Origin: Gymnodinialimonas ceratoperidinii
GTDB taxonomy: Bacteria; Pseudomonadota; Alphaproteobacteria; Rhodobacterales; Rhodobacteraceae
Assembly (NCBI RefSeq): GCF_019297855.1
Contig: NZ_CP079194.1
Coordinates: 186,001 to 250,000, forward strand
Direction of reading: 5' to 3'
Length of the DNA: 64,000 nucleotides
Numbering within the stretch: the first letter of the stretch is position 1; each line of letters starts with the position of its first letter. Shown one piece after another: positions 1 to 64,000 of the stretch. The notes beneath the pieces were generated by a model. It was given only the letters and a program-made list of their open reading frames with translations, did not search any database and was not told where the DNA came from. Both the position numbers and the translations under genes were made by a program.

Positions 1-194
1 AGAAAGGCGAGCGGCGGCACGAAGCTTAGCAGGTCTTCGATCCACGCGGTCTTCATCGCCTGGCTGCTGCCGACCGCGAAATAGATCGCCGTCACGATGG
101 ACGCGAGCGCGATGATCCACAGGACTTCCAGCCAGCGGGCGCGGTGCAGGGCGTCCTTCTGCTCTTCGGGCATGGTTTGGATGGACTGGCTCAT
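1..194 (-). CDS. Cation transporter (CDF-like), N-terminal part only
   Basis: The reading frame runs off the left edge; 64 residues are visible. It begins MSQSIQTMPEE, has one membrane segment (WIIALASIVTAIYFAVG) and then SSQAMKTAWIEDLLSFVPP, a sequence I associate with a group of cation diffusion facilitator-type efflux proteins of Rhodobacterales. Its ATG overlaps the stop of the upstream solute-binding gene (ATGA), so the two are probably translated together. The metal specificity cannot be told from this piece. Family call is tentative because the HD metal-binding motifs lie outside the window. Confidence 0.6.
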   Translation of the reverse strand, partial: MSQSIQTMPEEQKDALHRARWLEVLWIIALASIVTAIYFAVGSSQAMKTAWIEDLLSFVPPLAF

Positions 195-1021
195 GACAGC
201 GCCTCACGCAGTTGCGCTCCGATGCTGTCGGCCTCGCGCCGGAGGAACCGCTCAAGCCGCATGAGCCAAGCGTTCTCGCCCTGCCTCACGGCCATGACAT
301 GGGCCGCGCGGCGAAGCTCTGTCTCGGTCGGGCGGAGGCCGTTGGCGAGGAGCAACCAATGGGGCGCGACGGCGAAATCCACATCGTCGGTCCATTGGGT
401 CACCGGGTTGGCGCCTTCGCGTCGGACGGCCTCGGTCATCGGCAGATCGCGCGGGACGAAAACCGTCTGGTTCTCGAGATCGTAGGGTCCGTCGATGTTC
501 AGCCGCGCCCCGATGACGATGGCTTCTTCGAAATAGGCATAGCTGGGCGCGGCCCCCACGATTGGCGTGACGGTGCTGCGGTCGAAGCCGCCGATGGCGA
601 GGTTGATGTCTCCTTCCTCCAGCCCCCTGAGCGCTGACGCCGCATCGAGGTGCACCCACTCGATGCTCACGCCCAATTCCTCGGCGAAAGCGCGCACGAG
701 GTCGGCCTCCACGCCTGCGGGTTCCTCTTCGCTTTCTACCGCGACCCAAGGGGGGTTTTCCGAGACGGCGACGGTCATCTCGCCTTCCGACAGAACGGTA
801 TCGAGCGTGTTCTCCGCATCGCGCGGGAACTGGAAGCCGTTGCAGGCCGCCAACATGCTGCACAATCCGATCAGAGCCAGAAGCCGCGCGAAAACCGAGC
901 CTTGCGTAGCCCTGCCATAGCGAGGACCGGACGAGCGGGATCGGTTGAAATTCACATTCCGGAGCAGGGTGAGTGAGATCCGGGGAGACTTGGCACCCGG
1001 GCGTATGCAAGAGGTCGTCAT
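191..1021 (-). CDS. Transporter substrate-binding lipoprotein (amino-acid type, SBP family 3)
   Basis: Periplasmic solute-binding domain (EGEMTVAVSENPPW, then GVEADLVRAFAEELG, then GLEEGDINLAIGGFDR), as in family 3 binding proteins for amino acids and related small ligands. A lipobox-like LAAC follows a hydrophobic stretch (LLALIGLCSMLAAC), so it is probably a lipoprotein anchored in the inner membrane. The start is uncertain: ATG at 1021 has a well spaced GGAG but leaves about 45 residues before the hydrophobic stretch; a GTG at 955 would shorten this. It overlaps the cation transporter downstream by 4 bases. No ABC permease or ATPase genes are next to it, so it may serve as a sensor or modulator instead of a classical ABC component. 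Confidence 0.75.
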   Translation of the reverse strand: MTTSCIRPGAKSPRISLTLLRNVNFNRSRSSGPRYGRATQGSVFARLLALIGLCSMLAACNGFQFPRDAENTLDTVLSEGEMTVAVSENPPWVAVESEEEPAGVEADLVRAFAEELGVSIEWVHLDAASALRGLEEGDINLAIGGFDRSTVTPIVGAAPSYAYFEEAIVIGARLNIDGPYDLENQTVFVPRDLPMTEAVRREGANPVTQWTDDVDFAVAPHWLLLANGLRPTETELRRAAHVMAVRQGENAWLMRLERFLRREADSIGAQLREALS

Positions 1022-1167
1022 GCTATGCTCCGCTATCAAGGCTGTAGTAGACCAACCGGGAGTCCGCGGGATTGTTCCTCAATGATCTGCGGCGCTTGGC
1101 GGGAAGCGAAGCCTCAACCCGAGGAGGTTTCGCGGGCCGGGATAACGCCGATCCTGAATGCGCGCGC

Positions 1168-1815
1168 CTACACCTGCGGCGGCTTGGCGTAGGGCAGATG
1201 CCCCGTCTTCATCCAGACGCGCGCGCCGTTGGGGCCGGCCGTGGCGTCGAGTGACGCTGTTTCCGGCAGCCGCAGCCAGCTTCTCTTGCGCAGCACGTCG
1301 CTGCCCTCGGAGAGGCTGCCGTCCAGCACCAGCACCTCGGCGCCGCCCTCCGCCGGGTCCGACAACGACGCGCCTGCCGCGAGGTCGTGAAAGGTCACCG
1401 TCTCGAAGGCATCCTCATGCAGGATCGTTTGCGGCCCCCCGGCGCGCATGTCTTTCCGAAACTGCGTCCGGTCGGACATGTCGAACTGCCAGAGCTTCAC
1501 GAAGATGATGCAGCCCTCCTCGGCCCCCGGCGTATGGGAGGTGGTGGGCGGGTTTCGGACATATGTGCCGGCCGGATAATCGCCGTGCTCGTCCTGAAAG
1601 ACGCCCTCGAGAACGATGAACTCTTCGCCGCCCGTGTGCGTATGAGCCGAAAACTTCGAGCCCGGCGCGTAACGCACGATGGAGGTCGCGCGGGCGACCT
1701 CGCCGCCGATGCGATCCAGCATGCGACGCTCCACCCCCGGCATCGGCGAGGCGATCCACTCCAGTTGATCGGAATGCACGACGACACGCTTGGTGAAGTC
1801 AGCGTTGATATCCAT
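1168..1815 (-). CDS. ChrR-like cupin domain protein
   Basis: 215 residues from the ATG at 1815; an open frame continues upstream but has no family similarity. A cupin fold with candidate metal ligands His58, His60, Glu64/65 and His94 is visible in [21 protein letters not shown] and TTSHTPG. This matches the C-terminal cupin (anti-ECF sigma/ChrR-like, also called cupin_7) of the zinc anti-sigma factor ChrR, but the N-terminal HxxxCxxC anti-sigma zinc domain is absent and no sigma factor gene is next to it. It may therefore be a stand-alone metal-binding enzyme or sensor. The second half looks like a degenerate second cupin ([12 protein letters not shown]). Confidence 0.75.
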
Positions 1816-1947
1816 TGGCTGAACCCTTCCAGATTGGACCGCGATCCTACCGTTGAGTTTACCGCTCCCACAAGCGCCCGAACGCCCGTTGCGTGGCCGC
1901 TGTGTTTGCCGCAAACAGGCGGGGCAATTGCTTGAGGGACCGACCGC

Positions 1948-2298
1948 ATGGCCGTGAAACGTTTGCTGACCGAATTTGGCATGGGCAGCTCCCTGCGTCG
2001 GCAGGATTACACGCAAGCCGCCGAGCGCGCCGTGAAGGATGCGCTGTGGCACAATTCGATCAATCTCGCGGAGCTGTTCGGCAAGCAGAAGGAAGAGATG
2101 CAGATCACGGTCGAGGTCGGCGTCCAGCAGCCCGATGCGCTGGAGACGGACCGGATCGCGGCGATCTTCCCCTACGGGCAGGTGACAGTGGTGCCGCGCA
2201 AGGGCGGGCTGGACGTGCCACGCGATGACGGCGGCAACCCCACGGTGATTGCCAACGTGGCGATCTCGGTCGCGCTGGACCTGGGAGAGAGCGCATGA
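1948..2298 (+). CDS. Lin0512 family protein, copy 1
   Basis: 116 residues with the family signature near the N terminus ([20 protein letters not shown]) and the central [10 protein letters not shown] motif. Lin0512 proteins (TIGR02058) are small conserved proteins of unknown function. The ATG at 1948 follows a purine-rich stretch (gagggaccgac). The stop overlaps the start of the second copy (ATGA at 2295), so both are translated from one message and may form a hetero-oligomer. No catalytic residues can be named. Confidence 0.75.
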
Positions 2299-2642
2299 GC
2301 GAGCAACGTTTCATCATCGAGATGGGTATGGGCAATGACCAATACGGTCAGGATTATACCAAGGCCGCCGCGCGCGCGATCGAGGATGCGATCCGCCACT
2401 CCGCGATCCCGATGTTCGATGCCACGGGCCTGTCTCACGAGGACATGCGGGTGCAGGTGACCGTCGGCGTGCAGCAGCCGGACCGTGTAGATTGCGCGGC
2501 ATTGGCGGCGAAGCTGCCGCGCGGGCGCGCGACGGTGCGCGCGGTCGAGGGCGGGTTGGACGTGGAGAACCCGGACACCGGCAAGATCCTCGTGATCGCC
2601 TCCGCCGCGGTCGAGGCGTTTCTGCCCAAGCAATCCGACTAG
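2295..2642 (+). CDS. Lin0512 family protein, copy 2
   Basis: 115 residues, clearly paralogous to the gene just upstream: [20 protein letters not shown] and [11 protein letters not shown] align with the same blocks of copy 1. Function unknown. The 4-base overlap with copy 1 and equal length suggest an old tandem duplication kept as a pair. A TetR-type regulator follows on the same strand about 60 bases downstream. Confidence 0.75.
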
Positions 2643-2702
2643 CGCCGGGACGTGCCTCGGGTTATCGGCGGCAAAGTTGACAGGGCGACAAACCCCGTGG
2701 AT

Positions 2703-3278
2703 ATGTCGCCCATGACCTCCCTCTCCGAAAAAGAGCGCCAGATTGCGGCCGCCGCCCTGCGTGTGTTTGCGCGCTACGGGCTCAAGCGGACCACGATGAA
2801 CGACATCGCGGAAGAGGCCGGGGTCGTGCGCCAGACCCTGTACAATGTCTTTGCCAACAAGGACGAAGTCATCCACGGCACGCTTCTGTTCTATACGGAG
2901 ATGCTGCGCCAGCAGACGAAAGAGGCGTGGGACGGCGAGCAAGACCTCGGCCGGAAGCTCGACCTGTTGTTCAAACACTACATTCTCGCGTCCTGGGACA
3001 CCGTTCGCGCCACCCCTGACGCGGGCGATCTCGAGTCCGGGACCCACGTCGCCGCGAAACGCGCCATGGCAGAGGCCGACGCCGCGATGGAAGAGATGCT
3101 GACAGAGCTGTTCGCGCCCTACACCGAGGCCCTGGAACGCAACGGCCATCACCTCCCGGACTTCGCCGCACTGGTCAATGCTGTGGTCATGGCCTTGAAG
3201 CACCGAATCGAGGATCGGGACGTGCTGCTCAAGCGCCTCGGCTCACTTCGGACGATGGTGCTTTCGGCAGTCGCCTGA
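2703..3278 (+). CDS. TetR/AcrR family transcriptional regulator
   Basis: Helix-turn-helix of the TetR type at residues about 10-57 (AALRVFARYGLKRTTMNDIA then VVRQTLYNVFANKDEV). Start taken at the ATG at 2703; another ATG lies 9 bases later. The C-terminal ligand domain (LGRKLDLLFKHYILASWDT onward) has no recognisable ligand. It sits directly upstream of, and in the same direction as, the iorA/iorB-like molybdenum hydroxylase genes, and an inverted repeat in their promoter is a likely target. I infer substrate-dependent control of those genes. Confidence 0.85.
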   Translation: MSPMTSLSEKERQIAAAALRVFARYGLKRTTMNDIAEEAGVVRQTLYNVFANKDEVIHGTLLFYTEMLRQQTKEAWDGEQDLGRKLDLLFKHYILASWDTVRATPDAGDLESGTHVAAKRAMAEADAAMEEMLTELFAPYTEALERNGHHLPDFAALVNAVVMALKHRIEDRDVLLKRLGSLRTMVLSAVA

Positions 3279-3285
3279 GCCTCAC

Positions 3286-3325
3286 TTGGACATGTGTTGA
3301 CTATTTGTCCAATCGGGCCAATATT
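3286..3325 (+). promoter_or_regulatory. Promoter and candidate TetR operator upstream of iorA
   Basis: An inverted repeat TTGGACA (3286-3292) / TGTCCAA (3306-3312), perfect over 7 bases with a 13-base spacer, surrounds a good -35 hexamer TTGACT (3297-3302). AATATT at 3320-3325, 17 bases further, fits a -10. A regulator bound there would cover the -35 box. The neighbouring TetR gene is the obvious candidate; this is inference. Confidence 0.5.
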
Positions 3326-3351
3326 CGGATCGGAACAGCGAAAGATCCGAC

Positions 3352-3810
3352 ATGCGATTGAATGTGAATGGCGAGACCCGTGAAGTCGACGTCGCCCCCG
3401 ATATGCCCCTGCTTTGGGTGCTCCGCGAGGAATTGAACCTCCCCGGCACGCGGTACGGTTGCGGGGTCGCGCAATGCGGCGCCTGCACGGTTCACATCGA
3501 CGGTCAGGCAATGCGATCATGCCAGATGCCCGTCGGCGACCTTGAGGGCGCAGAGATCACGACGGTCGAAGGGCTTGGGGAGGCGGGCACCCTCCACGCC
3601 CTTCAGCAGGCATGGATCACCCATCAGGTCGCGCAATGCGGGTACTGCCAGAGCGGGCAGATCATGCAGGCGGCGGACCTTCTGTCGACGACACCCAATC
3701 CGACAGACGAGGACATCGACTTCGCCATGTCGGGAAACCTCTGCCGCTGTGGCACCTACCCGCGCATCCGCGCGGCGATCCACGCCGCCGCGCGCGCCTT
3801 GGAGGGCTGA
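3352..3810 (+). CDS. iorA: (2Fe-2S) small subunit of molybdenum hydroxylase (isoquinoline 1-oxidoreductase alpha type)
   Basis: 152 residues. The N-terminal plant-type ferredoxin cluster is made by Cys37, Cys42, Cys45 and Cys57 ([17 protein letters not shown]), and the second cluster by Cys96, Cys99, Cys131 and Cys133 ([20 protein letters not shown]), exactly the xanthine oxidase small-subunit pattern. It passes electrons from the molybdenum site of the large subunit encoded 3 bases downstream. No FAD subunit gene is present, which is characteristic of the IorAB/aldehyde-oxidising type that uses another acceptor such as a cytochrome. The true substrate (N-heterocycle or aldehyde) is not known. 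Confidence 0.9.
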
Positions 3811-3813
3811 GCC

Positions 3814-6054
3814 ATGAGCAAGTTGAGAACCTTCGGCCGACGCGCGTTTCTCGTCGGCTCCGCCGCCGTCGCAGGTGGCGTGGCCTTCGGCGCCTATCTG
3901 GTGGCCCGCGACCCCGAGAACCCGAACCTGCAGGACTTGGCCGAGGGCGAAGCCTCGTTCAATCCCTGGGTGCGGATCGATGCCTCCGGCGTGACATTGA
4001 TCACGCCCCATGCCGACGTGGGACAGGGCGCAAGCTCCATGCAAGCCGCCCTGATCGCCGAGGAGATGGACCTTGAATGGGGCGGGTTCGAGATCGACTT
4101 CGGCCGCCCGTCGCCGGCCTATTGGAACACCGCCATGGCAGCCGACGGCGCCCCCGTTCTGCCGTGGGACAACAGCATCGGCGCGCGGGCGATGCGGGCT
4201 TCCGTCGACGGGGTGATCAAGGTCTTGGGGGTGCAACTGACCGGCGGCTCGTCCTCGACCCCCGACAGCTACGTGAAATTGCGTGAGGCAGGCGCCATGG
4301 CGCGCGAGACGCTGAAGCAGGCCGCCGCCGCGCGCACCGGGATCGCCGTGGCCGAGATGCGGACCGAGGCGGGCGCCGTGCATCTGCCCGACGGCACCGT
4401 GATCCCCTACACCGACCTCGCTTCAGATGCCGCGCAGATCGAGCCTGTGCGGGACACGCCTCTGCGCGACCCGTCTGAATGGCGGCTGGTCGGCCACGAG
4501 ATGCCGCGCCTCGACATTGTCGCGAAGTCGACGGGTCAGCCGCTTTACGGCATCGACCTCGAAGTGCCCGGTATGGTGCGCGCCAGCGTCCGGATGAACC
4601 CGCGCAAAGGGGGCGTCTTGAACGGCTTTGACGCCTCAAACGCCGAAAACATGCCGGGCGTGGAGCGTATCGTCGAGATCCCGGGCGGCGTGGCCGTGGT
4701 GGCTTCGAACACGTGGTACGCGATGCAGGCATTGGATGCGATTTCCTACGAGTGGGGCCGGGCGCCCTATGCCAGCGAGCAGGCCGACCATTGGGCCGCG
4801 CTGGAGCGCAGCTTTACCGAGGACCATCTGGACAAGGAGTGGCTGAACCTGGGCGACGTTGATGCTACCGCGCCCGGGACCGAGCAGTTGGAGGCCGAAT
4901 ACCGCGCCCCCTACGTCGCCCATCAGCCGCTGGAGCCGCTCAACGCCATCGTTCTGGTGGAAGACGATCGGGTGCAGGTCTGGACCGCGCATCAACTGCC
5001 GCGCTACCTGCAAAAACAGGTCGCCGACATCACCGGCCACGATCCCGATCAGGTCGTGCTGCACAACCAATACGCGGGCGGCTCGTTCGGGCATCGCTTG
5101 GAGTTCGAATACGTCAGACAGACCGCCCAGGTCGCGCTGCAGCTTCGTGGCACGCCAGTTAAGGTTATTTACAGCCGAGAGACCGATTTTTCGCAAGATT
5201 TTCCAAGGCAGATCACCATGGGCCGGCTGCGCGGTGCCGTGCAGGACGGACGCGTGATCAGCTTCGACGCGCAGGTCGCCTCGCCCTCGGTCGCGCGGTC
5301 CCAGATGGGTCGGATCGGCCAAACCGTGCCCGGCCCCGACAGCCAGATCGCAGCCGGCGTCTGGCAGCAGCCTTACGGGTTCGAGAACACCCGCGTGCGC
5401 ACCTATGCGGTCGAGGGTCTGTCTCCCGTTTCCTCCTGGCGCTCCGTCGGTGCCTCGGCAAACGGCTTCCTGTCCGAGGGTTTTCTGGACGAGTTGATCC
5501 ATGCGGCGGGCGCCGACCCGTTGGAGGAACGCCTTCGGCTCTGCACGCTCGACCCGGTCAGCCGTCAGGTGCTCGAGGCGGTTGGCGATATGGCCAACTG
5601 GGGCGAGGCGCTGCCTGCCGGCACCGGGCGCGGTGTCGCGCTGGTCCATGCCTTTGGCGTGCCCTGCGCCGAGGTTGTCGAGGTGACGAACACCGATGAC
5701 GGCATCCGGCTCGACCGTGTCTGGGTTGCGGCCAATGTCGGAAAGATCATTGATCCGGTAAATTTCGAGAACAACGTCAAAGGCGGCGTCATCTGGGGTC
5801 TCGGCCACGCGATCAATTGCGAGATCACCTATACGGACGGCGTGGCGGACCAGACGAATTTCCACTCCCACGAGGGGATGCGGATGTATCAGACGCCCGA
5901 AATCTTCGTGCGCGGTCTGGAAAACGGCGCGGTGCGCGGCATCGGAGAGCCCCCTGTTTCCCCCGCCGCCCCCGCCTTGGCCAATGCGATCTTCGCCGCG
6001 ACCGGGCAGCGCATCCGCGAGATGCCATTCTGGAACCACGTGAACTTCGTCTGA
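3814..6054 (+). CDS. iorB: Molybdopterin-binding large subunit of molybdenum hydroxylase (isoquinoline 1-oxidoreductase beta type)
   Basis: 746 residues. The N terminus has a twin-arginine-like leader (FGRRAFLVGSAAVAGG), so the enzyme is probably exported folded or membrane-tethered with the small subunit. It has the xanthine dehydrogenase-family molybdopterin domains (THADVGQGASSMQAALIAEE; AGGSFGHRLEFEYV; SWRSVGASANGFLSEGFLDE) and the C-terminal GIGEPPVSPAAPALANAIF segment of the family. It follows iorA after 3 bases, so they form one transcript. Gene symbol is by family type; the substrate in this organism is not established. Confidence 0.88.
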   Translation: MSKLRTFGRRAFLVGSAAVAGGVAFGAYLVARDPENPNLQDLAEGEASFNPWVRIDASGVTLITPHADVGQGASSMQAALIAEEMDLEWGGFEIDFGRPSPAYWNTAMAADGAPVLPWDNSIGARAMRASVDGVIKVLGVQLTGGSSSTPDSYVKLREAGAMARETLKQAAAARTGIAVAEMRTEAGAVHLPDGTVIPYTDLASDAAQIEPVRDTPLRDPSEWRLVGHEMPRLDIVAKSTGQPLYGIDLEVPGMVRASVRMNPRKGGVLNGFDASNAENMPGVERIVEIPGGVAVVASNTWYAMQALDAISYEWGRAPYASEQADHWAALERSFTEDHLDKEWLNLGDVDATAPGTEQLEAEYRAPYVAHQPLEPLNAIVLVEDDRVQVWTAHQLPRYLQKQVADITGHDPDQVVLHNQYAGGSFGHRLEFEYVRQTAQVALQLRGTPVKVIYSRETDFSQDFPRQITMGRLRGAVQDGRVISFDAQVASPSVARSQMGRIGQTVPGPDSQIAAGVWQQPYGFENTRVRTYAVEGLSPVSSWRSVGASANGFLSEGFLDELIHAAGADPLEERLRLCTLDPVSRQVLEAVGDMANWGEALPAGTGRGVALVHAFGVPCAEVVEVTNTDDGIRLDRVWVAANVGKIIDPVNFENNVKGGVIWGLGHAINCEITYTDGVADQTNFHSHEGMRMYQTPEIFVRGLENGAVRGIGEPPVSPAAPALANAIFAATGQRIREMPFWNHVNFV

Positions 6055-6132
6055 CCCCGCCGCGACAGGCTTTGGCTTTGCGCGAATCGACTTGTCTGCA
6101 AGGCTGTCGAAGGACATTCAGCGGGGCCCAAG

Positions 6133-7065
6133 ATGACGCCAGAGATCCACGCGGCGCTGCAGTCGGTCGGCCATGCCGTGACCTTCGATAGCGGAGAGAC
6201 CCTGCGCGAACGCGGGGCCTTTGCGCCGGATTTGCTGTTCATCGAGACGGGTGAGGTGAGCTGCATCCTCTCGGAAAGTGACGCCCCTCCCTTGACTGTC
6301 GGCCCCGGCGCGATCGTGGGAGAGATCGGCTTCCTCACCGGCCAGGGCGCCACCGCGACCCTGCGCGCGATTGGCCCGGTCACGGCGCTCTCGCTCGACG
6401 CGCGGGCCTTGCAACGGTTGCGGAAGGACGCGCCCGCGGTGGCCTCCGACGTGCTGCGTCATCTCGCGAGGCTGTTGCGCGCGCGCACGGCGGAAAATGA
6501 GGCTGCGATCCCCGTCATGGATGCCGATGACCGTATCGACGTCGTGCGATGCTCCACCCTCGATCAAAGGCGGACCGCGCAGCGCGTGCGCTATGATGTG
6601 TTGTGCCTGGAGAGCGGGCAGGGATCGCCCGACGCGGACGATGAGGAAGGCGTAATCACCGACGATCTCGACGCCTCGGGCACGTCCTTCATTGCCTTCA
6701 CCGGCGTGCAGGCTGTCGGCACGATGCGGCTGAATTTTGGCTCCGATGTTGGCGAGAATTACAACGCATTACAAGGAGTTGGCGGCGCGGAGGCGGACCT
6801 CGACAAGCTCGCGGTGATCAGCGCTGTCGCTGTTTTCGAAGCCTACCGAACCGAGCAGATCTATGGCCAGTTTTTCACCGCGATCCGCACCTTCGCGCAG
6901 GCTTCCGGCGCCGAGGCGCTCTATATGACCTGCCCGCCCGAGCACGAGCACCTCCTCACCGCCCACGGCTTCAACCGACAGCGTGGCGAAGCCCCCTCGC
7001 CGGGGCCGCGCGAGCTTTCCATGGTGCTCGCGCCGCTGAGCTTGCCGGAAATTTCCGACGATTAA
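6133..7065 (+). CDS. Cyclic nucleotide-binding domain fused to a GNAT-type N-acyltransferase
   Basis: 310 residues in two parts. Residues about 20-115 form a cNMP-binding/CRP-like domain (LLFIETGEVSCILSES, GPGAIVGEIGFLTGQGATATLRAI). Residues about 135-300 resemble the acyl-homoserine-lactone-synthase/N-acyl amino acid synthase branch of GNAT enzymes (RVRYDVLCLESGQGSPDADD, then GTMRLNFGSDVG, then LDKLAVISAVAVFEAYR). This suggests an acyltransferase gated by a cyclic nucleotide or other small effector. There is no helix-turn-helix, so it is not a Crp-type regulator. Substrate unknown. It is the last intact gene before the truncated motB stub. Confidence 0.75.
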   Translation: MTPEIHAALQSVGHAVTFDSGETLRERGAFAPDLLFIETGEVSCILSESDAPPLTVGPGAIVGEIGFLTGQGATATLRAIGPVTALSLDARALQRLRKDAPAVASDVLRHLARLLRARTAENEAAIPVMDADDRIDVVRCSTLDQRRTAQRVRYDVLCLESGQGSPDADDEEGVITDDLDASGTSFIAFTGVQAVGTMRLNFGSDVGENYNALQGVGGAEADLDKLAVISAVAVFEAYRTEQIYGQFFTAIRTFAQASGAEALYMTCPPEHEHLLTAHGFNRQRGEAPSPGPRELSMVLAPLSLPEISDD

Positions 7066-7119
7066 GCCTCTGTTCACGCCGATGCCGTAAAGCTTCTTCG
7101 ACCCATCAGGAGCTGCGCC

Positions 7120-7236
7120 ATGGCGGACAACGAACTTCGCCCGATAATCATCAAGAAGAAGAAGGTGATCGCGGGCGGCGGCCACCACGGCGGCGCGTGG
7201 AAAGTTGCTATGACGTCCCTTTCCTTGGTTCGTTAG
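7120..7236 (+). pseudogene. motB: motB 5' remnant (flagellar stator), truncated
   Basis: An ATG with a good ribosome binding site (caggag, 7 bases upstream) opens a 38-codon frame whose first 30 residues (MADNELRPIIIKKKKVIAGG, then GHHGGAWKVA) are the cytoplasmic N terminus of MotB. In intact MotB this runs straight into the YADFVTAMMAFF membrane helix; here the sequence changes to MTSLSLVR and stops at 7236. No later part of MotB is recognisable downstream. I read this as a rearrangement breakpoint near 7213. An intact motB may exist elsewhere in the genome. Confidence 0.75.
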
Positions 7237-7430
7237 CGTGTTTTTTCCACGCTGTTCACGGTCCGGCGTCCGGTTAGCGGCCGCCGATCGAAGCGTCATT
7301 CTGACGGGTGTGGTCTGATGTTGTCGCGAACCACGCCACCTCATCGGGTGCGGGTTCTTTCTGGGGGCAAAGCCTAAACAACGTCCTAACCGTCTCCGCC
7401 CCAATGCGGAGGATTTGAACGGTCTTTGAT

Positions 7431-7775
7431 CTAGCGGCGCAGAGAGGTGGTGGAGGACTTCGGCAGACCCTTCTGGGGCCGCCCATCGGCGTTATAGGTC
7501 GTCAGCTCCGATGACCGCGCCGACTGCAGGTGACCGCGCGCCGCCGCGATCCCGGATTTCGCCGCGAGCAAGAGACGGGCATTGCGGGCCGCGGTGGACT
7601 GAATTCGCTTCACATCTTCCACGTCGCCGCCGTCACGTCGCAGCCGCTCGAACGCGCGTTCCAGCACCGGGGCCATCCGCCCGAGCGTCTTCAGATCTCC
7701 GGCCAGCAAGGCGTCATGCTGTTGCTGCAGCAGCTCGGACAGGCTCTCGACGGCAGGTTTGCGCCGCCCGATCAT
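7431..7775 (-). CDS. flgN: FlgN-like flagellar protein
   Basis: 114 residues, mostly alpha-helical (LSELLQQQHDALLAGDLKTL; IQSTAARNARLLLAAKSGIA), with the size and helical pattern of FlgN-type chaperones for hook-associated proteins FlgK/FlgL. The start overlaps the stop of the flgJ-like gene by 4 bases (ATGA). Similarity in this family is low, so the name rests partly on the flagellar neighbourhood (flgJ-like, fliK, flgD, motB remnant). Confidence 0.6.
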   Translation of the reverse strand: MIGRRKPAVESLSELLQQQHDALLAGDLKTLGRMAPVLERAFERLRRDGGDVEDVKRIQSTAARNARLLLAAKSGIAAARGHLQSARSSELTTYNADGRPQKGLPKSSTTSLRR

Positions 7776-8083
7776 TGGGCCGCCTCCGCCCGGCGGACGA
7801 GCGAATCAAAGATCGATTCCGCCAGCCCCAGCCCCCCGCGCGCCGAGAGGGCATTGGCATGTTCGTTCAGCAACATCGAGCTGAACTGGGCCTCCCCGAT
7901 GCCGCCGCCGAAACTCTCCTCGCCGCGCGCTTCACCGAATCCCGCATGTTTCAACATCTCCGACAGGAACGCGGCCTCCAGCTCCATGGCGACAGCTCGC
8001 AATTCGGCATGGGGGTCTGCCTGGGGAGGGCTTTGCAACGGCAAGTTCGGGGATACTGGCGGTGGGGTCATCTGAAGCGTCAT
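7772..8083 (-). CDS. flgJ: FlgJ-like rod-binding protein
   Basis: 103 residues containing the rod-binding domain (AMELEAAFLSEMLKHAGFGE ... GGIGEAQFSSMLLNEHANAL ... GGLGLAESIFDSLV). It corresponds to the N-terminal half of enterobacterial FlgJ, lacking the muramidase half, as is usual in alphaproteobacteria. It caps or scaffolds the flagellar rod in the periplasm. It is transcribed leftwards with flgN, divergent from fliK. Confidence 0.8.
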   Translation of the reverse strand: MTLQMTPPPVSPNLPLQSPPQADPHAELRAVAMELEAAFLSEMLKHAGFGEARGEESFGGGIGEAQFSSMLLNEHANALSARGGLGLAESIFDSLVRRAEAAQ

Positions 8084-8194
8084 GATTTATCTCGCATTCG
8101 AGGGATTACGCAGACTTTGGCAGAGGCGCGTAAATAAATCGTAAGGGGATTGGCGCTAGACAGGAGGGAGACACAACTAGCACGGACAGCCAGA

Positions 8195-10189
8195 ATGGAT
8201 GATCTGCTCCAAAGCCTCGTTGCGACGGGGAAAGGCACAATTGCGCATGCGCGCCTTGATCCCGAAGCGACCGCCGAAGAAGGTGCCGCCTTCGGCGCTA
8301 CTTTTGACGCCCTTCTCCTCGATGGGTCCGCGCGCATCCCCGATCTGCGCAACCCGACACATGGGCCGATTGTCGTCTCCGCCGAGACACCGGTTCCGGA
8401 TGAGGCGTCGATCGATCTCGATCTTCCAGCTACCGGCGCCGCTGCACCACGCGCCGACGTCGTCTGGCCTCAACTCAATGGCGGCGAGGCAGGCATGGAG
8501 AGCCCGCTGCTTCGTGTTGATACCCAGTTTAAGGGCGCCCCAGCGCCTCAGCCTGTAGTTGTAGAGACATCTTCTCCGGTTGCTCCGAATCGCAGCACGG
8601 CTACTTACCCACAAAGCATAGCCCCACCAATGATGCCCGCGACTCAGCCAGAGCCATCGCCGCTCGTGGCTTCGCGGCCTGCGGCACCCACCGCATCGCC
8701 AGAGGCCAACGCACCAAGCACGGCGCCACTTCGCGCGAGCATTGCCGGCGAGGAAACGGTGGGAAGGATCCCCCATCAGCATTCCGATAGGTCTGCTGCA
8801 GTGCACCCTCTCCACACATATCGCGCCCCCGCCTCTCCGTCCGCGGCGGGCACACGACCGACTCTCGCATCAAATGTTGCGACCGAATTGCCGAAGCCGA
8901 CTACAGCGGAGACGCGGCTTCCCGTAGCTCCTCCGGTTAGCGACCCAACGCCTCGCACACCGCCGGGTATCTCCGTCGCTCAATCCCGAGGCGCACAGAT
9001 TCCACCACCAGCACAGGTACCTGCAACGCTGCCGCCTGGCCTTGTCAACGAGCGAAATGGCGCGACGGTGACGCCGCGCGGGTTCGCTCTCGGGCATCAC
9101 TGGCGTGCCACAGAAGCCTCGGCGACGCCGGCTCCCGATACGCCGCGGCCTGCAAGCATCTCCCCGGAACCGGCCGTCGCCAAAGGCCCAGCCCATGCTC
9201 AGGACGTTGAGAATGCGCGGCCATCACAGACTCGGGCCACCGTAGAAGGTCCGTCACAAAACCTGCCGCGACACGTGCAGAATGGAAGCGCCATATCTGC
9301 CGAACCGTCCGGAACTGAGCCATCCCGCAGTGAGCCAACACCTCGCAGGCCCCCCCAAATCACCGCGAACGCGCCTGCCAACGGGGCGCTCCCTGCGGAG
9401 CCTGCAGCCCTGCCACGCACAGGTCCGAGCCTTCCCGCCACGGCGAGCGCTTTGGCCAGCACTGGCTTCACCACGGTCGCCGCCCCCCCGTCCCGGCCGC
9501 AGGCCCTGACCGCGATCCAAGACGACGCGCCGCCGCGCGATGCCCCCGTCACGCGGGTGGGCGGCTGGACCGTTCCCGCGGCCACAGCGCCCTCCCCCTA
9601 TGCGATCGCGCCCATGCTCCCGACTCCTGCAAGTGTATCCGCCCCGCCGCTGGCGCTCCAGAACCTGACCGACGTTGCAGGCGACGCTCTTCCTGACCTC
9701 GACGCCAACCTCCAGACGCTGCTCGGCACCGCCTCATCTACAGCGCTCACCGCGCCGGGTACGGTGCTCGCGCAAGCCTCCACTGCCACGGCACAGGTCG
9801 TGGCTCAGCAACTGGCGGCCGCCCTCTCCGCAGGGTCCATCGATGCCGACAGCCCGCTGGAACTCGCGCTCGATCCTCCGGAGTTGGGACGCGTCCGGAT
9901 GATGATGTCCGAAGTCGCCGGCGTGATGACCCTGACGATCCACGCCGAGCGACCGGAAACCGCCGACCTGATGCGCCGCCATCTGGACCTTCTGGCTCAG
10001 GAATTTGCGGAAGCGGGGCTCGATTCGCCCTCCGTTCACATCTCGCAGGACGGCGCTGACACCCCTGATGGCAGAGATCAGGACGATCCTTTCGCCGCCC
10101 CCGTCACCACCGAGGCCGCCGCCGCCGATGACGCACGCAGCCACCCACGCGAAAGCACCGCCGATGGCGGGCTCGACCTCAGACTATAG
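8195..10189 (+). CDS. fliK: Flagellar hook-length control protein FliK
   Basis: 664 residues from ATG 8195 (a TTG at 8150 in the same frame is an alternative; neither has a perfect ribosome binding site). The first ~430 residues are a low-complexity region rich in Pro, Ala, Ser and Thr, as expected for the molecular-ruler part. The C-terminal substrate-switch domain is clear: LELALDPPELGRVRMMMSEV, then MTLTIHAERPETADLMRRHL, then LAQEFAEAGLDSPSV. It ends 10 bases before flgD on the same strand. FliK sets hook length and switches the export apparatus to filament substrates. Confidence 0.85.
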   Translation: MDDLLQSLVATGKGTIAHARLDPEATAEEGAAFGATFDALLLDGSARIPDLRNPTHGPIVVSAETPVPDEASIDLDLPATGAAAPRADVVWPQLNGGEAGMESPLLRVDTQFKGAPAPQPVVVETSSPVAPNRSTATYPQSIAPPMMPATQPEPSPLVASRPAAPTASPEANAPSTAPLRASIAGEETVGRIPHQHSDRSAAVHPLHTYRAPASPSAAGTRPTLASNVATELPKPTTAETRLPVAPPVSDPTPRTPPGISVAQSRGAQIPPPAQVPATLPPGLVNERNGATVTPRGFALGHHWRATEASATPAPDTPRPASISPEPAVAKGPAHAQDVENARPSQTRATVEGPSQNLPRHVQNGSAISAEPSGTEPSRSEPTPRRPPQITANAPANGALPAEPAALPRTGPSLPATASALASTGFTTVAAPPSRPQALTAIQDDAPPRDAPVTRVGGWTVPAATAPSPYAIAPMLPTPASVSAPPLALQNLTDVAGDALPDLDANLQTLLGTASSTALTAPGTVLAQASTATAQVVAQQLAAALSAGSIDADSPLELALDPPELGRVRMMMSEVAGVMTLTIHAERPETADLMRRHLDLLAQEFAEAGLDSPSVHISQDGADTPDGRDQDDPFAAPVTTEAAAADDARSHPRESTADGGLDLRL

Positions 10190-10199
10190 GACCCTCGCC

Positions 10200-10865
10200 A
10201 TGGAAATTCTTTCCGCCCTTCAAAGCAACAATGCCACGCCGGCGCCGGTGCAGGAGAATTCCGCGCTGGCATCGATCACCTCGGACTTCGACATGTTCCT
10301 GCGCTTGCTGACCACGCAGATGCAGAATCAGGACCCGTTGGACCCCGCAGATTCCACGGAATACACGGCCCAACTCGCCACATTCTCCGGCGTCGAGCAG
10401 CAGGTGGAGACCAATAATCTCCTGCGCGATCTGCAGGCCAGTTTTGCCTCGATGAATATGGGGCAGCTCTCCGGCTGGATCGGGATGGAGGCCCGCGCCG
10501 AGGTGCCGGTGAACTTCACCGGACAGACGACCATGGTGCAGGTGGCGCCCCATGCCCTGGCAGATCGGATGGAGCTGATCGTCCGCAACGGCGCAGGTGA
10601 CGTCGTGGCCAGCGTGCCCGCTGTCCTGACGGATGAGCCCTTCGCCTGGGACGGGCGCGGCAATGACGGCACGCCGCTGCCTCACGATACCTATTCCCTC
10701 TCGGTCCAAAGCTGGAGTGGTGAGGACGTCCTCGAAGAACGCGCGGCCTTCGTCTACGGCGAGATTACCGAAGCACAGACCCTTTCCGGCGAAGTCTGGG
10801 TCACGATGGAGAATGGCGTCAGCCTGCCCGCCGAAAACGTGCAAGGCCTGCGCCGCGCGCCGTGA
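10200..10865 (+). CDS. flgD: Flagellar hook assembly protein FlgD
   Basis: 221 residues from ATG 10200; an upstream extension of the frame lies inside fliK and is ignored. The N-terminal FlgD motif is present (DMFLRLLTTQMQNQDPLDPA, TAQLATFSGVEQQVETNN) followed by the C-terminal beta-sandwich/tudor-like half (WDGRGNDGTPLPHDTYSLSV). FlgD is the scaffold cap for hook polymerisation. It pairs with fliK, and the two converge on ubiB, whose stop is 5 bases away on the other strand. Confidence 0.9.
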   Translation: MEILSALQSNNATPAPVQENSALASITSDFDMFLRLLTTQMQNQDPLDPADSTEYTAQLATFSGVEQQVETNNLLRDLQASFASMNMGQLSGWIGMEARAEVPVNFTGQTTMVQVAPHALADRMELIVRNGAGDVVASVPAVLTDEPFAWDGRGNDGTPLPHDTYSLSVQSWSGEDVLEERAAFVYGEITEAQTLSGEVWVTMENGVSLPAENVQGLRRAP

Positions 10866-10869
10866 TGGC

Positions 10870-12399
10870 CTAGAAAACCGACATCGCCAGCGCGAGGCCA
10901 AGGCCGAGCGTGATGCCGACTGCGCCGACAACCAGCCGTTCCGGCCAGCGGCTCGGCGGGATCGGCCGCACCGGGTGGGCGTGGGCGATCAGCGCCGCCT
11001 CGGCCAGTTGCGGCAAGCGAGGTCCGAAACGGGACAGCACCATGGCCGTGCGCATGAGGTCTCGCGCCATTGCCTGCGGGCCGATCGACTGGGCGATGTA
11101 TTTCTCTACCTCCGGCCGCGCCACGGCCCAGATGTTGAGATCCGGATCGAGGGATCGGCCCACGCCTTCCACAACCACCATGGTGCGTTGCAGCAGGATC
11201 AGTTCGGTCCGGGTTTCCATGCCGAAGCGTTCGGTCACCTCGAACAGGTAGGCCAGCAGATGCCCCATGGAGATGCGAGAGGCCTCCATGCCGAAGATCG
11301 GCTCGCCGACACTGCGCAGCGCTTGGGCGAATTCGCCCACGTCGCGGTCGGCAGGCACGTAGCCCGCCTCGAAATGCACTTCCGCCACGCGGCGATAATC
11401 CTTGCGGATGAAGCCCATAAGGATCTCGGCATAGACCCGGCGGGTATATTCGTCGATCCGCCCCATGATCCCGAAATCCAGCGCCACAACGTCTCCGTTC
11501 GGCGCCACCTTCAAGTTCCCCTGATGCATGTCGGCGTGAAAATAGCCGTCGCGCAGCGCATGGCGCAGGAACATCTGCAACACTGTCGCGCCCAGCTTCT
11601 TGCGGTCGTGCCGTGCGGCATCGATTGCCGCGAGATCCGAGAGCGGAAGCCCCTCGGCCCATTCCAGCACCATCATCCGCCGGGTGGACATGTTCCACTC
11701 GACCTTCGGCACCACGAAGCCCTCGTCCTCGGCGGTATTGGCGTAGAACTCCCCGGCGGCCGAGGCTTCGATCCGCAGGTCCAGCTCTTGCGTCACCACG
11801 CCTTCGAAATGGTCCACCACGTCGCGCGGCCGCAGCCGCCGTGACGAGGGTGAGAGGGTCTCGACCAGATCGGCGATTAGGTGGAAGGCATCAACGTCGC
11901 GCTTGAAGGCGCGCTCGATGCCGGGGCGCAGGATCTTCACCGCCACTTCGCGGCCCGAGTCCGCCAGCGTCGCACGATGCACCTGAGCGATGGAGGCCGC
12001 GGCGACCGGTTCCGAGAAATGGCTGAAGGTGGCCTCGACCGGGCCGTGCAACTCGGCCTCCACCACCGCGCGGGCTTCGGCCAGCGGGAACGGCGGCAGC
12101 TTGTCCTGCAGGACCTGCAATTCCAGCGCCATGTCGGGCCCGACCACGTCAGGCCGAGTGGAGAGGATCTGCCCGAACTTGATGTAGGCGGGCCCCAGCG
12201 CCGTCAGCGCGCGCGGCACCGGCGGCATCATCGGGTCACCCTTCAGGCCCAGCCACTTGAACGGCCAGCCCAGGATGCGCGCGGCGACCCGGATCGGGCG
12301 CGGCGCGTCGAGGGCTTCGAGGACCGCGCCCATGGCCCCGGTCCGCTCGAACGTGGCGCCGGTCCGAACCAGCCGCCAGATGTTGTGAGGTCCGCGCAC
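10870..12399 (-). CDS. ubiB: UbiB, ABC1/ADCK-type protein of ubiquinone biosynthesis
   Basis: 509 residues with a GTG start directly abutting the ubiE stop. The UbiB protein-kinase-like fold shows the KxGQ motif (AYIKFGQILSTRPDVV), the ATP-binding lysine segment (VAVKILRPGIERAF), the catalytic loop (FHADMHQGNLKV) and DFG (VALDFGIMGRID). Two C-terminal membrane segments close the protein (LVVGAVGITLGLGLALAMSV). UbiB is an ATPase/kinase-like accessory factor for ubiquinone synthesis. It forms an operon with ubiE. Confidence 0.93.
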   Translation of the reverse strand: MRGPHNIWRLVRTGATFERTGAMGAVLEALDAPRPIRVAARILGWPFKWLGLKGDPMMPPVPRALTALGPAYIKFGQILSTRPDVVGPDMALELQVLQDKLPPFPLAEARAVVEAELHGPVEATFSHFSEPVAAASIAQVHRATLADSGREVAVKILRPGIERAFKRDVDAFHLIADLVETLSPSSRRLRPRDVVDHFEGVVTQELDLRIEASAAGEFYANTAEDEGFVVPKVEWNMSTRRMMVLEWAEGLPLSDLAAIDAARHDRKKLGATVLQMFLRHALRDGYFHADMHQGNLKVAPNGDVVALDFGIMGRIDEYTRRVYAEILMGFIRKDYRRVAEVHFEAGYVPADRDVGEFAQALRSVGEPIFGMEASRISMGHLLAYLFEVTERFGMETRTELILLQRTMVVVEGVGRSLDPDLNIWAVARPEVEKYIAQSIGPQAMARDLMRTAMVLSRFGPRLPQLAEAALIAHAHPVRPIPPSRWPERLVVGAVGITLGLGLALAMSVF

Positions 12400-13149
12400 T
12401 TAGATCTTCCACCCCGAATGCAGGGCAGCGATGCCCATGGAAAGGTTGCGGTATTTCACCTGCTCGAAGCCCGCATCACGGATCATCGCGGCGAAGGTCT
12501 CCTGATCGGGAAACTTGCGGATTGATTCGACCAGATACTGGTAGGAATCGCGATCCCCGGCGATAAGCTGCCCCATCTGCGGGATCACGTTGAAGGAATA
12601 GAGGTCATAGAGCTTCTGCATCCCGTCATTGGGCAGTTGCGAGAACTCCAGAACCATCAGCCGCCCGCCGGGTTTCAGCACCCGGTAGGCCTCGGAAAGC
12701 GCCTCGTTGATCCGGGTCACGTTCCGGATGCCGAAGCTGATCGTGTAGACGTCGAAGCTGTTATCCGGGAACGGCAGCGCCATGGCATCGCCGCAGACCC
12801 ACGAAAGGCGGCTCGCCAGCGCCTCGGCCTCGGCCCGCTTCTCGCCCTCTTCCAGCATCGATTGCGTCATGTCGAAGACGGTCGCATGGGCCCCCGGCGC
12901 GCGCTTGAGGAAGCGGAAAGAGATGTCGCCGGTGCCGCCCGCCACATCGAGCAATTTCTGATCGTCGCGGGGCGCGAGCCAGTCCATCATCGCGTCTTTC
13001 CAGACCCGGTGGATGCCCACGCTCATCACGTCGTTCATCACGTCGTATTTCGAGGCGACGTTGGTGAAGACGCCATGGACCATCCCGGCCTTCTGGTCTT
13101 CGGCTACGTCCTGAAAGCCGAAATGCGTGGTCTCGCTGTCTTTAACCAT
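12400..13149 (-). CDS. ubiE: Ubiquinone/menaquinone C-methyltransferase UbiE
   Basis: 249 residues when started at the ATG at 13149, which has a well spaced GAGG; two ATGs 18-24 bases further upstream are less likely. Motifs: [20 protein letters not shown] (family signature), [16 protein letters not shown] (SAM binding), [20 protein letters not shown] (second signature). It methylates the quinone ring in ubiquinone synthesis using S-adenosylmethionine. It lies upstream of ubiB in one transcript and is divergent from the membrane protein at 13231. Confidence 0.95.
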
Positions 13150-13230
13150 TGGGTGCCTCAAACTTGTCATCATGCTGAGGTAGTCCTTTGTCCCTCAAAG
13201 GACAAATTATGAATTGCCGCAGGAGTTGAT

Positions 13231-13944
13231 GTGACCATCGCGATGCCATCGGAAAAGCGCCCCGCGCGCCCTTCTAGGACTGCGGCGCGCAGGGTGCGGA
13301 TCCTGCTTGGCCTCTGCATGGCCGGGCTGGCGCTCGTGATCGTGCTCGGCACGTCGTTGGACCGGTTGGAGCCGTGGTTCCTGTCGCTTGGCCTGCAGCC
13401 GGATGGATACTTGGCCCAGGGAATGTTTGAACTTGTCGCGACCCTCCTCATCGTGCCGCCGCTTCTGGGATTGTTCCATGCCGTGGGCACCCTTGGCACC
13501 GATCGCGGCGAGGTGGATGCCGCCGGGCGGATCATCCTGCGGCACCGCGCCGGCGCGCGCCGCTTGCATGTCGGTCTTTGCGCCGCGCTTGTGGCGCTGT
13601 TCTGCGCCGGCGCCTATTTCCTGACCGACCCCGGCGACCTCGTGTTGCGCCTGATCTCGACCCTCTGCGCGGCCGGGTTCTTCGTCGCCGCCTATATCAT
13701 CTGGTCGGCACGGATCCTTTACGACGACACCATGGTGATGGTGCCTCGATTCTGCCGCGCGCCGCGACGTTTGGAATGGCGCGACCTAAGCGCGGTGGAA
13801 TGGATCGCGGCGCAAAAGCATTTCGAACTGACCTTCACGCAAGGCCGCAAGATCACTATCTCCTCTTCCTACGCCGGGGTGCATGACCTGATCGCCCTCG
13901 CAAGAAGGATGGTGATCGAGAATGCCCGAACTGCCCGAAGTTGA
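13231..13944 (+). CDS. Hypothetical membrane protein next to mutM
   Basis: 237 residues from a GTG with AGGAG 5 bases upstream. Four likely membrane segments ([76 protein letters not shown]) are followed by a cytoplasmic C-terminal domain of about 80 residues ([20 protein letters not shown] ... [16 protein letters not shown]) with the look of a small beta-rich PH-like domain. I do not recognise a function. Its end overlaps mutM by 23 bases, so the two are translationally coupled. Confidence 0.7.
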
Positions 13945-14773
13945 GACTGTGCGCCGCGGGCTTCTGCCCGTTCTCGAAGGCGCGCGAATCGTACGGGCCG
14001 AGGTCAACCGCCCGGACCTGCGCTGGCCCTTCCCCGAGAACATGGCCGCCCGGCTGGAGGGCGCGACGGTCACGGCACTGCGGCGGCGGTCAAAGTACCT
14101 GCTCGCCGATCTCGACACCGGGGAAACCCTGCTGATCCACCTCGGCATGTCCGGGCGCATGCAGATTTCCGGCGATGTCATCGGCAGTTTCCACCACGAT
14201 CATCCCGCCGCCCAGAAGCACGATCACGTGGTCCTCGATACCGAGGGCGGCGCGCGGATCACCTTCAACGATGCCCGCCGCTTTGGCGCGATGGACCTGA
14301 TGGAGACCGCCGCGCAGGATCAGCACTGGCTGATCCGTGACCTCGGCCCCGAACCCCTCGGCAATGCCTTCAACGAGGCGCATCTGATTGCCGCTTTCAA
14401 GGGCAAGCGCTCTCCGGTGAAGACCGCGCTGCTGGATCAACGCATCGTCTCGGGCCTTGGCAACATCTACGTCTGCGAGGCGCTGTGGCGCGCGGGGATC
14501 TCTCCGCTACGTCAAGCGGGCCGGATCAGCGCGGCCCGAGTCGCCAAACTGGTGCCGATCATCCGCGATGTTCTGAGCGAGGCGATTGAAGCGGGCGGCT
14601 CCAGCCTGCGCGATCATCGGCAAGCAAGTGGCGAACTGGGATATTTTCAACACACCTTTAGGGCCTATGACCGCGAGGGAAGCCCCTGCCAAACCCCAGA
14701 CTGCACAGGAAAAATCCACCGCAAGGTGCAATCGGGCCGCTCCAGCTTCTACTGCCCCGCCTGCCAGAGATAA
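13922..14773 (+). CDS. mutM: Formamidopyrimidine-DNA glycosylase (Fpg/MutM)
   Basis: 283 residues starting [14 protein letters not shown], where Pro1 after Met removal and Glu are the catalytic residues. The C-terminal zinc finger is intact ([15 protein letters not shown] ... FYCPACQR). It excises oxidised purines such as 8-oxoguanine and nicks the strand. The helix-two-turn-helix segment [20 protein letters not shown] is also present. It overlaps the membrane protein gene upstream. Confidence 0.96.
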
Positions 14774-14837
14774 CTTGAACCCTCCCACGGCGATGCTAAC
14801 CCTCGTGCTCTATCGAAACTGCGGATGAGCATATTCC

Positions 14838-15614
14838 ATGGCCTATGAGACCCTGATCGTCGACGTTGAAGATCACATCTGCCTCATAAAACTGAACCGC
14901 CCTGACGCGCTGAACGCGCTCAACAGCCAGCTGCTGGAGGAATTGGGCAAGGCGCTCAAGGCCGCCGACAGCAACGACAAGGTGCGCTGCATCGTGATCA
15001 CCGGATCGGACAAGGCCTTTGCCGCCGGCGCCGACGTGACCGAGATGGCCAGCAAGAGCTTTCCCGATGTCCTCTCCGAGGACATGTTCGCCAAGGACGA
15101 CCGGGCCATCCGCTCCGTCCGCAAGCCGATCATCGCCGCGGTTGCGGGCTATGCGCTTGGCGGCGGCTGCGAACTGGCGATGTCGTGCGATTTCATCATC
15201 GCCGCCGAGAACGCCAAGTTCGGCCAGCCCGAGATCAACCTCGGCGTCATCGCTGGCATGGGCGGCACCCAGCGCCTGACCAAGCTGGTGGGCAAGTCGA
15301 AGGCGATGGACATGCATCTGACCGGTCGCTTCATGACCGCCGAGGAAGCCGAGCGCTCTGGCCTCGCCTCCCGCGTCGTGCCGACCAAGAAGCTGGTCGA
15401 GGAAGCCATGGCCGCCGCCGCCAAGATCGCCGAGAAATCCGCGCTGGCCACCATGGCGGCGAAAGAGGCGGTGAACCGGGCCGAGGAAGTCTCGCTCAGC
15501 GAAGGCCTTTTGTTCGAGCGGCGGTTGTTCCACTCGCTCTTTGCGACCAACGACCAGTCCGAGGGCATGTCCGCCTTCATCGAGAAGCGCGAGCCGCAGT
15601 TCCGGGACAAGTAA
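14838..15614 (+). CDS. Enoyl-CoA hydratase/isomerase family protein
   Basis: 258 residues of the crotonase family: oxyanion-hole segment [12 protein letters not shown], then [20 protein letters not shown] and [20 protein letters not shown] with the two acidic catalytic residues (Glu in GGGCELA and in QPEINLG) found in true short-chain enoyl-CoA hydratases. It hydrates trans-2-enoyl-CoA during beta-oxidation or related pathways. Its place between mutM and rpsT is usual for roseobacters. An alternative isomerase role cannot be excluded. Confidence 0.9.
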
Positions 15615-15800
15615 GCCGGGCCTGCGCATTTGCGGAGAAAGAGTCTTCCCTTTCTTCCTCACTTTCCCTAAACGACGCGTCAGACATGCGTGAGAGGCCC
15701 GCTTTGGCCAGATTCGTCCGGTACAGAACCCGGAGACGGGACCCCCCGCGCGTTGGATATTGCATTCGCCCGATAAAGGGCCCCGAAAGGATCAGACACC

Positions 15801-16067
15801 ATGGCAAATTCGCCCCAAGCCAAGAAACGCGCCCGCCAGAACGAGCGTCGCTTCGCCATCAACAAAGCCCGCCGCTCGCGCATCCGTACGCACCTGCGTT
15901 CCGTCGAAGAGGCCATCGCCTCCGGTGATCAGGAAGCCGCGGCAGCAGCCCTGAAGGCCGCACAGCCCGAGCTGATGCGCGGCGTCACCAAGGGCGTGAT
16001 GCACAAGAACACCGCGTCGCGGAAAATGTCGCGTCTGGCTTCCCGTGTGAAAGCGCTCGGCGCCTAA
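15801..16067 (+). CDS. rpsT: 30S ribosomal protein S20
   Basis: 88 residues, [20 protein letters not shown] at the start and [20 protein letters not shown] near the end, both diagnostic of S20. A primary 16S rRNA-binding protein. It is a single gene with its own Rho-independent terminator 25 bases after the stop, and lies upstream of dnaA. Confidence 0.97.
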
Positions 16068-16092
16068 ACTTCTCGAAATATTCTGCATTGAT

Positions 16093-16122
16093 AAGGCGCT
16101 CCGTCACCGGGGCGCCTTTTTT
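16093..16122 (+). terminator. Rho-independent terminator of rpsT
   Basis: A 10-bp stem (AAGGCGCTCC / GGGGCGCCTT, one G-U pair) with loop gtcacc is followed by a run of six T. It ends the rpsT transcript and separates it from dnaA. Confidence 0.9.
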
Positions 16123-16611
16123 CTTTTCCAAACAATACCGAATCTTAAGGGCCGTTTAGGACCCGAGAGATTCGATATTCGGAAGGTTGGGAGTCAAGCG
16201 CGAAGACATGTTGCGAGGTTAAGGCGACTCCCGATAACTTGATCTTGCGAGTCATACGCCTTGGGGGTGGATGAGGGGCACCAGCCTCAATTTGACATGC
16301 GGCAGGGCCGGGGTGCTTGGACACACTTCGGTCAACATCGACGCTATTGTCGACGCATATCAAATCGAGGTCGAAAGGGACAAACCGCATATCGCACGAT
16401 ATGCGACGCCCCTCTTCTTTTGGTGTTCTTGATCCGCCTCATGATCAGATTTTTTGAATTGTGCCCGGGCACCGCTGGCAAACCGGTGGGCCGAAAAGGG
16501 CGCCGTCGATCTGATCATCCTCCGGGGAAGGTTGCTGTGACCAAGCGGCAGATACTGGTGAGGAACCGGCCAACAGATAGGCGCCGGGCATATGAAGGAC
16601 GGGACGAAGGC
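16123..16611. other. Leader/regulatory region between rpsT and dnaA, no gene seen
   Basis: 489 bases without a convincing gene; an open frame from 16261 is merely the in-frame upstream extension of dnaA. It holds several symmetric elements: GGGAGTC (16190-16196)/GACTCCC (16225-16231), the near-perfect palindrome at 16386-16405, a short IR in atcgacgctattgtcgac, and a 10-base inverted pair ATGATCAGAT (16441-16450) / ATCTGATCAT (16509-16518) enclosing a G+C hairpin. I found no cluster of TTATCCACA-type DnaA boxes, so there is no positive evidence for oriC here. TTAA-N7-TTAG at about 16145 resembles a CtrA half-site pair, but weakly. Confidence 0.5.
16386..16405. promoter_or_regulatory. 20-bp perfect inverted repeat upstream of dnaA
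   Basis: CGCATATCG (16386-16394) and CGATATGCG (16397-16405) are exact reverse complements with a 2-base spacer (CA). The size is typical of a dimeric repressor site. It lies 206 bases before the dnaA start, with no obvious regulator gene nearby. Confidence 0.5.
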
Positions 16612-18078
16612 ATGACGAACGACACATGGAATGATGTGCGACAAGAGCTGTTGAAGGTTGTCGGCAAGAACAACTTCTCTGCATGGATTGAACCCATTGC
16701 CTTTGATCGGCTCGACGACCGCACGGCGCATTTCCACGTGCCCACCAATTTCATCGGCTCCTGGGTTACCAACAACTTCGGTGACCTGATTCTGCGCCAC
16801 CTCTCGGCCCATGGCGCGGGTGCCGACCGCGTGAAGTTCACCGTGGCGCCCCGCGATGCCGATGCGACGCCCGCCAACACGCCTGTTGCAAGCCCCGCGG
16901 CCCCTGCGCCCATAGCCTCCGAGCCGGTCATGGCGGCCGAGCCCGCGCCCGCGTCCTTCGCGCCTGCCCCGGCAGCGACCCCGGCTCCGGCCCCCGCAGC
17001 CGCCTCCGCCCCGGCCGCCTCGGCGCCCTCCCACGAGCTGCCCGGCGCCAAGCTGAACCCGAATTTCACCTTCGCCAATTTTGTCGTCGGCAAACCGAAC
17101 GAGCTGGCCCATGCCGCCGCCCGTCGCGTGGCCGAGACGCTGGACGTCACCTTCAACCCGCTGTTCCTTTACGGCGGCGTCGGCCTCGGCAAGACGCACC
17201 TGATGCATGCCATCGCCTGGGACCTTCAGGGCCGATTCCCGGACGCCAAGATCCTCTACCTCTCCGCCGAGCAGTTCATGCACCGCTTCGTGCGCGCCCT
17301 GCGCGAGCAGGATACCTTCAACTTCAAGGAGACCTTCCGCTCGGTCGATATCCTGATGGTCGATGACGTGCAGTTCATCGCCGGCAAGACCTCGACCCAG
17401 CAGGAGTTCTTCCACACGTTCAACGCGCTGGTGGAGATGGGCAAGCAGATCGTCATCTCCGGTGACCGCGCGCCCGTCGACATGGAAGAGCTCGACAACC
17501 GCATCGCCTCGCGGCTGCAGTGCGGCCTTGTCGTCGATATCCACCCGACCGATTACGAGCTGCGCCTGAGCGTGCTGCAGCACAAGGCCGAGATGATGGG
17601 CGCGAAGTATCAGCACATCACCTTCGCCGACGGCGTGCTGGAATACCTCGCGCAGAAGATCTCTTCGAACGTCCGCGTGCTGGAAGGCGCGCTGACCCGG
17701 CTCTATGCCTTCGCCGACCTCGTGCGCCGCGAAGTGACCGTGGACCTCGCCAAGGAATGCCTGACCGACGTGCTGCGCGCGACGGACAAGAAGGTGACCA
17801 TGGACGAGATCCTCAAGAAGACCTGCGAATACTACAAGATCCGCCAGGTCGACATGATCAGCCAGAACCGCCAGCGCGTCATCGCGCGGCCGCGGCAGAT
17901 GGCCATGTACCTCTGCAAGCGTCTGACCACCCGCTCCCTGCCCGAGATCGGCAAGAAGTTCGGTGGCCGCGATCACACCACGATCCTTTACGGCGTGCGC
18001 AAGATCGAAGAGCTGATGCAGGCGGACAGCCAGATCGCCGAGGATGCGGAACTGTTGCGCAGAACGCTGGAAGCCTGA
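16612..18078 (+). CDS. dnaA: Chromosomal replication initiator protein DnaA
   Basis: 488 residues from ATG 16612. Domain I is at residues 1-80 (WNDVRQELLKVVGKNNFSAW). An Ala/Pro-rich domain II linker of about 60 residues follows. The AAA+ domain III has Walker A GGVGLGKTHLMHAIAW and Walker B SVDILMVDDVQFIAGK, and domain IV carries the DnaA signature GGRDHTTILYGVRKIEEL. It initiates replication at oriC. It is followed by dnaN after 127 bases containing a hairpin. Confidence 0.97.
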   Translation: MTNDTWNDVRQELLKVVGKNNFSAWIEPIAFDRLDDRTAHFHVPTNFIGSWVTNNFGDLILRHLSAHGAGADRVKFTVAPRDADATPANTPVASPAAPAPIASEPVMAAEPAPASFAPAPAATPAPAPAAASAPAASAPSHELPGAKLNPNFTFANFVVGKPNELAHAAARRVAETLDVTFNPLFLYGGVGLGKTHLMHAIAWDLQGRFPDAKILYLSAEQFMHRFVRALREQDTFNFKETFRSVDILMVDDVQFIAGKTSTQQEFFHTFNALVEMGKQIVISGDRAPVDMEELDNRIASRLQCGLVVDIHPTDYELRLSVLQHKAEMMGAKYQHITFADGVLEYLAQKISSNVRVLEGALTRLYAFADLVRREVTVDLAKECLTDVLRATDKKVTMDEILKKTCEYYKIRQVDMISQNRQRVIARPRQMAMYLCKRLTTRSLPEIGKKFGGRDHTTILYGVRKIEELMQADSQIAEDAELLRRTLEA

Positions 18079-18096
18079 GCTTTCCGTGCCCCAATC

Positions 18097-18126
18097 CGTG
18101 CTTGCCACTTGACGCTGGCAAGCACG
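18097..18126 (+). terminator. Intercistronic hairpin between dnaA and dnaN
   Basis: Perfect 11-bp stem CGTGCTTGCCA / TGGCAAGCACG with an 8-base loop, 18 bases after the dnaA stop. No T tract follows, so it is a weak terminator or an mRNA-processing/stability hairpin that could uncouple dnaN from dnaA. Confidence 0.6.
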
Positions 18127-18205
18127 CGGGCAGTATCCTATTCAACTTTGTGAATATCTGGGGTCCGAGACGTCTCGCGGCCCCCAACTCTGTCGGAGCG
18201 AAGCT

Positions 18206-19324
18206 ATGAAACTCTCCATCGAACGCGCCACCCTTCTGCGCGCCGTGGCCCAGGCGCAATCCGTGGTGGAGCGGCGGAACACCATTCCGATCCTCGCCAA
18301 CGTGCTGATCGAGGCCGAGGGAGAGACCGTCAGCTTCCGTGCCACCGACCTCGATATCGAGGTGGTTGACAAGGCCCCCGCCCAGGTGGAGCGCGCCGGG
18401 GCGACCACGGTTTCGGCCGTCACGCTGCACGAGATCGTGCGCAAGCTGCCCGACGGCTCGCTCGTGTCGCTGACCGAGGATACCGCCGCCGCACGTCTGA
18501 CGATCGAGGCCGGGCGGTCGTCGTTCCAGCTCGCCACCCTCCCGCGGGAAGATTTCCCGGTGATGGCGACGACGGATTACGCCGCTAATTTCAGCGCCAA
18601 GGCCCCGGTCCTGCGCCGTCTTTTCGACAAGTCAAAATTCGCGATCTCGACCGAAGAGACGCGCTATTACCTCAACGGCGTCTATTTCCACGTGGCGGAA
18701 GGCGACAACGGCCAAGCCCTGCGCGCCGTGGCCACCGACGGCCACCGACTGGCCCGCATCGACGCCCCCCTGCCCGATAGCGCGCAGGAAATGCCCGGCG
18801 TGATCGTGCCCCGAAAGACGGTGGGAGAGCTGCGCAAGCTGCTCGACGATGACGAGGCCCAGATCGCGGTGAGCGTGTCGGAGACAAAGATCCGCTTCGC
18901 GACGCCCGAGATCACCCTGACTTCCAAGGTCATCGACGGCACCTTCCCCGACTACACCCGGGTGATCCCCGCCGGAAACACCCGCCGCATGGAGGTGGAC
19001 GCCGGCGATTTCGCCAAGGCCGTCGACCTCGTGGCGACGGTTTCCTCGGAACGCTCGCGCGCGGTGAAGATGGCGCTGGACGAGGACCGGCTGGTGCTGT
19101 CCGTCAACGCGCCCGACTCCGGGAACGCCGAGGCGGAACTGGTCGTGGCCTATGCCGACGAGAAGCTCGAGATCGGCTTCAACGCCAAGTACCTGCTGGA
19201 AATCGCCAGCCAGGTGGACCGGGAGAACGCGGTGTTCATGTTCTCCAGCCCTGCCGAGCCGACGCTGATGCGCGAAGGCAATGATGACAGCGCGATCTAC
19301 GTCGTCATGCCGATGCGCGTGTAA
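18206..19324 (+). CDS. dnaN: DNA polymerase III beta subunit (sliding clamp)
   Basis: 372 residues, the normal length. Starts MKLSIERATLLRAVAQAQSV and has NTIPILANVLIEA and the C-terminal YVVMPMRV tail typical of clamps. It forms the homodimeric ring that tethers polymerase III. It is followed by recF after 57 bases, most of which is a copy of a dispersed intergenic element. Confidence 0.97.
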   Translation: MKLSIERATLLRAVAQAQSVVERRNTIPILANVLIEAEGETVSFRATDLDIEVVDKAPAQVERAGATTVSAVTLHEIVRKLPDGSLVSLTEDTAAARLTIEAGRSSFQLATLPREDFPVMATTDYAANFSAKAPVLRRLFDKSKFAISTEETRYYLNGVYFHVAEGDNGQALRAVATDGHRLARIDAPLPDSAQEMPGVIVPRKTVGELRKLLDDDEAQIAVSVSETKIRFATPEITLTSKVIDGTFPDYTRVIPAGNTRRMEVDAGDFAKAVDLVATVSSERSRAVKMALDEDRLVLSVNAPDSGNAEAELVVAYADEKLEIGFNAKYLLEIASQVDRENAVFMFSSPAEPTLMREGNDDSAIYVVMPMRV

Positions 19325-19330
19325 CCCCTG

Positions 19331-19378
19331 CCGGATGCCTCCGGCGGGAGTTGTATTTTCCAAGATGAAGGGAGGAGC
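19331..19378 (+). repeat. Dispersed intergenic element, copy 1
   Basis: Reads GCCTCCGGCGGGAGTTGTA then TTTTCCAAGATGAAGGG. The core GGAGTTGTA-x-CCAAGATGAAGG recurs at 24318-24350 (minus), 26951-26993 (minus, divergent), 43289-43331, 50941-50970 and 59265-59296. Here it ends at the recF ribosome binding site (ggaggag), so the element seems to supply or abut the recF translation signal. Confidence 0.65.
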
Positions 19379-19381
19379 GAG

Positions 19382-22970
<3,589 letters not shown>

Positions 22971-22997
22971 GAGCGACTGCCACCGTCAAACAGGATC

Positions 22998-23024
22998 ACG
23001 GCGCGGGCATCCCCCGCGCCGTTT
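22998..23024 (+). terminator. Rho-independent terminator of gyrB
   Basis: Perfect 10-bp stem ACGGCGCGGG / CCCGCGCCGT with a 5-base loop, followed by a short T run. It closes the dnaN-recF-gyrB block; the minus-strand gene at 23052 ends just beyond it. Confidence 0.85.
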
Positions 23025-23051
23025 TCATTCGGGCAAGCGTGCGCCCTGCGC

Positions 23052-24137
23052 TCAGATCCGGTTCATCATCTTCTGGTATTTCTTGATGAACAGATCCTCG
23101 CCTTTCAACATCCGGGTAATGAAATTGCCCACCGTGAACAGCCCGAGGAAGGAATTGCCCCGCTTCGGCCCGAGCGGGATCAGGATCGGCGCCTTGGACC
23201 CCCACGGCGCATATTGCAGAAGATCCTCTACCGCCCGACCCGCCATGACCTGCTTCAACGTGGCCTTCAGCCAGACCAGCTGCCGCGTGGCCCCGACCAC
23301 GGTCATGCCATCGCCGGTCTCGGCCACGTCACCCAGCGCGAAGACATTCGGCAACGCGGGGGAGGGCCGCAGCCAGGGATCCACCTCGACCCGACCCGAT
23401 CGCGCCGTTTTCGTATCGGGCAGAGCCTCAAGCAGGCCCGAGATCGGCTTCGCCCCCAGCACCGGAAAGATCAGGTCGAAGCGATGCTCCGACCCGTCCG
23501 ACAGCTTCAACTCGCCCGAAAACGGCGCGCGCGTGCTCTCGAGGTTCTCCGCCTTCTGGCCGAGGATCAAACGCACCCCCGCCTTGCGCAGCTTGCGCGC
23601 CAAGGCTTTCCCCAAGCCGTCAGGCTTCTTCGGGAACAGGGCCTCTTCGTCCGAGATCAGCGTGATCTCCTTGTCCGGCATCGCATGGGCGATCTCACCG
23701 GCCAGTTCCGTCCCCACGGCGCCGGCACCGATGATCCCCACCGTCTTCGCAGCCTTCAGCCTCTCATAGGCGCGCCGATTGGCCTCGCGCAGCCCGGCGA
23801 TGTCATCGCCGTCGGGCTTGAAAGGCGAGGCATTGGAGGATCCGGTTCCGACTACGATCAGATCCGCCTCGATCCGCGTGCCATCCTCCAGCGTGACCCC
23901 TCCCGCATCGAGGCCCACGGCGCGGGCCTGCACCACGCGCCCATGGGTCAACAACTTGTCATAGGGGATCAGGGCCCGCTCGGTCAGGGACGGGTCCACC
24001 ACCGCCCGGATCATCGCCGGTGTATGGACAAAATGGCTGCGCGGCTCGATCAGCGTCACATCGGCGCTGTCGTCAAAGGCCGTGGCAAGATCGATCCCGA
24101 CATAGCCGCCGCCGACAATGGCGATACGCGTGCTCAT
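23052..24137 (-). CDS. NAD(P)/FAD-dependent oxidoreductase (AIF/NDH-2 like)
   Basis: 361 residues. N-terminal FAD-binding motif IAIVGGGYVGIDLATAF, a second nucleotide-binding motif VGIIGAGAVGTELAGEIAHA, and LPNVFALGDVAETGDG near the C terminus (FAD) define a pyridine nucleotide-disulphide-type oxidoreductase of the apoptosis-inducing-factor/type II NADH dehydrogenase group. No redox CxxxxC pair is visible. ATG 24137 has GGAAA spaced better than the ATG 6 bases upstream. Electron acceptor unknown. Confidence 0.8.
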   Translation of the reverse strand: MSTRIAIVGGGYVGIDLATAFDDSADVTLIEPRSHFVHTPAMIRAVVDPSLTERALIPYDKLLTHGRVVQARAVGLDAGGVTLEDGTRIEADLIVVGTGSSNASPFKPDGDDIAGLREANRRAYERLKAAKTVGIIGAGAVGTELAGEIAHAMPDKEITLISDEEALFPKKPDGLGKALARKLRKAGVRLILGQKAENLESTRAPFSGELKLSDGSEHRFDLIFPVLGAKPISGLLEALPDTKTARSGRVEVDPWLRPSPALPNVFALGDVAETGDGMTVVGATRQLVWLKATLKQVMAGRAVEDLLQYAPWGSKAPILIPLGPKRGNSFLGLFTVGNFITRMLKGEDLFIKKYQKMMNRI

Positions 24138-24317
24138 GGACATTTCCTTTCAAGGGGCGCCACGGGTATCCGCGCCGCGCCCGATAAAACAATCAAGCCC
24201 GCGCCAACCGCCGCACCAAGGACAACGGGCATAGGTCGACACGAGCGCATCGGTCTCGCAGGCACCTAGTCCACCCCGCCTCTCCTTCAACCCATGCGCC
24301 CAAGCCCCCGGACGCCC

Positions 24318-24396
24318 CACTCCTTCATCTTGGCCATTACAACTCCAGAGGGAGAGCGTCTTTGCCCGTCAAAGACGCTCGGGGGACTGGTCCCCC
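24318..24396 (-). repeat. Dispersed intergenic element, copy 2, with twin hairpins
   Basis: On the minus strand the part at 24321-24350 reads GGAGTTGTAATGGCCAAG then ATGAAGGA, the same core as copy 1. Next to it are two perfect hairpins: GAGCGTCTTTG (24354-24364)/CAAAGACGCTC (24370-24380), 11 bp with a 5-base loop, and GGGGGAC (24381-24387)/GTCCCCC (24390-24396), 7 bp with a 2-base loop. No T tract follows on the plus strand; on the minus strand the hairpins precede the core. Confidence 0.6.
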
Positions 24397-24700
24397 AGCA
24401 ACGCCTCCCGGATTCGCCGAGCCAAAGAGACGCCGCACGCCCACCGCCGGATCACGCGATCCGAATCGCACAGCCAGGGGTAAGGTCCTCCTTACCTTAA
24501 GCATTTCTTTCGCCCTCTCCGCCCAAATCGGCCGCGCAAGAAAACTGCGGGGAAACCTTACCTCACGCCCTGACACCCGATAACAGCCCGAGGATCGCCC
24601 GCTGACAACCGGCTATCGGACAGTTTTCCGATGCGGCGACACCTCCACGCAGTCACCCATAATACATAGTAAAATCAATCAATTACGCTAATGACATCCG

Positions 24701-24718
24701 ATAACACGCCCCTGTTAT
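24701..24718. promoter_or_regulatory. Inverted repeat upstream of the curli locus
   Basis: ATAACA (24701-24706) and TGTTAT (24713-24718) are exact reverse complements separated by CGCCCC. The motif CCGATAACA also occurs at about 24576, and TATCGG at about 24616. This may be an operator for the csgA promoter; no regulator gene lies next to it. Confidence 0.4.
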
Positions 24719-24869
24719 GACCTTTCTTTCCTCGGAAATTGTCTGACAGCGCCGGGATGGGCCAAAAGTTGGTCATCGGCTCACAGGGCATTACCCGAAA
24801 ACGAGCTGCACAACACGAACCTGAAACACACACCTAAACCAAAACTTTATATTTATAGGAATTCACACC

Positions 24870-25304
24870 ATGAAACTCGCACTGATCAAAACCGCCGCCG
24901 CTTCCATCGCTCTGATCGCAACCGTTGGCGCCGCCTCCGCTTGCAACCTCGCCACCGCCACCCAGTTCGGCTGGGACAACTCCGCCGGCGTCCAGCAGTT
25001 CGGCAACTGCAACAACACCGCGATCGGCCAGGTTGGCTGGAACAACACCGCCGCCGGCATCTCCAACGGTGACTTCAACACCGTCGTCATCGGCCAGGAC
25101 GGTGCCTTCAACACCGGTGTCGTCGGCCAGAACGGCTCGTTCAACGCTGGTGCCGTGCAGCAGGCCGGGGCCGGGAACTACGGAGAGGTCGTCCAGAACG
25201 GCAACTTCCAGACCGGCGCCGTGATCCAGTCCGGCGTGGGCAACACCGGCGCCCTGAACCAGACCGGCACGGGCAACACGGCCCTGATCATCCAGGCCAA
25301 CTAA
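24870..25304 (+). CDS. csgA: Curlin-repeat protein, CsgA-like major curli subunit
   Basis: 144 residues. A Sec signal peptide (LALIKTAAASIALIATVGA, cleavage likely after ASA) is followed by about ten 11-residue half-repeats of the form xGxxNxxxxxQ (e.g. DGAFNTGVVGQ, NGSFNAGAVQQ, SGVGNTGALNQ), the strand-turn-strand units of curli amyloid. Mature length about 120, similar to E. coli CsgA. The mature chain would begin with a cysteine (CNLATATQFG) and has a second in GNCNN, which is unusual for curlin. It is followed by csgH and a csgB-like gene. No csgG, csgE, csgF or csgD is in the window. Confidence 0.85.
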   Translation: MKLALIKTAAASIALIATVGAASACNLATATQFGWDNSAGVQQFGNCNNTAIGQVGWNNTAAGISNGDFNTVVIGQDGAFNTGVVGQNGSFNAGAVQQAGAGNYGEVVQNGNFQTGAVIQSGVGNTGALNQTGTGNTALIIQAN

Positions 25305-25315
25305 GGCCTGGCACC

Positions 25316-25362
25316 CTCCGGGGGCGGGATTCCCCTTCTCCCCCTTCGCCCCGCTCCCGGAG
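25316..25362 (+). terminator. Intercistronic hairpin between csgA-like gene and csgH
   Basis: CTCCGGGGGCGGG (25316-25328) pairs with CCCGCTCCCGGAG (25350-25362), 13 bp with one G-U pair and a 21-base pyrimidine-rich loop. No T tract follows. It could stop part of the transcripts or protect the csgA 3' end, giving more major subunit than the downstream products. Confidence 0.6.
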
Positions 25363-25438
25363 TATTCTCGCAGAACAGACTTTTCCAAAGACCCGATTTT
25401 CATCACCCCACCGACTCTCATTTTACAAGGACAGGCCA

Positions 25439-25849
25439 ATGACCCAGTTTTTCAAAACCCACACGGCCCCCAAGGTTGCCGCCGCCATCGCAGCGATCAC
25501 CACGGCCGTCCTGGGCTGCACCGCAATCTCCGCCGAGACCGGCGCAGCCCCCCGCGAGCCTCACGCTCAGACCGCCGTCCCCGTCGCCTGCGCCCTCTCC
25601 ATCGGCACATCCAACGGTTTGCTCCAGCTCGAGCCCGTCATCCAGGCCAGCGAGGCCGTCTCCGGTATCTACCAGCTCCGCGTCGAAGGCCCCGGCACCC
25701 GGATGAACCAAGGCGGACCCTTCTCGCTCCGCGCCGGTCAGACCCTGGAGCTCGGCCGCATGATGACCAGCGGTTCCGCCGCCAACCTCGACACCGAAAT
25801 GACCCTCACCATCGACGGGCGGACCTACAGCTGCCCGACCGCTTCCTAA
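25439..25849 (+). CDS. csgH: CsgH-like curli assembly chaperone
   Basis: 136 residues with a signal peptide (KVAAAIAAITTAVLGCTAIS) and a mature domain of about 100 residues rich in beta strands (VACALSIGTSNGLLQLEPVI; SGIYQLRVEGPG; GGPFSLRAGQTLELGRM; EMTLTIDGRTYSC). The two cysteines, in VACALS and TYSCP, could form a disulphide. This matches CsgH, the alphaproteobacterial periplasmic protein that binds CsgA and inhibits premature amyloid formation. Position between the two curlin genes supports this. The long, less conserved N-terminal part includes a cysteine at the end of the hydrophobic stretch, so lipidation is possible. Confidence 0.75.
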   Translation: MTQFFKTHTAPKVAAAIAAITTAVLGCTAISAETGAAPREPHAQTAVPVACALSIGTSNGLLQLEPVIQASEAVSGIYQLRVEGPGTRMNQGGPFSLRAGQTLELGRMMTSGSAANLDTEMTLTIDGRTYSCPTAS

Positions 25850-25930
25850 GACCCTTTCAAGACCTTTTCCGAACCAAGATTCTTTTATCCGACCCTTTTT
25901 CCAAACCCCATTTTTCCAAGGAACACTCCC

Positions 25931-26296
25931 ATGTTTAAGAAAACCTTTACCGCCGCCGCCCTCGTCCTCGCCACCGCGTCCACCGCCCTGCCGGTCGCCG
26001 CTCAACAGATCAGCTTCGGCGTTTCCGCCGGCAACCAACAGGAGCGTGACGCCATCGCCGGTGCCCTCGTCCTCTACCAGATCGCCAACGGCGGTGACCC
26101 GGTCGAAGTGCTGACCCAGGCCTCCCAGGGCGGTTCGGTCGGCGTGATCCACCAGGAAGGCAACGGCCACAACGGCTCCCTCGCCCAGGGTGGCGGCGGC
26201 AACGCCGGCGGTGTCTTCCAGTTCGGCGAGAACACAGACGCCCACCTCGCCCAGGGCGGCGGGGAAGGCGACCTCGTCTTCGTATTCGGCTGGTAA
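25931..26296 (+). CDS. csgB: Curlin-repeat protein, CsgB-like minor subunit/nucleator
   Basis: 121 residues with a signal peptide (AALVLATASTALPVAAQ). After a ~50-residue non-repeat part (GNQQERDAIAGALVLYQIAN) come three to four half-repeats (QEGNGHNGSLAQ, GGGGNAGGVFQ, FGENTDAHLAQ), far fewer than in the csgA-like gene. It probably nucleates or caps the fibre. The assignment as CsgB rather than a second CsgA is by position and low repeat number. Its 3' untranslated region has two strong hairpins and a terminator. Confidence 0.7.
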   Translation: MFKKTFTAAALVLATASTALPVAAQQISFGVSAGNQQERDAIAGALVLYQIANGGDPVEVLTQASQGGSVGVIHQEGNGHNGSLAQGGGGNAGGVFQFGENTDAHLAQGGGEGDLVFVFGW

Positions 26297-26310
26297 CCCC
26301 GGCCCCCGGA

Positions 26311-26390
26311 TCGGCCAGCAACCTGGCCGAGATCCCGGACACTCGATCCTTCACCTAGCCCCCGTTTCCCCCGAAGGGTCGAGTGTCCGG
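26311..26390 (+). other. Two strong stem-loops in the 3' region of the curli locus
   Basis: First hairpin TCGGCCAG/CTGGCCGA (26311-26330), 8 bp with loop caac. Second hairpin has an 18-bp stem, 26335-26352 with 26373-26390, one G-U pair and a 20-base loop; its outer 12 bp (CCGGACACTCGA / TCGAGTGTCCGG) are perfect. They lie between the csgB-like stop and the terminator at 26440. Confidence 0.7.
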
Positions 26391-26439
26391 CACTTTCTCT
26401 CCCCCGGCACGATCAAATCACTCAGGCGTGTCCCACCCT

Positions 26440-26467
26440 CCCCCGGCCCCTCCGCCGGGGGCTTTTT
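26440..26467 (+). terminator. Rho-independent terminator of the curli locus
   Basis: Perfect 8-bp stem CCCCCGGC / GCCGGGGG with a 6-base loop and a five-T run. Ends the csgA-csgH-csgB region. Confidence 0.85.
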
Positions 26468-26502
26468 CGTCCCGCGCCTGCCGCCCCCACCAATCACCCA
26501 CG

Positions 26503-26532
26503 AAAAAGCCGGGCCCCCGCAGGCGCCCGGCT
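26503..26532 (-). terminator. Rho-independent terminator of the PRC-barrel gene
   Basis: On the minus strand AGCCGGGC / GCCCGGCT (8 bp, 10-base loop) is followed by five T (A tract at 26503-26507). It lies 26 bases after the stop of the gene at 26559. Confidence 0.8.
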
Positions 26533-26558
26533 TCTGGCTTGCAAGCAAGCTTATGCCG

Positions 26559-26855
26559 TCAGTGCTTGTGTTCGGGCAGCTCCTTGAGCTGATCCTTCGT
26601 CATCGAGGTGGTCGCGTGCACATTGCCACTCTCGTCGCGCATGAAGTTCAGGCTGCTGACCGAAAGGCTCACCGGCTTGGCACCAATGCCAAGAAAGCCG
26701 CCTACATCGACGACCACGTTCGCACCCGGGCCGGTGCCGTGAAAATGCGAGACATCACCGATGTGATTGTCATCGGGGCCATAGACGTTGACGCCTTCGA
26801 GGTTGGCCGAGGTCAGCTCGTCCGTACGCAGCGGGGTATGATTTGAATGGTCCAT
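26559..26855 (-). CDS. Small PRC-barrel/DUF2171-like protein
   Basis: 98 residues. GVNVYGPDDNHIGDVSHF followed by VVVDVGGFLGIGAKPVSLSV matches the PRC-barrel type found in many small alphaproteobacterial proteins, often linked with envelope stress. Rich in His at both ends (MDHSNHTP, LPEHKH). Single gene with its own terminator. Function unknown. Confidence 0.75.
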   Translation of the reverse strand: MDHSNHTPLRTDELTSANLEGVNVYGPDDNHIGDVSHFHGTGPGANVVVDVGGFLGIGAKPVSLSVSSLNFMRDESGNVHATTSMTKDQLKELPEHKH

Positions 26856-26950
26856 TGGTCGCGTCTCCTGTGTGGTTTCGACTGTCAGGACAACGTGTCG
26901 CCAGTAGCGAAGTTCCGGTCAGCACGCCGCCTCGGCACAGATCAGCCGAC

Positions 26951-26993
26951 CCCCCGCCTTCATCTTTTCCCAAATACGGACTCCCCCGGCCCG
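26951..26993 (-). repeat. Dispersed intergenic element, divergent copy 3
   Basis: On the minus strand GGCCGGGGGAGTCCGTAT then TTGGGAAAAGATGAAGGC, matching the pattern CCGG-GGAGT-GTATTT-AAGATGAAGG of the other copies with changes. Located just after trhO (minus strand) and before the PRC-barrel gene. Confidence 0.5.
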
Positions 26994-27026
26994 CCCCACG
27001 CGCAAACGCCACCGCTGGAGCACCCC

Positions 27027-27926
27027 CTACGCGCGGAAATGCGTCTCCCCACGGGCTTTCGCCAAGGCGATCTGCTTCTGTCGCTCCCGAAACCGCGCGC
27101 GATCCGCGTCGGAATGCACTTCGATGCATCGGGGGCAGGAGACGCCCTCCTCATACCGCGCATCCGCCTTGTCATCCGCCGTGATCGGATGCCGACAGGC
27201 GCGGCAGAGCTCATAGGGCAGCTCTTGCAGCCCATGCCCCACGGCAACGCGCTCGTCGAAGACGAAACAGCCGCCCTGCCACAGGCTCTCTTCTTCCGGC
27301 ACGTCTTCCAGGTACTTCAGGATGCCGCCCTTCAGGTGGAAGACGTCCTCCACCCCCTGCGCCTTCAGGTAGGCGGTCGATTTCTCGCAACGGATGCCGC
27401 CGGTGCAGAACATCGCAATGCGCTGGTTGGCGAAGCGGTCCTTGTTGGCCTCCCACCACGCCGGGAAATCGCGGAACGTCTCGGTCTCGGGGTCCACCGC
27501 GCCCTCGAAGGTTCCGATCTCCACCTCGTAGGCGTTGCGCGTATCAATCACCGCCACGTCCGGCGCCTGGATCAACGCGTTCCACTCCGCCGGATCGACG
27601 TGGGTGCCGACCGAGGCGGGGTCCAGCCCCGGCGCGCCCATCGAGACGATCTCTTTCTTCAACCGCACCTTCAGCCGCCCGAACGGCGGCTCGGAGGCGA
27701 AGCTCTCCTTCCACTCCAGCCCGCCGCATCCCGGAAACGCCCGGATATGGGCCAGCACCGCGTCGATGCCCTCGCGCGATCCGGCGATGGTGCCGTTGAT
27801 CCCCTCGGGCGCCAGCAGCAGCGATCCGGTCACGCCAGCCGCCTCCGCCACCGCCTGCAACGGCGCGCGCAGGGCGTCGGGATCATCGAACCGGGTAAAG
27901 TGATAGAGGGCAGCAACGGTGAACAT
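27027..27926 (-). CDS. trhO: tRNA uridine(34) hydroxylase TrhO (rhodanese-domain protein)
   Basis: 299 residues. N-terminal domain ([20 protein letters not shown]), rhodanese domain with active-site cysteine in [20 protein letters not shown], and a C-terminal zinc-type tail ([24 protein letters not shown]). This is the YceA/TrhO family, which uses oxygen to hydroxylate U34 of some tRNAs on the path to cmo5U/mo5U. Complete at normal length. Divergent from pncA. Confidence 0.92.
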
Positions 27927-28005
27927 GAGGGCTCAGATACGCCGTTGCGCGCGTCGCCTCAAGCCGTAGGGTAGGGATTGAACCCACCCCCTGCGGAGCC
28001 TTCCG

Positions 28006-28608
28006 ATGCAGCCAGCCAGCCACGCCCTTCTTGTCATCGACGTCCAGAACGATTTCTGCCCCGGTGGCGCGCTGGCCGTCGCGGGCGGTGACACCATCGT
28101 GCCGGGCATCAACGCGCTGATGGCGGATTACCCCTCGGTGATCCTGACGCAGGATTGGCACCCGGCGGGCCATTCCTCCTTCGCCTCCACCCATGACGCC
28201 GAGCCGATGAGCCTGACCCACATGTCCTACGGCCCGCAGGTGCTCTGGCCCGACCACTGCATCCAGGGCTCCATCGGCGCGCAGTTCCATGCCGACCTCA
28301 CGACGGACCGCGCCGACCTGATCATCCGCAAGGGGTTCAACCCCGCGATCGACAGCTATTCCGCCTTTTTCGAGAACGACCACACGACGCCCACCGGGCT
28401 CGAGGGCTACCTGCGCACGCGCGGCATTTCCGAGCTGACGCTGGTGGGCCTCGCCACGGATTTCTGCGTGAACTTCTCGGCGGTCGATGCCGCGAAACTG
28501 GGCTTCGGCGTGACGGTGCGCGAGGATCTCTGCCGCGCCATCGATTTCGACGGCTCCCTCGCTGCCGCGCGCGACGGCATGGAAGCAGCAGGCGTCACCC
28601 TCGTCTGA
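28006..28608 (+). CDS. pncA: Nicotinamidase
   Basis: 200 residues of the isochorismatase-like hydrolase fold: catalytic Asp in LLVIDVQNDFCPGG, metal site DWHPAGHSSFAS, and nucleophilic Cys in LATDFCVNFSAVDAAKLG. Converts nicotinamide to nicotinate for NAD salvage; the next enzyme, nicotinate phosphoribosyltransferase (pncB), is encoded at 48770-50062. Pyrazinamidase activity would be a side reaction. Confidence 0.93.
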   Translation: MQPASHALLVIDVQNDFCPGGALAVAGGDTIVPGINALMADYPSVILTQDWHPAGHSSFASTHDAEPMSLTHMSYGPQVLWPDHCIQGSIGAQFHADLTTDRADLIIRKGFNPAIDSYSAFFENDHTTPTGLEGYLRTRGISELTLVGLATDFCVNFSAVDAAKLGFGVTVREDLCRAIDFDGSLAAARDGMEAAGVTLV

Positions 28609-28665
28609 GTGCTGCGGCGCAAAGCGCCCTGCGTCCCTGAGACAACCCCATGAAACGAGCGGGCC

Positions 28666-29541
28666 TCAGCCTTCCTCCCCATCGGGGCGGGCGGCAATCG
28701 GCAGCGGCTCCTTGAAGGTGAGCGTCCGGTAGGGGAACGGAATCTCGATCCCGGCATCGTCCAGCGCGCGTTTGACCTTCGCCACCACCTGATCGCGGGA
28801 CTTGCGCACGTCGAGTGGCGTGGAGCCGGTCCACCACGTCACCTCGAAATCGATGGAGGACGAATTGAACTCCCGCGCGAAGATCTGGATCGGCCGCTCA
28901 CCCTGCCGCACGGTATCGCATTCGGCCACGGCCTTCTCGATCACCTCGCGCGCTGCATCCACGTCCTCGTCATAGGCGACGCCACAGATCACCGTGACGC
29001 GCCGCTCATCAAGGTCGGTGCGGATCGTCAGCGGGTTCTTGAACAGCATGGCATTGGGCACGATCACCAATTGCCCGTCGGTCTGGCGGATATGGCTCTC
29101 TCGCACGGCAATCTGGGTGACTTTCCCCTCGATCCCCTCGCATTCGATGTGATCCCCGATCCGCATCTTCTTGCGAAACAGGATGATCACCCCGGCGAGG
29201 AAGTTCTCGAACACGTCCTTGAAGGCGAAGCCGATGGCGACCGAGCCGATGCCCAGCCCGGCGAGGATGCTCGTGGGGGTCAGGTTGGGGAAGACGATCA
29301 CCGCCGCGATCATGATCGTGAGGGTCCAGACGACGATCCCGGTGAAGAGGTTGATCAGCTCCTTCAGGGATTGCCGCATGCTGGAATGGGACAGCGATTT
29401 CGCCACCACCCAAAGCGCCAGCCGGTAGATGCCCCAACCCAGCAGGAGAACAACAACGGCCACCGCGATCTGGGGCAACAATGCAATGGCTTCGCGGGCA
29501 ATGTCACGCAACTGCCCGTAGAGAATATTCACCGGTTCCAA
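28666..29541 (-). CDS. Small-conductance mechanosensitive channel (MscS family), copy 1
   Basis: 291 residues with three N-terminal membrane segments (IAVAVVVLLLGWGIYRLALW; VWTLTIMIAAVIVFPNL; ILAGLGIGSVAIGFAFKDV as the pore helix) and the MscS beta domain (FLAGVIILFRKKMRIGDHIE; VIVPNAMLFKNPL). Core-size MscS. Releases small solutes upon hypo-osmotic shock. Divergent from the amidinotransferase gene, and a second MscS follows that gene. Confidence 0.9.
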   Translation of the reverse strand: MEPVNILYGQLRDIAREAIALLPQIAVAVVVLLLGWGIYRLALWVVAKSLSHSSMRQSLKELINLFTGIVVWTLTIMIAAVIVFPNLTPTSILAGLGIGSVAIGFAFKDVFENFLAGVIILFRKKMRIGDHIECEGIEGKVTQIAVRESHIRQTDGQLVIVPNAMLFKNPLTIRTDLDERRVTVICGVAYDEDVDAAREVIEKAVAECDTVRQGERPIQIFAREFNSSSIDFEVTWWTGSTPLDVRKSRDQVVAKVKRALDDAGIEIPFPYRTLTFKEPLPIAARPDGEEG

Positions 29542-29665
29542 ATATCTGTCCTTCAGGTCTCGATACCTTCCAACGCGCGAGCGGGGATTTGGTTCAACAC
29601 CGCGCTTGCCCGAGGGTCAAAGCCTCCCTAAACGGGCTCAGCTACAGGTTCGGGAGGAAACACAA

Positions 29666-30775
29666 GTGACCAAGACCATCGTCAACAGCTGGAACGAATG
29701 GGATCCGCTGCGCCATGTCATCGTGGGCCGCGCCGACGATTGCCACATCCCCCCCGAGGAACCCGCGCTGGACGCCAAGGTGCCCGAGGACAGCGACATG
29801 CGCGGCCAGTGGGGCCGCCGCCCGCAGGAAACCATCGACCGCGCCAACGAGCTGCTCGACAATTTCGCCAGCCTGCTCACCAAGCGCGGCATCCGCGTCG
29901 ACCGGCCCACGTCCATCGACCACTCCAAGCCGGTCACGACGCCCGACTTCCACACCGACAGCCAATTCGGCTGCATGCCGCCCCGCGACGTGCTGCTCAC
30001 CGTCGGCGCTGAGATCCTCGAAGCCACCATGTCCTACCGCTGCCGCTGGTTCGAATACCTCAACTACCGCCCCCTCCTGCAGCGCTATTGGGAGGAAGAC
30101 CCGAACTTCCGCCACGAGGCCGCCCCCAAGCCGCGCCTGACCGATGCCGATTACCACCCCGATTACCTCTCCGAGAAGATCGGCGTGGCCCAGCGCCTGA
30201 AATGGGCCGAGGAGAAGCACTTCGTCACCACCGAGGAGGAGCCCCTCTTCGACGCCGCCGACGTCCTGCGGTTCGGCCGCGATCTGGTGGTGCAGCACGG
30301 CTTCACGACGAACCTCAAGGGCATCGAATGGCTGCGCCGTCACTTCCCCGATCATCGCGTGCACACCGTGAACTTCCCCGGCGATCCCTACCCGATCCAC
30401 ATCGACGCCACCTTCACGCCGCTGCGGCCGGGGCTGATCCTCAACAACCCGCAGCGCCGCCTGCCCGACGACCAGCGCAAGCTCTTCAATGACAACGATT
30501 GGGAGATCGTGGACGCCGCGCAGCCCGCCCACAACACGCCGCCGCCGCTCTGCTATTCCTCGACCTGGCTCAGCATGAACGTGCTGGTGCTGGACCCGAA
30601 GACCGTCTGCGTCGAGGCCTCCGAGGTCTACCAGATGGAGCAGATGGACAAGCTCGGGATGGAGGTCGTCCCGGTCGAGCTGCGCGACGCCTACGCCTTC
30701 GGCGGCGGCCTGCATTGCTGCACGGCGGACGTCTACCGCGAGGGCGGGTGCGAGGATTACTTCCCGCAGCAGTAG
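29666..30775 (+). CDS. Glycine amidinotransferase-like enzyme
   Basis: 369 residues from a GTG with GGGAGGA 7 bases upstream. The catalytic triad of the arginine:glycine amidinotransferase family is in place: Asp199 (LFDAADVLRFGRDL), His245 (PIHIDATFTPLRPG) and Cys351 (GGGLHCCTADVYR). FGRDLVVQ and LKGIEWLRRHFPDH also match. Such enzymes move an amidino group from arginine to an amine acceptor such as glycine; the acceptor here is unknown. It lies between two mscS genes in opposite orientations, which suggests a link to osmotic adaptation, as inference only. Confidence 0.85.
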   Translation: MTKTIVNSWNEWDPLRHVIVGRADDCHIPPEEPALDAKVPEDSDMRGQWGRRPQETIDRANELLDNFASLLTKRGIRVDRPTSIDHSKPVTTPDFHTDSQFGCMPPRDVLLTVGAEILEATMSYRCRWFEYLNYRPLLQRYWEEDPNFRHEAAPKPRLTDADYHPDYLSEKIGVAQRLKWAEEKHFVTTEEEPLFDAADVLRFGRDLVVQHGFTTNLKGIEWLRRHFPDHRVHTVNFPGDPYPIHIDATFTPLRPGLILNNPQRRLPDDQRKLFNDNDWEIVDAAQPAHNTPPPLCYSSTWLSMNVLVLDPKTVCVEASEVYQMEQMDKLGMEVVPVELRDAYAFGGGLHCCTADVYREGGCEDYFPQQ

Positions 30776-30781
30776 CCCCGG

Positions 30782-31747
30782 TCAGTCAGCATCCCCACCA
30801 GACTTCCGCGCTTTCCGGTCCGCCTCGCGGGCCGGGCGCGGATCATCGCCCGAGGCGGGCCAGCCCTCCCGCTGCTTGGTCCGGTCGCCATCGGTCTCTT
30901 CCGTCTGGTCGTGGAACAGGTGCACCTGCGTCGGATAGGGCATGTCGATACCATCGGCGTCGAGCGCCTTGTAGACCTCCTGCAAGACCGTTCCGAAGAC
31001 ATGGATCTGCGAGGCCCGGTCCGACTTCGTCCACCAGCGCAGGCGCACGACATTGGCGGAATCGCCCAGCTCGATCGGGATCGTCTCGGGCGCCGGATCG
31101 CTCTCGACGCCGTCCACGCCCGCGCAGGTCTCTTCCATCAGGCGCCGCGCCTTGTCCCAATCGTCGCTGCAACCGATGCCGATGTCATACTCGGACCGCC
31201 GCGTCTCGAAGGCCGTGTTGACCACCACGCTGTCGGTGTAGATGTCCGCATTGGGGATCACCACGCGCCGCCCGTCATAGGTCGTGATGAAGGTCGCACG
31301 GGTCTCGATCTTCTCCACCGTGCCCTCGTGGCCGCCCGAGACGATCTGATCCCCCACCTCGAAAGGCTGCCGCAGCAGGATCAAGACGCCCGCCAGCATG
31401 TTCTGAAGAATGTCCTTGAAGGCAAAGCCAATGGCCACGGACGACACGCCCAGACCCGCAATCAGATCACCGGGAGAGATCGTCGGCGCCACGATCGTCA
31501 CCGCCAGCATGAAGCCCACGACGACGAGACCCCAGCGCACCAGCGAACCGCCGACCTCGCCCAGGCTGTCACGGTCGCGGCGCATGGCCATGCGCCGGAT
31601 CAGGCCGCCGATCCACTTGGCGAGAAACCAGAACAGGACCAGTACCACCAGCGCCACGGCAATATTCGGCAGCAGACGAAACAACCCGTCCAGCCATCCA
31701 TCGATCTGATCGAAAATCAGACCGGGGTTCGCGTCTACTTCTTCCAT
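30782..31747 (-). CDS. Mechanosensitive channel (MscS family), copy 2
   Basis: 321 residues from ATG 31747 (GGAAGG 6 bases upstream; a GTG 21 bases further up is less likely). Membrane segments LLPNIAVALVVLVLFWFLAK and WGLVVVGFMLAVTIVAPTI, pore helix LIAGLGVSSVAIGFAFKDIL, beta domain LAGVLILLRQPFEVGDQIV and VVIPNADIYTDSVVV. The C-terminal tail after about residue 265 is very charged (DQTEETDGDRTKQREG). The stop is 6 bases from the amidinotransferase stop (convergent). Only distantly related to copy 1. Confidence 0.88.
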   Translation of the reverse strand: MEEVDANPGLIFDQIDGWLDGLFRLLPNIAVALVVLVLFWFLAKWIGGLIRRMAMRRDRDSLGEVGGSLVRWGLVVVGFMLAVTIVAPTISPGDLIAGLGVSSVAIGFAFKDILQNMLAGVLILLRQPFEVGDQIVSGGHEGTVEKIETRATFITTYDGRRVVIPNADIYTDSVVVNTAFETRRSEYDIGIGCSDDWDKARRLMEETCAGVDGVESDPAPETIPIELGDSANVVRLRWWTKSDRASQIHVFGTVLQEVYKALDADGIDMPYPTQVHLFHDQTEETDGDRTKQREGWPASGDDPRPAREADRKARKSGGDAD

Positions 31748-31878
31748 GGGGGGCCTTCCGAATGTCACTTGCGGGCGATCAACGCCCCTTTGGGCCCATT
31801 GGTTCCTCGCGCGCGGGAACTTGTGGGCCGGGCCCCGCGTTTAAAATCTTCAAGCGATCACGACAGGGAATATCCGCG

Positions 31879-32400
31879 ATGTTTTTCGACGCCATCACGG
31901 CAGAGGTTCTGACCCGAGGCATCGTCCTCTCTTTCATCGGCCTGATCTGGGTCATCATGGTGGTCCGCGTCATCGGCCTGCGCACCTTCTCCAAGATGAC
32001 CGCCTTCGATTTCGTCGCCACGGTTGCCACAGGCTCGCTTTTGGCGGGCGCCACCCAAGCCACCGATTGGGCCGGGTTCTTCCAGCCGGTTCTCGCCATC
32101 GCCGCGCTCCTCGGGGCGCAATTCATCTTCGCGCACATCCGCCGCAGCTCCGACACGGTCGCGGAAATCCTGCAAAACAACCCCGTCCTGCTGATGGAGG
32201 ACGGCGTGATCAACGAGGACGCGCTTGGCGTCACCCGCGTCGCGCGCTCCGACCTCATCGCCAAGCTGCGGGAAGCCAACGTCCTGCATTTCTCCGAAGT
32301 CCGCGCCGTGGTGTTGGAGACGACGGGCGACATCTCGGTCCTGCACGGCGACAAGCTGGAGGCCTCCTTGCTCGAAGGCGTCCAGCGCATCGACGACTGA
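31879..32400 (+). CDS. DUF421 (YetF-like) membrane protein
   Basis: 173 residues. Three N-terminal membrane helices (IVLSFIGLIWVIMVVRVIGL; KMTAFDFVATVATGSLLAGA; PVLAIAALLGAQFIFAHI) and a cytoplasmic C-terminal domain (VLLMEDGVINEDALGVTRVA; LREANVLHFSEVRAVVLETT). The MTAFDFV segment is diagnostic of DUF421/YetF. Function poorly known; some relatives are stress-related. Confidence 0.85.
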   Translation: MFFDAITAEVLTRGIVLSFIGLIWVIMVVRVIGLRTFSKMTAFDFVATVATGSLLAGATQATDWAGFFQPVLAIAALLGAQFIFAHIRRSSDTVAEILQNNPVLLMEDGVINEDALGVTRVARSDLIAKLREANVLHFSEVRAVVLETTGDISVLHGDKLEASLLEGVQRIDD

Positions 32401-32428
32401 CTGCCACCGCAACAACGCCCCCCCCCCT

Positions 32429-33037
32429 TTACGGCCAGAGCATCCACAGCGCGACCGCCGCCAGAACCCCCGCGAAAACCCGGTTCATCAGCCGCGCCCC
32501 CCGCTCATGCCGGAACCGCGCGGCGATCCGGTCGCCCACAAGGGTCCAGGCCGTGAAAGCCACCATGTTGTTGAGCGTGAAGACGGTCGAGATCACCACC
32601 ACCCCCAGAATGCGCTGCCCCTCCGTCTGGCCGAGGAACTGCGAGAACATGACGGTCATGATCAGGTAGGCCTTGGGGTTGGTCAGCAACAAGACCGCCC
32701 CACCCCAGGCCCCGGCAGATTGCGCCACCGCGCCCTCAGCGCCCTGCCCCGCACGCAGAAAGCGCCAGGCGAGGAACAGGACATAGGCCGAACCCACCCA
32801 GCGGATCACGTCGAAAAGAACCGGCGCGCGGCTCATGATCGCGGCAAAACCGAACCCGATCGAGAGGGTCACGATCCATGTGGCAACATGGTAGCCGACA
32901 TTCGCAGGCAGCGTCGCACGCAGGCCGAACCGCGCCCCATTGGCGGCAAAGAACATGTTACCGGGGCCGGGACTGAAGGCGAGCGGGAACAGGAAGACAA
33001 CGAGGGCAAGGGACAGGTTCAACATCTGGGCCACCAT
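32429..33037 (-). CDS. LysE/RhtB family amino-acid exporter
   Basis: 202 residues from ATG 33037. The N-terminal [17 protein letters not shown] signature ([20 protein letters not shown]) and [18 protein letters not shown] are typical of LysE translocators; about six membrane segments can be drawn. Exported substrate unknown (amino acid or derivative). Divergent from a tiny I78-like gene. Confidence 0.88.
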
Positions 33038-33108
33038 ATCTGTGAGCCTCAAGTCTGCCGCCGCGCCGCGCCCCACGCGACCCGGAACCTGCGTAAAGGC
33101 AGTTGCGC

Positions 33109-33282
33109 GTGTCGCAATTCGAATACCTCGTCGGTCAGCCCGTTTCGCTGGCCCGGTCACAGGGACTTCAGGCGCGGTATTTCTCTCCGGGCGCGGGCAA
33201 TGGCACGATGGACTACCGGCCCGAGCGCCTGAATATCTGGAGCAACGCCGACGCCATCATCACCCGCGTTTACTGCGGATAA
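33109..33282 (+). CDS. Short I78-family peptidase inhibitor-like protein without signal peptide
   Basis: 57 residues from GTG 33109 (a TTG 6 bases upstream is the only other start, since a TAA lies at 33094). Contains [16 protein letters not shown] and [20 protein letters not shown] ending in VYCG, the LVGQ...DYRPxRLN...TRVYCG signature of I78 inhibitors. Compared with the exported member at 52456-52728 it lacks the signal peptide and the N-terminal Cys. It may be a cytoplasmic form or a 5'-truncated gene. Confidence 0.65.
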
Positions 33283-33390
33283 TCCCGCCCGCGATTGGCC
33301 GGAACGAGGGCGGCCTTGCGTCGCCCTACGATTCCCCCTATATCCCCCTCAACAGCGGCGCCGACACTCCGGCACCACCGACATACTCAG

Positions 33391-33414
33391 GCGGGCCGCA
33401 CGGCCCGCTTTTTT
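33391..33414 (+). terminator. Rho-independent terminator upstream of rimP
   Basis: Perfect 8-bp stem GCGGGCCG / CGGCCCGC with a 2-base CA loop (so at least the innermost pair opens), followed by six T. It lies 109 bases after the I78-like stop and 15 bases before the rimP start, so it either ends the upstream transcript or attenuates the rimP-nusA-infB operon. Confidence 0.75.
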
Positions 33415-33428
33415 GTTTCTGGGGACAC

Positions 33429-34028
33429 ATGTCTGATCTGATCGCCAAAACCTCCATGGACCGCCGGATGGCGGAAATCGTCACGCCTTCGATCGAGGCG
33501 TTGGGGTTCGAGGTCGTGCGCATCCGCGTGATGGGCGGCAAGACCAACACCCTGCAGATCATGGCCGAGCGCCCCGACGGCGGCATCGACGTCGATGAAT
33601 GCGCGCAGATTTCCAACGCGATCTCCGTCCTGCTGGACGTGGAAGACCCGCTGGAGGATGCCTATGCGCTGGAAGTGTCCTCGCCCGGTATCGACCGCCC
33701 CCTGACCCGCCTCAAGGATTTCGAGACGTTCGAGGGCTACGAGGCCAAGGTCGAGACGACCGAGATGATCGGCGGCCAGCGGCGCTTCAAGGGCGTTCTG
33801 GCCGGCGTGGAAGACGGGGAAGTCCTGCTCAACATCGATCAGGGCCACGAGACGGTGACTGTCGGCCTCCAGTTCGAGTGGCTGAGCGACGCGAAGCTGG
33901 TTCTGACGGACGAGCTGATCAAGGAAATGCTGAAACAACGCAAAGATGCGGGCCTCATCAACGAGTCCGACTTTGACGATATTGAAGAAGAGCCCGGCGA
34001 CGATGACGTCTCCGGCGCGAAGGAGTAA
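33429..34028 (+). CDS. rimP: Ribosome maturation factor RimP
   Basis: 199 residues from ATG 33429; the longer open frame upstream crosses a terminator and is rejected. [40 protein letters not shown] and [20 protein letters not shown] are the RimP signatures. Needed for 30S subunit maturation. First gene of rimP-nusA-ylxR-infB, the universal arrangement; its acidic C-terminal tail ([12 protein letters not shown]) is longer than average. Confidence 0.95.
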
Positions 34029-34031
34029 GAC

Positions 34032-35804
34032 ATGGCCATTACATCAGCCAACCAGCTCGAATTGCTGCAAACCGCGGAAGCCGTGGCGCGCGAGAAGATG
34101 ATCGACCCCAATCTGGTGGTCGAGGCGATGGAAGAATCCCTCGCCCGGGCGGCGAAGTCGCGCTACGGCTCGGAAGTCGACATTCGTGTCTCCATCGACC
34201 GCAAGACCGGCCGCGCCACCTTTACCCGCGTGCGCACCGTGACCGATCCCGAGATGATCGAGAACGAGAAGGCCGAGCTTTCGCTCAAGGAAGGCATCGC
34301 AACGGTCAAGGCCGAGCGCCCCAATGTCGTGGTCCTCAACGCCAAGGCCCATACCTACGATGAAGAAGGCGAGATCGTGGACACCCGCGACGTGCGCCGC
34401 TTCGTGCTGCGCAAGCCCACGGAAAACGATCGCATCAAGATGGAAGGCGTCGACCAGAACGCCGATCCCGTCGTCGGCGACCTGATTGCCGACGAAGTGC
34501 CGCCCGTGGAAATGGGCCGGATCGCCGCGCAATCGGCCAAGCAGGTCATCCTGCAGAAGGTGCGCGAAGCCGAGCGTGACCGCCAGTACGCCGAGTTCAA
34601 GGACCGCGTCGGCGAGATCATCAACGGCGTCGTCAAGCGCGAGGAATACGGCAACATCATCGTCGATGTGGGTGCCGGTGAGGCGCAGCTGCGCCGCAAC
34701 GAGAAGATCGGCCGCGAAGCCTACCGCAACGGCGACCGCATCCGCTGCTACATCAAGGACGTGCGCCGCGAGAACCGCGGTCACCAGATCTTCCTGTCGC
34801 GGACCGCGCCCGAGTTCATGCGCGAGCTGTTCAAGATGGAAGTGCCGGAAATCTATGACGGCATCATCGAGATCAAGGCCGTCGCCCGCGATCCCGGCTC
34901 TCGCGCCAAGATCGCCGTCATCTCCTACGACAACGGCATCGACCCGGTCGGCGCCTGTGTCGGTATGCGCGGCTCGCGCGTGCAGGCCGTGGTGAACGAG
35001 CTGCAGGGCGAGAAGATCGACATCATCCCGTGGAATGAAGATGCGCCGACCTTCCTTGTGAACGCGCTTCAGCCCGCCGAGGTCTCGAAGGTGGTTCTCG
35101 ACGAGGATGCCGGCAAGATCGAGGTCGTGGTCCCCGACGAGCAGCTTTCGCTCGCCATCGGTCGCCGCGGTCAGAACGTGCGTCTTGCCTCGCAGTTGAC
35201 CAACCTCGACATCGACATCCTCACCGAGGAAGAAGAGAGCAAGCGCCGTCAGGCCGAGTTCGAAGAGCGCACCAAGCTGTTCATGGACAGCCTCGACCTC
35301 GACGAATTCTTCGCACAGCTGCTGGTCTCCGAGGGCTTCACCGCCCTGGAAGAGGTCGCCTACGTGGAGGCCGAGGAGCTTCTGGTCATCGACGGTGTCG
35401 ATGAAGGCACCGCCGAGGAATTGCAGGCCCGTGCCCGCGATTACCTGGAAGAGCAGAACAAGAAGGCGCTCGAGCAGGCGAAAGAGCTTGGCGTCGACGA
35501 GAGCCTTATTGCATTCGATGGTCTGACACCCCAAATGTTGGTGGCACTTGGCGAAGATGGCGTGAAAACGCTGGAAGACTTCGCCACCTGCGCCGACTGG
35601 GAACTGGCCGGTGGCTGGACGACCGATGGCGGTGAGCGGATCAAGGATGATGGTGTGCTGGAGCCCTTCGAGGTTTCTCTTGAGGAAGCGCAGAACATGG
35701 TGATGACCGCACGCCTGCAACTGGGTTGGGTGACGATCGAGGAATTGGAAGCCGACGCCGCCGCCGAAGCCGAGGCGAACGCAGAGGAGGGGGCGGAGGG
35801 CTAA
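34032..35804 (+). CDS. nusA: Transcription termination/antitermination protein NusA
   Basis: 590 residues: N-terminal polymerase-binding domain (ETANQLELLQTAEAVA-like start), S1 domain (GEIINGVVKREEYGNIIVDV), two KH domains (IDPVGACVGMRGSRVQAVV; QLSLAIGRRGQNVRLASQLT) and C-terminal acidic helix-hairpin repeats (EVAYVEAEELLVIDGVDEGT; FATCADWELAGGWTTDGGER). Controls pausing, termination and antitermination. Starts 3 bases after rimP. Confidence 0.95.
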   Translation: MAITSANQLELLQTAEAVAREKMIDPNLVVEAMEESLARAAKSRYGSEVDIRVSIDRKTGRATFTRVRTVTDPEMIENEKAELSLKEGIATVKAERPNVVVLNAKAHTYDEEGEIVDTRDVRRFVLRKPTENDRIKMEGVDQNADPVVGDLIADEVPPVEMGRIAAQSAKQVILQKVREAERDRQYAEFKDRVGEIINGVVKREEYGNIIVDVGAGEAQLRRNEKIGREAYRNGDRIRCYIKDVRRENRGHQIFLSRTAPEFMRELFKMEVPEIYDGIIEIKAVARDPGSRAKIAVISYDNGIDPVGACVGMRGSRVQAVVNELQGEKIDIIPWNEDAPTFLVNALQPAEVSKVVLDEDAGKIEVVVPDEQLSLAIGRRGQNVRLASQLTNLDIDILTEEEESKRRQAEFEERTKLFMDSLDLDEFFAQLLVSEGFTALEEVAYVEAEELLVIDGVDEGTAEELQARARDYLEEQNKKALEQAKELGVDESLIAFDGLTPQMLVALGEDGVKTLEDFATCADWELAGGWTTDGGERIKDDGVLEPFEVSLEEAQNMVMTARLQLGWVTIEELEADAAAEAEANAEEGAEG

Positions 35805-35826
35805 GGCCCTCGGCCCGGATCCGCGA

Positions 35827-36459
35827 ATGTCTCGTGGTGGCCAACATAAGGACCGGAGCGACGGTCCCGAGCGGAAATGCATCGCAACCGGAGAGATCGC
35901 GCCCAAGCGTGGTTTCATCCGGTTCGTGGTGTCCCCGGATGGCGAAGTCTTTCCAGATATTCTGGAACGGCTTCCCGGCCGTGGCATGTGGGTCAGTGCC
36001 GACCGTGCCGCTTTGGAACTGGCGGTAAAGAAGAACCTCTTTTCGCGCGCCGCCAAGCAACAGGTGCGCGTGCCGGAGGATCTGGTGGACCGGGTGGAAG
36101 TCCAGCTGGTGCGCCGCGTGACGGACCTGATCGCGCTGTCCCGCAAGGGCGGCAAAGCGGTCGCAGGTTTCGAGAAGGTAAAGGATTGGCTGGCGAACGA
36201 AGACGTCGGCGTATTGCTGCAGGCCTCTGACGGGTCGGAACGTGGCAAATCGAAATTGTGGACCCCGGAAGGAGCCCGATACTTCGGCATCCTTACCGCC
36301 CAGGAATTGGGTTTGGCATTCGGACGCCAAAGTGTGATACATGGCGCGCTTGCCGCTGGTGGACTCGCCCCCCGTGTTGTAGAGGGGGCCGCGAAACTCC
36401 AGGGACTGCGCTTAGCAGACGGTGGCCCGACCACCGAGAAGGACAGACGGAACGCATGA
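35827..36459 (+). CDS. YlxR-type RNA-binding protein with L7Ae-like domain
   Basis: 210 residues. N-terminal YlxR/DUF448 domain ([40 protein letters not shown]) followed from about residue 95 by an L7Ae-like fold ([38 protein letters not shown]). Fused form is standard in alphaproteobacteria. It probably binds structured RNA such as tRNA or RNase P RNA. Its stop overlaps the infB start (ATGA). Confidence 0.88.
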
Positions 36460-38942
36460 GCGACGAAGACGGAAAAAAACCCCTTGGGCTCTCGGGTGGG
36501 GCGCGGTCAGGCCGCGTAAACCAGAGCTTCTCACGGGGTCGCACCAAATCTGTGGTGGTCGAAACCAAACGTAAACGCGTTATGGTGCCCAAACCTGGTG
36601 CGCCCTCTGCAGCGATGCAGAATGCCGAAGGTGGCAAGCGCAACAAGTCGGTCCCCGACGCCGAGATGGAGCGGCGCCTGAAGGCGCTGCAAGCCGCCAA
36701 GGCACGCGAAAGCGAAGAGGCCGAAGCCCGCGTCAAAGCCGAGCGGGAGCGTGAAGAAGAGCGCAACCGTCGCCGTGCCGACGCCGAGGCCAAAGAGCGC
36801 GAAGAGCGCGAGCGCATCGAAGCGCTGAAGGCCAAGGAAGAAGAAGACGCCCGCCGCAAGGCCGAAGAGGAAGCCCGCCGCAACGCGCCGGCCGAACCGG
36901 AAGCGCCTGCGGCCGCGGCCGATCCTGCCGCGGCACCCTCGGGTCCCCGTGGTGGTGGCAAGGCCGCCCCCTCGCGGCGTGAGCCCGAGCGTGACAACAA
37001 GCGCAATGACCGTGGCAACCGTGGCAACGATGGCGGCGGACGCCGCTCCGGCAAGCTGACCGTCAACCAGGCGATGTCCGGTGGCGAAGGCGGCCGTCAA
37101 CGCTCCATGGCCGCGATGAAGCGGAAGCAGGAACGCCAGCGCCAGAAGGCGATGGGCGGCTCTGTCGACCGTGAAAAGGTCATCCGCGACGTGCAGATCC
37201 CCGAGACGATCATCGTCTCGGAGCTGGCCAACCGGATGTCCGAGCGTGTTGCAGACGTCGTGAAGGCGCTGATGAACAACGGCATGATGATCACGCAGAA
37301 CCAGCCGATCGACGCGGATACGGCGGAACTCATCGTCGAGGAATTCGGCCACCGCGTTCAGCGTGTGTCCGACTCCGACGTGGAGCAGGTCATCGACACG
37401 GTCGAAGACGACGAGACCAAGATGCAGCCGCGTCCCCCGGTCATCACGATCATGGGTCACGTCGACCACGGCAAGACCTCGCTGCTGGACCGTATCCGGC
37501 AGGCCAACGTGGTCTCTGGCGAGGCCGGCGGCATCACGCAGCACATCGGTGCCTACCAGGTGACGACGGAATCCGGCGCGGTTCTGTCCTTCCTCGACAC
37601 CCCCGGCCACGCGGCGTTCACGTCGATGCGGGCGCGCGGTGCACAGGTTACGGATATCGTGGTTCTGGTGGTTGCGGCAGACGATGCCGTGATGCCCCAG
37701 ACGATCGAAGCCATCGCCCACGCGAAAGCGGCCGACGTGCCGATGATCGTGGCGATCAACAAGATCGACCGTCCCGCCGCCGATCCGCAGAAAGTCCGCA
37801 CGGACCTGCTGCAGCACGAGGTCATCGTCGAGGCGATGTCCGGCGACGTGCAGGACGTCGAGGTTTCGGCCATGACCGGCGAAGGCCTGCCAGAGCTGCT
37901 GGAAGCCATCGCGCTTCAGGCCGAGGTTCTGGAACTGAAAGCCAACCCCGATCGCGCCGCCCAGGGTGCCGTGATCGAGGCGCAGCTTGACGTGGGTCGC
38001 GGTCCTGTCGCCACCGTTCTGGTGGAAAAAGGCACGCTGCGCCAAGGCGATATCTTCGTCGTCGGCGAGCAGTGGGGTAAGGTCCGCGCGCTGGTCAATG
38101 ATCAGGGCGAGCGGGTCAAGGAAGCCGGTCCCTCGGTTCCGGTCGAGGTTCTCGGCCTCAACGGTACGCCCGAGGCCGGTGACGTGCTCAACGTCGTCGA
38201 GACCGAGGCGCAGGCCCGTGAGATCGCCGAATACCGCGAGCAGGCCGCCAAGGACAAACGCGCTGCCGCCGGTGCCGCCACGACCCTCGACCAGCTTCTG
38301 GCAAACGCCAAGGCCGACGAGAGCGTGCGCGAGTTGCAGGTGGTGATGAAGGCCGACGTGCAGGGTTCTGCCGAGGCCATCGTTCAGGCGCTGGAAAAGA
38401 TCGGCAACGACGAAGTCCGCGTCCGCGTCCTGCACTACGGTGTCGGCGCGATCACCGAGAGCGATATCGGCCTTGCCGAAGCCTCCGGTACGCCGGTTAT
38501 CGGCTTCAACGTCCGGGCCAACGCCCCGGCGCGGAACGCCGCCAACCAGAAGGGCGTGGAGATCCGTTACTACTCGGTGATCTACGACCTCGTGGACGAC
38601 GTGAAAGCCGCCGCTTCCGGCCTGCTTGGCGCCGAGATCCGCGAGAACTTCATCGGCTATGCCAACATCAAGGAGGTCTTCAAGGTCTCTGGCGTGGGCA
38701 ATGTCGCCGGTTGTCTCGTGACCGAAGGCGTCGCCCGACGCTCTGCCGGTGTGCGCCTGCTGCGCGACGACGTGGTGATCCACGAAGGCACGCTGAAGAC
38801 GCTCAAGCGCTTCAAGGACGAGGTCAAGGAAGTCCAGTCCGGCCAGGAATGCGGTATGGCGTTCGAGAACTACGAAGACATCCGCCCCGGCGATGTCATC
38901 GAGATCTTCGAGCGGGAGGAGGTCGAGCGTTCGCTCACCTGA
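36456..38942 (+). CDS. infB: Translation initiation factor IF-2
   Basis: 828 residues from ATG 36456, overlapping the previous stop by 4 bases. N-terminal ~270 residues are a charged coiled region rich in Glu, Lys and Arg. G domain motifs [31 protein letters not shown] and [13 protein letters not shown] are intact, followed by domains II-IV (VLEGTLKT-type end: [18 protein letters not shown]). GTPase that places initiator tRNA on the ribosome. A terminator follows. Confidence 0.96.
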
Positions 38943-38962
38943 TCCGCATCACCAGATTTACG

Positions 38963-38991
38963 AAAAGGGCGTCCTTCGGGGCGCCCTTTTT
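38963..38991 (+). terminator. Rho-independent terminator of the rimP-infB operon
   Basis: AAAAGGGCG(T) pairs with (G)CGCCCTTTTT around a TCCTTCGG-type loop, ending in five T. 21 bases after the infB stop. Confidence 0.9.
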
Positions 38992-39013
38992 CGTTGTGCG
39001 GTCGCTCGGCACG

Positions 39014-39043
39014 AAAAAGCCCCCCACCGTGACGGTGAGGGGC
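39014..39043 (-). terminator. Rho-independent terminator of the small secreted protein gene
   Basis: On the minus strand GCCCCTCACCGT / ACGGTGGGGGGC (12 bp, one mismatch, minimal loop) is followed by five T. It lies about 32 bases after the stop of the gene at 39075. Confidence 0.8.
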
Positions 39044-39074
39044 GGAAAGTCAGGGAGACTTGGGTCTAGCGCGC

Positions 39075-39407
39075 TTAGTTGTCTTCGCGGGACTCGGCGG
39101 CCAGACGGTCGAAGATGTCCGAGCCGTAGGTCGCCTCGCCTGAGACAACCACCGCGCCGTTGGTGCCGTTCAACTCGCTCGGCGTATCGGCGGAGCGGTT
39201 GAGGATGTTGAAGGTCTCGGCCAGCGCGGAGTTGCCCGCGGTGGAGACCCGCGTGGTGTTCTCGTTGCCATTGAAGATCACGATGTCCGACGCGTTATCC
39301 GCGGACTCGTTGAAATGCGCGATGGCGAAGGCGGTGGAGGTTGACTGAGCGACAGCAGGAGCGGCGGCGACAGCGGCGAGGGCGGCGATAAATGCAAAGC
39401 GTTTCAT
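39075..39407 (-). CDS. Small secreted protein of unknown function
   Basis: 110 residues with a clean Sec signal peptide (FAFIAALAAVAAAPAVAQ). The mature part of about 90 residues is acidic and Asn/Ser/Thr-rich (FNESADNASDIVIFNGNENT; SAGNSALAETFNILNRSADT), has no Cys and resembles no family I know. ATG 39407 has AGGA close upstream (aaaggactaac). Single gene with its own terminator. The repeated FN and alternating pattern recall beta-rich extracellular proteins, but I cannot assign it. Confidence 0.7.
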   Translation of the reverse strand: MKRFAFIAALAAVAAAPAVAQSTSTAFAIAHFNESADNASDIVIFNGNENTTRVSTAGNSALAETFNILNRSADTPSELNGTNGAVVVSGEATYGSDIFDRLAAESREDN

Positions 39408-39714
39408 AATGTTAGTCCTTTGTGTGTTCTTGACGGGCGGCGGTCATCGCGGCCCTTGAGTTGGTTTGTGTTAGGGGACCAAGCCAATCTGCCCCGGTCC
39501 GATGCACTCAATATGGACCCTCGCATCTCGTGTTTCTATACACGTACTCGGGATAATTGCGCGAATTAGGTTCGCAAATGCACAGATATGATCCCGCGTC
39601 GCACGAAGGCCACGCGGCTGTGAGAACCCGTCTTCGCGCCGTGAAGACGGGGCGGTTTTCTGCAACATTTCAGCCAGCCGGCAGATAGCAACGACTCACG
39701 AGGAAAGCAGGCGC
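39408..39714. other. Gene-free stretch between the secreted protein gene and the slt terminator
   Basis: 307 bases with no convincing gene; a 65-codon minus-strand frame at 39471-39668 looks non-coding. It contains the promoter side of the secreted protein gene, the short IR CGTGT-ttctat-ACACG at about 39529-39544, and a hairpin at 39627-39659 that may end a small transcript. Confidence 0.5.
39627..39659 (+). terminator. Orphan terminator-like hairpin, possible sRNA 3' end
   Basis: Perfect 9-bp stem CCCGTCTTC (39627-39635) / GAAGACGGG (39643-39651) with a 7-base loop, followed by gcggTTTTC. No plus-strand gene lies upstream until infB, which has its own terminator, so a short non-coding RNA starting within 39410-39600 is possible. 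Confidence 0.45.
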
Positions 39715-39718
39715 AACG

Positions 39719-39747
39719 AAAAAGCCCCCGCAATTTCTGCGAGGGCT
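39719..39747 (-). terminator. Rho-independent terminator of slt
   Basis: On the minus strand AGCCCTCGCA / TGCGGGGGCT (10 bp with one mismatch, 5-base loop) then five T. 33 bases after the slt stop. Confidence 0.8.
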
Positions 39748-39780
39748 CTTCATCGAAACGTCAGTCTCGGAGGCGCGGCT

Positions 39781-41730
39781 CTACTGACGCAGGCGCTCGC
39801 TGAGGCCGAGGGTCGGCAGCTCGCCGCTGAGCTGCGCCTCGTAGATCGGCAGGCTCTCGGTCACGCGCATGACGTAGTTGCGGGTTTCCGTGAAGGGGAG
39901 GTCCTCGATCCAGTCGAGGATGTCATCCGCCTCGCGCGGGTCGCCGAAACGCTCCACCCATTGCCGCGCCCGACCGGGGCCGGCGTTGTAGCCGATGGTG
40001 GTCAGCACCGGGTTGTCGTCATAGGACCGCAGCAGTCCGGCGAGGTAGCTGGACCCCAGAAGCACGTTGTAGGCGGGATCGCTGCCAAGACGGCTCTCGG
40101 AATAGGCGATCCCCAGAGCCCCCGCCGCATCGCGACCGGTGCCCGGCATCACCTGCATCAAGCCCATGGCCCCTGCGCCCGAGACCACGACCGGGTCAAA
40201 CTCGCTCTCGCGTCGGGCGATCGACAGGGCGAAGGCGCGCGGCACCGGAAGGTCCACGTCCTCCAGATCGGCAAGAGGGTAGTAGGCGGGGAAGATCTCG
40301 TGCCCCGACTGGGCCGCGCGTTTCGCGACCAGAAGCGCGAAGTGCGGCTCGCCCATTTCCAGCATCAGGTTGCCCATCATGCCGGCCTCGGTCTCGTTCA
40401 GGCTTTCGGTGATATGGGTGAAGAACCGCTCGGCAAGGTTGATCTGCCCGGCCTCGTAGAGAAGCCGCGCGGCGTGGAAGACATCGCTGTCGGCAAAGCT
40501 CGACGTGCGCCAATCCCCGTAATTGCGGTCGCCCAGAAACTCCGGGTCCACGGGCAGGCCGCCGCGCTCCTGCGCCAGTTGACCGTAGAAGCTGGATTGA
40601 TACTGCGCGCCCAGAGCATAGCCCTCCGCCGCGGCTTCTGCATTGCCTGCCGCCTCATGGGCGCGTCCGAGCCAGTAGCCCGCCCGTCCAACCGAGATCG
40701 GCGAGAAGACAACTTCGCGGAAGCGCTGGAAATGCTCAGCCGCGATCTCGGCGCGGTCCACCTGCAACGCGCAATAGCCCGCGATCCATTCCAGATCGGC
40801 GAAGCGGATGTAATCGTCATCGGGGTCGATGTGGTGGTTGGCGGCGTAGGTATAGCAGAGCTCATGGTCGCCTTCGCGCATCACGTCGCGGGCGAGGTCT
40901 GCGCGGCGGCGTCCCCATTCCTCGGGGCGTCCGAGGCTTTCCGCAGAGGTCGAGCGTTCGGCCAAAAGCTCGCCCGCCGTGTCCCAGTAGCCTTCGCGAA
41001 TGCGCCAGATGAAGCGCTCGTACGCGAGGCCCGGATCGTCCTGCAGGCTGGCCGGGATCGCATCGATCAGAGCGTTCACCCCCGGCGTCCGCGCCCGCAG
41101 TGCCAAGCGCGCTTCGGCCAGCGGGATGTACTCCTCGGGGACAAGGCCGAACATCGCGCGGGCGCGGGTTTCAGAGTTCTCCCACAGCAGGTTGTCGAGC
41201 CGCGCGATGTGGTGCTCTTCGGTCAGGAAATCCCCAAACTCACGGTTGAGCGCCTGCGCGTCGGTGCCGGACATCACCAGCGTAGTCCAGGCGTAGACCA
41301 CGATTGCGCGGGCCACGACCTCGTTGCCGGTGTTGGCCAGGGCCGTCGCCAGCGCGAGGGCGCCGGCACCGGTCTGCGGCAGGTCATCCTCGAAATAATC
41401 AAGCACGGTCGCCGCATCGCCATCGACGGGGATCGAAGGCTCTCCCTGCCGCCGCAGGTAGGGCAGGCCGGGCCAATCGGGGTTGCGGTCGAGGAAGGAG
41501 ACAAACTCCTCGAAGCTGCCTTGCCCCCGGCGCAGACGGGTCCAGGCCAGCAGATCGAGCGCGACCGGATCCTCGAGGCCTTGTGCAGCCTCCGACCCGC
41601 CCGCCAGATCGCCCGCGTTGTAGGCGGCCAGCGCAGCCGCCAGCGCCTCGGCATCGGATTGCGCGCTGGACGGTGCCGCGCTGGCAAACGTGCAAAGGAA
41701 AAGAACAGGTATCAGGCGTCGCAGGGTCAA
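39781..41730 (-). CDS. slt: Soluble lytic murein transglycosylase (Slt70 family)
   Basis: 649 residues with a signal peptide (LIPVLFLCTFASAAPSSAQ). A long alpha-helical superhelix domain (residues ~30-490) precedes the catalytic goose-lysozyme-like domain with Glu508 in ALSIARRESEFDPVVVSG, then GAMGLMQVMPGTGRDAAG and IGYNAGPGRARQWVERFG. Cleaves peptidoglycan glycan strands in the periplasm with formation of 1,6-anhydromuramic ends. Divergent from dapA, as in related genomes. Confidence 0.93.
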   Translation of the reverse strand: MTLRRLIPVLFLCTFASAAPSSAQSDAEALAAALAAYNAGDLAGGSEAAQGLEDPVALDLLAWTRLRRGQGSFEEFVSFLDRNPDWPGLPYLRRQGEPSIPVDGDAATVLDYFEDDLPQTGAGALALATALANTGNEVVARAIVVYAWTTLVMSGTDAQALNREFGDFLTEEHHIARLDNLLWENSETRARAMFGLVPEEYIPLAEARLALRARTPGVNALIDAIPASLQDDPGLAYERFIWRIREGYWDTAGELLAERSTSAESLGRPEEWGRRRADLARDVMREGDHELCYTYAANHHIDPDDDYIRFADLEWIAGYCALQVDRAEIAAEHFQRFREVVFSPISVGRAGYWLGRAHEAAGNAEAAAEGYALGAQYQSSFYGQLAQERGGLPVDPEFLGDRNYGDWRTSSFADSDVFHAARLLYEAGQINLAERFFTHITESLNETEAGMMGNLMLEMGEPHFALLVAKRAAQSGHEIFPAYYPLADLEDVDLPVPRAFALSIARRESEFDPVVVSGAGAMGLMQVMPGTGRDAAGALGIAYSESRLGSDPAYNVLLGSSYLAGLLRSYDDNPVLTTIGYNAGPGRARQWVERFGDPREADDILDWIEDLPFTETRNYVMRVTESLPIYEAQLSGELPTLGLSERLRQ

Positions 41731-41874
41731 TCCGCGTCTCCGTAAATTAATTGGGTTTTACGAGGCTTTAGATAAGGCGGCTGGACACAGACGCAACTCA
41801 CGAACTTGGCAATCCCGCGCGCGGCTTGTATTGGAGCGGGAAATTGCCACTCCAACCCTCATGTAAGGACGCGA

Positions 41875-42750
41875 ATGATGTTCTATGGCTCGATGCCCGC
41901 TCTGGTCACTCCGATGACAAATGGTGCTGTGGACTTTGACGCGTTGAAACGTTTGGTCGAGTGGCACATCGCCGAGGGCTCCAATGGCCTCGTGCCCGTA
42001 GGCACCACTGGCGAGAGCCCGACGCTGAGCCATGAAGAGCATGAGCAGGTGATCGAGACCGTCGTGAAGGCCGCCGACGGACGGGTGCCTGTGATCGCGG
42101 GCGCAGGTTCCAACAACACCGCCGAGGCGATGCGTCACGTGGAACACGCAAAGGCCGTCGGTGCCGATGCGACGCTGGTCGTCACACCCTATTACAACAA
42201 GCCGACGCAGCGCGGGTTGATCGCCCATTACGCCGCACTGGCCGAGGTCGGCATCCCGATCTTCATCTACAACATCCCGCCCCGCTCGGTGATCGACATG
42301 ACCCCCGAGACCATGGGGACTTTGGCCAAGCTGCCAATGATCGTGGGTGTGAAAGACGCCACCGCAGATCTCGCGCGGGTCTCCAAGCAACGGGCGAGCT
42401 GCGGGAAGGATTTCATCCAGCTCTCCGCCGAAGACGCCAGCGCGCTCGGGTTCAATGCCCATGGCGGTGTGGGCTGCATCAGCGTGACCGCCAACGTCGC
42501 GCCGAAGCTCTGCGCCGAGTTCCAGGCCGCGATGCGCGAGGGCGATTTCGGCAAGGCGCTCCAGTATCAGGACCGTCTGATGCCGCTGCACGAGGCGATC
42601 TTCGCGGAGCCGGGCGTTTGCGGTGTGAAATACGCCATGTCGGTGCTGGACCTCTGCTCGGACGAGGTGCGGTTGCCGCTGCTTGGCGTCGAAGAAGAGA
42701 CCAAGACCGCCATCAAGGCCGCCCTGCGCCACGCGGGCCTGACAAACTGA
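41875..42750 (+). CDS. dapA: 4-hydroxy-tetrahydrodipicolinate synthase
   Basis: 291 residues from ATG 41875 (AAGGA 6 bases upstream; a second ATG follows directly). [26 protein letters not shown] (catalytic Tyr), [12 protein letters not shown] and the Schiff-base lysine in [14 protein letters not shown] are all present. Condenses pyruvate and aspartate semialdehyde in the lysine/diaminopimelate pathway. Followed by smpB after 48 bases. Confidence 0.95.
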
Positions 42751-42798
42751 GGCGGCTCCCCTAGCAACGGGGCGCGGGAAGGCCTATATCCCGCCCCC

Positions 42799-43275
42799 AT
42801 GGCCAAGAAACCCGACAACCCGAATTACAAGGTGATCGCCGAGAACCGGCGTGCCCGCTACGATTATGCGATCGATAGCGATCTGGAGGTCGGGATCATC
42901 CTCGAAGGCTCGGAAGTGAAGAGCCTGCGGCAGGGCGGCAGCAACATCGCCGAGAGCTATGCCGAGGTGAAGGAGGGGGAGCTGTGGCTCGTGAACTCCT
43001 ACATCGCGCCGTACATCCAGGCCAAGACCTTCGGGCATGAGGAGAAGCGGCGTCGCAAGCTGCTTGCCTCCAAGAAGGAGCTGTCGAAGCTGTGGAACGC
43101 GACGCAGCGCGAAGGCATGACGCTGGTGCCGATCGTGATGTATTTCAACCACAAGGGTCTGGTGAAGCTGAAGATCGGCATCGCCAAGGGCAAGAAGGCG
43201 CAGGACAAGCGCGAGACCTCGGCCAAGCGTGACTGGAACCGCCAGAAGGCGCGGCTGCTGAAGCAGAACGGCTGA
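42799..43275 (+). CDS. smpB: SsrA-binding protein SmpB
   Basis: 158 residues. [40 protein letters not shown] and the basic C-terminal tail [20 protein letters not shown] are diagnostic. Carries tmRNA to stalled ribosomes (trans-translation). The tmRNA gene itself is not seen in the window. Together with arfB at 47008 the window carries two ribosome-rescue factors. Confidence 0.96.
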
Positions 43276-43288
43276 CGGCAGCGCCTGG

Positions 43289-43331
43289 GGCGGGTGTCGG
43301 ATCGAGTTGTATTTACCAAGATGAAGGGAGC
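43289..43331 (+). repeat. Dispersed intergenic element, copy 4
   Basis: GGGGCGGGTGTCGGATCG then AGTTGTATTTACCAAGATG and AAGGGAGCGG; the core AGTTGTATTT-x-CCAAGATGAAGGGAG is nearly identical to copy 1. Lies between smpB and the sulfurtransferase gene. Confidence 0.6.
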
Positions 43332-43405
43332 GGTGCGTGCCCAAGGCTTGCGTGGCTTTTGGGGGCGGCGTAGGACTCGCAGGGATGACGGATAGGAGAG
43401 CGAAA

Positions 43406-44269
43406 ATGGCCGCGGTGAAGACGGGTGACGATCCAAAGACCCTGGTGTCGACCGAGTGGCTGGCGGCGCATATGAATGACCCCGATCTGCGGATCATCGA
43501 TGCATCCTATTATCTTCCCGACATGGGCCGCGATGCGCGCGCCGAATACGAGGCGGGCCACATCCCCGGCGCCCGGTTCTTCGATATCGAAGAGATCGCC
43601 GACGGTCGCTCGGTCATTCCGCACATGGTCGCCCCGGTCGAGAAATTCATGTCGCGGATGCGCGCCATGGGGATCGGCGACGGGCACCAGGTGGTGGTCT
43701 ATGACGGCCTGGGCCTGTTCTCGGCGGCGCGGGTCTGGTGGAACTTCCGCCTGATGGGCAAGACCGACATCGCGGTGCTGGACGGCGGACTGCCCAAGTG
43801 GGTGGCCGAGGGCCGCGAAGTGGAAGACATGCCGCCGATCGTGCGCGACCGTCACATGACGGTGCAGCGTCAGGCGCATCTGGTGAAGGATGTCACGCAG
43901 GTGGCCTCGGCCAGCAAGCTTGGTGACTGGCAGATCGTCGACGCGCGCGCGCCGGCACGGTTCCGCGGAGAGGAGCCTGAAGCGCGCCCCGGCCTGCGCG
44001 CCGGCCATATCCCGAATTCCAAGAACGTCCATTACGCCACTCTGTTCAATGCAGACGGCACGATGAAGGAAGGCGACGCCCTGCGCGCGGCTTTCGAGGC
44101 CGGGGGTGTCGACCTCGACAAGCGGATCATCACGACCTGTGGCTCCGGCGTCACAGCGGCGATCCTGATGTTGGGGCTCGCGCGTCTGGGTCACGAGAAT
44201 GTCTCGCTCTACGACGGGTCCTGGGCCGAATGGGGCCAGTTCGAGCAGTTGAGCGTCGAAACCGGATGA
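43406..44269 (+). CDS. sseA: 3-mercaptopyruvate/thiosulfate sulfurtransferase
   Basis: 287 residues from ATG 43406 (AGGAG 8 bases upstream). Two rhodanese domains: STEWLAAHMNDPDLRIIDAS with YEAGHIPGARFFDIEEIADG, and the active domain with RAGHIPNSKNVHY and the cysteine loop TTCGSGVTAAILMLGL. The CGSGVT loop is that of mercaptopyruvate sulfurtransferases. Starts an operon with the GNAT and aminotransferase genes (4-base overlap). Confidence 0.92.
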   Translation: MAAVKTGDDPKTLVSTEWLAAHMNDPDLRIIDASYYLPDMGRDARAEYEAGHIPGARFFDIEEIADGRSVIPHMVAPVEKFMSRMRAMGIGDGHQVVVYDGLGLFSAARVWWNFRLMGKTDIAVLDGGLPKWVAEGREVEDMPPIVRDRHMTVQRQAHLVKDVTQVASASKLGDWQIVDARAPARFRGEEPEARPGLRAGHIPNSKNVHYATLFNADGTMKEGDALRAAFEAGGVDLDKRIITTCGSGVTAAILMLGLARLGHENVSLYDGSWAEWGQFEQLSVETG

Positions 44270-44823
44270 GCACCGTGATCCCGGCGGGTACGCAGGTTCC
44301 TTTCACCATTACCTATCTCGAGATGCCCGAGCGGCCCTCGTTCAAGCCGGCGCAGCTGCCCGGCGATGTGCGCCTTGAGCGGGCGATCGATCCGCCGGTC
44401 TGGTACTTTCTGTCGCTCTATGACGCGGTGGGGCGTGAGTACGAATGGCAAGACCGCTTCGAGCAGGCAGAAGAGGACCCCGAGGCTTTGCAGGCCTTCG
44501 TGCGCAGCCCCGACGTGGTGATCTGGACGGCGATCCGGAACGGCTTTCCGCATGGGTTCTTCGTGCTGGACTGGCGCGCGCCCGGCGCATGCGACCTCGC
44601 CTATTTTGGCTTGGTGCCACAGGCCGTCGGCAGCGGGATCGGCCCCGCGCTCCTGCAGACGGCCATCGCGACCGGATGGGCGCGGGAAGGCACCGAGAAG
44701 ATGACGGTGAATACCTGCTCTCTGGATCATCCGGCGGCGCTGCGGCTGTATCAGAAGATGGGATTCCACCCGGTTCGCCGCGAAGAGCGGACGCGCGTTC
44801 TCACATACGACCGGGTCGAATGA
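44266..44823 (+). CDS. GNAT family N-acetyltransferase
   Basis: 185 residues from ATG 44266, overlapping the sulfurtransferase stop (ATGA). LAYFGLVPQAVGSGIGPALL is the acetyl-CoA motif A and AALRLYQKMGFHPVRRE is motif B. Substrate unknown. Its own stop overlaps the start of the aminotransferase, so the three genes are coupled. Confidence 0.88.
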   Translation: MSTVIPAGTQVPFTITYLEMPERPSFKPAQLPGDVRLERAIDPPVWYFLSLYDAVGREYEWQDRFEQAEEDPEALQAFVRSPDVVIWTAIRNGFPHGFFVLDWRAPGACDLAYFGLVPQAVGSGIGPALLQTAIATGWAREGTEKMTVNTCSLDHPAALRLYQKMGFHPVRREERTRVLTYDRVE

Positions 44824-46007
44824 TGTTCGAGGACCTGAAGGCCCCGGAGGCCGACAAGATCCTGCGCCTGATGGCCATGTTTGCGGCCGATCCCCGGCCC
44901 GGAAAAGTTGACCTCGGCGTTGGCGTCTACCGTGATCCGCAGGGGCAGACTCCGGTAATGGAGGCTGTGCGCCGCGCCGAGACGATCATCGCCGCGCGCC
45001 AACGCACTAAGTCTTACGTCGGCCTCGCGGGCGATCCGGCCTTCGCCGATGCGCTGCGCCGGTTGATCCTGGGCGATGCCGTTCCGGCCGAGCGCGTTGC
45101 GACCTGTGCCACGCCCGGCGGGACCGGCGCGGTGCGCCAAGCGCTCGAGATGGTGCAACGCATCACGCCGGACGCGACCATCTGGGTTCCGACGCCCACC
45201 TGGGTCAATCACCATGCGATCATCGATCATCTGGGTCAGAAGTCTCGCGCCTACCGCTATTATGACGCCGCGGATGGCACGCTGGATCGCGAGGGCATGC
45301 TTGCCGATCTGGCGCAGGCGCGTGCCGGCGATATCGTCCTGCTTCACGGCTGCTGCCACAATCCCACCGGGGCCGATCTTCAGCCCGACGATTGGCGCGC
45401 CGTGGGTGATGTGCTGGAGCAAACCGGCGCGATTCCTTTCATCGACATCGCGTATCTCGGCTTTGCCGACGGGCTGGAGGCCGACGCTTTCGGCACCCGT
45501 CATTTGGCCGAGCGTCTGTCTGAAGTCTTGATCGCGGCCAGTTGTTCCAAGAATTTCGGCCTCTACCGCGAGCGTGTCGGCCTGTGCATGGCGATCACCT
45601 CGGGTCCCGGTCCGCGCGCGGCGGCTGCGGGCTTGATGGCGCATCTCAATCGGCAGTCCTACGCGTTTCCGCCGGATCATGGCGCTCGCGTGGTTCAGGT
45701 GATCCTCGACGATCGCGAGTTGCGCGGGATGTGGGAGGATGAGCTGAGCCTGATGCGCGAGACGATGAACACCAACCGCGCCGCTTTCGCCGAGGCGCTG
45801 CGGGCCGAGACCGGCTCGGACCGGTTTGGCTTTCTCGCGGGGCAGCGGGGCATGTTCTCGTTGATCGGTGCGACGCCCGCGCAGGTGGAGACGTTGCGAG
45901 AGGATCACGGCATTTATGTCGTGGGCGACGGACGGCTCAACGTGGCCGGTCTGACCAAGGATACCATTCCGGGCGTGGCCCGTGCTGTGGCACGGGTGTT
46001 GGGTTGA
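44823..46007 (+). CDS. tyrB: Aromatic amino acid aminotransferase (class I, TyrB-like)
   Basis: 394 residues from ATG 44823 (ATG 44820 is also possible). PLP lysine in AASCSKNFGLYRERVGLC; substrate-side motifs CCHNPTGADLQPDDW and NHHAIIDHLG; N-terminal KVDLGVGVYRDPQGQTPVME as in the AspC/TyrB branch. Transfers amino groups between aromatic or dicarboxylic amino acids and 2-oxoglutarate. The choice of TyrB over AspC is by overall resemblance. Confidence 0.9.
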   Translation: MFEDLKAPEADKILRLMAMFAADPRPGKVDLGVGVYRDPQGQTPVMEAVRRAETIIAARQRTKSYVGLAGDPAFADALRRLILGDAVPAERVATCATPGGTGAVRQALEMVQRITPDATIWVPTPTWVNHHAIIDHLGQKSRAYRYYDAADGTLDREGMLADLAQARAGDIVLLHGCCHNPTGADLQPDDWRAVGDVLEQTGAIPFIDIAYLGFADGLEADAFGTRHLAERLSEVLIAASCSKNFGLYRERVGLCMAITSGPGPRAAAAGLMAHLNRQSYAFPPDHGARVVQVILDDRELRGMWEDELSLMRETMNTNRAAFAEALRAETGSDRFGFLAGQRGMFSLIGATPAQVETLREDHGIYVVGDGRLNVAGLTKDTIPGVARAVARVLG

Positions 46008-46082
46008 CGCAGACGCGTTGAGCGCGTAGCCAGCGCGCCTGCCCACAAGGGGCCAAGTCTCCGACTACCTTGTCAAAACGGA

Positions 46083-46709
46083 ATGAAATCTATGACAAAG
46101 CTTTTGCCCGGCGTTCTCGCCATGGCGGCCATCGTGGTGGCCTCGAATATCCTCGTGCAGTTCCTCTTCGGCCAGTGGCTGACCTGGGGCGCTTTCACCT
46201 ATCCCCTCGCCTTTCTCGTGACCGACGTGATGAACCGCGTCTACGGCGCTGCCATGGCGCGGAAGGTCGTCTTCTCGGGCTTCATCGTGGGCGTCATCTG
46301 CTCGCTGATCGGGACCCAGATCATGGGCGAGTTCGGCCCGCTGGTGACGTTCCGCATCGCGCTTGGCTCCGGAATTGCGTTTCTTTCCGCACAGTTGCTG
46401 GATGTTGCGATCTTTGATCGGCTGCGGGATGGGGGGTGGTGGAAGGCGCCTGTTTTCTCCAGCGTGATCGGGTCCAGCGTGGATACGGCGCTGTTCTTTT
46501 TCATCGCGTTTTCGGGGGCTCTCACGGGGGTTCTGCCGGGCGATGTGGCTTGGGCGAACGAGGCCTTGCCGCTTCTGGGCGCGGGTCCGGTGGCGCCTTT
46601 GTGGGTGTCCCTCGCGGTGGCCGATTGGGGCGTCAAGCTGGCGCTCGCCCTGGTGGCCCTGATTCCCTTCCGCCTCATCACCCGAAAAATTATCGCACAT
46701 GCTGCGTGA
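46083..46709 (+). CDS. Queuosine precursor transporter (YhhQ/VUT family)
   Basis: 208 residues with about six membrane helices. TYPLAFLVTDVMNRVYGAAM and VFSSVIGSSVDTALFFFIAF are the family blocks (PF02592, YhhQ). Takes up preQ0/preQ1-type queuosine precursors. No preQ1 riboswitch could be recognised in the 75 bases upstream. The 298 bases downstream hold a micro-ORF and terminator before arfB. Confidence 0.9.
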   Translation: MKSMTKLLPGVLAMAAIVVASNILVQFLFGQWLTWGAFTYPLAFLVTDVMNRVYGAAMARKVVFSGFIVGVICSLIGTQIMGEFGPLVTFRIALGSGIAFLSAQLLDVAIFDRLRDGGWWKAPVFSSVIGSSVDTALFFFIAFSGALTGVLPGDVAWANEALPLLGAGPVAPLWVSLAVADWGVKLALALVALIPFRLITRKIIAHAA

Positions 46710-46779
46710 TTTCTTTTGACTTCTACCAGATGTGTGGCAACCTGAGGTCAGTTGAAACAAATCGGAAGGAGGTGATCCA

Positions 46780-46836
46780 GTGTCTAGAGAGGTATTGGAG
46801 AATGGTGTCGGGACAACTTGGGGGGCGCGCCGCTAG
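46780..46836 (+). CDS. 18-residue micro-ORF with near-perfect Shine-Dalgarno sequence
   Basis: GTG start at 46780, product MSREVLENGVGTTWGARR, TAG stop at 46834-46836. AGGAGG ends 7 bases before the start, ideal spacing, and the pairing to 16S rRNA extends over GATCC. Such a strong site for so short a frame suggests either a leader peptide or a deliberately ribosome-loading RNA. The peptide has no runs of one amino acid as in classical attenuators and no membrane segment. Function unknown. Confidence 0.5.
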   Translation: MSREVLENGVGTTWGARR

Positions 46837-46906
46837 GCAATCCTAGGGCTCACGCCCAACCCAGGTGAGCCGCTGGTTCTGACCGCGCCCACCTCCTGAT
46901 TTCTCG

Positions 46907-46937
46907 AAAGGGCTGCTCACCTTGGGCAGCCCTTTTT
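46907..46937 (+). terminator. Rho-independent terminator before arfB
   Basis: Perfect 10-bp stem AAAGGGCTGC / GCAGCCCTTT with a 9-base loop, ending in a T run. It lies 71 bases after the micro-ORF stop and 71 bases before the arfB start. Confidence 0.9.
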
Positions 46938-47007
46938 AGTGCTGAAAACAGGGGTCACACCCTGTACACCGGGCGTACACAGCCCGTGCATACCGAAGGC
47001 GAGGCCG

Positions 47008-47424
47008 ATGCTGCGCATAACCGACGACATTTCGATCGAGGATTGGGAGATCACCGAGAGTTTCGTGCGCGCGGGCGGGCCGGGCGGGCAGAACGTGAAC
47101 AAGGTGAACACGGCGGTCGAGCTGCGGTTCGAGGCGGAGCGGTCTCCGAACCTGCCGGGGCCGGTGAAGACGCGGCTGAGACGGCTGGCGGGGCGGCGCT
47201 GGACCAAGGAGGGGGCGCTGGTGCTGCAGGTCTCGGAAGAGCGCAGCCAGGCCCGGAACCGAGATGTCGCCCGCGAGCGGCTGGCCGAGCTGATCCGCCG
47301 CGCCACGGTGGCGCCGAAAAAGCGGGTCAAGACACGGGTGAGCCAGAACCAGAAGCGGAAGCGGGTGGAGGCGAAGAAGCGGCGCGGAGAGGTGAAGGCG
47401 TTGAGGGGTGGGGTTGAGGAGTGA
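47008..47424 (+). CDS. arfB: Alternative ribosome-rescue peptidyl-tRNA hydrolase ArfB
   Basis: 138 residues from ATG 47008. The class I release-factor GGQ motif is at residues about 24-29 (RAGGPGGQNVNKVNTAVELR) and the C-terminal tail is strongly basic (KKRVKTRVSQNQKRKRVEAK), which inserts into the mRNA channel of stalled ribosomes. No codon-recognition domain, so not RF1/RF2. It frees ribosomes stalled on mRNAs lacking a stop codon, backing up the SmpB/tmRNA system. Confidence 0.93.
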   Translation: MLRITDDISIEDWEITESFVRAGGPGGQNVNKVNTAVELRFEAERSPNLPGPVKTRLRRLAGRRWTKEGALVLQVSEERSQARNRDVARERLAELIRRATVAPKKRVKTRVSQNQKRKRVEAKKRRGEVKALRGGVEE

Positions 47425-47658
47425 GGGAGTGTGCGAGCTTGCTTGGGGTAGTAAAATTATTGAATTTATTCATTTTAATCGATACTACGCGTGTTTGGCG
47501 AAGGATATCTCGGAGAAAGGTGGTTAGGTTCACTTCCGCTGGAGGCTCAAATACCGCTGATTATTAAGGAATGATGAGCTGGGGGCAGTGTCGACGAAAA
47601 GCTATGGTAACCACTTTTGGCGGGTTTAATTACGGTCCCTTAGCTGGGTAGCGGTAAT
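47425..47658. other. AT-rich gap between arfB and the Abi gene
   Basis: 234 bases with clearly lower G+C than arfB; no gene seen. Contains an imperfect hairpin AATTAC...GTAATT at about 47626-47660 that could act as the 3' end of the Abi transcript on the minus strand. Marks the left side of a likely acquired segment. Confidence 0.5.
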
Positions 47659-48612
47659 TTAGAAGAAAAGCTTCTCAGATTTCCAGTCGTCTGGAAATCC
47701 CATTGAGCGCAGGTGGTTAGTAGCTTCTTCGTGTTCATCAAATAAACCTTTTAGACTTGGACCTATTGGAGGCAAGCCAATTCGTTTAGAGATAACTTGC
47801 ATTACAGCCAAGGTAGTATAGAGACGATTGAATTGATTTTGTCCCGCTACACCGCCATCTATTTCGACTAAGTGAATATCTGAGTCTAGATACGCTTTGA
47901 CGCCGTCAGGTGCCGGAAAGTTCCTATTAAACAAGCGATTGTGATGAGCGCAGTGGTTTCGAACATCTCGGATGCAATGGATCCAGTTAGTTAGCTTCTT
48001 AAATTTGTCTGGCCCAATTTCTCTTCTCGTCCAACGGTCAAGCTTAAATTTAGAAATAGTATCCTCGGAAACGCTATTGAGCAGCGTCAACATATTGCCG
48101 AAGGTCATTAGCTCTATCGCCATCCAGCTCGGAGGCATAAGGCTGTAAAAGCTACAGTAATCGTTGTAGTATCGATCACGGAAGTGTCTTGCGAATGTTT
48201 CTTGAGACTCAAGAAACGCACTTCGAAGCTTATTTACCGTGTTTGCATAGGAAGCTGTGTTTCGACCAAAGAGGCTGGAGTCGAGGTACCAGAAGGAGTT
48301 CTCTGTTTTCGAGCAGATCGCTTCATTAAAACGAGTCCGGACAGCAATTTCGATACGCTGGATGTGCTTAAAAACTAGCAGGCGGAGTTTTTCATCAAAT
48401 TCGTAGAGCTGAACAGCTTGGTCCAGCGACGTGCCTTTAATAAAACCTCCATTCTCTCTGAACGGAAGGAGGTACGCCTTCAGGCGGTAGTACCCTTTTT
48501 CGTCCAACTGTTTTTCTGCAGCGGACGTGTCAGAAATCTCAAGTCCCTTGGACTTCAGATGCCTAACTTGTTCCGAAATGGATACCGGAGGGCGATTGTA
48601 AGAGCTCAACAT
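47659..48612 (-). CDS. Abi_2 (AbiD/AbiF) family abortive-infection HEPN protein
   Basis: 317 residues from ATG 48612 (a TTG at 48627 lies inside the terminator-like T tract). Family blocks in order: GYYRLKAYLLPF (~residues 40-51), LYEFDEKLRLLVFKHIQRIE (~70-89) with AVRTRFNEA, MPPSWMAIELMTFGNMLTLL (~159-178) and the RNHCAHHNRLFNR motif (~218-230). RNHCAH is an Rx4H HEPN ribonuclease signature. Members confer phage abortive infection; AbiF-type proteins have been described with an adjacent RNA partner. Three 60-base lines counted by eye have 22, 25 and 29 G/C, far below neighbours, so it is probably acquired. No good ribosome binding site is visible, consistent with low expression. A terminated hairpin RNA is predicted right upstream. 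Confidence 0.85.
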   Translation of the reverse strand: MLSSYNRPPVSISEQVRHLKSKGLEISDTSAAEKQLDEKGYYRLKAYLLPFRENGGFIKGTSLDQAVQLYEFDEKLRLLVFKHIQRIEIAVRTRFNEAICSKTENSFWYLDSSLFGRNTASYANTVNKLRSAFLESQETFARHFRDRYYNDYCSFYSLMPPSWMAIELMTFGNMLTLLNSVSEDTISKFKLDRWTRREIGPDKFKKLTNWIHCIRDVRNHCAHHNRLFNRNFPAPDGVKAYLDSDIHLVEIDGGVAGQNQFNRLYTTLAVMQVISKRIGLPPIGPSLKGLFDEHEEATNHLRSMGFPDDWKSEKLFF

Positions 48613-48625
48613 TATGAAATCATAC

Positions 48626-48675
48626 AAAAAGGCTTCCCCGCTTACGAGCGAAATCGCTCTGGAGGAAGCCGTTGA
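48626..48675 (-). ncRNA. Candidate small hairpin RNA ending in a terminator directly upstream of the Abi gene
   Basis: On the minus strand GGCTTCC (48670-48664) pairs with GGAAGCC (48637-48631), enclosing a second perfect stem GAGCG/CGCTC (48659-48655 with 48650-48646, loop ATTT), and is followed by five T (48630-48626). A promoter-like TTGCAA-17-TACATA lies just upstream. The predicted RNA is about 50 nt and ends 14 bases before the Abi ATG, so Abi mRNA needs read-through. Alternative: it is simply the pncB terminator, about 100 bases after that stop. Confidence 0.5.
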
Positions 48676-48682
48676 TGGCCTA

Positions 48683-48711
48683 TATGTAGTGCACAGAACG
48701 CGTCATTGCAA
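48683..48711 (-). promoter_or_regulatory. Candidate promoter for the hairpin RNA/Abi gene
   Basis: Minus strand: -35 TTGCAA (48711-48706), exactly 17 bases, -10 TACATA (48688-48683) followed by TA. The start would fall near 48676, just before the double hairpin. It lies in the intergenic region after the pncB stop. Confidence 0.45.
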
Positions 48712-48769
48712 GCGCTACTTGACTCGATGCGACAAATTTGACTCACAAGATATAGTGATTCGTGGTAGG

Positions 48770-50062
48770 CTAAACCACAACCTCCACCGCTTCCTGATCC
48801 CCCACTCCAAACACCCTCTTATACCGCGCGATCTCATCCGCCGGACCCATCGCCTTTTTCGGGTTGTCGCTCAGCTTGACGGTGGGGCGTCCGTTGGCGC
48901 TCACCGCCTTGCAGACCAGTGAGAAGGGGGCCAGGGCGTCGTCTTCCACGAGGCCTCGGAAATCGTTGGTGAGCAGCGTGCCCCAGCCGAAGGACACGCG
49001 GACGCGGCCGGCGAATTGTTTGTGCAGGGTCTCGATCTTGTCGACGTCGAGGCCGTCGGAGAAGATGATGAGCTTCTCGCGGGGGTCCTCGCCGCGGGAT
49101 TTCCACCAAGCGATGGCGTTTTCGGCGCCCGTCGCGGGGTCGCCGCTGTCGATGCGGATGCCGGTCCAACCAGCCAGCCAGTCGGGAGCGTTGTCGAGGA
49201 AGCCTTGCGTGCCGTAGGTGTCGGGCAGGATGATGCGCAGGTTGCCGGAATGCTCGTCGTGCCAGTCCGAGAGCACGTCGTAGGGGGCATTGGCCAGCGC
49301 GGTGTCATCCTCGGCGAGGGCGGCGTAGACCATGGGCAGTTCATGGGCGTTGGTGCCGATCGCCTCGAGGTCGCGGTTCTTGGCGATGAGGCAGTTGGAG
49401 GTGCCGGCGAAGCTCTCGCCCAGGCCCTCGCGCATGGCCTGAACGGCCCAGTCCTGCCAGAGGAAGGAGTGCCGCCGCCGGGTGCCGAAATCGGCGATGC
49501 GGAGCGAGGGATTGCCTTGCAGACGCTCGATCTTTTCCCAGAGCTTGGTCATGGCGCGGGCGTAGAGGACCTGGATCTCGAACCGGCCCATCTGGTCGAG
49601 CACGGCGCGGCCGCGCAGCTCCATCAGGACGGAGAGGGCGGGGATTTCCCAGAGCATGACCTCGGGCCAGGCGCCTTCGAAGGTGAGCTCGTATTGGTCG
49701 CCGACCCGTTCGAGGTGGTAGGGCGGCAGTTGCAGGTTCTCGAACCACTCCATGAAATCGGGGGAGAACATGGCGCGTTTGCCGTAGAAGGTATTGCCGC
49801 GCATCCACGTGCTTTCGCCGCGCTTCAGGCGCAGGGTGCGGATGTGATCGAGCTGTTCGCGCAGCTCGCCCTCGTCGATGAGCTTTGCGAGCGGGATGCG
49901 GGTGGTGCGGTTGATCAGGCTGAAGGTGACGCGGGTGTCGGGCTTGTTGCGAAACACCGACTGGCACATCAGCAGCTTGTAGAAATCCGTATCGATCAGG
50001 GACCGGACGATCGGGTCGATCTTCCACTTGTGGTTCCAGACTCGGGTGGCGATGTCGACCAT
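48770..50062 (-). CDS. pncB: Nicotinate phosphoribosyltransferase
   Basis: 430 residues. TDFYKLLMCQSVFRNKPDTR at the N terminus, FGTRRRHSFLWQDWAVQAMR and GTSNCLIAKNRDLEAIGTNA in the centre, and LIIFSDGLDVDKIETLHKQF near the C terminus match PncB. It makes nicotinate mononucleotide from nicotinate, completing salvage begun by pncA at 28006. Its 3' end borders the acquired Abi segment. Confidence 0.93.
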   Translation of the reverse strand: MVDIATRVWNHKWKIDPIVRSLIDTDFYKLLMCQSVFRNKPDTRVTFSLINRTTRIPLAKLIDEGELREQLDHIRTLRLKRGESTWMRGNTFYGKRAMFSPDFMEWFENLQLPPYHLERVGDQYELTFEGAWPEVMLWEIPALSVLMELRGRAVLDQMGRFEIQVLYARAMTKLWEKIERLQGNPSLRIADFGTRRRHSFLWQDWAVQAMREGLGESFAGTSNCLIAKNRDLEAIGTNAHELPMVYAALAEDDTALANAPYDVLSDWHDEHSGNLRIILPDTYGTQGFLDNAPDWLAGWTGIRIDSGDPATGAENAIAWWKSRGEDPREKLIIFSDGLDVDKIETLHKQFAGRVRVSFGWGTLLTNDFRGLVEDDALAPFSLVCKAVSANGRPTVKLSDNPKKAMGPADEIARYKRVFGVGDQEAVEVVV

Positions 50063-50124
50063 GGTGGGCCCTCCCTGTGCTCAGGCGGTTAGAGCAAGGG
50101 AGGGCGCGGGGCGCAAGGTTTGGA

Positions 50125-50850
50125 TTAGCTGCGGTATTCAGGGTTCTCGAAGCCGAAGCGCGCGCCCGCGTCCCAGGCGTTGCGGTCGTTGCCCTGGTTC
50201 GGGTAGCCGCCGGCGGATTTGAGGATCCGCGCGAGGTGCATGAGGTTCCACGTCATGATGGTGGTGTTGCGCTGGGTGAATTCGTTGTCGAAGCCCACGC
50301 GGGTGCCGTCGTCCTTCTCGTCGCCGTAGGAGGGGCCGGGGCCGGCCTCGCCGATCCAGCCGCAATCGGCCTGGGGCGGGGTGGTGTAGCCGAGGTGGTT
50401 CATCGCGTAGCCGATGGTCATGGCGGCGTGCTTGATGCCGTCCTCGTTGCCGGTGATCACGCTGCCCGCGACCTTGTTGTAGAAGACGGACTGGCCCTTG
50501 TCGTTCAGCTCTCCGGACATGCCGTAGAGGCGTTCGATCAGGACCCGGCAAACGGAGGATTCCTCGCCCAGCCAGAGCGGGGAGCCGATGACGAGGATGT
50601 CGGCGGCCTGCACCTTCTGCCAGATCGCGGGCCAGTCGTCGCGGTCCCAGCCGTGTTCGGTCATGTCGGGGTAGACGCCGGGGGGGACCTGATGGCTGAG
50701 CATGTGCAGGTGCTCGGTGGTGACGCCTTGGCCCGCCATGATGTCGGCAGAGGCGTTGAGGAGCAGCTTGGTGTGGCTCTCGGTCGGTTCGCGTTTGAGC
50801 GACGTGTTGATGAAAAGCGCGCGGAGATCGGCGAAGCCAGTATCGGACAT
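50125..50850 (-). CDS. Flavodoxin family protein/NAD(P)H-dependent FMN oxidoreductase
   Basis: 241 residues. A flavodoxin-like fold with ALFINTSLKREPTESHTKLL (FMN phosphate loop region), ADILVIGSPLWLGEESSVCR and SVITGNEDGIKHAAMTIGYA. Similar to NADPH-dependent FMN reductases of the WrbA/multimeric flavodoxin group. Substrate unknown. Divergent from the RNA methyltransferase gene with a repeat element in between. Confidence 0.85.
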   Translation of the reverse strand: MSDTGFADLRALFINTSLKREPTESHTKLLLNASADIMAGQGVTTEHLHMLSHQVPPGVYPDMTEHGWDRDDWPAIWQKVQAADILVIGSPLWLGEESSVCRVLIERLYGMSGELNDKGQSVFYNKVAGSVITGNEDGIKHAAMTIGYAMNHLGYTTPPQADCGWIGEAGPGPSYGDEKDDGTRVGFDNEFTQRNTTIMTWNLMHLARILKSAGGYPNQGNDRNAWDAGARFGFENPEYRS

Positions 50851-50940
50851 GGGGGTATTCCTTTGGAGCGAGGGCTCTGTCGAAGGTAGCGGGGCCGGGG
50901 CGAAAGTCCAAATTCGTGCGGTGCGGGCGGCGGAGGTGGG

Positions 50941-50970
50941 AGAGTTGTAGGGCCAAGGTGAAGGTGGGGA
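50941..50970 (+). repeat. Dispersed intergenic element, copy 5
   Basis: GAGAGTTGTAGGGCCAAGG then TGAAGGTGGGG, differing from the core by AAGGTG for AAGATG. Lies between the divergent flavodoxin and RNA methyltransferase genes. Confidence 0.5.
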
Positions 50971-51023
50971 GGGCAGGGATCGCGGCCCTCGTATTGGCGC
51001 GGGATACGGGATAGAGCTGCGGC

Positions 51024-52145
51024 ATGGTGAATGAAGAAATCTTCCTGGTCGCGGTGCCGGGGCTTGAGGGGCCGCTTGCGGCGGAAGCTGCGGCTTTGGG
51101 GTTCGCGGGCGTCAAACAGGTGCCGGGCGGGGTGGTCTGTTCCGGCGATCTGGCGGAGGCGGCGCGGGCCAATGTCGTGCTGCGCTGCGCGGTGCGGGTG
51201 CTGCTGCGGGTGGCGGAATTCCGAGTGATGCATCTGGCGCAGTTGGACAAGCGCGCCAAGAAGGTGGCCTGGACCGAGGTGTTGCAGGCGGGCGTCCCGG
51301 TACGGGTCGAGGCCGTGTGCCGCCGGTCCAAAATCTACGTCAACAAGGCAGCGGTGCAGCGGATCGCGGGCGGGCTGGAGGCGGCGGGGATCCCGGTGGC
51401 GAAAGAGGCCGCGATCACCGTGAAGGCGCGGATCGACGACGATCTCTGCACGATATCGGTCGATACCACCGGCGAGGCGCTGCATCGGCGCGGGCACAAG
51501 GAATTCGTCGGCAAGGCACCGATGCGCGAGACCATGGCGGCGGGTTTCCTCGCCGAGAAGGGGTTCGACGGGAGCCAGGCGGTGGTCGACCCGATGTGCG
51601 GCTCGGGCACCTTCGTGATCGAAGCCGCCGAGATGGCGCTGGGCCTGATGCCGGGGCGGTCGCGGGGGTTTGCTTTCGAACAGATGGCCGGCGGCAGCGC
51701 GCTGGGCGGGGACAGGAGCCTCCGGCGGGGATATTTGAAGAACGGGGAAGCGGGGGAAGACGCGCCCCTGCGTCCGATGTTTTTCGGCTTTGACCGTAAT
51801 GACGGGGCGATCCGGGGGGCCGTGAAGAATGCCGAGCGGGCCGGGGTTGCGGAACTGGTGCGGTTCGAGCGGCAGGCGATCAGTGATCTGACGCCGCCCG
51901 ACGGTGTGGCGCCGGGGATCGTGATCGTGAACCCGCCCTATGGCGGGCGGATCGGCGAGCGCAAGCTGCTCTTCGGCCTTTATGGAGCGATGGGGGCGAC
52001 GCTTGCCGAGGCCTTCCGGGGCTGGCAGATCGGGATCATCACCAGCGACGGCGGGTTGGCCAAGGCCACGGGGTTGGAGCTGACGGCCTTCGGACCGGTG
52101 GATCATTCGGGCACGAAAATCAGCATGTGGCAGGCGCAGCTCTAG
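51024..52145 (+). CDS. THUMP-domain class I SAM-dependent RNA methyltransferase
   Basis: 373 residues. N-terminal THUMP-like RNA-binding part (GLEGPLAAEAAALGFAGVKQ; VRVEAVCRRSKIYVNKAAV), then a Rossmann methyltransferase domain with DPMCGSGTFVIEAAEMALGL (SAM site) and IVNPPYGGRIGERK (NPPY catalytic motif of base N-methyltransferases). Resembles the YpsC/RlmL N2-guanosine methyltransferases of rRNA. Around residues 232-246 it contains an in-frame copy of a repeat-like segment (see 51716-51748). It shares 26 bases at its 3' end with the opposing gene at 52120. Confidence 0.88.
   Translation: MVNEEIFLVAVPGLEGPLAAEAAALGFAGVKQVPGGVVCSGDLAEAARANVVLRCAVRVLLRVAEFRVMHLAQLDKRAKKVAWTEVLQAGVPVRVEAVCRRSKIYVNKAAVQRIAGGLEAAGIPVAKEAAITVKARIDDDLCTISVDTTGEALHRRGHKEFVGKAPMRETMAAGFLAEKGFDGSQAVVDPMCGSGTFVIEAAEMALGLMPGRSRGFAFEQMAGGSALGGDRSLRRGYLKNGEAGEDAPLRPMFFGFDRNDGAIRGAVKNAERAGVAELVRFERQAISDLTPPDGVAPGIVIVNPPYGGRIGERKLLFGLYGAMGATLAEAFRGWQIGIITSDGGLAKATGLELTAFGPVDHSGTKISMWQAQL
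51716..51748 (+). repeat. Repeat-element-like segment inside the RNA methyltransferase gene
   Basis: GAGCCTCCGGCGGGGATAT then TTGAAGAACGGGG. GCCTCCGGCGGG is identical to the start of the element before recF (19337-19348), and the following TATTTGAAGAACGG resembles its tail. It is read in frame as SLRRGYLKNG between the SAM motif and GFDRNDGAIRG. Confidence 0.5.
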
Positions 52146-52362
52146 CGCTGAACTGAACGGGCGCGGGGGCGGGTTGGACCGGTGCCGGAATGCCGGGCCA
52201 GCCCCCGATGGCCGGAGGGCGCTGCATGCTGCCGCCAAGCTCGGGCCACACGGAGTTCTCGTATCCGGGGAGGGGCTGAGTGACGACATACTGCGCAGAG
52301 GCGGCAGACATGGAAGTGGACAGGGCGATGGCGGCGAAAATTGCCTTGGTGAGAAGGGACAT
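52120..52362 (-). CDS. Small exported proline-rich protein
   Basis: 80 residues from ATG 52362. Signal peptide LTKAIFAAIALSTSMSAASA then a short mature part rich in Pro, Ala and Gly (QYVVTQPLPGYENSVWPELG; GWPGIPAPVQPAPAPVQ). No family known to me. It overlaps the end of the RNA methyltransferase gene by 26 bases, tail to tail. Might be a pilus/envelope-associated peptide; no function assigned. Confidence 0.55.
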   Translation of the reverse strand: MSLLTKAIFAAIALSTSMSAASAQYVVTQPLPGYENSVWPELGGSMQRPPAIGGWPGIPAPVQPAPAPVQFSARAAPATC

Positions 52363-52455
52363 CTGGAAATACTCCGAAGGGGAAAGAGCGTGGATCAATG
52401 CCCTTTCCTACCAGAGCCCGCCGTCGCGCTCACTGTGGGTATCCCGTAGGTTTTT

Positions 52456-52728
52456 CTAGCCGCAATAGACGCGCGTGATCGTGCCGTCGTCGTCGATATC
52501 GAAGTTGATCCGGTCCAGCCGGTAGTCCCGCGTCACGATCGTACCGGGCCTGATCACCCGCGTGGTTTGCTCCAGCTCCAGCATATCGGCGATCTCACCG
52601 CTCTGTCCGACAAGCCCGGCAAAGCCCGACGCGCCGCAGGCATCCGTCAGATCGGGGTCGTCCGTCGTCTGCGCCATGGCCATTGCAGGGAGGGCGATCA
52701 AGGTCAGGACAAGGGGAATGCGGGTCAT
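52456..52728 (-). CDS. Exported I78-family peptidase inhibitor
   Basis: 90 residues from ATG 52728. Signal peptide IPLVLTLIALPAMAMAQ, then the I78 domain: DACGASGFAGLVGQSGEIAD, VIRPGTIVTRDYRLDRINFD and TITRVYCG. Two cysteines probably form a disulphide. Related to potato-inhibitor-I-like serine protease inhibitors; likely protects periplasmic proteins. A second, much shorter member is at 33109. Confidence 0.85.
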   Translation of the reverse strand: MTRIPLVLTLIALPAMAMAQTTDDPDLTDACGASGFAGLVGQSGEIADMLELEQTTRVIRPGTIVTRDYRLDRINFDIDDDGTITRVYCG

Positions 52729-52939
52729 GGTATCCTCCGTTGCTTTGTAAGTTAGATTGGAACAATCTTGATCCATAGCAAGACCGGGAGAACGAAGAAT
52801 ACATGCGCACCTGTGCCGATCCCAAAGGCGGCGACGCAGCCTTTACGCATCCTCGCGGTCGGATCATCCGCGCCGGTCTCCTCCCATTTGCCGTCCCTCA
52901 ACAGAGATTACTCAAGAAGACCTTGGAAAGGACCCTCCC

Positions 52940-53368
52940 ATGAAACTCAAACGCATATTGGCAGCCGCTGCCGCTACGCTTCTGGCCGCTGGCGCCGCTC
53001 AGGCAGAGGGCTGGACGGTAACGGATTTCTCCTCGATCTCGGATCGCGACACCTGCATGAGTTATGCGGAGACGACCTTCTCCACCTACCGCGCGCGGTT
53101 TGGCGGTGACGGTTTCACCGGACGGTCGAACTGGACCATCGGCGGCTATGACCTGCGCGGCGAAGTGGTGGACGGCCTGTTCATCTGCGCCGATGAAGCG
53201 GGCCTCGTGTCACCCTTCCTCGTAGTCTACAACGTCGACGACGACAGCGACGCCCGCGAGACGATTGCCGATCGCCTCGGCGATATCTGGGACGAGGTGG
53301 TGGCCGGAAACGGTGTCCCCGGCGGCGCGACACCGCAGCCCGTGCCTGTCCCCGGCGGCACCAAGTAA
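52940..53368 (+). CDS. Exported protein of unknown function
   Basis: 142 residues. Signal peptide ILAAAAATLLAAGAAQA; mature domain of about 120 residues with two cysteines (SDRDTCMSYAETTFSTYRAR; GLFICADEAGLVSPFLVVYN) and a Pro-rich tail (GGATPQPVPVPGGTK). GGAAAGG-like ribosome binding site (ttggaaagg) upstream. Not recognised. It lies between an I78 inhibitor gene and another exported protein gene on the same strand. Confidence 0.7.
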   Translation: MKLKRILAAAAATLLAAGAAQAEGWTVTDFSSISDRDTCMSYAETTFSTYRARFGGDGFTGRSNWTIGGYDLRGEVVDGLFICADEAGLVSPFLVVYNVDDDSDARETIADRLGDIWDEVVAGNGVPGGATPQPVPVPGGTK

Positions 53369-53437
53369 GCGCCCACTTTCCTGACATCGATACGTCGCCC
53401 CGACTTGGGACGGCGTATCCAACCGGGAGTTGGCCCG

Positions 53438-54193
53438 ATGCGCCTTGTCTCCGCCGCCTTTGCAGCCCTCGTCGCAGGGCTGCCGTCGCTCGCCCCTGCA
53501 CAGACCGAGACGCCGCTGGAACTCGGGATACCGGGTGACATGGTGCTCGCCGCGCGCTCTGCGTTCACCATCGTCAATGCAGAGGACGACCGATTGGTCC
53601 TGTTTGCCCACGCGGGGTTCCTGCCGGTGGTGCGTGACTATGCCCATGCCGCGCCTGCGGCGGGGATCAGCGTCTCCATCTGCGGCCATCCCTTTCCCCC
53701 GTTCCAACCGGGCGACCAGATGGGCGCGGGCCGGATGGATATTCCGCTTGGCGATCGGGAAACCGCCCGGCTGGCGGCGGATGTGCTTGCGGGGCTTGCC
53801 GATTGTGACAGCTTCACCGCCCATCACGGCGCTGCCGCGCCCGCGCCCCTTGGGCTGACCCTGTCCAGCCCGTCAGACAGCTACGCGGTGCGCCCGGATG
53901 AGGTGTTGTCGATCAGCCCGGGCACCTCGCCCCATACCGGCGCGGTGATCATCAACCTCGCCTTCGGCCCCGACCTCGCCGCGTGGATCGAAGTGGAAAC
54001 CGGCGAGCATATCGGCGAGACGATCGAAATATCGGTATGCGGAGAGGTCATCACCGCGCCGACGGTGCAAGTGCCGATTGCCGGGGGCAACATCCAGATC
54101 CATGGCGGATTTACCAAGACCGAGGCGGAAACCATGGCCGCGCGCATCCTGGGAGAGATTCCCTGCGCGCCTCCGCCATCCCCGGACAACTGA
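53438..54193 (+). CDS. Exported protein with SecDF P1-head-like C-terminal domain
   Basis: 251 residues from ATG 53438. Signal peptide LVSAAFAALVAGLPSLAPAQ. The N-terminal half (~30-140) is unrecognised. The C-terminal half has AWIEVETGEHIGETIEISVC, GEVITAPTVQVPIAGGNIQI and GGFTKTEAETMAARILGEIP, closely resembling the periplasmic P1-head subdomain of SecD (ATxxNxGKxLAIVLDGxVISAP...GxFT pattern). It has no membrane helices, so it is not a translocase component as such. Perhaps a periplasmic binding module. Follows the exported protein at 52940. Confidence 0.65.
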   Translation: MRLVSAAFAALVAGLPSLAPAQTETPLELGIPGDMVLAARSAFTIVNAEDDRLVLFAHAGFLPVVRDYAHAAPAAGISVSICGHPFPPFQPGDQMGAGRMDIPLGDRETARLAADVLAGLADCDSFTAHHGAAAPAPLGLTLSSPSDSYAVRPDEVLSISPGTSPHTGAVIINLAFGPDLAAWIEVETGEHIGETIEISVCGEVITAPTVQVPIAGGNIQIHGGFTKTEAETMAARILGEIPCAPPPSPDN

Positions 54194-54256
54194 AACCCGA
54201 GTAGACATTCCCCTCCGTCTCCCTATGTGCCACACAAGTCCAAAAGGAGACCCGCC

Positions 54257-54979
54257 ATGGCCAATGATACTCCGCTGCTTGCCGTCCTGATCGACGCAGA
54301 CAACACGTCCCACAAACACGCTCAGGCAATTTTCGAAGAGATCGCGCGCTTCGGCGAGGCCTCGGTTCGGCGCATCTACGGGGATTTCAGCTCCACCCAT
54401 ATGAAGGGTTGGTCCGGCGTTCAGTCGGAATACGGCATCGTCCCGCATCACCAGCCCGCCAACACGGTCGGCAAGAACGCCAGCGACATCGCGCTGGTGA
54501 TCGATGCGATGGATATCCTGCATTCGGGGCGCTTCGACGGCTTCGTGCTGGTCTCCTCGGACAGCGACTTCACCCGCCTCGCCAGCCGCATCCGGGAACA
54601 GGGCCTCGACGTTTACGGCATCGGCCAGCGCAAGACGCCCGAGGCCTTCCGCAAGGCCTGCAAGCGGTTCATCTTCATCGAGAACATCTTGCCGGATCAG
54701 CCCAAGGGTACCACCACCGAGACGAAGGCGGAGACCAAGCCGAAGGCGCGCCCGATCAACGAAGCCCGTGACCTTATTTTCCGCGCGATGGAGGCGATCG
54801 AGCAGGACGACGACTGGTATTCCCTCGGGCAGCTCGGCCAATACATGACCGCCGCCAACCCCGATTTCGACACCCGCACTTATGGCGCGCGCAAGCTGAG
54901 CGATCTGGTGGAGAGCCTGAAGATGCTGGAAGTGACGCGCGGCCAGGGCAACCAATTGCTGGTGCGCCGGCTCGATTGA
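54257..54979 (+). CDS. NYN-domain (LabA-like) protein with OST-HTH/LOTUS domain
   Basis: 240 residues from ATG 54257 (AAAGGAGA 10 bases upstream). N-terminal NYN/PIN-like nuclease fold: LLAVLIDADNTSHKHAQAIF, NASDIALVIDAMDILHSGRF, FVLVSSDSDFTRLASRIREQ with conserved acidic residues. C-terminal winged-helix OST-HTH domain (ARDLIFRAMEAIEQDDDWYS; ARKLSDLVESLKMLEV). Probably an RNA-processing or RNA-binding nuclease. Substrate unknown. Confidence 0.88.
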   Translation: MANDTPLLAVLIDADNTSHKHAQAIFEEIARFGEASVRRIYGDFSSTHMKGWSGVQSEYGIVPHHQPANTVGKNASDIALVIDAMDILHSGRFDGFVLVSSDSDFTRLASRIREQGLDVYGIGQRKTPEAFRKACKRFIFIENILPDQPKGTTTETKAETKPKARPINEARDLIFRAMEAIEQDDDWYSLGQLGQYMTAANPDFDTRTYGARKLSDLVESLKMLEVTRGQGNQLLVRRLD

Positions 54980-54997
54980 ACCGGAGGCGCCCCGCGC

Positions 54998-55615
54998 TCA
55001 GACCCGCTTGTAGCGCGCGAGGAAGGTCCGCACGGCCTCGTTCACGATCCGGTCGAGCTCCTCTTCGGAGGGGTCGCTCTCGATCCCGAACATGACCTTG
55101 AGCATCAGGTCTGTCCGGCAGAGCTGCGCCAGCTGGTCGGCAGCCAGCAGGGGATCGTCGATATCGAGCACGGCCAACGCCTGTTCGCTGCGCAGGAACC
55201 CGGCGATCTTCTCGCCCCAATGCTTGGGGCCGCTGTCATAGAAGGTCTCTCCCAACTCGGGGAAGCGCTTGGCCTCGGCCACGCAAACGCGGAACATGTT
55301 CTGCCCGAAATCGCTGACGAAGAAGGTCAGCAGCGTCTTGCAGATCACCACGAGCTTTTCCTCGACGCTCAGGCCCGGCTGCTCGAACAGCACCTCGACC
55401 TCGGATTGCGCGGTGCAGCCCTGTTTGAGAACCTCCAGAAACAGGCGCTGCTTGTCGGGAAAGTAACTGTAGAGCGTCGCCTTGGAGACCCCGGCGTCGC
55501 GGGCGATCTCGTCCACAGAGGCGCCCTCGAAGCCTTCACGCATGAAAACGGCGCGGGCGCCTTCGATCACCTGATCGTACTTGCGACCCTTCTTGGGCTG
55601 CAGTTCCGCATTCAT
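54998..55615 (-). CDS. TetR/AcrR family regulator
   Basis: 205 residues from ATG 55615; the longer open frame upstream covers the intergenic region and is rejected. HTH at residues ~15-55: ARAVFMREGFEGASVDEIAR and VSKATLYSYFPDKQRLFLEV. Divergent from the AEC transporter gene, with an inverted repeat between them. The C-terminal part resembles the AefR-like TetR subgroup, without certainty. Confidence 0.88.
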   Translation of the reverse strand: MNAELQPKKGRKYDQVIEGARAVFMREGFEGASVDEIARDAGVSKATLYSYFPDKQRLFLEVLKQGCTAQSEVEVLFEQPGLSVEEKLVVICKTLLTFFVSDFGQNMFRVCVAEAKRFPELGETFYDSGPKHWGEKIAGFLRSEQALAVLDIDDPLLAADQLAQLCRTDLMLKVMFGIESDPSEEELDRIVNEAVRTFLARYKRV

Positions 55616-55657
55616 GATTTGTGCATTGGTTCGATGTGTCTCCCTTCTCCGATTGTA

Positions 55658-55674
55658 AACTGTTTCGTTCAGTT
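55658..55674. promoter_or_regulatory. Inverted repeat in the TetR/AEC intergenic region
   Basis: AACTG (55658-55662) and CAGTT (55670-55674) with a 7-base spacer. Lies between the divergent TetR gene and the AEC transporter, a natural place for the TetR operator. Short, so the call is tentative. Confidence 0.4.
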
Positions 55675-55755
55675 CCGGCAAGCTGCACATTCGCGGGCGC
55701 GCGCCGTGGACCGGCGTGGCTGGACAGTCCCAACCGCTTGGCATAGCCCTTGTCC

Positions 55756-56694
55756 ATGCTTGAGATCTTCCTGAAGACGCTGCCATTTTTCGCCTTGATC
55801 GCCTTGGGCTTTCAAGCCTGCCGAACGGGGTTCTTCACCTCCGAAGCAGCCGCCTACCTGACGAAATTCGTCTTCTACTTCGCGCTCTCGGCGATGCTGT
55901 TCCGCTTCGCCGCCAACCTGTCGCTGGCCGAGATCTTCGACTGGCAGTTTGTGGGCGCCTATCTGACGGCCTGCATCGTCGTCTACGTCATCGCCACCGC
56001 CGTCGCCATGTTCCGCAAGCGCCCGGTGACCGAGGCCGCCTTCGAGGCCCAATGCGCCATCATCGGCAACGTGGGTTTCCTCGGCATCCCGATGCTCGTC
56101 GTCCTGTTGGGCGAAGCCGCCGCAGGGCCGGTGATCCTTGTGCTGTCGGTCGACCTCATCGTCTTCTCCAGCCTGATCGTGATCATCGTGACCGGCAGCC
56201 GCGACGGGCGCATGTCCATCGGCGTGCTGCGCACCGTGGGATTGGGGTTGCTGAAGAACCCGATGATCGTCTCCATCGTTCTGGGTCTTGCATGGTCAGC
56301 GACCGGCTGGACCCTGCCGGTGCCGATGGACGAGTTCACCGCGATCCTCGGTGCCGCCGCGACGCCCGGCGCGTTGTTCGCCATCGGCGCCTCGCTCGCA
56401 GGCAAATCCGCCGAGCGCATGTCCGTCGCGGGTTGGCTCACCTTCTGCAAACTGGTGCTGCACCCGGCCGCCGTCGCGGTGGCCGCGCTGCTTTTGTTCG
56501 ACGTACCGGATTACGATGCGGCGGTGATGATCGCGGCGGCGTCGCTCCCGGTGGCTGGCAACGTCTATATCCTCGCGCAGCACTATGGGGTCGCGCCGCA
56601 GCGGGTCTCGGCGGCGATCCTGATCTCGACCGCCCTGTCGATCATCACGGTCTCGGCCGTCATCGCCTGGCTGGCCCCGATCTCCGGCGCCTGA
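55756..56694 (+). CDS. AEC family transporter
   Basis: 312 residues with about ten membrane segments, starting MLEIFLKTLPFFALIALGFQ. AYLTKFVFYFALSAMLFRFA, IIGNVGFLGIPMLVVLLGEA and PVAGNVYILAQHYGVAPQRV are typical auxin-efflux-carrier family blocks; bacterial members move malonate, malate or other organic acids. ATG 55756 preferred over a TTG 6 bases upstream. Probably controlled by the divergent TetR gene. Confidence 0.88.
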   Translation: MLEIFLKTLPFFALIALGFQACRTGFFTSEAAAYLTKFVFYFALSAMLFRFAANLSLAEIFDWQFVGAYLTACIVVYVIATAVAMFRKRPVTEAAFEAQCAIIGNVGFLGIPMLVVLLGEAAAGPVILVLSVDLIVFSSLIVIIVTGSRDGRMSIGVLRTVGLGLLKNPMIVSIVLGLAWSATGWTLPVPMDEFTAILGAAATPGALFAIGASLAGKSAERMSVAGWLTFCKLVLHPAAVAVAALLLFDVPDYDAAVMIAAASLPVAGNVYILAQHYGVAPQRVSAAILISTALSIITVSAVIAWLAPISGA

Positions 56695-56788
56695 CCGCGT
56701 CTGAGCCGGCCGGCCAACAGGTAATCATTGCACCGGCGCCTGCGGGCGCGTTAGTCCAAGGGAAACACCTTTGGGGGAGCATCACGCC

Positions 56789-57622
56789 ATGGAAACCATT
56801 TCCGAAAACAAGGCCTTCGGCGGCACGCAGGGCGTCTACAAACACCGCTCGGACGCGACCGGTGGCGACATGACCTTCGGCCTGTTCCTCCCCGGAGAGG
56901 CCGCGGACGGTCCGGTGCCGGTGCTGTGGTACCTCTCCGGCCTGACCTGCACCCATGAGAACGCGATGAGCAAGGCGGGCGCACAGGGGTGGGCCGCCGA
57001 ACAGGGCATCGCGGTGATCTTTCCCGACACCTCGCCGCGCGGCGAAGGCGTGGCCGACGACGAGGCCTATGACCTCGGACAGGGCGCGGGCTTCTACGTG
57101 AACGCGACCGAGAGCCCCTGGGCGCCGCATTTCAAGATGTGGGATTACATCACCGAGGATCTGCCCGACCTGGTCTTCAAGACCTTCGCGCTGGAACGTG
57201 ACCGGCAGGCGATCACCGGCCATTCCATGGGCGGCCACGGCGCGCTGACCATCGCGATGCAGCATCCTGACCGCTTCGCCTCGGTCTCGGCCTTCGCGCC
57301 GATCTGCAACCCGACCGACAGCGACTGGGGCCGCAAGCAGTTGGGCGCCTACCTCGGCGCGGACGAGAGCAAATGGGCCCCCCATGATGCGACGCTGCTG
57401 ATGCGCGACAAGGGCTTTGACGGCCCAATGCTGATCGACACCGGCACCGACGATCAATTCGGCGACCTGCTGAAGACGGAAGCGCTGGCCCACGCCGCCG
57501 CCCTGCGTCGGCAGGAGATTCAACTGCGGATGCAGCCGGGCTACGACCATTCCTACTTCTTCGTGTCGAGCTTCATGGAAGATCACATCACTTTCCACGC
57601 CGAAGCGCTCTACAGCGCCTGA
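56789..57622 (+). CDS. fghA: S-formylglutathione hydrolase
   Basis: 277 residues from ATG 56789. Esterase-D family: LWYLSGLTCTHENAMSKAGA, nucleophile Ser in TGHSMGGHGALTIAMQHPD, Asp in LIDTGTDDQFG and His in PGYDHSYFFVSSF. Hydrolyses S-formylglutathione in glutathione-dependent formaldehyde oxidation. The matching alcohol dehydrogenase gene is not in the window. Its stop overlaps the HAD gene start (TGATG-type). Confidence 0.93.
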   Translation: METISENKAFGGTQGVYKHRSDATGGDMTFGLFLPGEAADGPVPVLWYLSGLTCTHENAMSKAGAQGWAAEQGIAVIFPDTSPRGEGVADDEAYDLGQGAGFYVNATESPWAPHFKMWDYITEDLPDLVFKTFALERDRQAITGHSMGGHGALTIAMQHPDRFASVSAFAPICNPTDSDWGRKQLGAYLGADESKWAPHDATLLMRDKGFDGPMLIDTGTDDQFGDLLKTEALAHAAALRRQEIQLRMQPGYDHSYFFVSSFMEDHITFHAEALYSA

Positions 57623-58251
57623 TGGCGGCTCCGGTTCAGGCCGTCATCTTCGACATCGGCAACGTGCTGATCGAGTGGCAACCCGAGCGGCATTATGACC
57701 GCGTCGTGGGCGAGCGCCGTCGGAAAGAGATGTTCGCCGCCGTGGACCTGCACGCGATGAACGACCGCGTGGATCAGGGGGAGAATTTCCACCGCGTGGT
57801 CCACGCCTGTGCGGCGGAGAACCCGGACTTCAGGGACGACATCATCCGCTGGCATGACGATTGGCTGCTTATGGCCTCACCCGCCATCCCGCACGCTGTC
57901 ACGCTGCTGCGCAACTTGCGCCGTCGCGACGTGGCGGTCTTTGCGCTGTCGAACTTCGGTATCGAGACCTTCGAGATCGCCCTCTTGGAGTATCCTTTCC
58001 TGAACGAGTTCGACCGCGCCTACATCTCGGGGCACATGGGCGTCACCAAGCCCGACCCGGCGATCTACGCGCAGGTGGAAGCGGATTGTGGCCTGCCGCC
58101 CGAGAGCCTGCTTTTCGCCGACGACCGGATCGATAATATCGAAGCTGCGGCAGCGCGGGGATGGCAGACCCATCTGTTTGACGGCGCCGCCGGATGGGCT
58201 GCAAGGCTTGTCCGTGAAGGATTGTTGAACGAGGAGGAAGCGGGGCCATGA
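57622..58251 (+). CDS. HAD superfamily hydrolase (subfamily IA, YihX-like)
   Basis: 209 residues. Motif I VIFDIGNVLIEWQPERHYDR (nucleophile Asp), motif II VFALSNFG, motif III/IV ISGHMGVTKPDPAIYAQV and LLFADDRIDNIEAAAARGWQ. Motif I has DxGN in place of DxDx(T/V), as in the YihX phosphatase group. Substrate probably a sugar phosphate or similar. Overlaps both neighbours by a few bases, so fghA-HAD-ocd is one operon. Confidence 0.88.
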   Translation: MAAPVQAVIFDIGNVLIEWQPERHYDRVVGERRRKEMFAAVDLHAMNDRVDQGENFHRVVHACAAENPDFRDDIIRWHDDWLLMASPAIPHAVTLLRNLRRRDVAVFALSNFGIETFEIALLEYPFLNEFDRAYISGHMGVTKPDPAIYAQVEADCGLPPESLLFADDRIDNIEAAAARGWQTHLFDGAAGWAARLVREGLLNEEEAGP

Positions 58252-59156
58252 CCTTGATAATCGGACCGGAAGCCGAGGCGCATCTTGACTGGATTGCCCT
58301 GAGCGATGCGATCGAGGCGGGTCACAAGATGCCCCGCGCCGAGATTGACGACACCTTCCTCTATCGCGGCGATGACACCTTGCTGAGCCGGGCCGCCTGG
58401 ATCGACGGGTTGGGGCAGCTGGTGAAGACGGCCACGATCTTTCCCGGCAACAAGGAGGTCGGCAAGCCCGCGATCAACGGCGGCGTGTGCCTGTTCTCGG
58501 ACGAGGATGGCACGCTCGAGGCGATCGTGGATTTCCACCTGCTGACCAAGTGGAAGACAGCGGGAGACAGCCTTCTCGCAGCGCGCAAGCTCGCGCGGCC
58601 CGATGCGAAACGCATCCTGCTGGTCGGCGCGGGCAACGTCGCGGCCTCACTTGTCGAGGCTTATTCCGCCGCTTTCCCCGAGGCCGAGTTCACGATCTGG
58701 AACCGCAGCCCCGCCAAGGCGGCCACCTTTGCCGCGCGCTACCCCGGCATGGAGGTCGCCCGCGATCTGGAGGAAGCCGCAGGTGCCGCGGACATCATCG
58801 GCACCGCCACGATGGCGACCGATCCGGTGCTGGCCGGCAAGTGGCTGAGCGAAGGCACGCACCTCGACCTGATTGGCGCCTACCGGCCCGACATGCGCGA
58901 GGTCGATGATGACACCCTGCGCCGCGCGCGGGTCTTCGTGGACAGCCGCGCTACGACCTTGGGTCATATCGGCGAGTTGAAAATCCCTTTGGAGGCCGGG
59001 GTCTTCTTCGAGTCCGATGTCGTCGGCGATTTCTACGAGATGGAGAGCCTGACCCGCGGCGACGAGCGGGAGATCACGCTCTGCAAGAACGGCGGCGGCG
59101 CGCATCTGGACCTGATGGTGGCCCGCTACATCCTCGACGCGGTGCGGGCCCGGTAG
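58248..59156 (+). CDS. Ornithine cyclodeaminase/mu-crystallin family protein
   Basis: 302 residues, overlapping the HAD gene by 4 bases. LLVGAGNVAASLVEAYSAAF is the NAD(P)-binding motif; PAINGGVCLFSDEDGTLEAI and THLDLIGAYRPDMREVDDDT also match the family, whose members are ornithine cyclodeaminases, delta1-pyrroline-2-carboxylate reductases or alanine dehydrogenases. I cannot decide between them. A tandem repeat starts 5 bases after its stop. Confidence 0.85.
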   Translation: MTLIIGPEAEAHLDWIALSDAIEAGHKMPRAEIDDTFLYRGDDTLLSRAAWIDGLGQLVKTATIFPGNKEVGKPAINGGVCLFSDEDGTLEAIVDFHLLTKWKTAGDSLLAARKLARPDAKRILLVGAGNVAASLVEAYSAAFPEAEFTIWNRSPAKAATFAARYPGMEVARDLEEAAGAADIIGTATMATDPVLAGKWLSEGTHLDLIGAYRPDMREVDDDTLRRARVFVDSRATTLGHIGELKIPLEAGVFFESDVVGDFYEMESLTRGDEREITLCKNGGGAHLDLMVARYILDAVRAR

Positions 59157-59160
59157 CCGA

Positions 59161-59265
59161 GGGGGCTCTGCCCCATTCTATCTAATTAGAGGGGCTCTGC
59201 ACCAATTTATCGATTAGGGGGGCTCTGCCCCAAATCGTATAAATGGGGGGCTCTGCCCCCCGGGC
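59161..59265. repeat. Four-copy 28-29 bp tandem repeat (GGGGCTCTGCCCC units)
   Basis: GGGGCTCTG begins at 59162, 59191, 59219 and 59247, periods 29, 28 and 28. Each unit is GGGGCTCTGCCCC (a self-complementary GGGG...CCCC hairpin; the second copy reads CACC) plus about 15 AT-rich bases (e.g. attctatctaattaga). It lies between convergent genes and runs into a copy of the dispersed element. Confidence 0.8.
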
Positions 59266-59296
59266 CCCCCGGAGTTGTAAAGCCAAGATGAAGGAG
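59265..59296 (+). repeat. Dispersed intergenic element, copy 6
   Basis: CCCCCCGGAGTTGTAAAGCC then AAGATGAAGGAGG, the same core as the other copies, directly attached to the tandem GGGGCTCTGCCCC array and ending 3 bases before the MFS stop codon. Confidence 0.65.
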
Positions 59297-59298
59297 GC

Positions 59299-60546
59299 TC
59301 AGGCGGCGAGGGGCGCGCGCTTGCCGAGGGGGATTTCCTTGATCGGCAGGTGGATGATGGCGCTGAGGGCGCCGACGCCCACGCCGACCCACCAGACTGC
59401 CGTGTAATTGCCGGTGGCGTCGAAGAGCTCTCCACCGAGCCAGACGCCCATGAAGCTGCCCAGTTGGTGGCTGAAGAAGACGATGCCGTAGAGCGTTCCC
59501 ATGTAGCGCAAGCCGTAGATGTAGCCCACGAGACCGCTGGTCAGGGGCACCGTCGCGAGCCAGAGGGAGCCCATGACCGCCGAGAAGACGATGACCGAGA
59601 GGGGTGTCATCGGCAGCATGATGAAGGCGGCCGCGGCGATTGTGCGGCCGGTGTAGATGGCGGCCAGAAGCAGTTTCTTGGAGTAGGTCTTGCCGAGGTA
59701 AGCGGCCGCGAGCGTCCCGCCGATATTCGCCGCGCCGATCACCGCGATGGCCATGGCGCCGAGGCCTGAGGTCGTGGTGACGCCAAGGGAATGCAGGAAA
59801 CTGCCCGGCACGATGGGGCCGCAGAATTCGGTAATGAAGGCGGGGAAGTGCGCGGTGATGAAACCCAGTTGATAGCCGCAGGAAAAGAAGCCGATGAAGA
59901 TCAGCGTGAAGGAGGGATCGCGGATCGCCTTGCCGAGGATCGCGGCCATGGTTTCGTCCAGGCCCGGCGCCGCCGCACGCTCGGGCGCGCGCAGGAGCGG
60001 CAGGAAGAGAAGCGAGGCGAAGACGAGGCCTGCAAAGATCAGGAAGACGCTCTGCCATGGGAAGACCCCCAGAAGCGCCTCGGCCAAGGGCGGGCCGACG
60101 ATCTGGCCGGCGGAGCCCATGGCGGTCGCAACGCCCAGGGTCATCGAGCGGTTTTCGTCCGTCGAGGCGCGCGCGACCATGGCGAGGATCACGCCAAAGC
60201 CCGTCCCCGCGATGCCGAAGCCTACGAGGATCTCCAGCAGCTGATGCTGGCCCGGCGTGATCGCGTAGGCCGAGACCACGAGGCCCACCACGTACATGCC
60301 GACCCCCAGAAGGATCGCCTTGCGGTCGCCGAACTTCTCGGCAATCGCCCCGAAGAGCGGTTGTCCGACGCCCCAGGCGAGGTTCTGTATCGCGATGGCC
60401 ATGCTGAACTCGGCCCGGAGCCAGCCGAATTCATCGGCGATGGGGATCTGGAAGACGCCGAAGCTGGCGCGGATCGCGAAGCTGATCAGGATGATGGCGC
60501 AGCCGCCGATGAGAACCGGGGTGAAGAGGCTGTTCTGACGATCCAT
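59299..60546 (-). CDS. MFS transporter (OFA-like)
   Basis: 415 residues with about twelve membrane segments. [40 protein letters not shown] (motif A-like loop GDRKAILLG), [20 protein letters not shown] and [20 protein letters not shown]. Resembles the oxalate/formate antiporter-like group of the major facilitator superfamily; substrate unknown. Convergent with the ornithine cyclodeaminase-type gene. Confidence 0.9.
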
Positions 60547-60692
60547 GGGGGCGGTCCTTCGCGCGATACCGAGCGACTTTGTCGTGGCGGATCGGCGGCG
60601 TCAAATCAGACATCGTGACGCGGTGCTTCAATTTCGGTGAAGCGGTTGTTTTCCATGGGCAACCCCCCCGGCGATCCGTTAGAACCGCCCCC

Positions 60693-61778
60693 ATGTCGCA
60701 ACCACTTACCTTGCTCTACGATACCCGCGTCGCCGAGGGGCTGCTGCGCCCCGATCCTGCTCAACGTGCTGTCATGGAACGGCTGGAGGAGGTTCGCGAG
60801 ATGCTCGACGCGCCGCGACCGAAGGGATTCCTCGCCCGGTTTCGCAAGGCAGAGCCGACCGGCAAGCAGGGGCTCTATCTCTGGGGTGGCGTCGGGCGGG
60901 GCAAGTCCATGCTGATGGACCTGTTCTACCAGCACGCGGGCATATCGCAGAAGCGCCGGGTGCATTTTCACGCCTTCATGCAGGAGGTTCAGGCAGCGCT
61001 GCACGAGGCGCGCAAAACCGGTGTCGATGATGCGATCAAGCCGGTGGCCGAGGACATCGCGCGCGGTCTGAAGCTTTTGTGCTTCGATGAGATGCAGATC
61101 ACCGACATCGCCGACGCGATGATCGTCGGGCGGCTGTTCGAGCGGCTTTTCGATGCCGGGGTCGTGGTTGTCACGACCTCGAACCGACCGCCGAAGGACC
61201 TCTACATGGACGGATTGAACCGGCAGCTCTTCGTGCCGTTCATCGAACTGCTGGAAGAAAAGATGGAGGTCGACCAGCTCGATGCAAGGACCGATTACCG
61301 GCAGGATCGCCTGTCGGGTGAGAAGGTCTGGTTCACCCCGGCGGATGTCAATGCGAAGCGCGCCATCGATCTGATCTGGCGTGATCTGACCGGCGGCCGG
61401 GATGAGCCGCTGACGTTGGAAGTGAAGGGACGCCGTGTGGTGATCCCGCGGTTCTGGGCGGGTCAGGCGCGGGCGCCGTTCGATACGCTCTGCGGCAAGG
61501 CCCTTGGACCGGCGGATTACCTCGCGCTGGTCGACGAGGCGAACGTGCTGGTGCTGGAGGATATCCCGGTGATGGGCCCGGCGAAGGCCAACGAGGCGAA
61601 GCGCTTCGTGACGCTGATCGATACGCTCTACGAGGCCGGTGTTCGGCTGATTGCGAGCGCCGAGGCCGAGCCGGAAGAGCTCTACGTCAGCGGTACCGGC
61701 GTCTTCGAGTTCGAACGCACCGCAAGCCGCCTGCGCGAAATGCAGGGGGCTGATTGGGGCTCGGGGTCAGACAAGTAG
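60693..61778 (+). CDS. zapE: AFG1-like ATPase/cell division protein ZapE
   Basis: 361 residues from ATG 60693. Walker [21 protein letters not shown], Walker [21 protein letters not shown], sensor [20 protein letters not shown] and C-terminal [20 protein letters not shown] define the AFG1/ZapE family. Acts at the Z-ring or as a membrane-associated AAA+ protein. The upstream in-frame extension lies in the intergenic region and is rejected. Confidence 0.93.
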
Positions 61779-61798
61779 AACTTGACTGAAGCGGCTGC

Positions 61799-62425
61799 TT
61801 ACAGGCTGTCCATCGCCTCCTGCACGGCGGTGAAAAAGGCGCCGACATGGGCGCCGTCGGCCAGCGCGTGGTGGACCTCCAACGTCATCGCCATGGACCA
61901 CTTTCCGTCAAGCTCCACGATCTTGCCCCAACTGACGCGGGGAATGCAGTCGTCCGGACCGGGCATGGCGTTGTTGATCGAGGAATAATCGAGCCACGGC
62001 ATGCAGGACATGTAGCACAGGTCGTCGCGCTCGCCGGTGTTTGCGGCAAGATCACCGGTCCGGGCGGCCGCGTCGATCAGCGTCTTGGCAGTCGTGCCGA
62101 AGCGGCTGAAGTCCGGGTCATAGGGCACGTAGGCATAAGAAAAACTTCCCCGAGCGGTCGGGACGGTCATCGACATGTCGACGGCGTCGTGGCGGATCAC
62201 GCTGTCTCCCCGGAACCGCATGAGCAACTCCGGCACCGCGTGGATGCCGGTGCCGATGCCATAGAGGCTCGCCCGGTAGGGAGAGACGCCGGCCGGTTTC
62301 AGGCGCGTCATCAGGTGGGTCACGTCGATGCGCGAAGTGACGGCAAAATGAGGGCGCTGAAAGCCTCGGAAGAAGTGGAACTGACCGGCGCGGGGCCAGG
62401 ACGACAGGTCTACGGGATGTTCCAT
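61799..62425 (-). CDS. Chloramphenicol acetyltransferase-like protein (CAT, type A fold)
   Basis: 208 residues, slightly shorter than the usual 213-220. The catalytic His is in LEVHHALADGAHVGAFF (HHxxxDG motif), and FAVTSRIDVTHLMTRLKPAG, PELLMRFRGDSVIRHDAVDM and YMSCMPWLDYSSINNAM match the classical CAT family. The last block (PWLDYSSI rather than PWVSFTSF) differs from known resistance enzymes, so a housekeeping acetyltransferase role is quite possible. Single gene, no mobile element nearby. Confidence 0.8.
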   Translation of the reverse strand: MEHPVDLSSWPRAGQFHFFRGFQRPHFAVTSRIDVTHLMTRLKPAGVSPYRASLYGIGTGIHAVPELLMRFRGDSVIRHDAVDMSMTVPTARGSFSYAYVPYDPDFSRFGTTAKTLIDAAARTGDLAANTGERDDLCYMSCMPWLDYSSINNAMPGPDDCIPRVSWGKIVELDGKWSMAMTLEVHHALADGAHVGAFFTAVQEAMDSL

Positions 62426-62434
62426 CGGGCGCTC

Positions 62435-62941
62435 CTAGCTGGTCGGGATCGTTGTCTCGCAGCTTAGTGCCACATCCATCGGCTGCGCGAAAAGCGGCGT
62501 GTCCGGATCGATGGAGCTTTCCTCGATCCAGACGTTGTTGATGCAGACATCCTGCGCGTAATTGCCACCGTTCCAGCCAAAGCCATCGACCGCGCCGCAG
62601 TTGTTCACCTGACCGTTCGCGTTCCACTCCTGATAGGAATTCTGCGATTCGATCCCCCCTGTGGGGAACTGCAGCCGATCGGTATCGAAGCGCAGCCGCC
62701 ATGAGGTTTGGGGCGTCAGGTCGGTGAGGTTCCACGAGCCGATGGCGACGCCGTCGATCAGGCCGATGATCTGGAAGCTGGTGACATCCGCCTCGGTGAT
62801 CAGCCCGGTGTTCTGCAGAGCGTCCGGGAAGCCGATCTGGCCTTCCATCGTGTAGCCATTGGCACCAACCCAACAGAACTGGAACTGGGCGGCCTGAACC
62901 GGGGCGGCGGCGAGGAGGAGGGCGGCGAAAGCATATTTCAT
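62435..62941 (-). CDS. Exported protein of unknown function
   Basis: 168 residues from ATG 62941. Signal peptide YAFAALLLAAAPVQAAQ. The mature part starts FQFCWVGANGYTMEGQIGFP and contains ITEADVTSFQIIGLIDGVAI and NGGNYAQDVCINNVWIEESS, with four cysteines. It has the look of a secreted beta-sandwich protein of Rhodobacterales; I cannot name the family. It lies 9 bases upstream of the CAT-like gene, in the same direction. Confidence 0.7.
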   Translation of the reverse strand: MKYAFAALLLAAAPVQAAQFQFCWVGANGYTMEGQIGFPDALQNTGLITEADVTSFQIIGLIDGVAIGSWNLTDLTPQTSWRLRFDTDRLQFPTGGIESQNSYQEWNANGQVNNCGAVDGFGWNGGNYAQDVCINNVWIEESSIDPDTPLFAQPMDVALSCETTIPTS

Positions 62942-62997
62942 TCCGCGAGCGTGGCGTCTGCGGGTGAGAGCGTCAACCATCGGCAGGGCTGCGGCTG

Positions 62998-64000
62998 TCA
63001 CCCATTGGTCTTCAGGATTTCGCCCGCGAGGTAGAGCGATCCGCAGATCAGCACGCGGGCCGTGGGATCCGCCGCGCTGATCCGGGCCAGCGCCGCATCG
63101 ACGTCCGGCGCGACCTGCGCCTCAAGACCGGCCGACCGGGCGGCCGCAGCGGTTTCATCCGCGCTCAGCGTCGCCCCCTGACCGGGAATCGACACGGCGG
63201 TGAGGCTTTCGACGCAGGGCGCCAGCGGAGCCATGTAGCCTGTCACGTCCTTGGTATTGAGCATGCCGCAGATCAGGTAGGTCGGACGCTGCGGCAAGGT
63301 CTCCAGCGTCGCGACGATGGCATGGGCGGCATGGGGGTTGTGGCCTCCGTCGAGCCAGAGCTCGACCCCGGGCGCGGCCTCGACCAGCGGGCCGTGGCGG
63401 AGCTTCTGCATCCGGGCGGGCCAATGGGCGTTTTGCATCGCCGCGTCGGGATTGCCGACGCCAAGGGTCCGCAGGGCAGCCAGCGCGGTGCCCGCGTTCT
63501 GCACCTGGTGCGGACCGGCGAGGGCGGGGAGCGGCAGGTCGAGCAGGCCGGTTTCGTCCTGGAAGATCAGCCGCTCCCGCTCGGTCGTGACGTGCCAGTG
63601 TTGGCCATGGGCGATCACCGGCGCGCCGAGGCGGGCGGCCTTCGCCTCGATCACCTCGAGCGCGGCCTCCTGCTGCGGGCCGACGACGACGGGCACGCCG
63701 CGCTTGATGATGCCCGCCTTCTCTCCGGCGATCTCTTCCAGCGTCTCGCCGAGGTACTGCTGATGGTCGAGCGCCACCGGCGTGATGACGCTGAGCGCGG
63801 GGCGGTCGACGACATTGGTCGCGTCCAGCCGCCCGCCGAGGCCGACCTCGAGCAGGGTGAAATCGGCAGGCGTCTGCGAGAAGGCGAGGAAAGCGGCGGC
63901 GGTGGTGATCTCGAAATAGGTGATCGCATCGGGCCCGTTGGCCGCGAGGCAGGTATCGAGGGTGCGCGACAGGTGATCCTCGTCGATCAGCTCCCCCGCA
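62998..64000 (-). CDS. folC: Bifunctional dihydrofolate/folylpolyglutamate synthase FolC, 5' end outside window
   Basis: About 334 C-terminal residues are present; the reading frame is open to the right edge. GLGGRLDATNVVDRPALSVI, TPVALDHQQYLGETLEEIAG and EKAGIIKRGVPVVVGPQQ are the central Mur-ligase-like block, and ELWLDGGHNPHAAHAIVATL with LICGMLNTKDVTGY mark the C-terminal domain. The ATP P-loop (GTNGKGS) would lie beyond the edge. Adds glutamate to folates. The internal Met of MALDHQ is not the start. Confidence 0.93.
   Translation of the reverse strand, partial: AGELIDEDHLSRTLDTCLAANGPDAITYFEITTAAAFLAFSQTPADFTLLEVGLGGRLDATNVVDRPALSVITPVALDHQQYLGETLEEIAGEKAGIIKRGVPVVVGPQQEAALEVIEAKAARLGAPVIAHGQHWHVTTERERLIFQDETGLLDLPLPALAGPHQVQNAGTALAALRTLGVGNPDAAMQNAHWPARMQKLRHGPLVEAAPGVELWLDGGHNPHAAHAIVATLETLPQRPTYLICGMLNTKDVTGYMAPLAPCVESLTAVSIPGQGATLSADETAAAARSAGLEAQVAPDVDAALARISAADPTARVLICGSLYLAGEILKTNG

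Follow-up and report, generated by a model that had tools for sequence, protein, structure and literature searches.

The described systems closest to the present locus are those of AbiF-AbiFr, in which the protein goes with a non-coding RNA (Zilberzwige-Tal et al., as passages of PMC12373285 and PMC12737573 describe it) and which have been proposed as the ancestors of Cas13 (passages of PMC12165695, PMC12373285 and PMC12737573). According to the parts of PMC12373285 that deal with C. difficile, the AbiF system of this species is ordered promoter, RNA, terminator, toxin; transcription of its RNA, RCd22, ends for the most part ahead of abiF, and RCd22 binds the AbiF protein, which it neutralises in trans as well as in cis; a change of R202 or H207 in the RNQCAH motif abolishes toxicity. 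The same text places L. lactis AbiD1 in the AbiD/F group. Translation of abiD1 is described, in the corresponding passages of PMC2661086, as low in uninfected cells and as activated by a phage protein that controls the translation initiation region. ToxIN has a toxin of a different family and a tandem-repeat antitoxin (PMC12373285, in the section concerned).

In the window, the whole 64-kb stretch of DNA analysed here, an Abi_2 gene is preceded by a small structured RNA, and we propose that the two form an AbiF-AbiFr-like RNA/toxin module, a reading to which we give a probability of about 0.83. The gene family, the predicted fold, the catalytic motif, the RNA structure with its covariation, the linkage to the toxin and the independence from pncB support it directly. 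A sequence-only reading of the same DNA had claimed a minimal RNA-antitoxin/HEPN-RNase module, and this claim finds comparative support in the linkage, the covariation and the AbiF-ncRNA structure. The locus and AbiF-AbiFr have in common the HEPN motif, a small upstream RNA and the protein fold, the AF2 model of the Abi_2 protein matching 8vz6, a PbAbiF dimer bound to ncRNA, with E=3.9e-17 and TM 0.80/0.85; the identity of the two proteins is however 24% over the structural alignment. The C. difficile AbiF/RCd22 system, with the RF03085 motif, has the same order and the same RNA plan as the window, including a 6-nt 3′ bulge, whereas RCd22 has two motifs and a separate terminator in ~100-130 nt (PMC12373285, in the parts that describe it) and the window RNA has one motif in ~51 nt and is itself terminator-like. 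The sequences of stem, leader and bulge differ from those of the RF03085 abiF motif. As to AbiD1, the low translation reported in passages of PMC2661086 may be set beside the window gene, before whose ATG no clear ribosome binding site was seen; control through translation activation by a phage protein, as those passages have it, is in contrast not known at the window locus. A system of this kind is already known; what appears to be new is the variant represented by the RNA subfamily with its terminator-integrated form, and in the open-licence PMC literature searched no paper was recognised as describing this RNA class.

The features of the locus are the following (window coordinates):

48770..50062 (-), pncB-like gene, an ORF upstream of the Abi_2 gene on the same strand, given as context; we take it to be pncB, as in the sequence-only reading
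48706..48711 (-), -35-like hexamer TTGCAA, by sequence; weak and absent from the consensus-scan list
48683..48688 (-), -10-like hexamer TACATA, 6 nt before the RNA, with 3/6 consensus letters
48626..48676 (-), structured RNA of ~51 nt, proposed antitoxin and attenuator, by covariance model, folding and covariation
48671..48676 (-), single-stranded 5′ leader AUCAAC; class consensus AWCAAY in 11/11 rows
48662..48670 (-), outer stem, 5′ side GGCUUCCUC, pairing with 48639-48631
48660..48661 (-), 5′ bulge CA; CA or CU in 11/11 rows
48646..48659 (-), inner hairpin GAGCG-AUUU-CGCUC, by covariation
48640..48645 (-), 3′ bulge GUAAGC; class consensus GURAGM in 11/11 rows
48631..48639 (-), outer stem, 3′ side GGGGAAGCC, by folding and covariation
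48626..48630 (-), U5 tract, which makes the outer stem intrinsic-terminator-like
47659..48612 (-), Abi_2 (AbiD/F) HEPN gene, 317 aa, with ATG at 48612 and stop ending at 47659
47944..47961 (-), HEPN Rx4H motif RNHCAH, residues 218-223, aligned with the RN...H stretch of 8vz6

The Abi_2 protein and the RNA before its gene

Abi_2 is the sole Pfam match of the 317-aa protein (E=4.5e-46; 157.9 bits vs a curated cut-off of 25.6) and the one Abi_2 match of the whole genome; PADLOC assigns the protein to AbiD (E=4.8e-63), and the NCBIfam search with it gave no match. In an alignment of the window protein with 21 relatives of 39-80% identity, R218, N219 and H223 of the RNHCAH motif are invariant in all 22 rows. 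The fold search with the AF2 model (pLDDT 92.6) gave 34 PDB matches at E<=10, 8vz6 being the one at E<=0.001, and a sequence search of the PDB also returned PbAbiF 8vz6 as its one clear match (E=1.8e-30), with three others at E ~0.9. The Abi_2 gene with an Rx4H HEPN motif, as first read from the letters, is thus borne out by Pfam, PADLOC, the 22-row invariance and the 8vz6 fold, and by analogy with its relatives the gene product is probably a ribonuclease toxin.

Upstream of the gene and on the same strand there are two nested stems, GGCTTCCTC/GGGGAAGCC and GAGCG/CGCTC, followed by T5 at 48630-48626, with 13 nt between this tract and the ATG. The 51-nt RNA has a folding energy of -22.9 kcal/mol (z=-3.38, with 1 of 200 shuffles as good), its MFE structure showing the outer stem, a short 5′ bulge, the inner hairpin and a 3′ bulge of ~6 nt; the architecture score of the window RNA is 38, a value reached by none of 1000 shuffles of its upstream stretch, the highest of which scored 33. 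The claimed double-hairpin RNA with its T-tract is therefore present upstream of the Abi gene with a fold beyond chance. As regards the terminator claimed to follow the RNA, the terminator-like element is there in the form of the RNA's own outer stem with U5, and a separate terminator is absent. The class consensus runs from the leader AWCAAY through an outer stem of 9-10 bp, CW, an inner hairpin of 3-5 bp and GURAGM back to the outer stem and the U-tract, which is found in 11/11 class rows and is interrupted by one C in the orphan copy L102. Among eight class members folded alone, the MFE gives the drawn plan only in the window and in L045; the remaining six pair some of their bulge positions, for UC pairs with GA in L043, L088, L091 and L093, and L056 and L092 show other pairings. 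L088, L091 and L093 moreover fold barely better than shuffles (z -0.99 to -0.65). Because six of the eight single folds pair the junction otherwise, the exact bulges are unsure outside the window's own RNA. A pairing between the leader and the beginning of the gene, visible by eye in the window and in E. coli, was discarded as an idea, being absent in Aliivibrio, Salinivibrio and G849.

A covariance model, R1, was built from six relatives, without the window and without genome G407. It recovers the window RNA with 47.2 bits and E=4e-9 in the 64-kb window, and with E=2.2e-7 in the 3.6-Mb genome, where this is the best of two matches at E<=10; the second (L100, 28.6 bits, E=0.0101) was rejected, being by eye a simple intergenic terminator. 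A model R2 finds the RNA of G407 (L056), not part of it, with 32.5 bits and E=4.5e-5, and in this RNA several outer-stem positions are changed on both sides with pairing kept. In an 11-row alignment fitted to the model, two-sided changes occur in 7/13 pairs, 5/9 in the outer stem and 2/4 modelled pairs in the inner hairpin, and the covariation score is 0.397; 0/500 shuffles were as high in either measure, and slid versions of the structure gave at most 3 pairs and a score of 0.152. An 8-row alignment that was not fitted to the model, although its structure was chosen from these same sequences, gave 5/13 pairs (10/500 shuffles as high) and a score of 0.343 (0/500). The count of further pair types was not above shuffles (313/500 as high for 11 rows and 398/500 for 8 rows), and 8/11 rows leave one pair of the stem (columns 15-42) open. 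Covariation had been named by the sequence-only reading as a check on the hairpin, and the two-sided changes together with the recovery of the window RNA by R1 answer it positively: judged by sequence comparison, the 51-nt element is a real structured RNA.

The promoter claimed ahead of this RNA stands as far as its hexamers and their 17-nt spacing are concerned, and fails to be recognised by the promoter consensus scan, which does not list TTGCAA/TACATA and gives 2 other sites in the region vs 1.5 expected. By eye, a hexamer with 3 to 6 matches to TATAAT ends 6-7 nt before the RNA in 10/11 class rows; the scripted best -10 pick falls at 6 nt before the RNA in 5/11 rows only. Position lends weak support to a candidate promoter at 48711-48683 (-).

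Distribution of the RNA class and comparison with Rfam abiF

Plasmid-borne relatives that share 43-47% identity with the protein have the same RNA before their genes. Besides the window, the class comprises E. coli L043 and L046 and Salmonella L047, which have one sequence, Salmonella L053, Enterobacter L044 and L054, Pantoea L045, Salinivibrio L091, Shewanella L093, Aliivibrio pES213 (L092), with an identical sequence on a Vibrio cyclitrophicus plasmid (L089), the genomes G849 (L088) and G407 (L056), and two gene-less copies, L090 and L102. Inspection of the regions upstream of Abi homologues, proposed with the original claim, has placed the RNA before relatives' genes on plasmids of E. coli, Salmonella, Enterobacter, Pantoea, Aliivibrio, Salinivibrio and Shewanella and in the genomes G849 and G407. 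The clade is present in chromosomes as well as on plasmids, the latter from E. coli, Salmonella, Enterobacter, Klebsiella and Vibrionaceae, and 78 of the 102 plasmid records with matches are predicted to be conjugative. In E. coli, a DNA match to gene plus RNA is present in 33 of 5426 genomes, it spans the RNA in 33/33, and 35/35 places are on plasmids. Across 394 genomes of one order, R2 with Infernal's stricter filters gave 2 matches at E<=0.01 and the clade protein gave 1 at E<=1e-70, namely G849, where RNA and gene adjoin; the second R2 genome, G777, has the RNA without any Abi_2 match in the genome, which shows that the RNA can persist without the toxin. No further class members were found around G407 (48 genomes, E<=1e-40) or around G849 (12 genomes, E<=1e-70), and two protein scans of viral_contigs gave no relative of the Abi_2 protein. 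When viral_contigs was scanned with a DNA pattern, the single match, L055, was judged to be due to chance: it lies inside an ORF of a 6.5-kb contig, and Pfam, run on 6 of the 14 ORFs listed for this contig, detected families of filamentous-phage type without any Abi_2.

The copy in G777 (L102 1501-1549), with no adjoining Abi_2 gene, is an orphan antitoxin or a remnant. On a Salmonella Dublin plasmid (L090 1238-1285) IS26 follows the RNA in place of the Abi gene, on a Salmonella Dublin plasmid (L053 992-1477) the annotation gives the Abi gene that follows the RNA as a short frame of 486 nt, and in many Salmonella plasmid records the match covers no more than the first 66% of the query.

In a tree of 91 Abi_2 proteins, a single group of 15 (94/94) takes in all 11 RNA-bearing rows; its 4 remaining members are database proteins with DNA not read, and because these four carry no label, 2 changes of the class label are counted. 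Rows below 190 aa (L053 and L089 among them) and the identical row L016 were left out of the tree; L046, L047 and L093 closely duplicate other rows of the class, long-branch flags fall on L050/L051 and L036/L048, and five database rows of 375 letters come from an alignment, presumably with gap signs included. Outside the class, R2 matched no Abi_2 locus among 96 sources at E<=0.01, three such loci (L079, L082 and L086) having less than 150 nt upstream. Ten weaker R2 matches (12.7-21 bits) were obtained among these sources, and five of them (L024, L027, L031, L033 and L059) hint at distant kinship, since each sits precisely where the RNA would precede its gene.

The Rfam abiF model RF03085 gives no match at gathering in the window, none at E<=10 in 47400-48850 and none at E<=1 in L002 and L043-L047, and membership of the window RNA in this family was rejected for lack of a model match. 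The two nevertheless share the plan of outer stem, short 5′ bulge, inner hairpin and 3′ bulge, the RF03085 structure being an outer stem, a 1-nt bulge, an inner stem, a 6-nt bulge and the outer stem again. How widely this plan accompanies Abi_2 genes was scored with a descriptor that is fitted and not blind, because it was written after viewing these loci, and whose score rewards a 6-nt 3′ bulge. A score >=22 was reached by 66/84 Abi_2 upstream regions vs 139/1580 shuffles (8.8%), and a score >=28 by 54/84 vs 28/1580, five identical copies having been dropped from the regions and the shuffles having been made from 79 loci only; with identical copies kept and only three loci with too little upstream left out, the counts are 70/89 at score 22 and 58/89 at score 28. 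A count of 66/79 is flattering, for it leaves out ten loci as duplicates, among them six near-identical ones without structure. With a stricter descriptor the structure was found in 47/89 loci, in three of them plainly elsewhere (L014, L063 and L095), vs 43/890 shuffles. The 3′ bulge measures 6 nt in 48 of 66 structures, a length that the score favours, and ACAA stands near the stem foot in 31 of 66 Abi_2-linked structures of several classes vs 149/3300 control stretches (4.5%).

The ACAA leader recurs in RNA classes that are unlike in sequence, and it lies outside the RF03085 model. The abiF motif of phiC2 (L048 467-502) is just over the RF03085 gathering threshold (37.6 vs 37). Six loci of the window's own family (L003, L004, L006, L008, L009 and L010) score 30.1-32.2 with RF03085 at the same place before Abi_2 genes, vs the gathering value of 37, so that the RF03085 cut-off may miss part of the family. 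A near-identical Abi_2 group (L015, L016, L018, L019, L020 and L094), which spans own-family genomes and a Phaeobacter plasmid, is without the RNA plan upstream (scores 17-19) and has another RNA type or none.

Proposed mechanism, rival explanations and genomic setting

Because fold, motif, order and RNA plan are alike, we propose for the AbiF-AbiFr-like module the mechanism of RCd22; transcription, termination ratio, binding, neutralisation, toxicity and defence we infer from the relatives. A promoter near 48711-48683 (-) would drive a short RNA of ~50 nt, and termination at the U-tract that follows the outer stem of the RNA itself would stop most transcripts, with the result that the RNA would be made in excess. 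Occasional read-through would yield the mRNA of the HEPN ribonuclease, lacking a clear ribosome binding site. The RNA would bind the toxin dimer through the inner hairpin and the conserved GURAGM bulge and hold the ribonuclease inactive, and upon depletion of the RNA or failed termination, for example in phage infection, the toxin would cut RNA and growth would stop. Since the U-tract continues from the stem of the motif itself in 11/11 rows, one and the same fold would seem to serve as antitoxin and as attenuator. A tentative extension, which we hold to be possible and rather doubtful, is that the nascent hairpin is the terminator, that the toxin by holding it sets its own transcription, that the read-through mRNA carries the antitoxin in its 5′ leader and that the switch fires when termination is overridden. 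If this were true, firing would follow from, for example, a phage antiterminator or a phage RNA polymerase, and the switch would sense a phage strategy, not a phage molecule.

It is unlikely, in our estimate, that the RNA acts on the toxin mRNA alone, as its leader or attenuator, with no antitoxin binding to the protein. The stem with its U-tract is attenuator-like, the gene has no clear ribosome binding site and the L. lactis abiD1 precedent places control at the translation initiation region (PMC2661086, in the part cited above); for a plain attenuator, however, conservation of GURAGM, of the CW bulge and of the inner hairpin would be superfluous, the closest solved relative, PbAbiF 8vz6, was solved with ncRNA, RCd22 acts in trans (PMC12373285, in its C. 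difficile passages), and a copy of the RNA survives in G777, a genome without an Abi_2 match. Very improbable is the explanation by which the hairpin would be merely the terminator of pncB, with the Abi gene landed behind it by accident. The hairpin does share the strand of pncB, start 93 nt past the stop of that gene and finish with T5, but when the genomes of 12 relatives were asked, 11 of them with pncB, R2 (E<=10) gave 0/11 matches at the pncB loci, two of which are from the same genus, and the sequence after pncB differs by eye from the window's at each of them. On plasmids, where the listed neighbours include no pncB, Abi genes are preceded by the same RNA. Since it goes with Abi relatives there and is absent at 11/11 pncB loci, the RNA is not the terminator of pncB; the question of which gene the hairpin accompanies, raised along with the original claim, is answered in favour of the Abi gene. 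Least probable, and in our view next to impossible, is a canonical type III toxin-antitoxin system of the ToxIN/CptIN/TenpIN clan. The order promoter, RNA, terminator, toxin matches that of this clan, ToxIN having its RNA antitoxin and terminator before the toxin gene as here (PMC12373285, in the section on ToxIN), yet Abi_2 is the one Pfam match, NCBIfam gave none and 8vz6 is the one significant PDB fold match; tandem RNA repeats are absent, the one repeat pair in 47300-48900 lying inside the gene. Of the claimed type III layout the order is accordingly retained, and the canonical ToxIN type was rejected on account of the HEPN/Abi_2 family and the missing tandem repeats. Nor do we assign the locus to CRISPR-Cas13, a system with two HEPN domains and a CRISPR array, since the protein has one Abi_2 domain and no repeat array was found in 47300-48900.

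As a proposed AbiF-AbiFr-like module, the locus carries an RNA that the known family RF03085 misses, and its RNA class extends the AbiF RNA partner to a clade on plasmids and chromosomes. A second set of RNAs, unlike in sequence and alike in plan, narrows the essentials to the plan, the 3′ bulge and the ACAA leader, and the size of ~51 nt allows a direct test of antitoxin versus attenuator functions.

The low G+C claimed for the Abi gene is confirmed (0.449 vs 0.642 for the 64-kb window and 0.643 for pncB), and because the flanking stretches are low as well (0.457 and 0.465), the stretch ~47425-48769 looks acquired. No direct repeats flanking the locus were found, and two other genomes of the genus (G378 and G593) gave no Abi_2 match. 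In G378 (L042 1-1500) the slot behind pncB is occupied by a different gene, AAA-ATPase-like by eye, so that this slot may be an insertion hot spot. At 46756-46933 of the window (L002 595-772) there is a sub-threshold Rfam match to the Caulobacter sRNA CC2171 (36.2 bits, gathering 75, E=0.0004); this stretch contains GGAAGGAGGTGATCCA, which we take to be complementary to the usual 3′ end of 16S rRNA.
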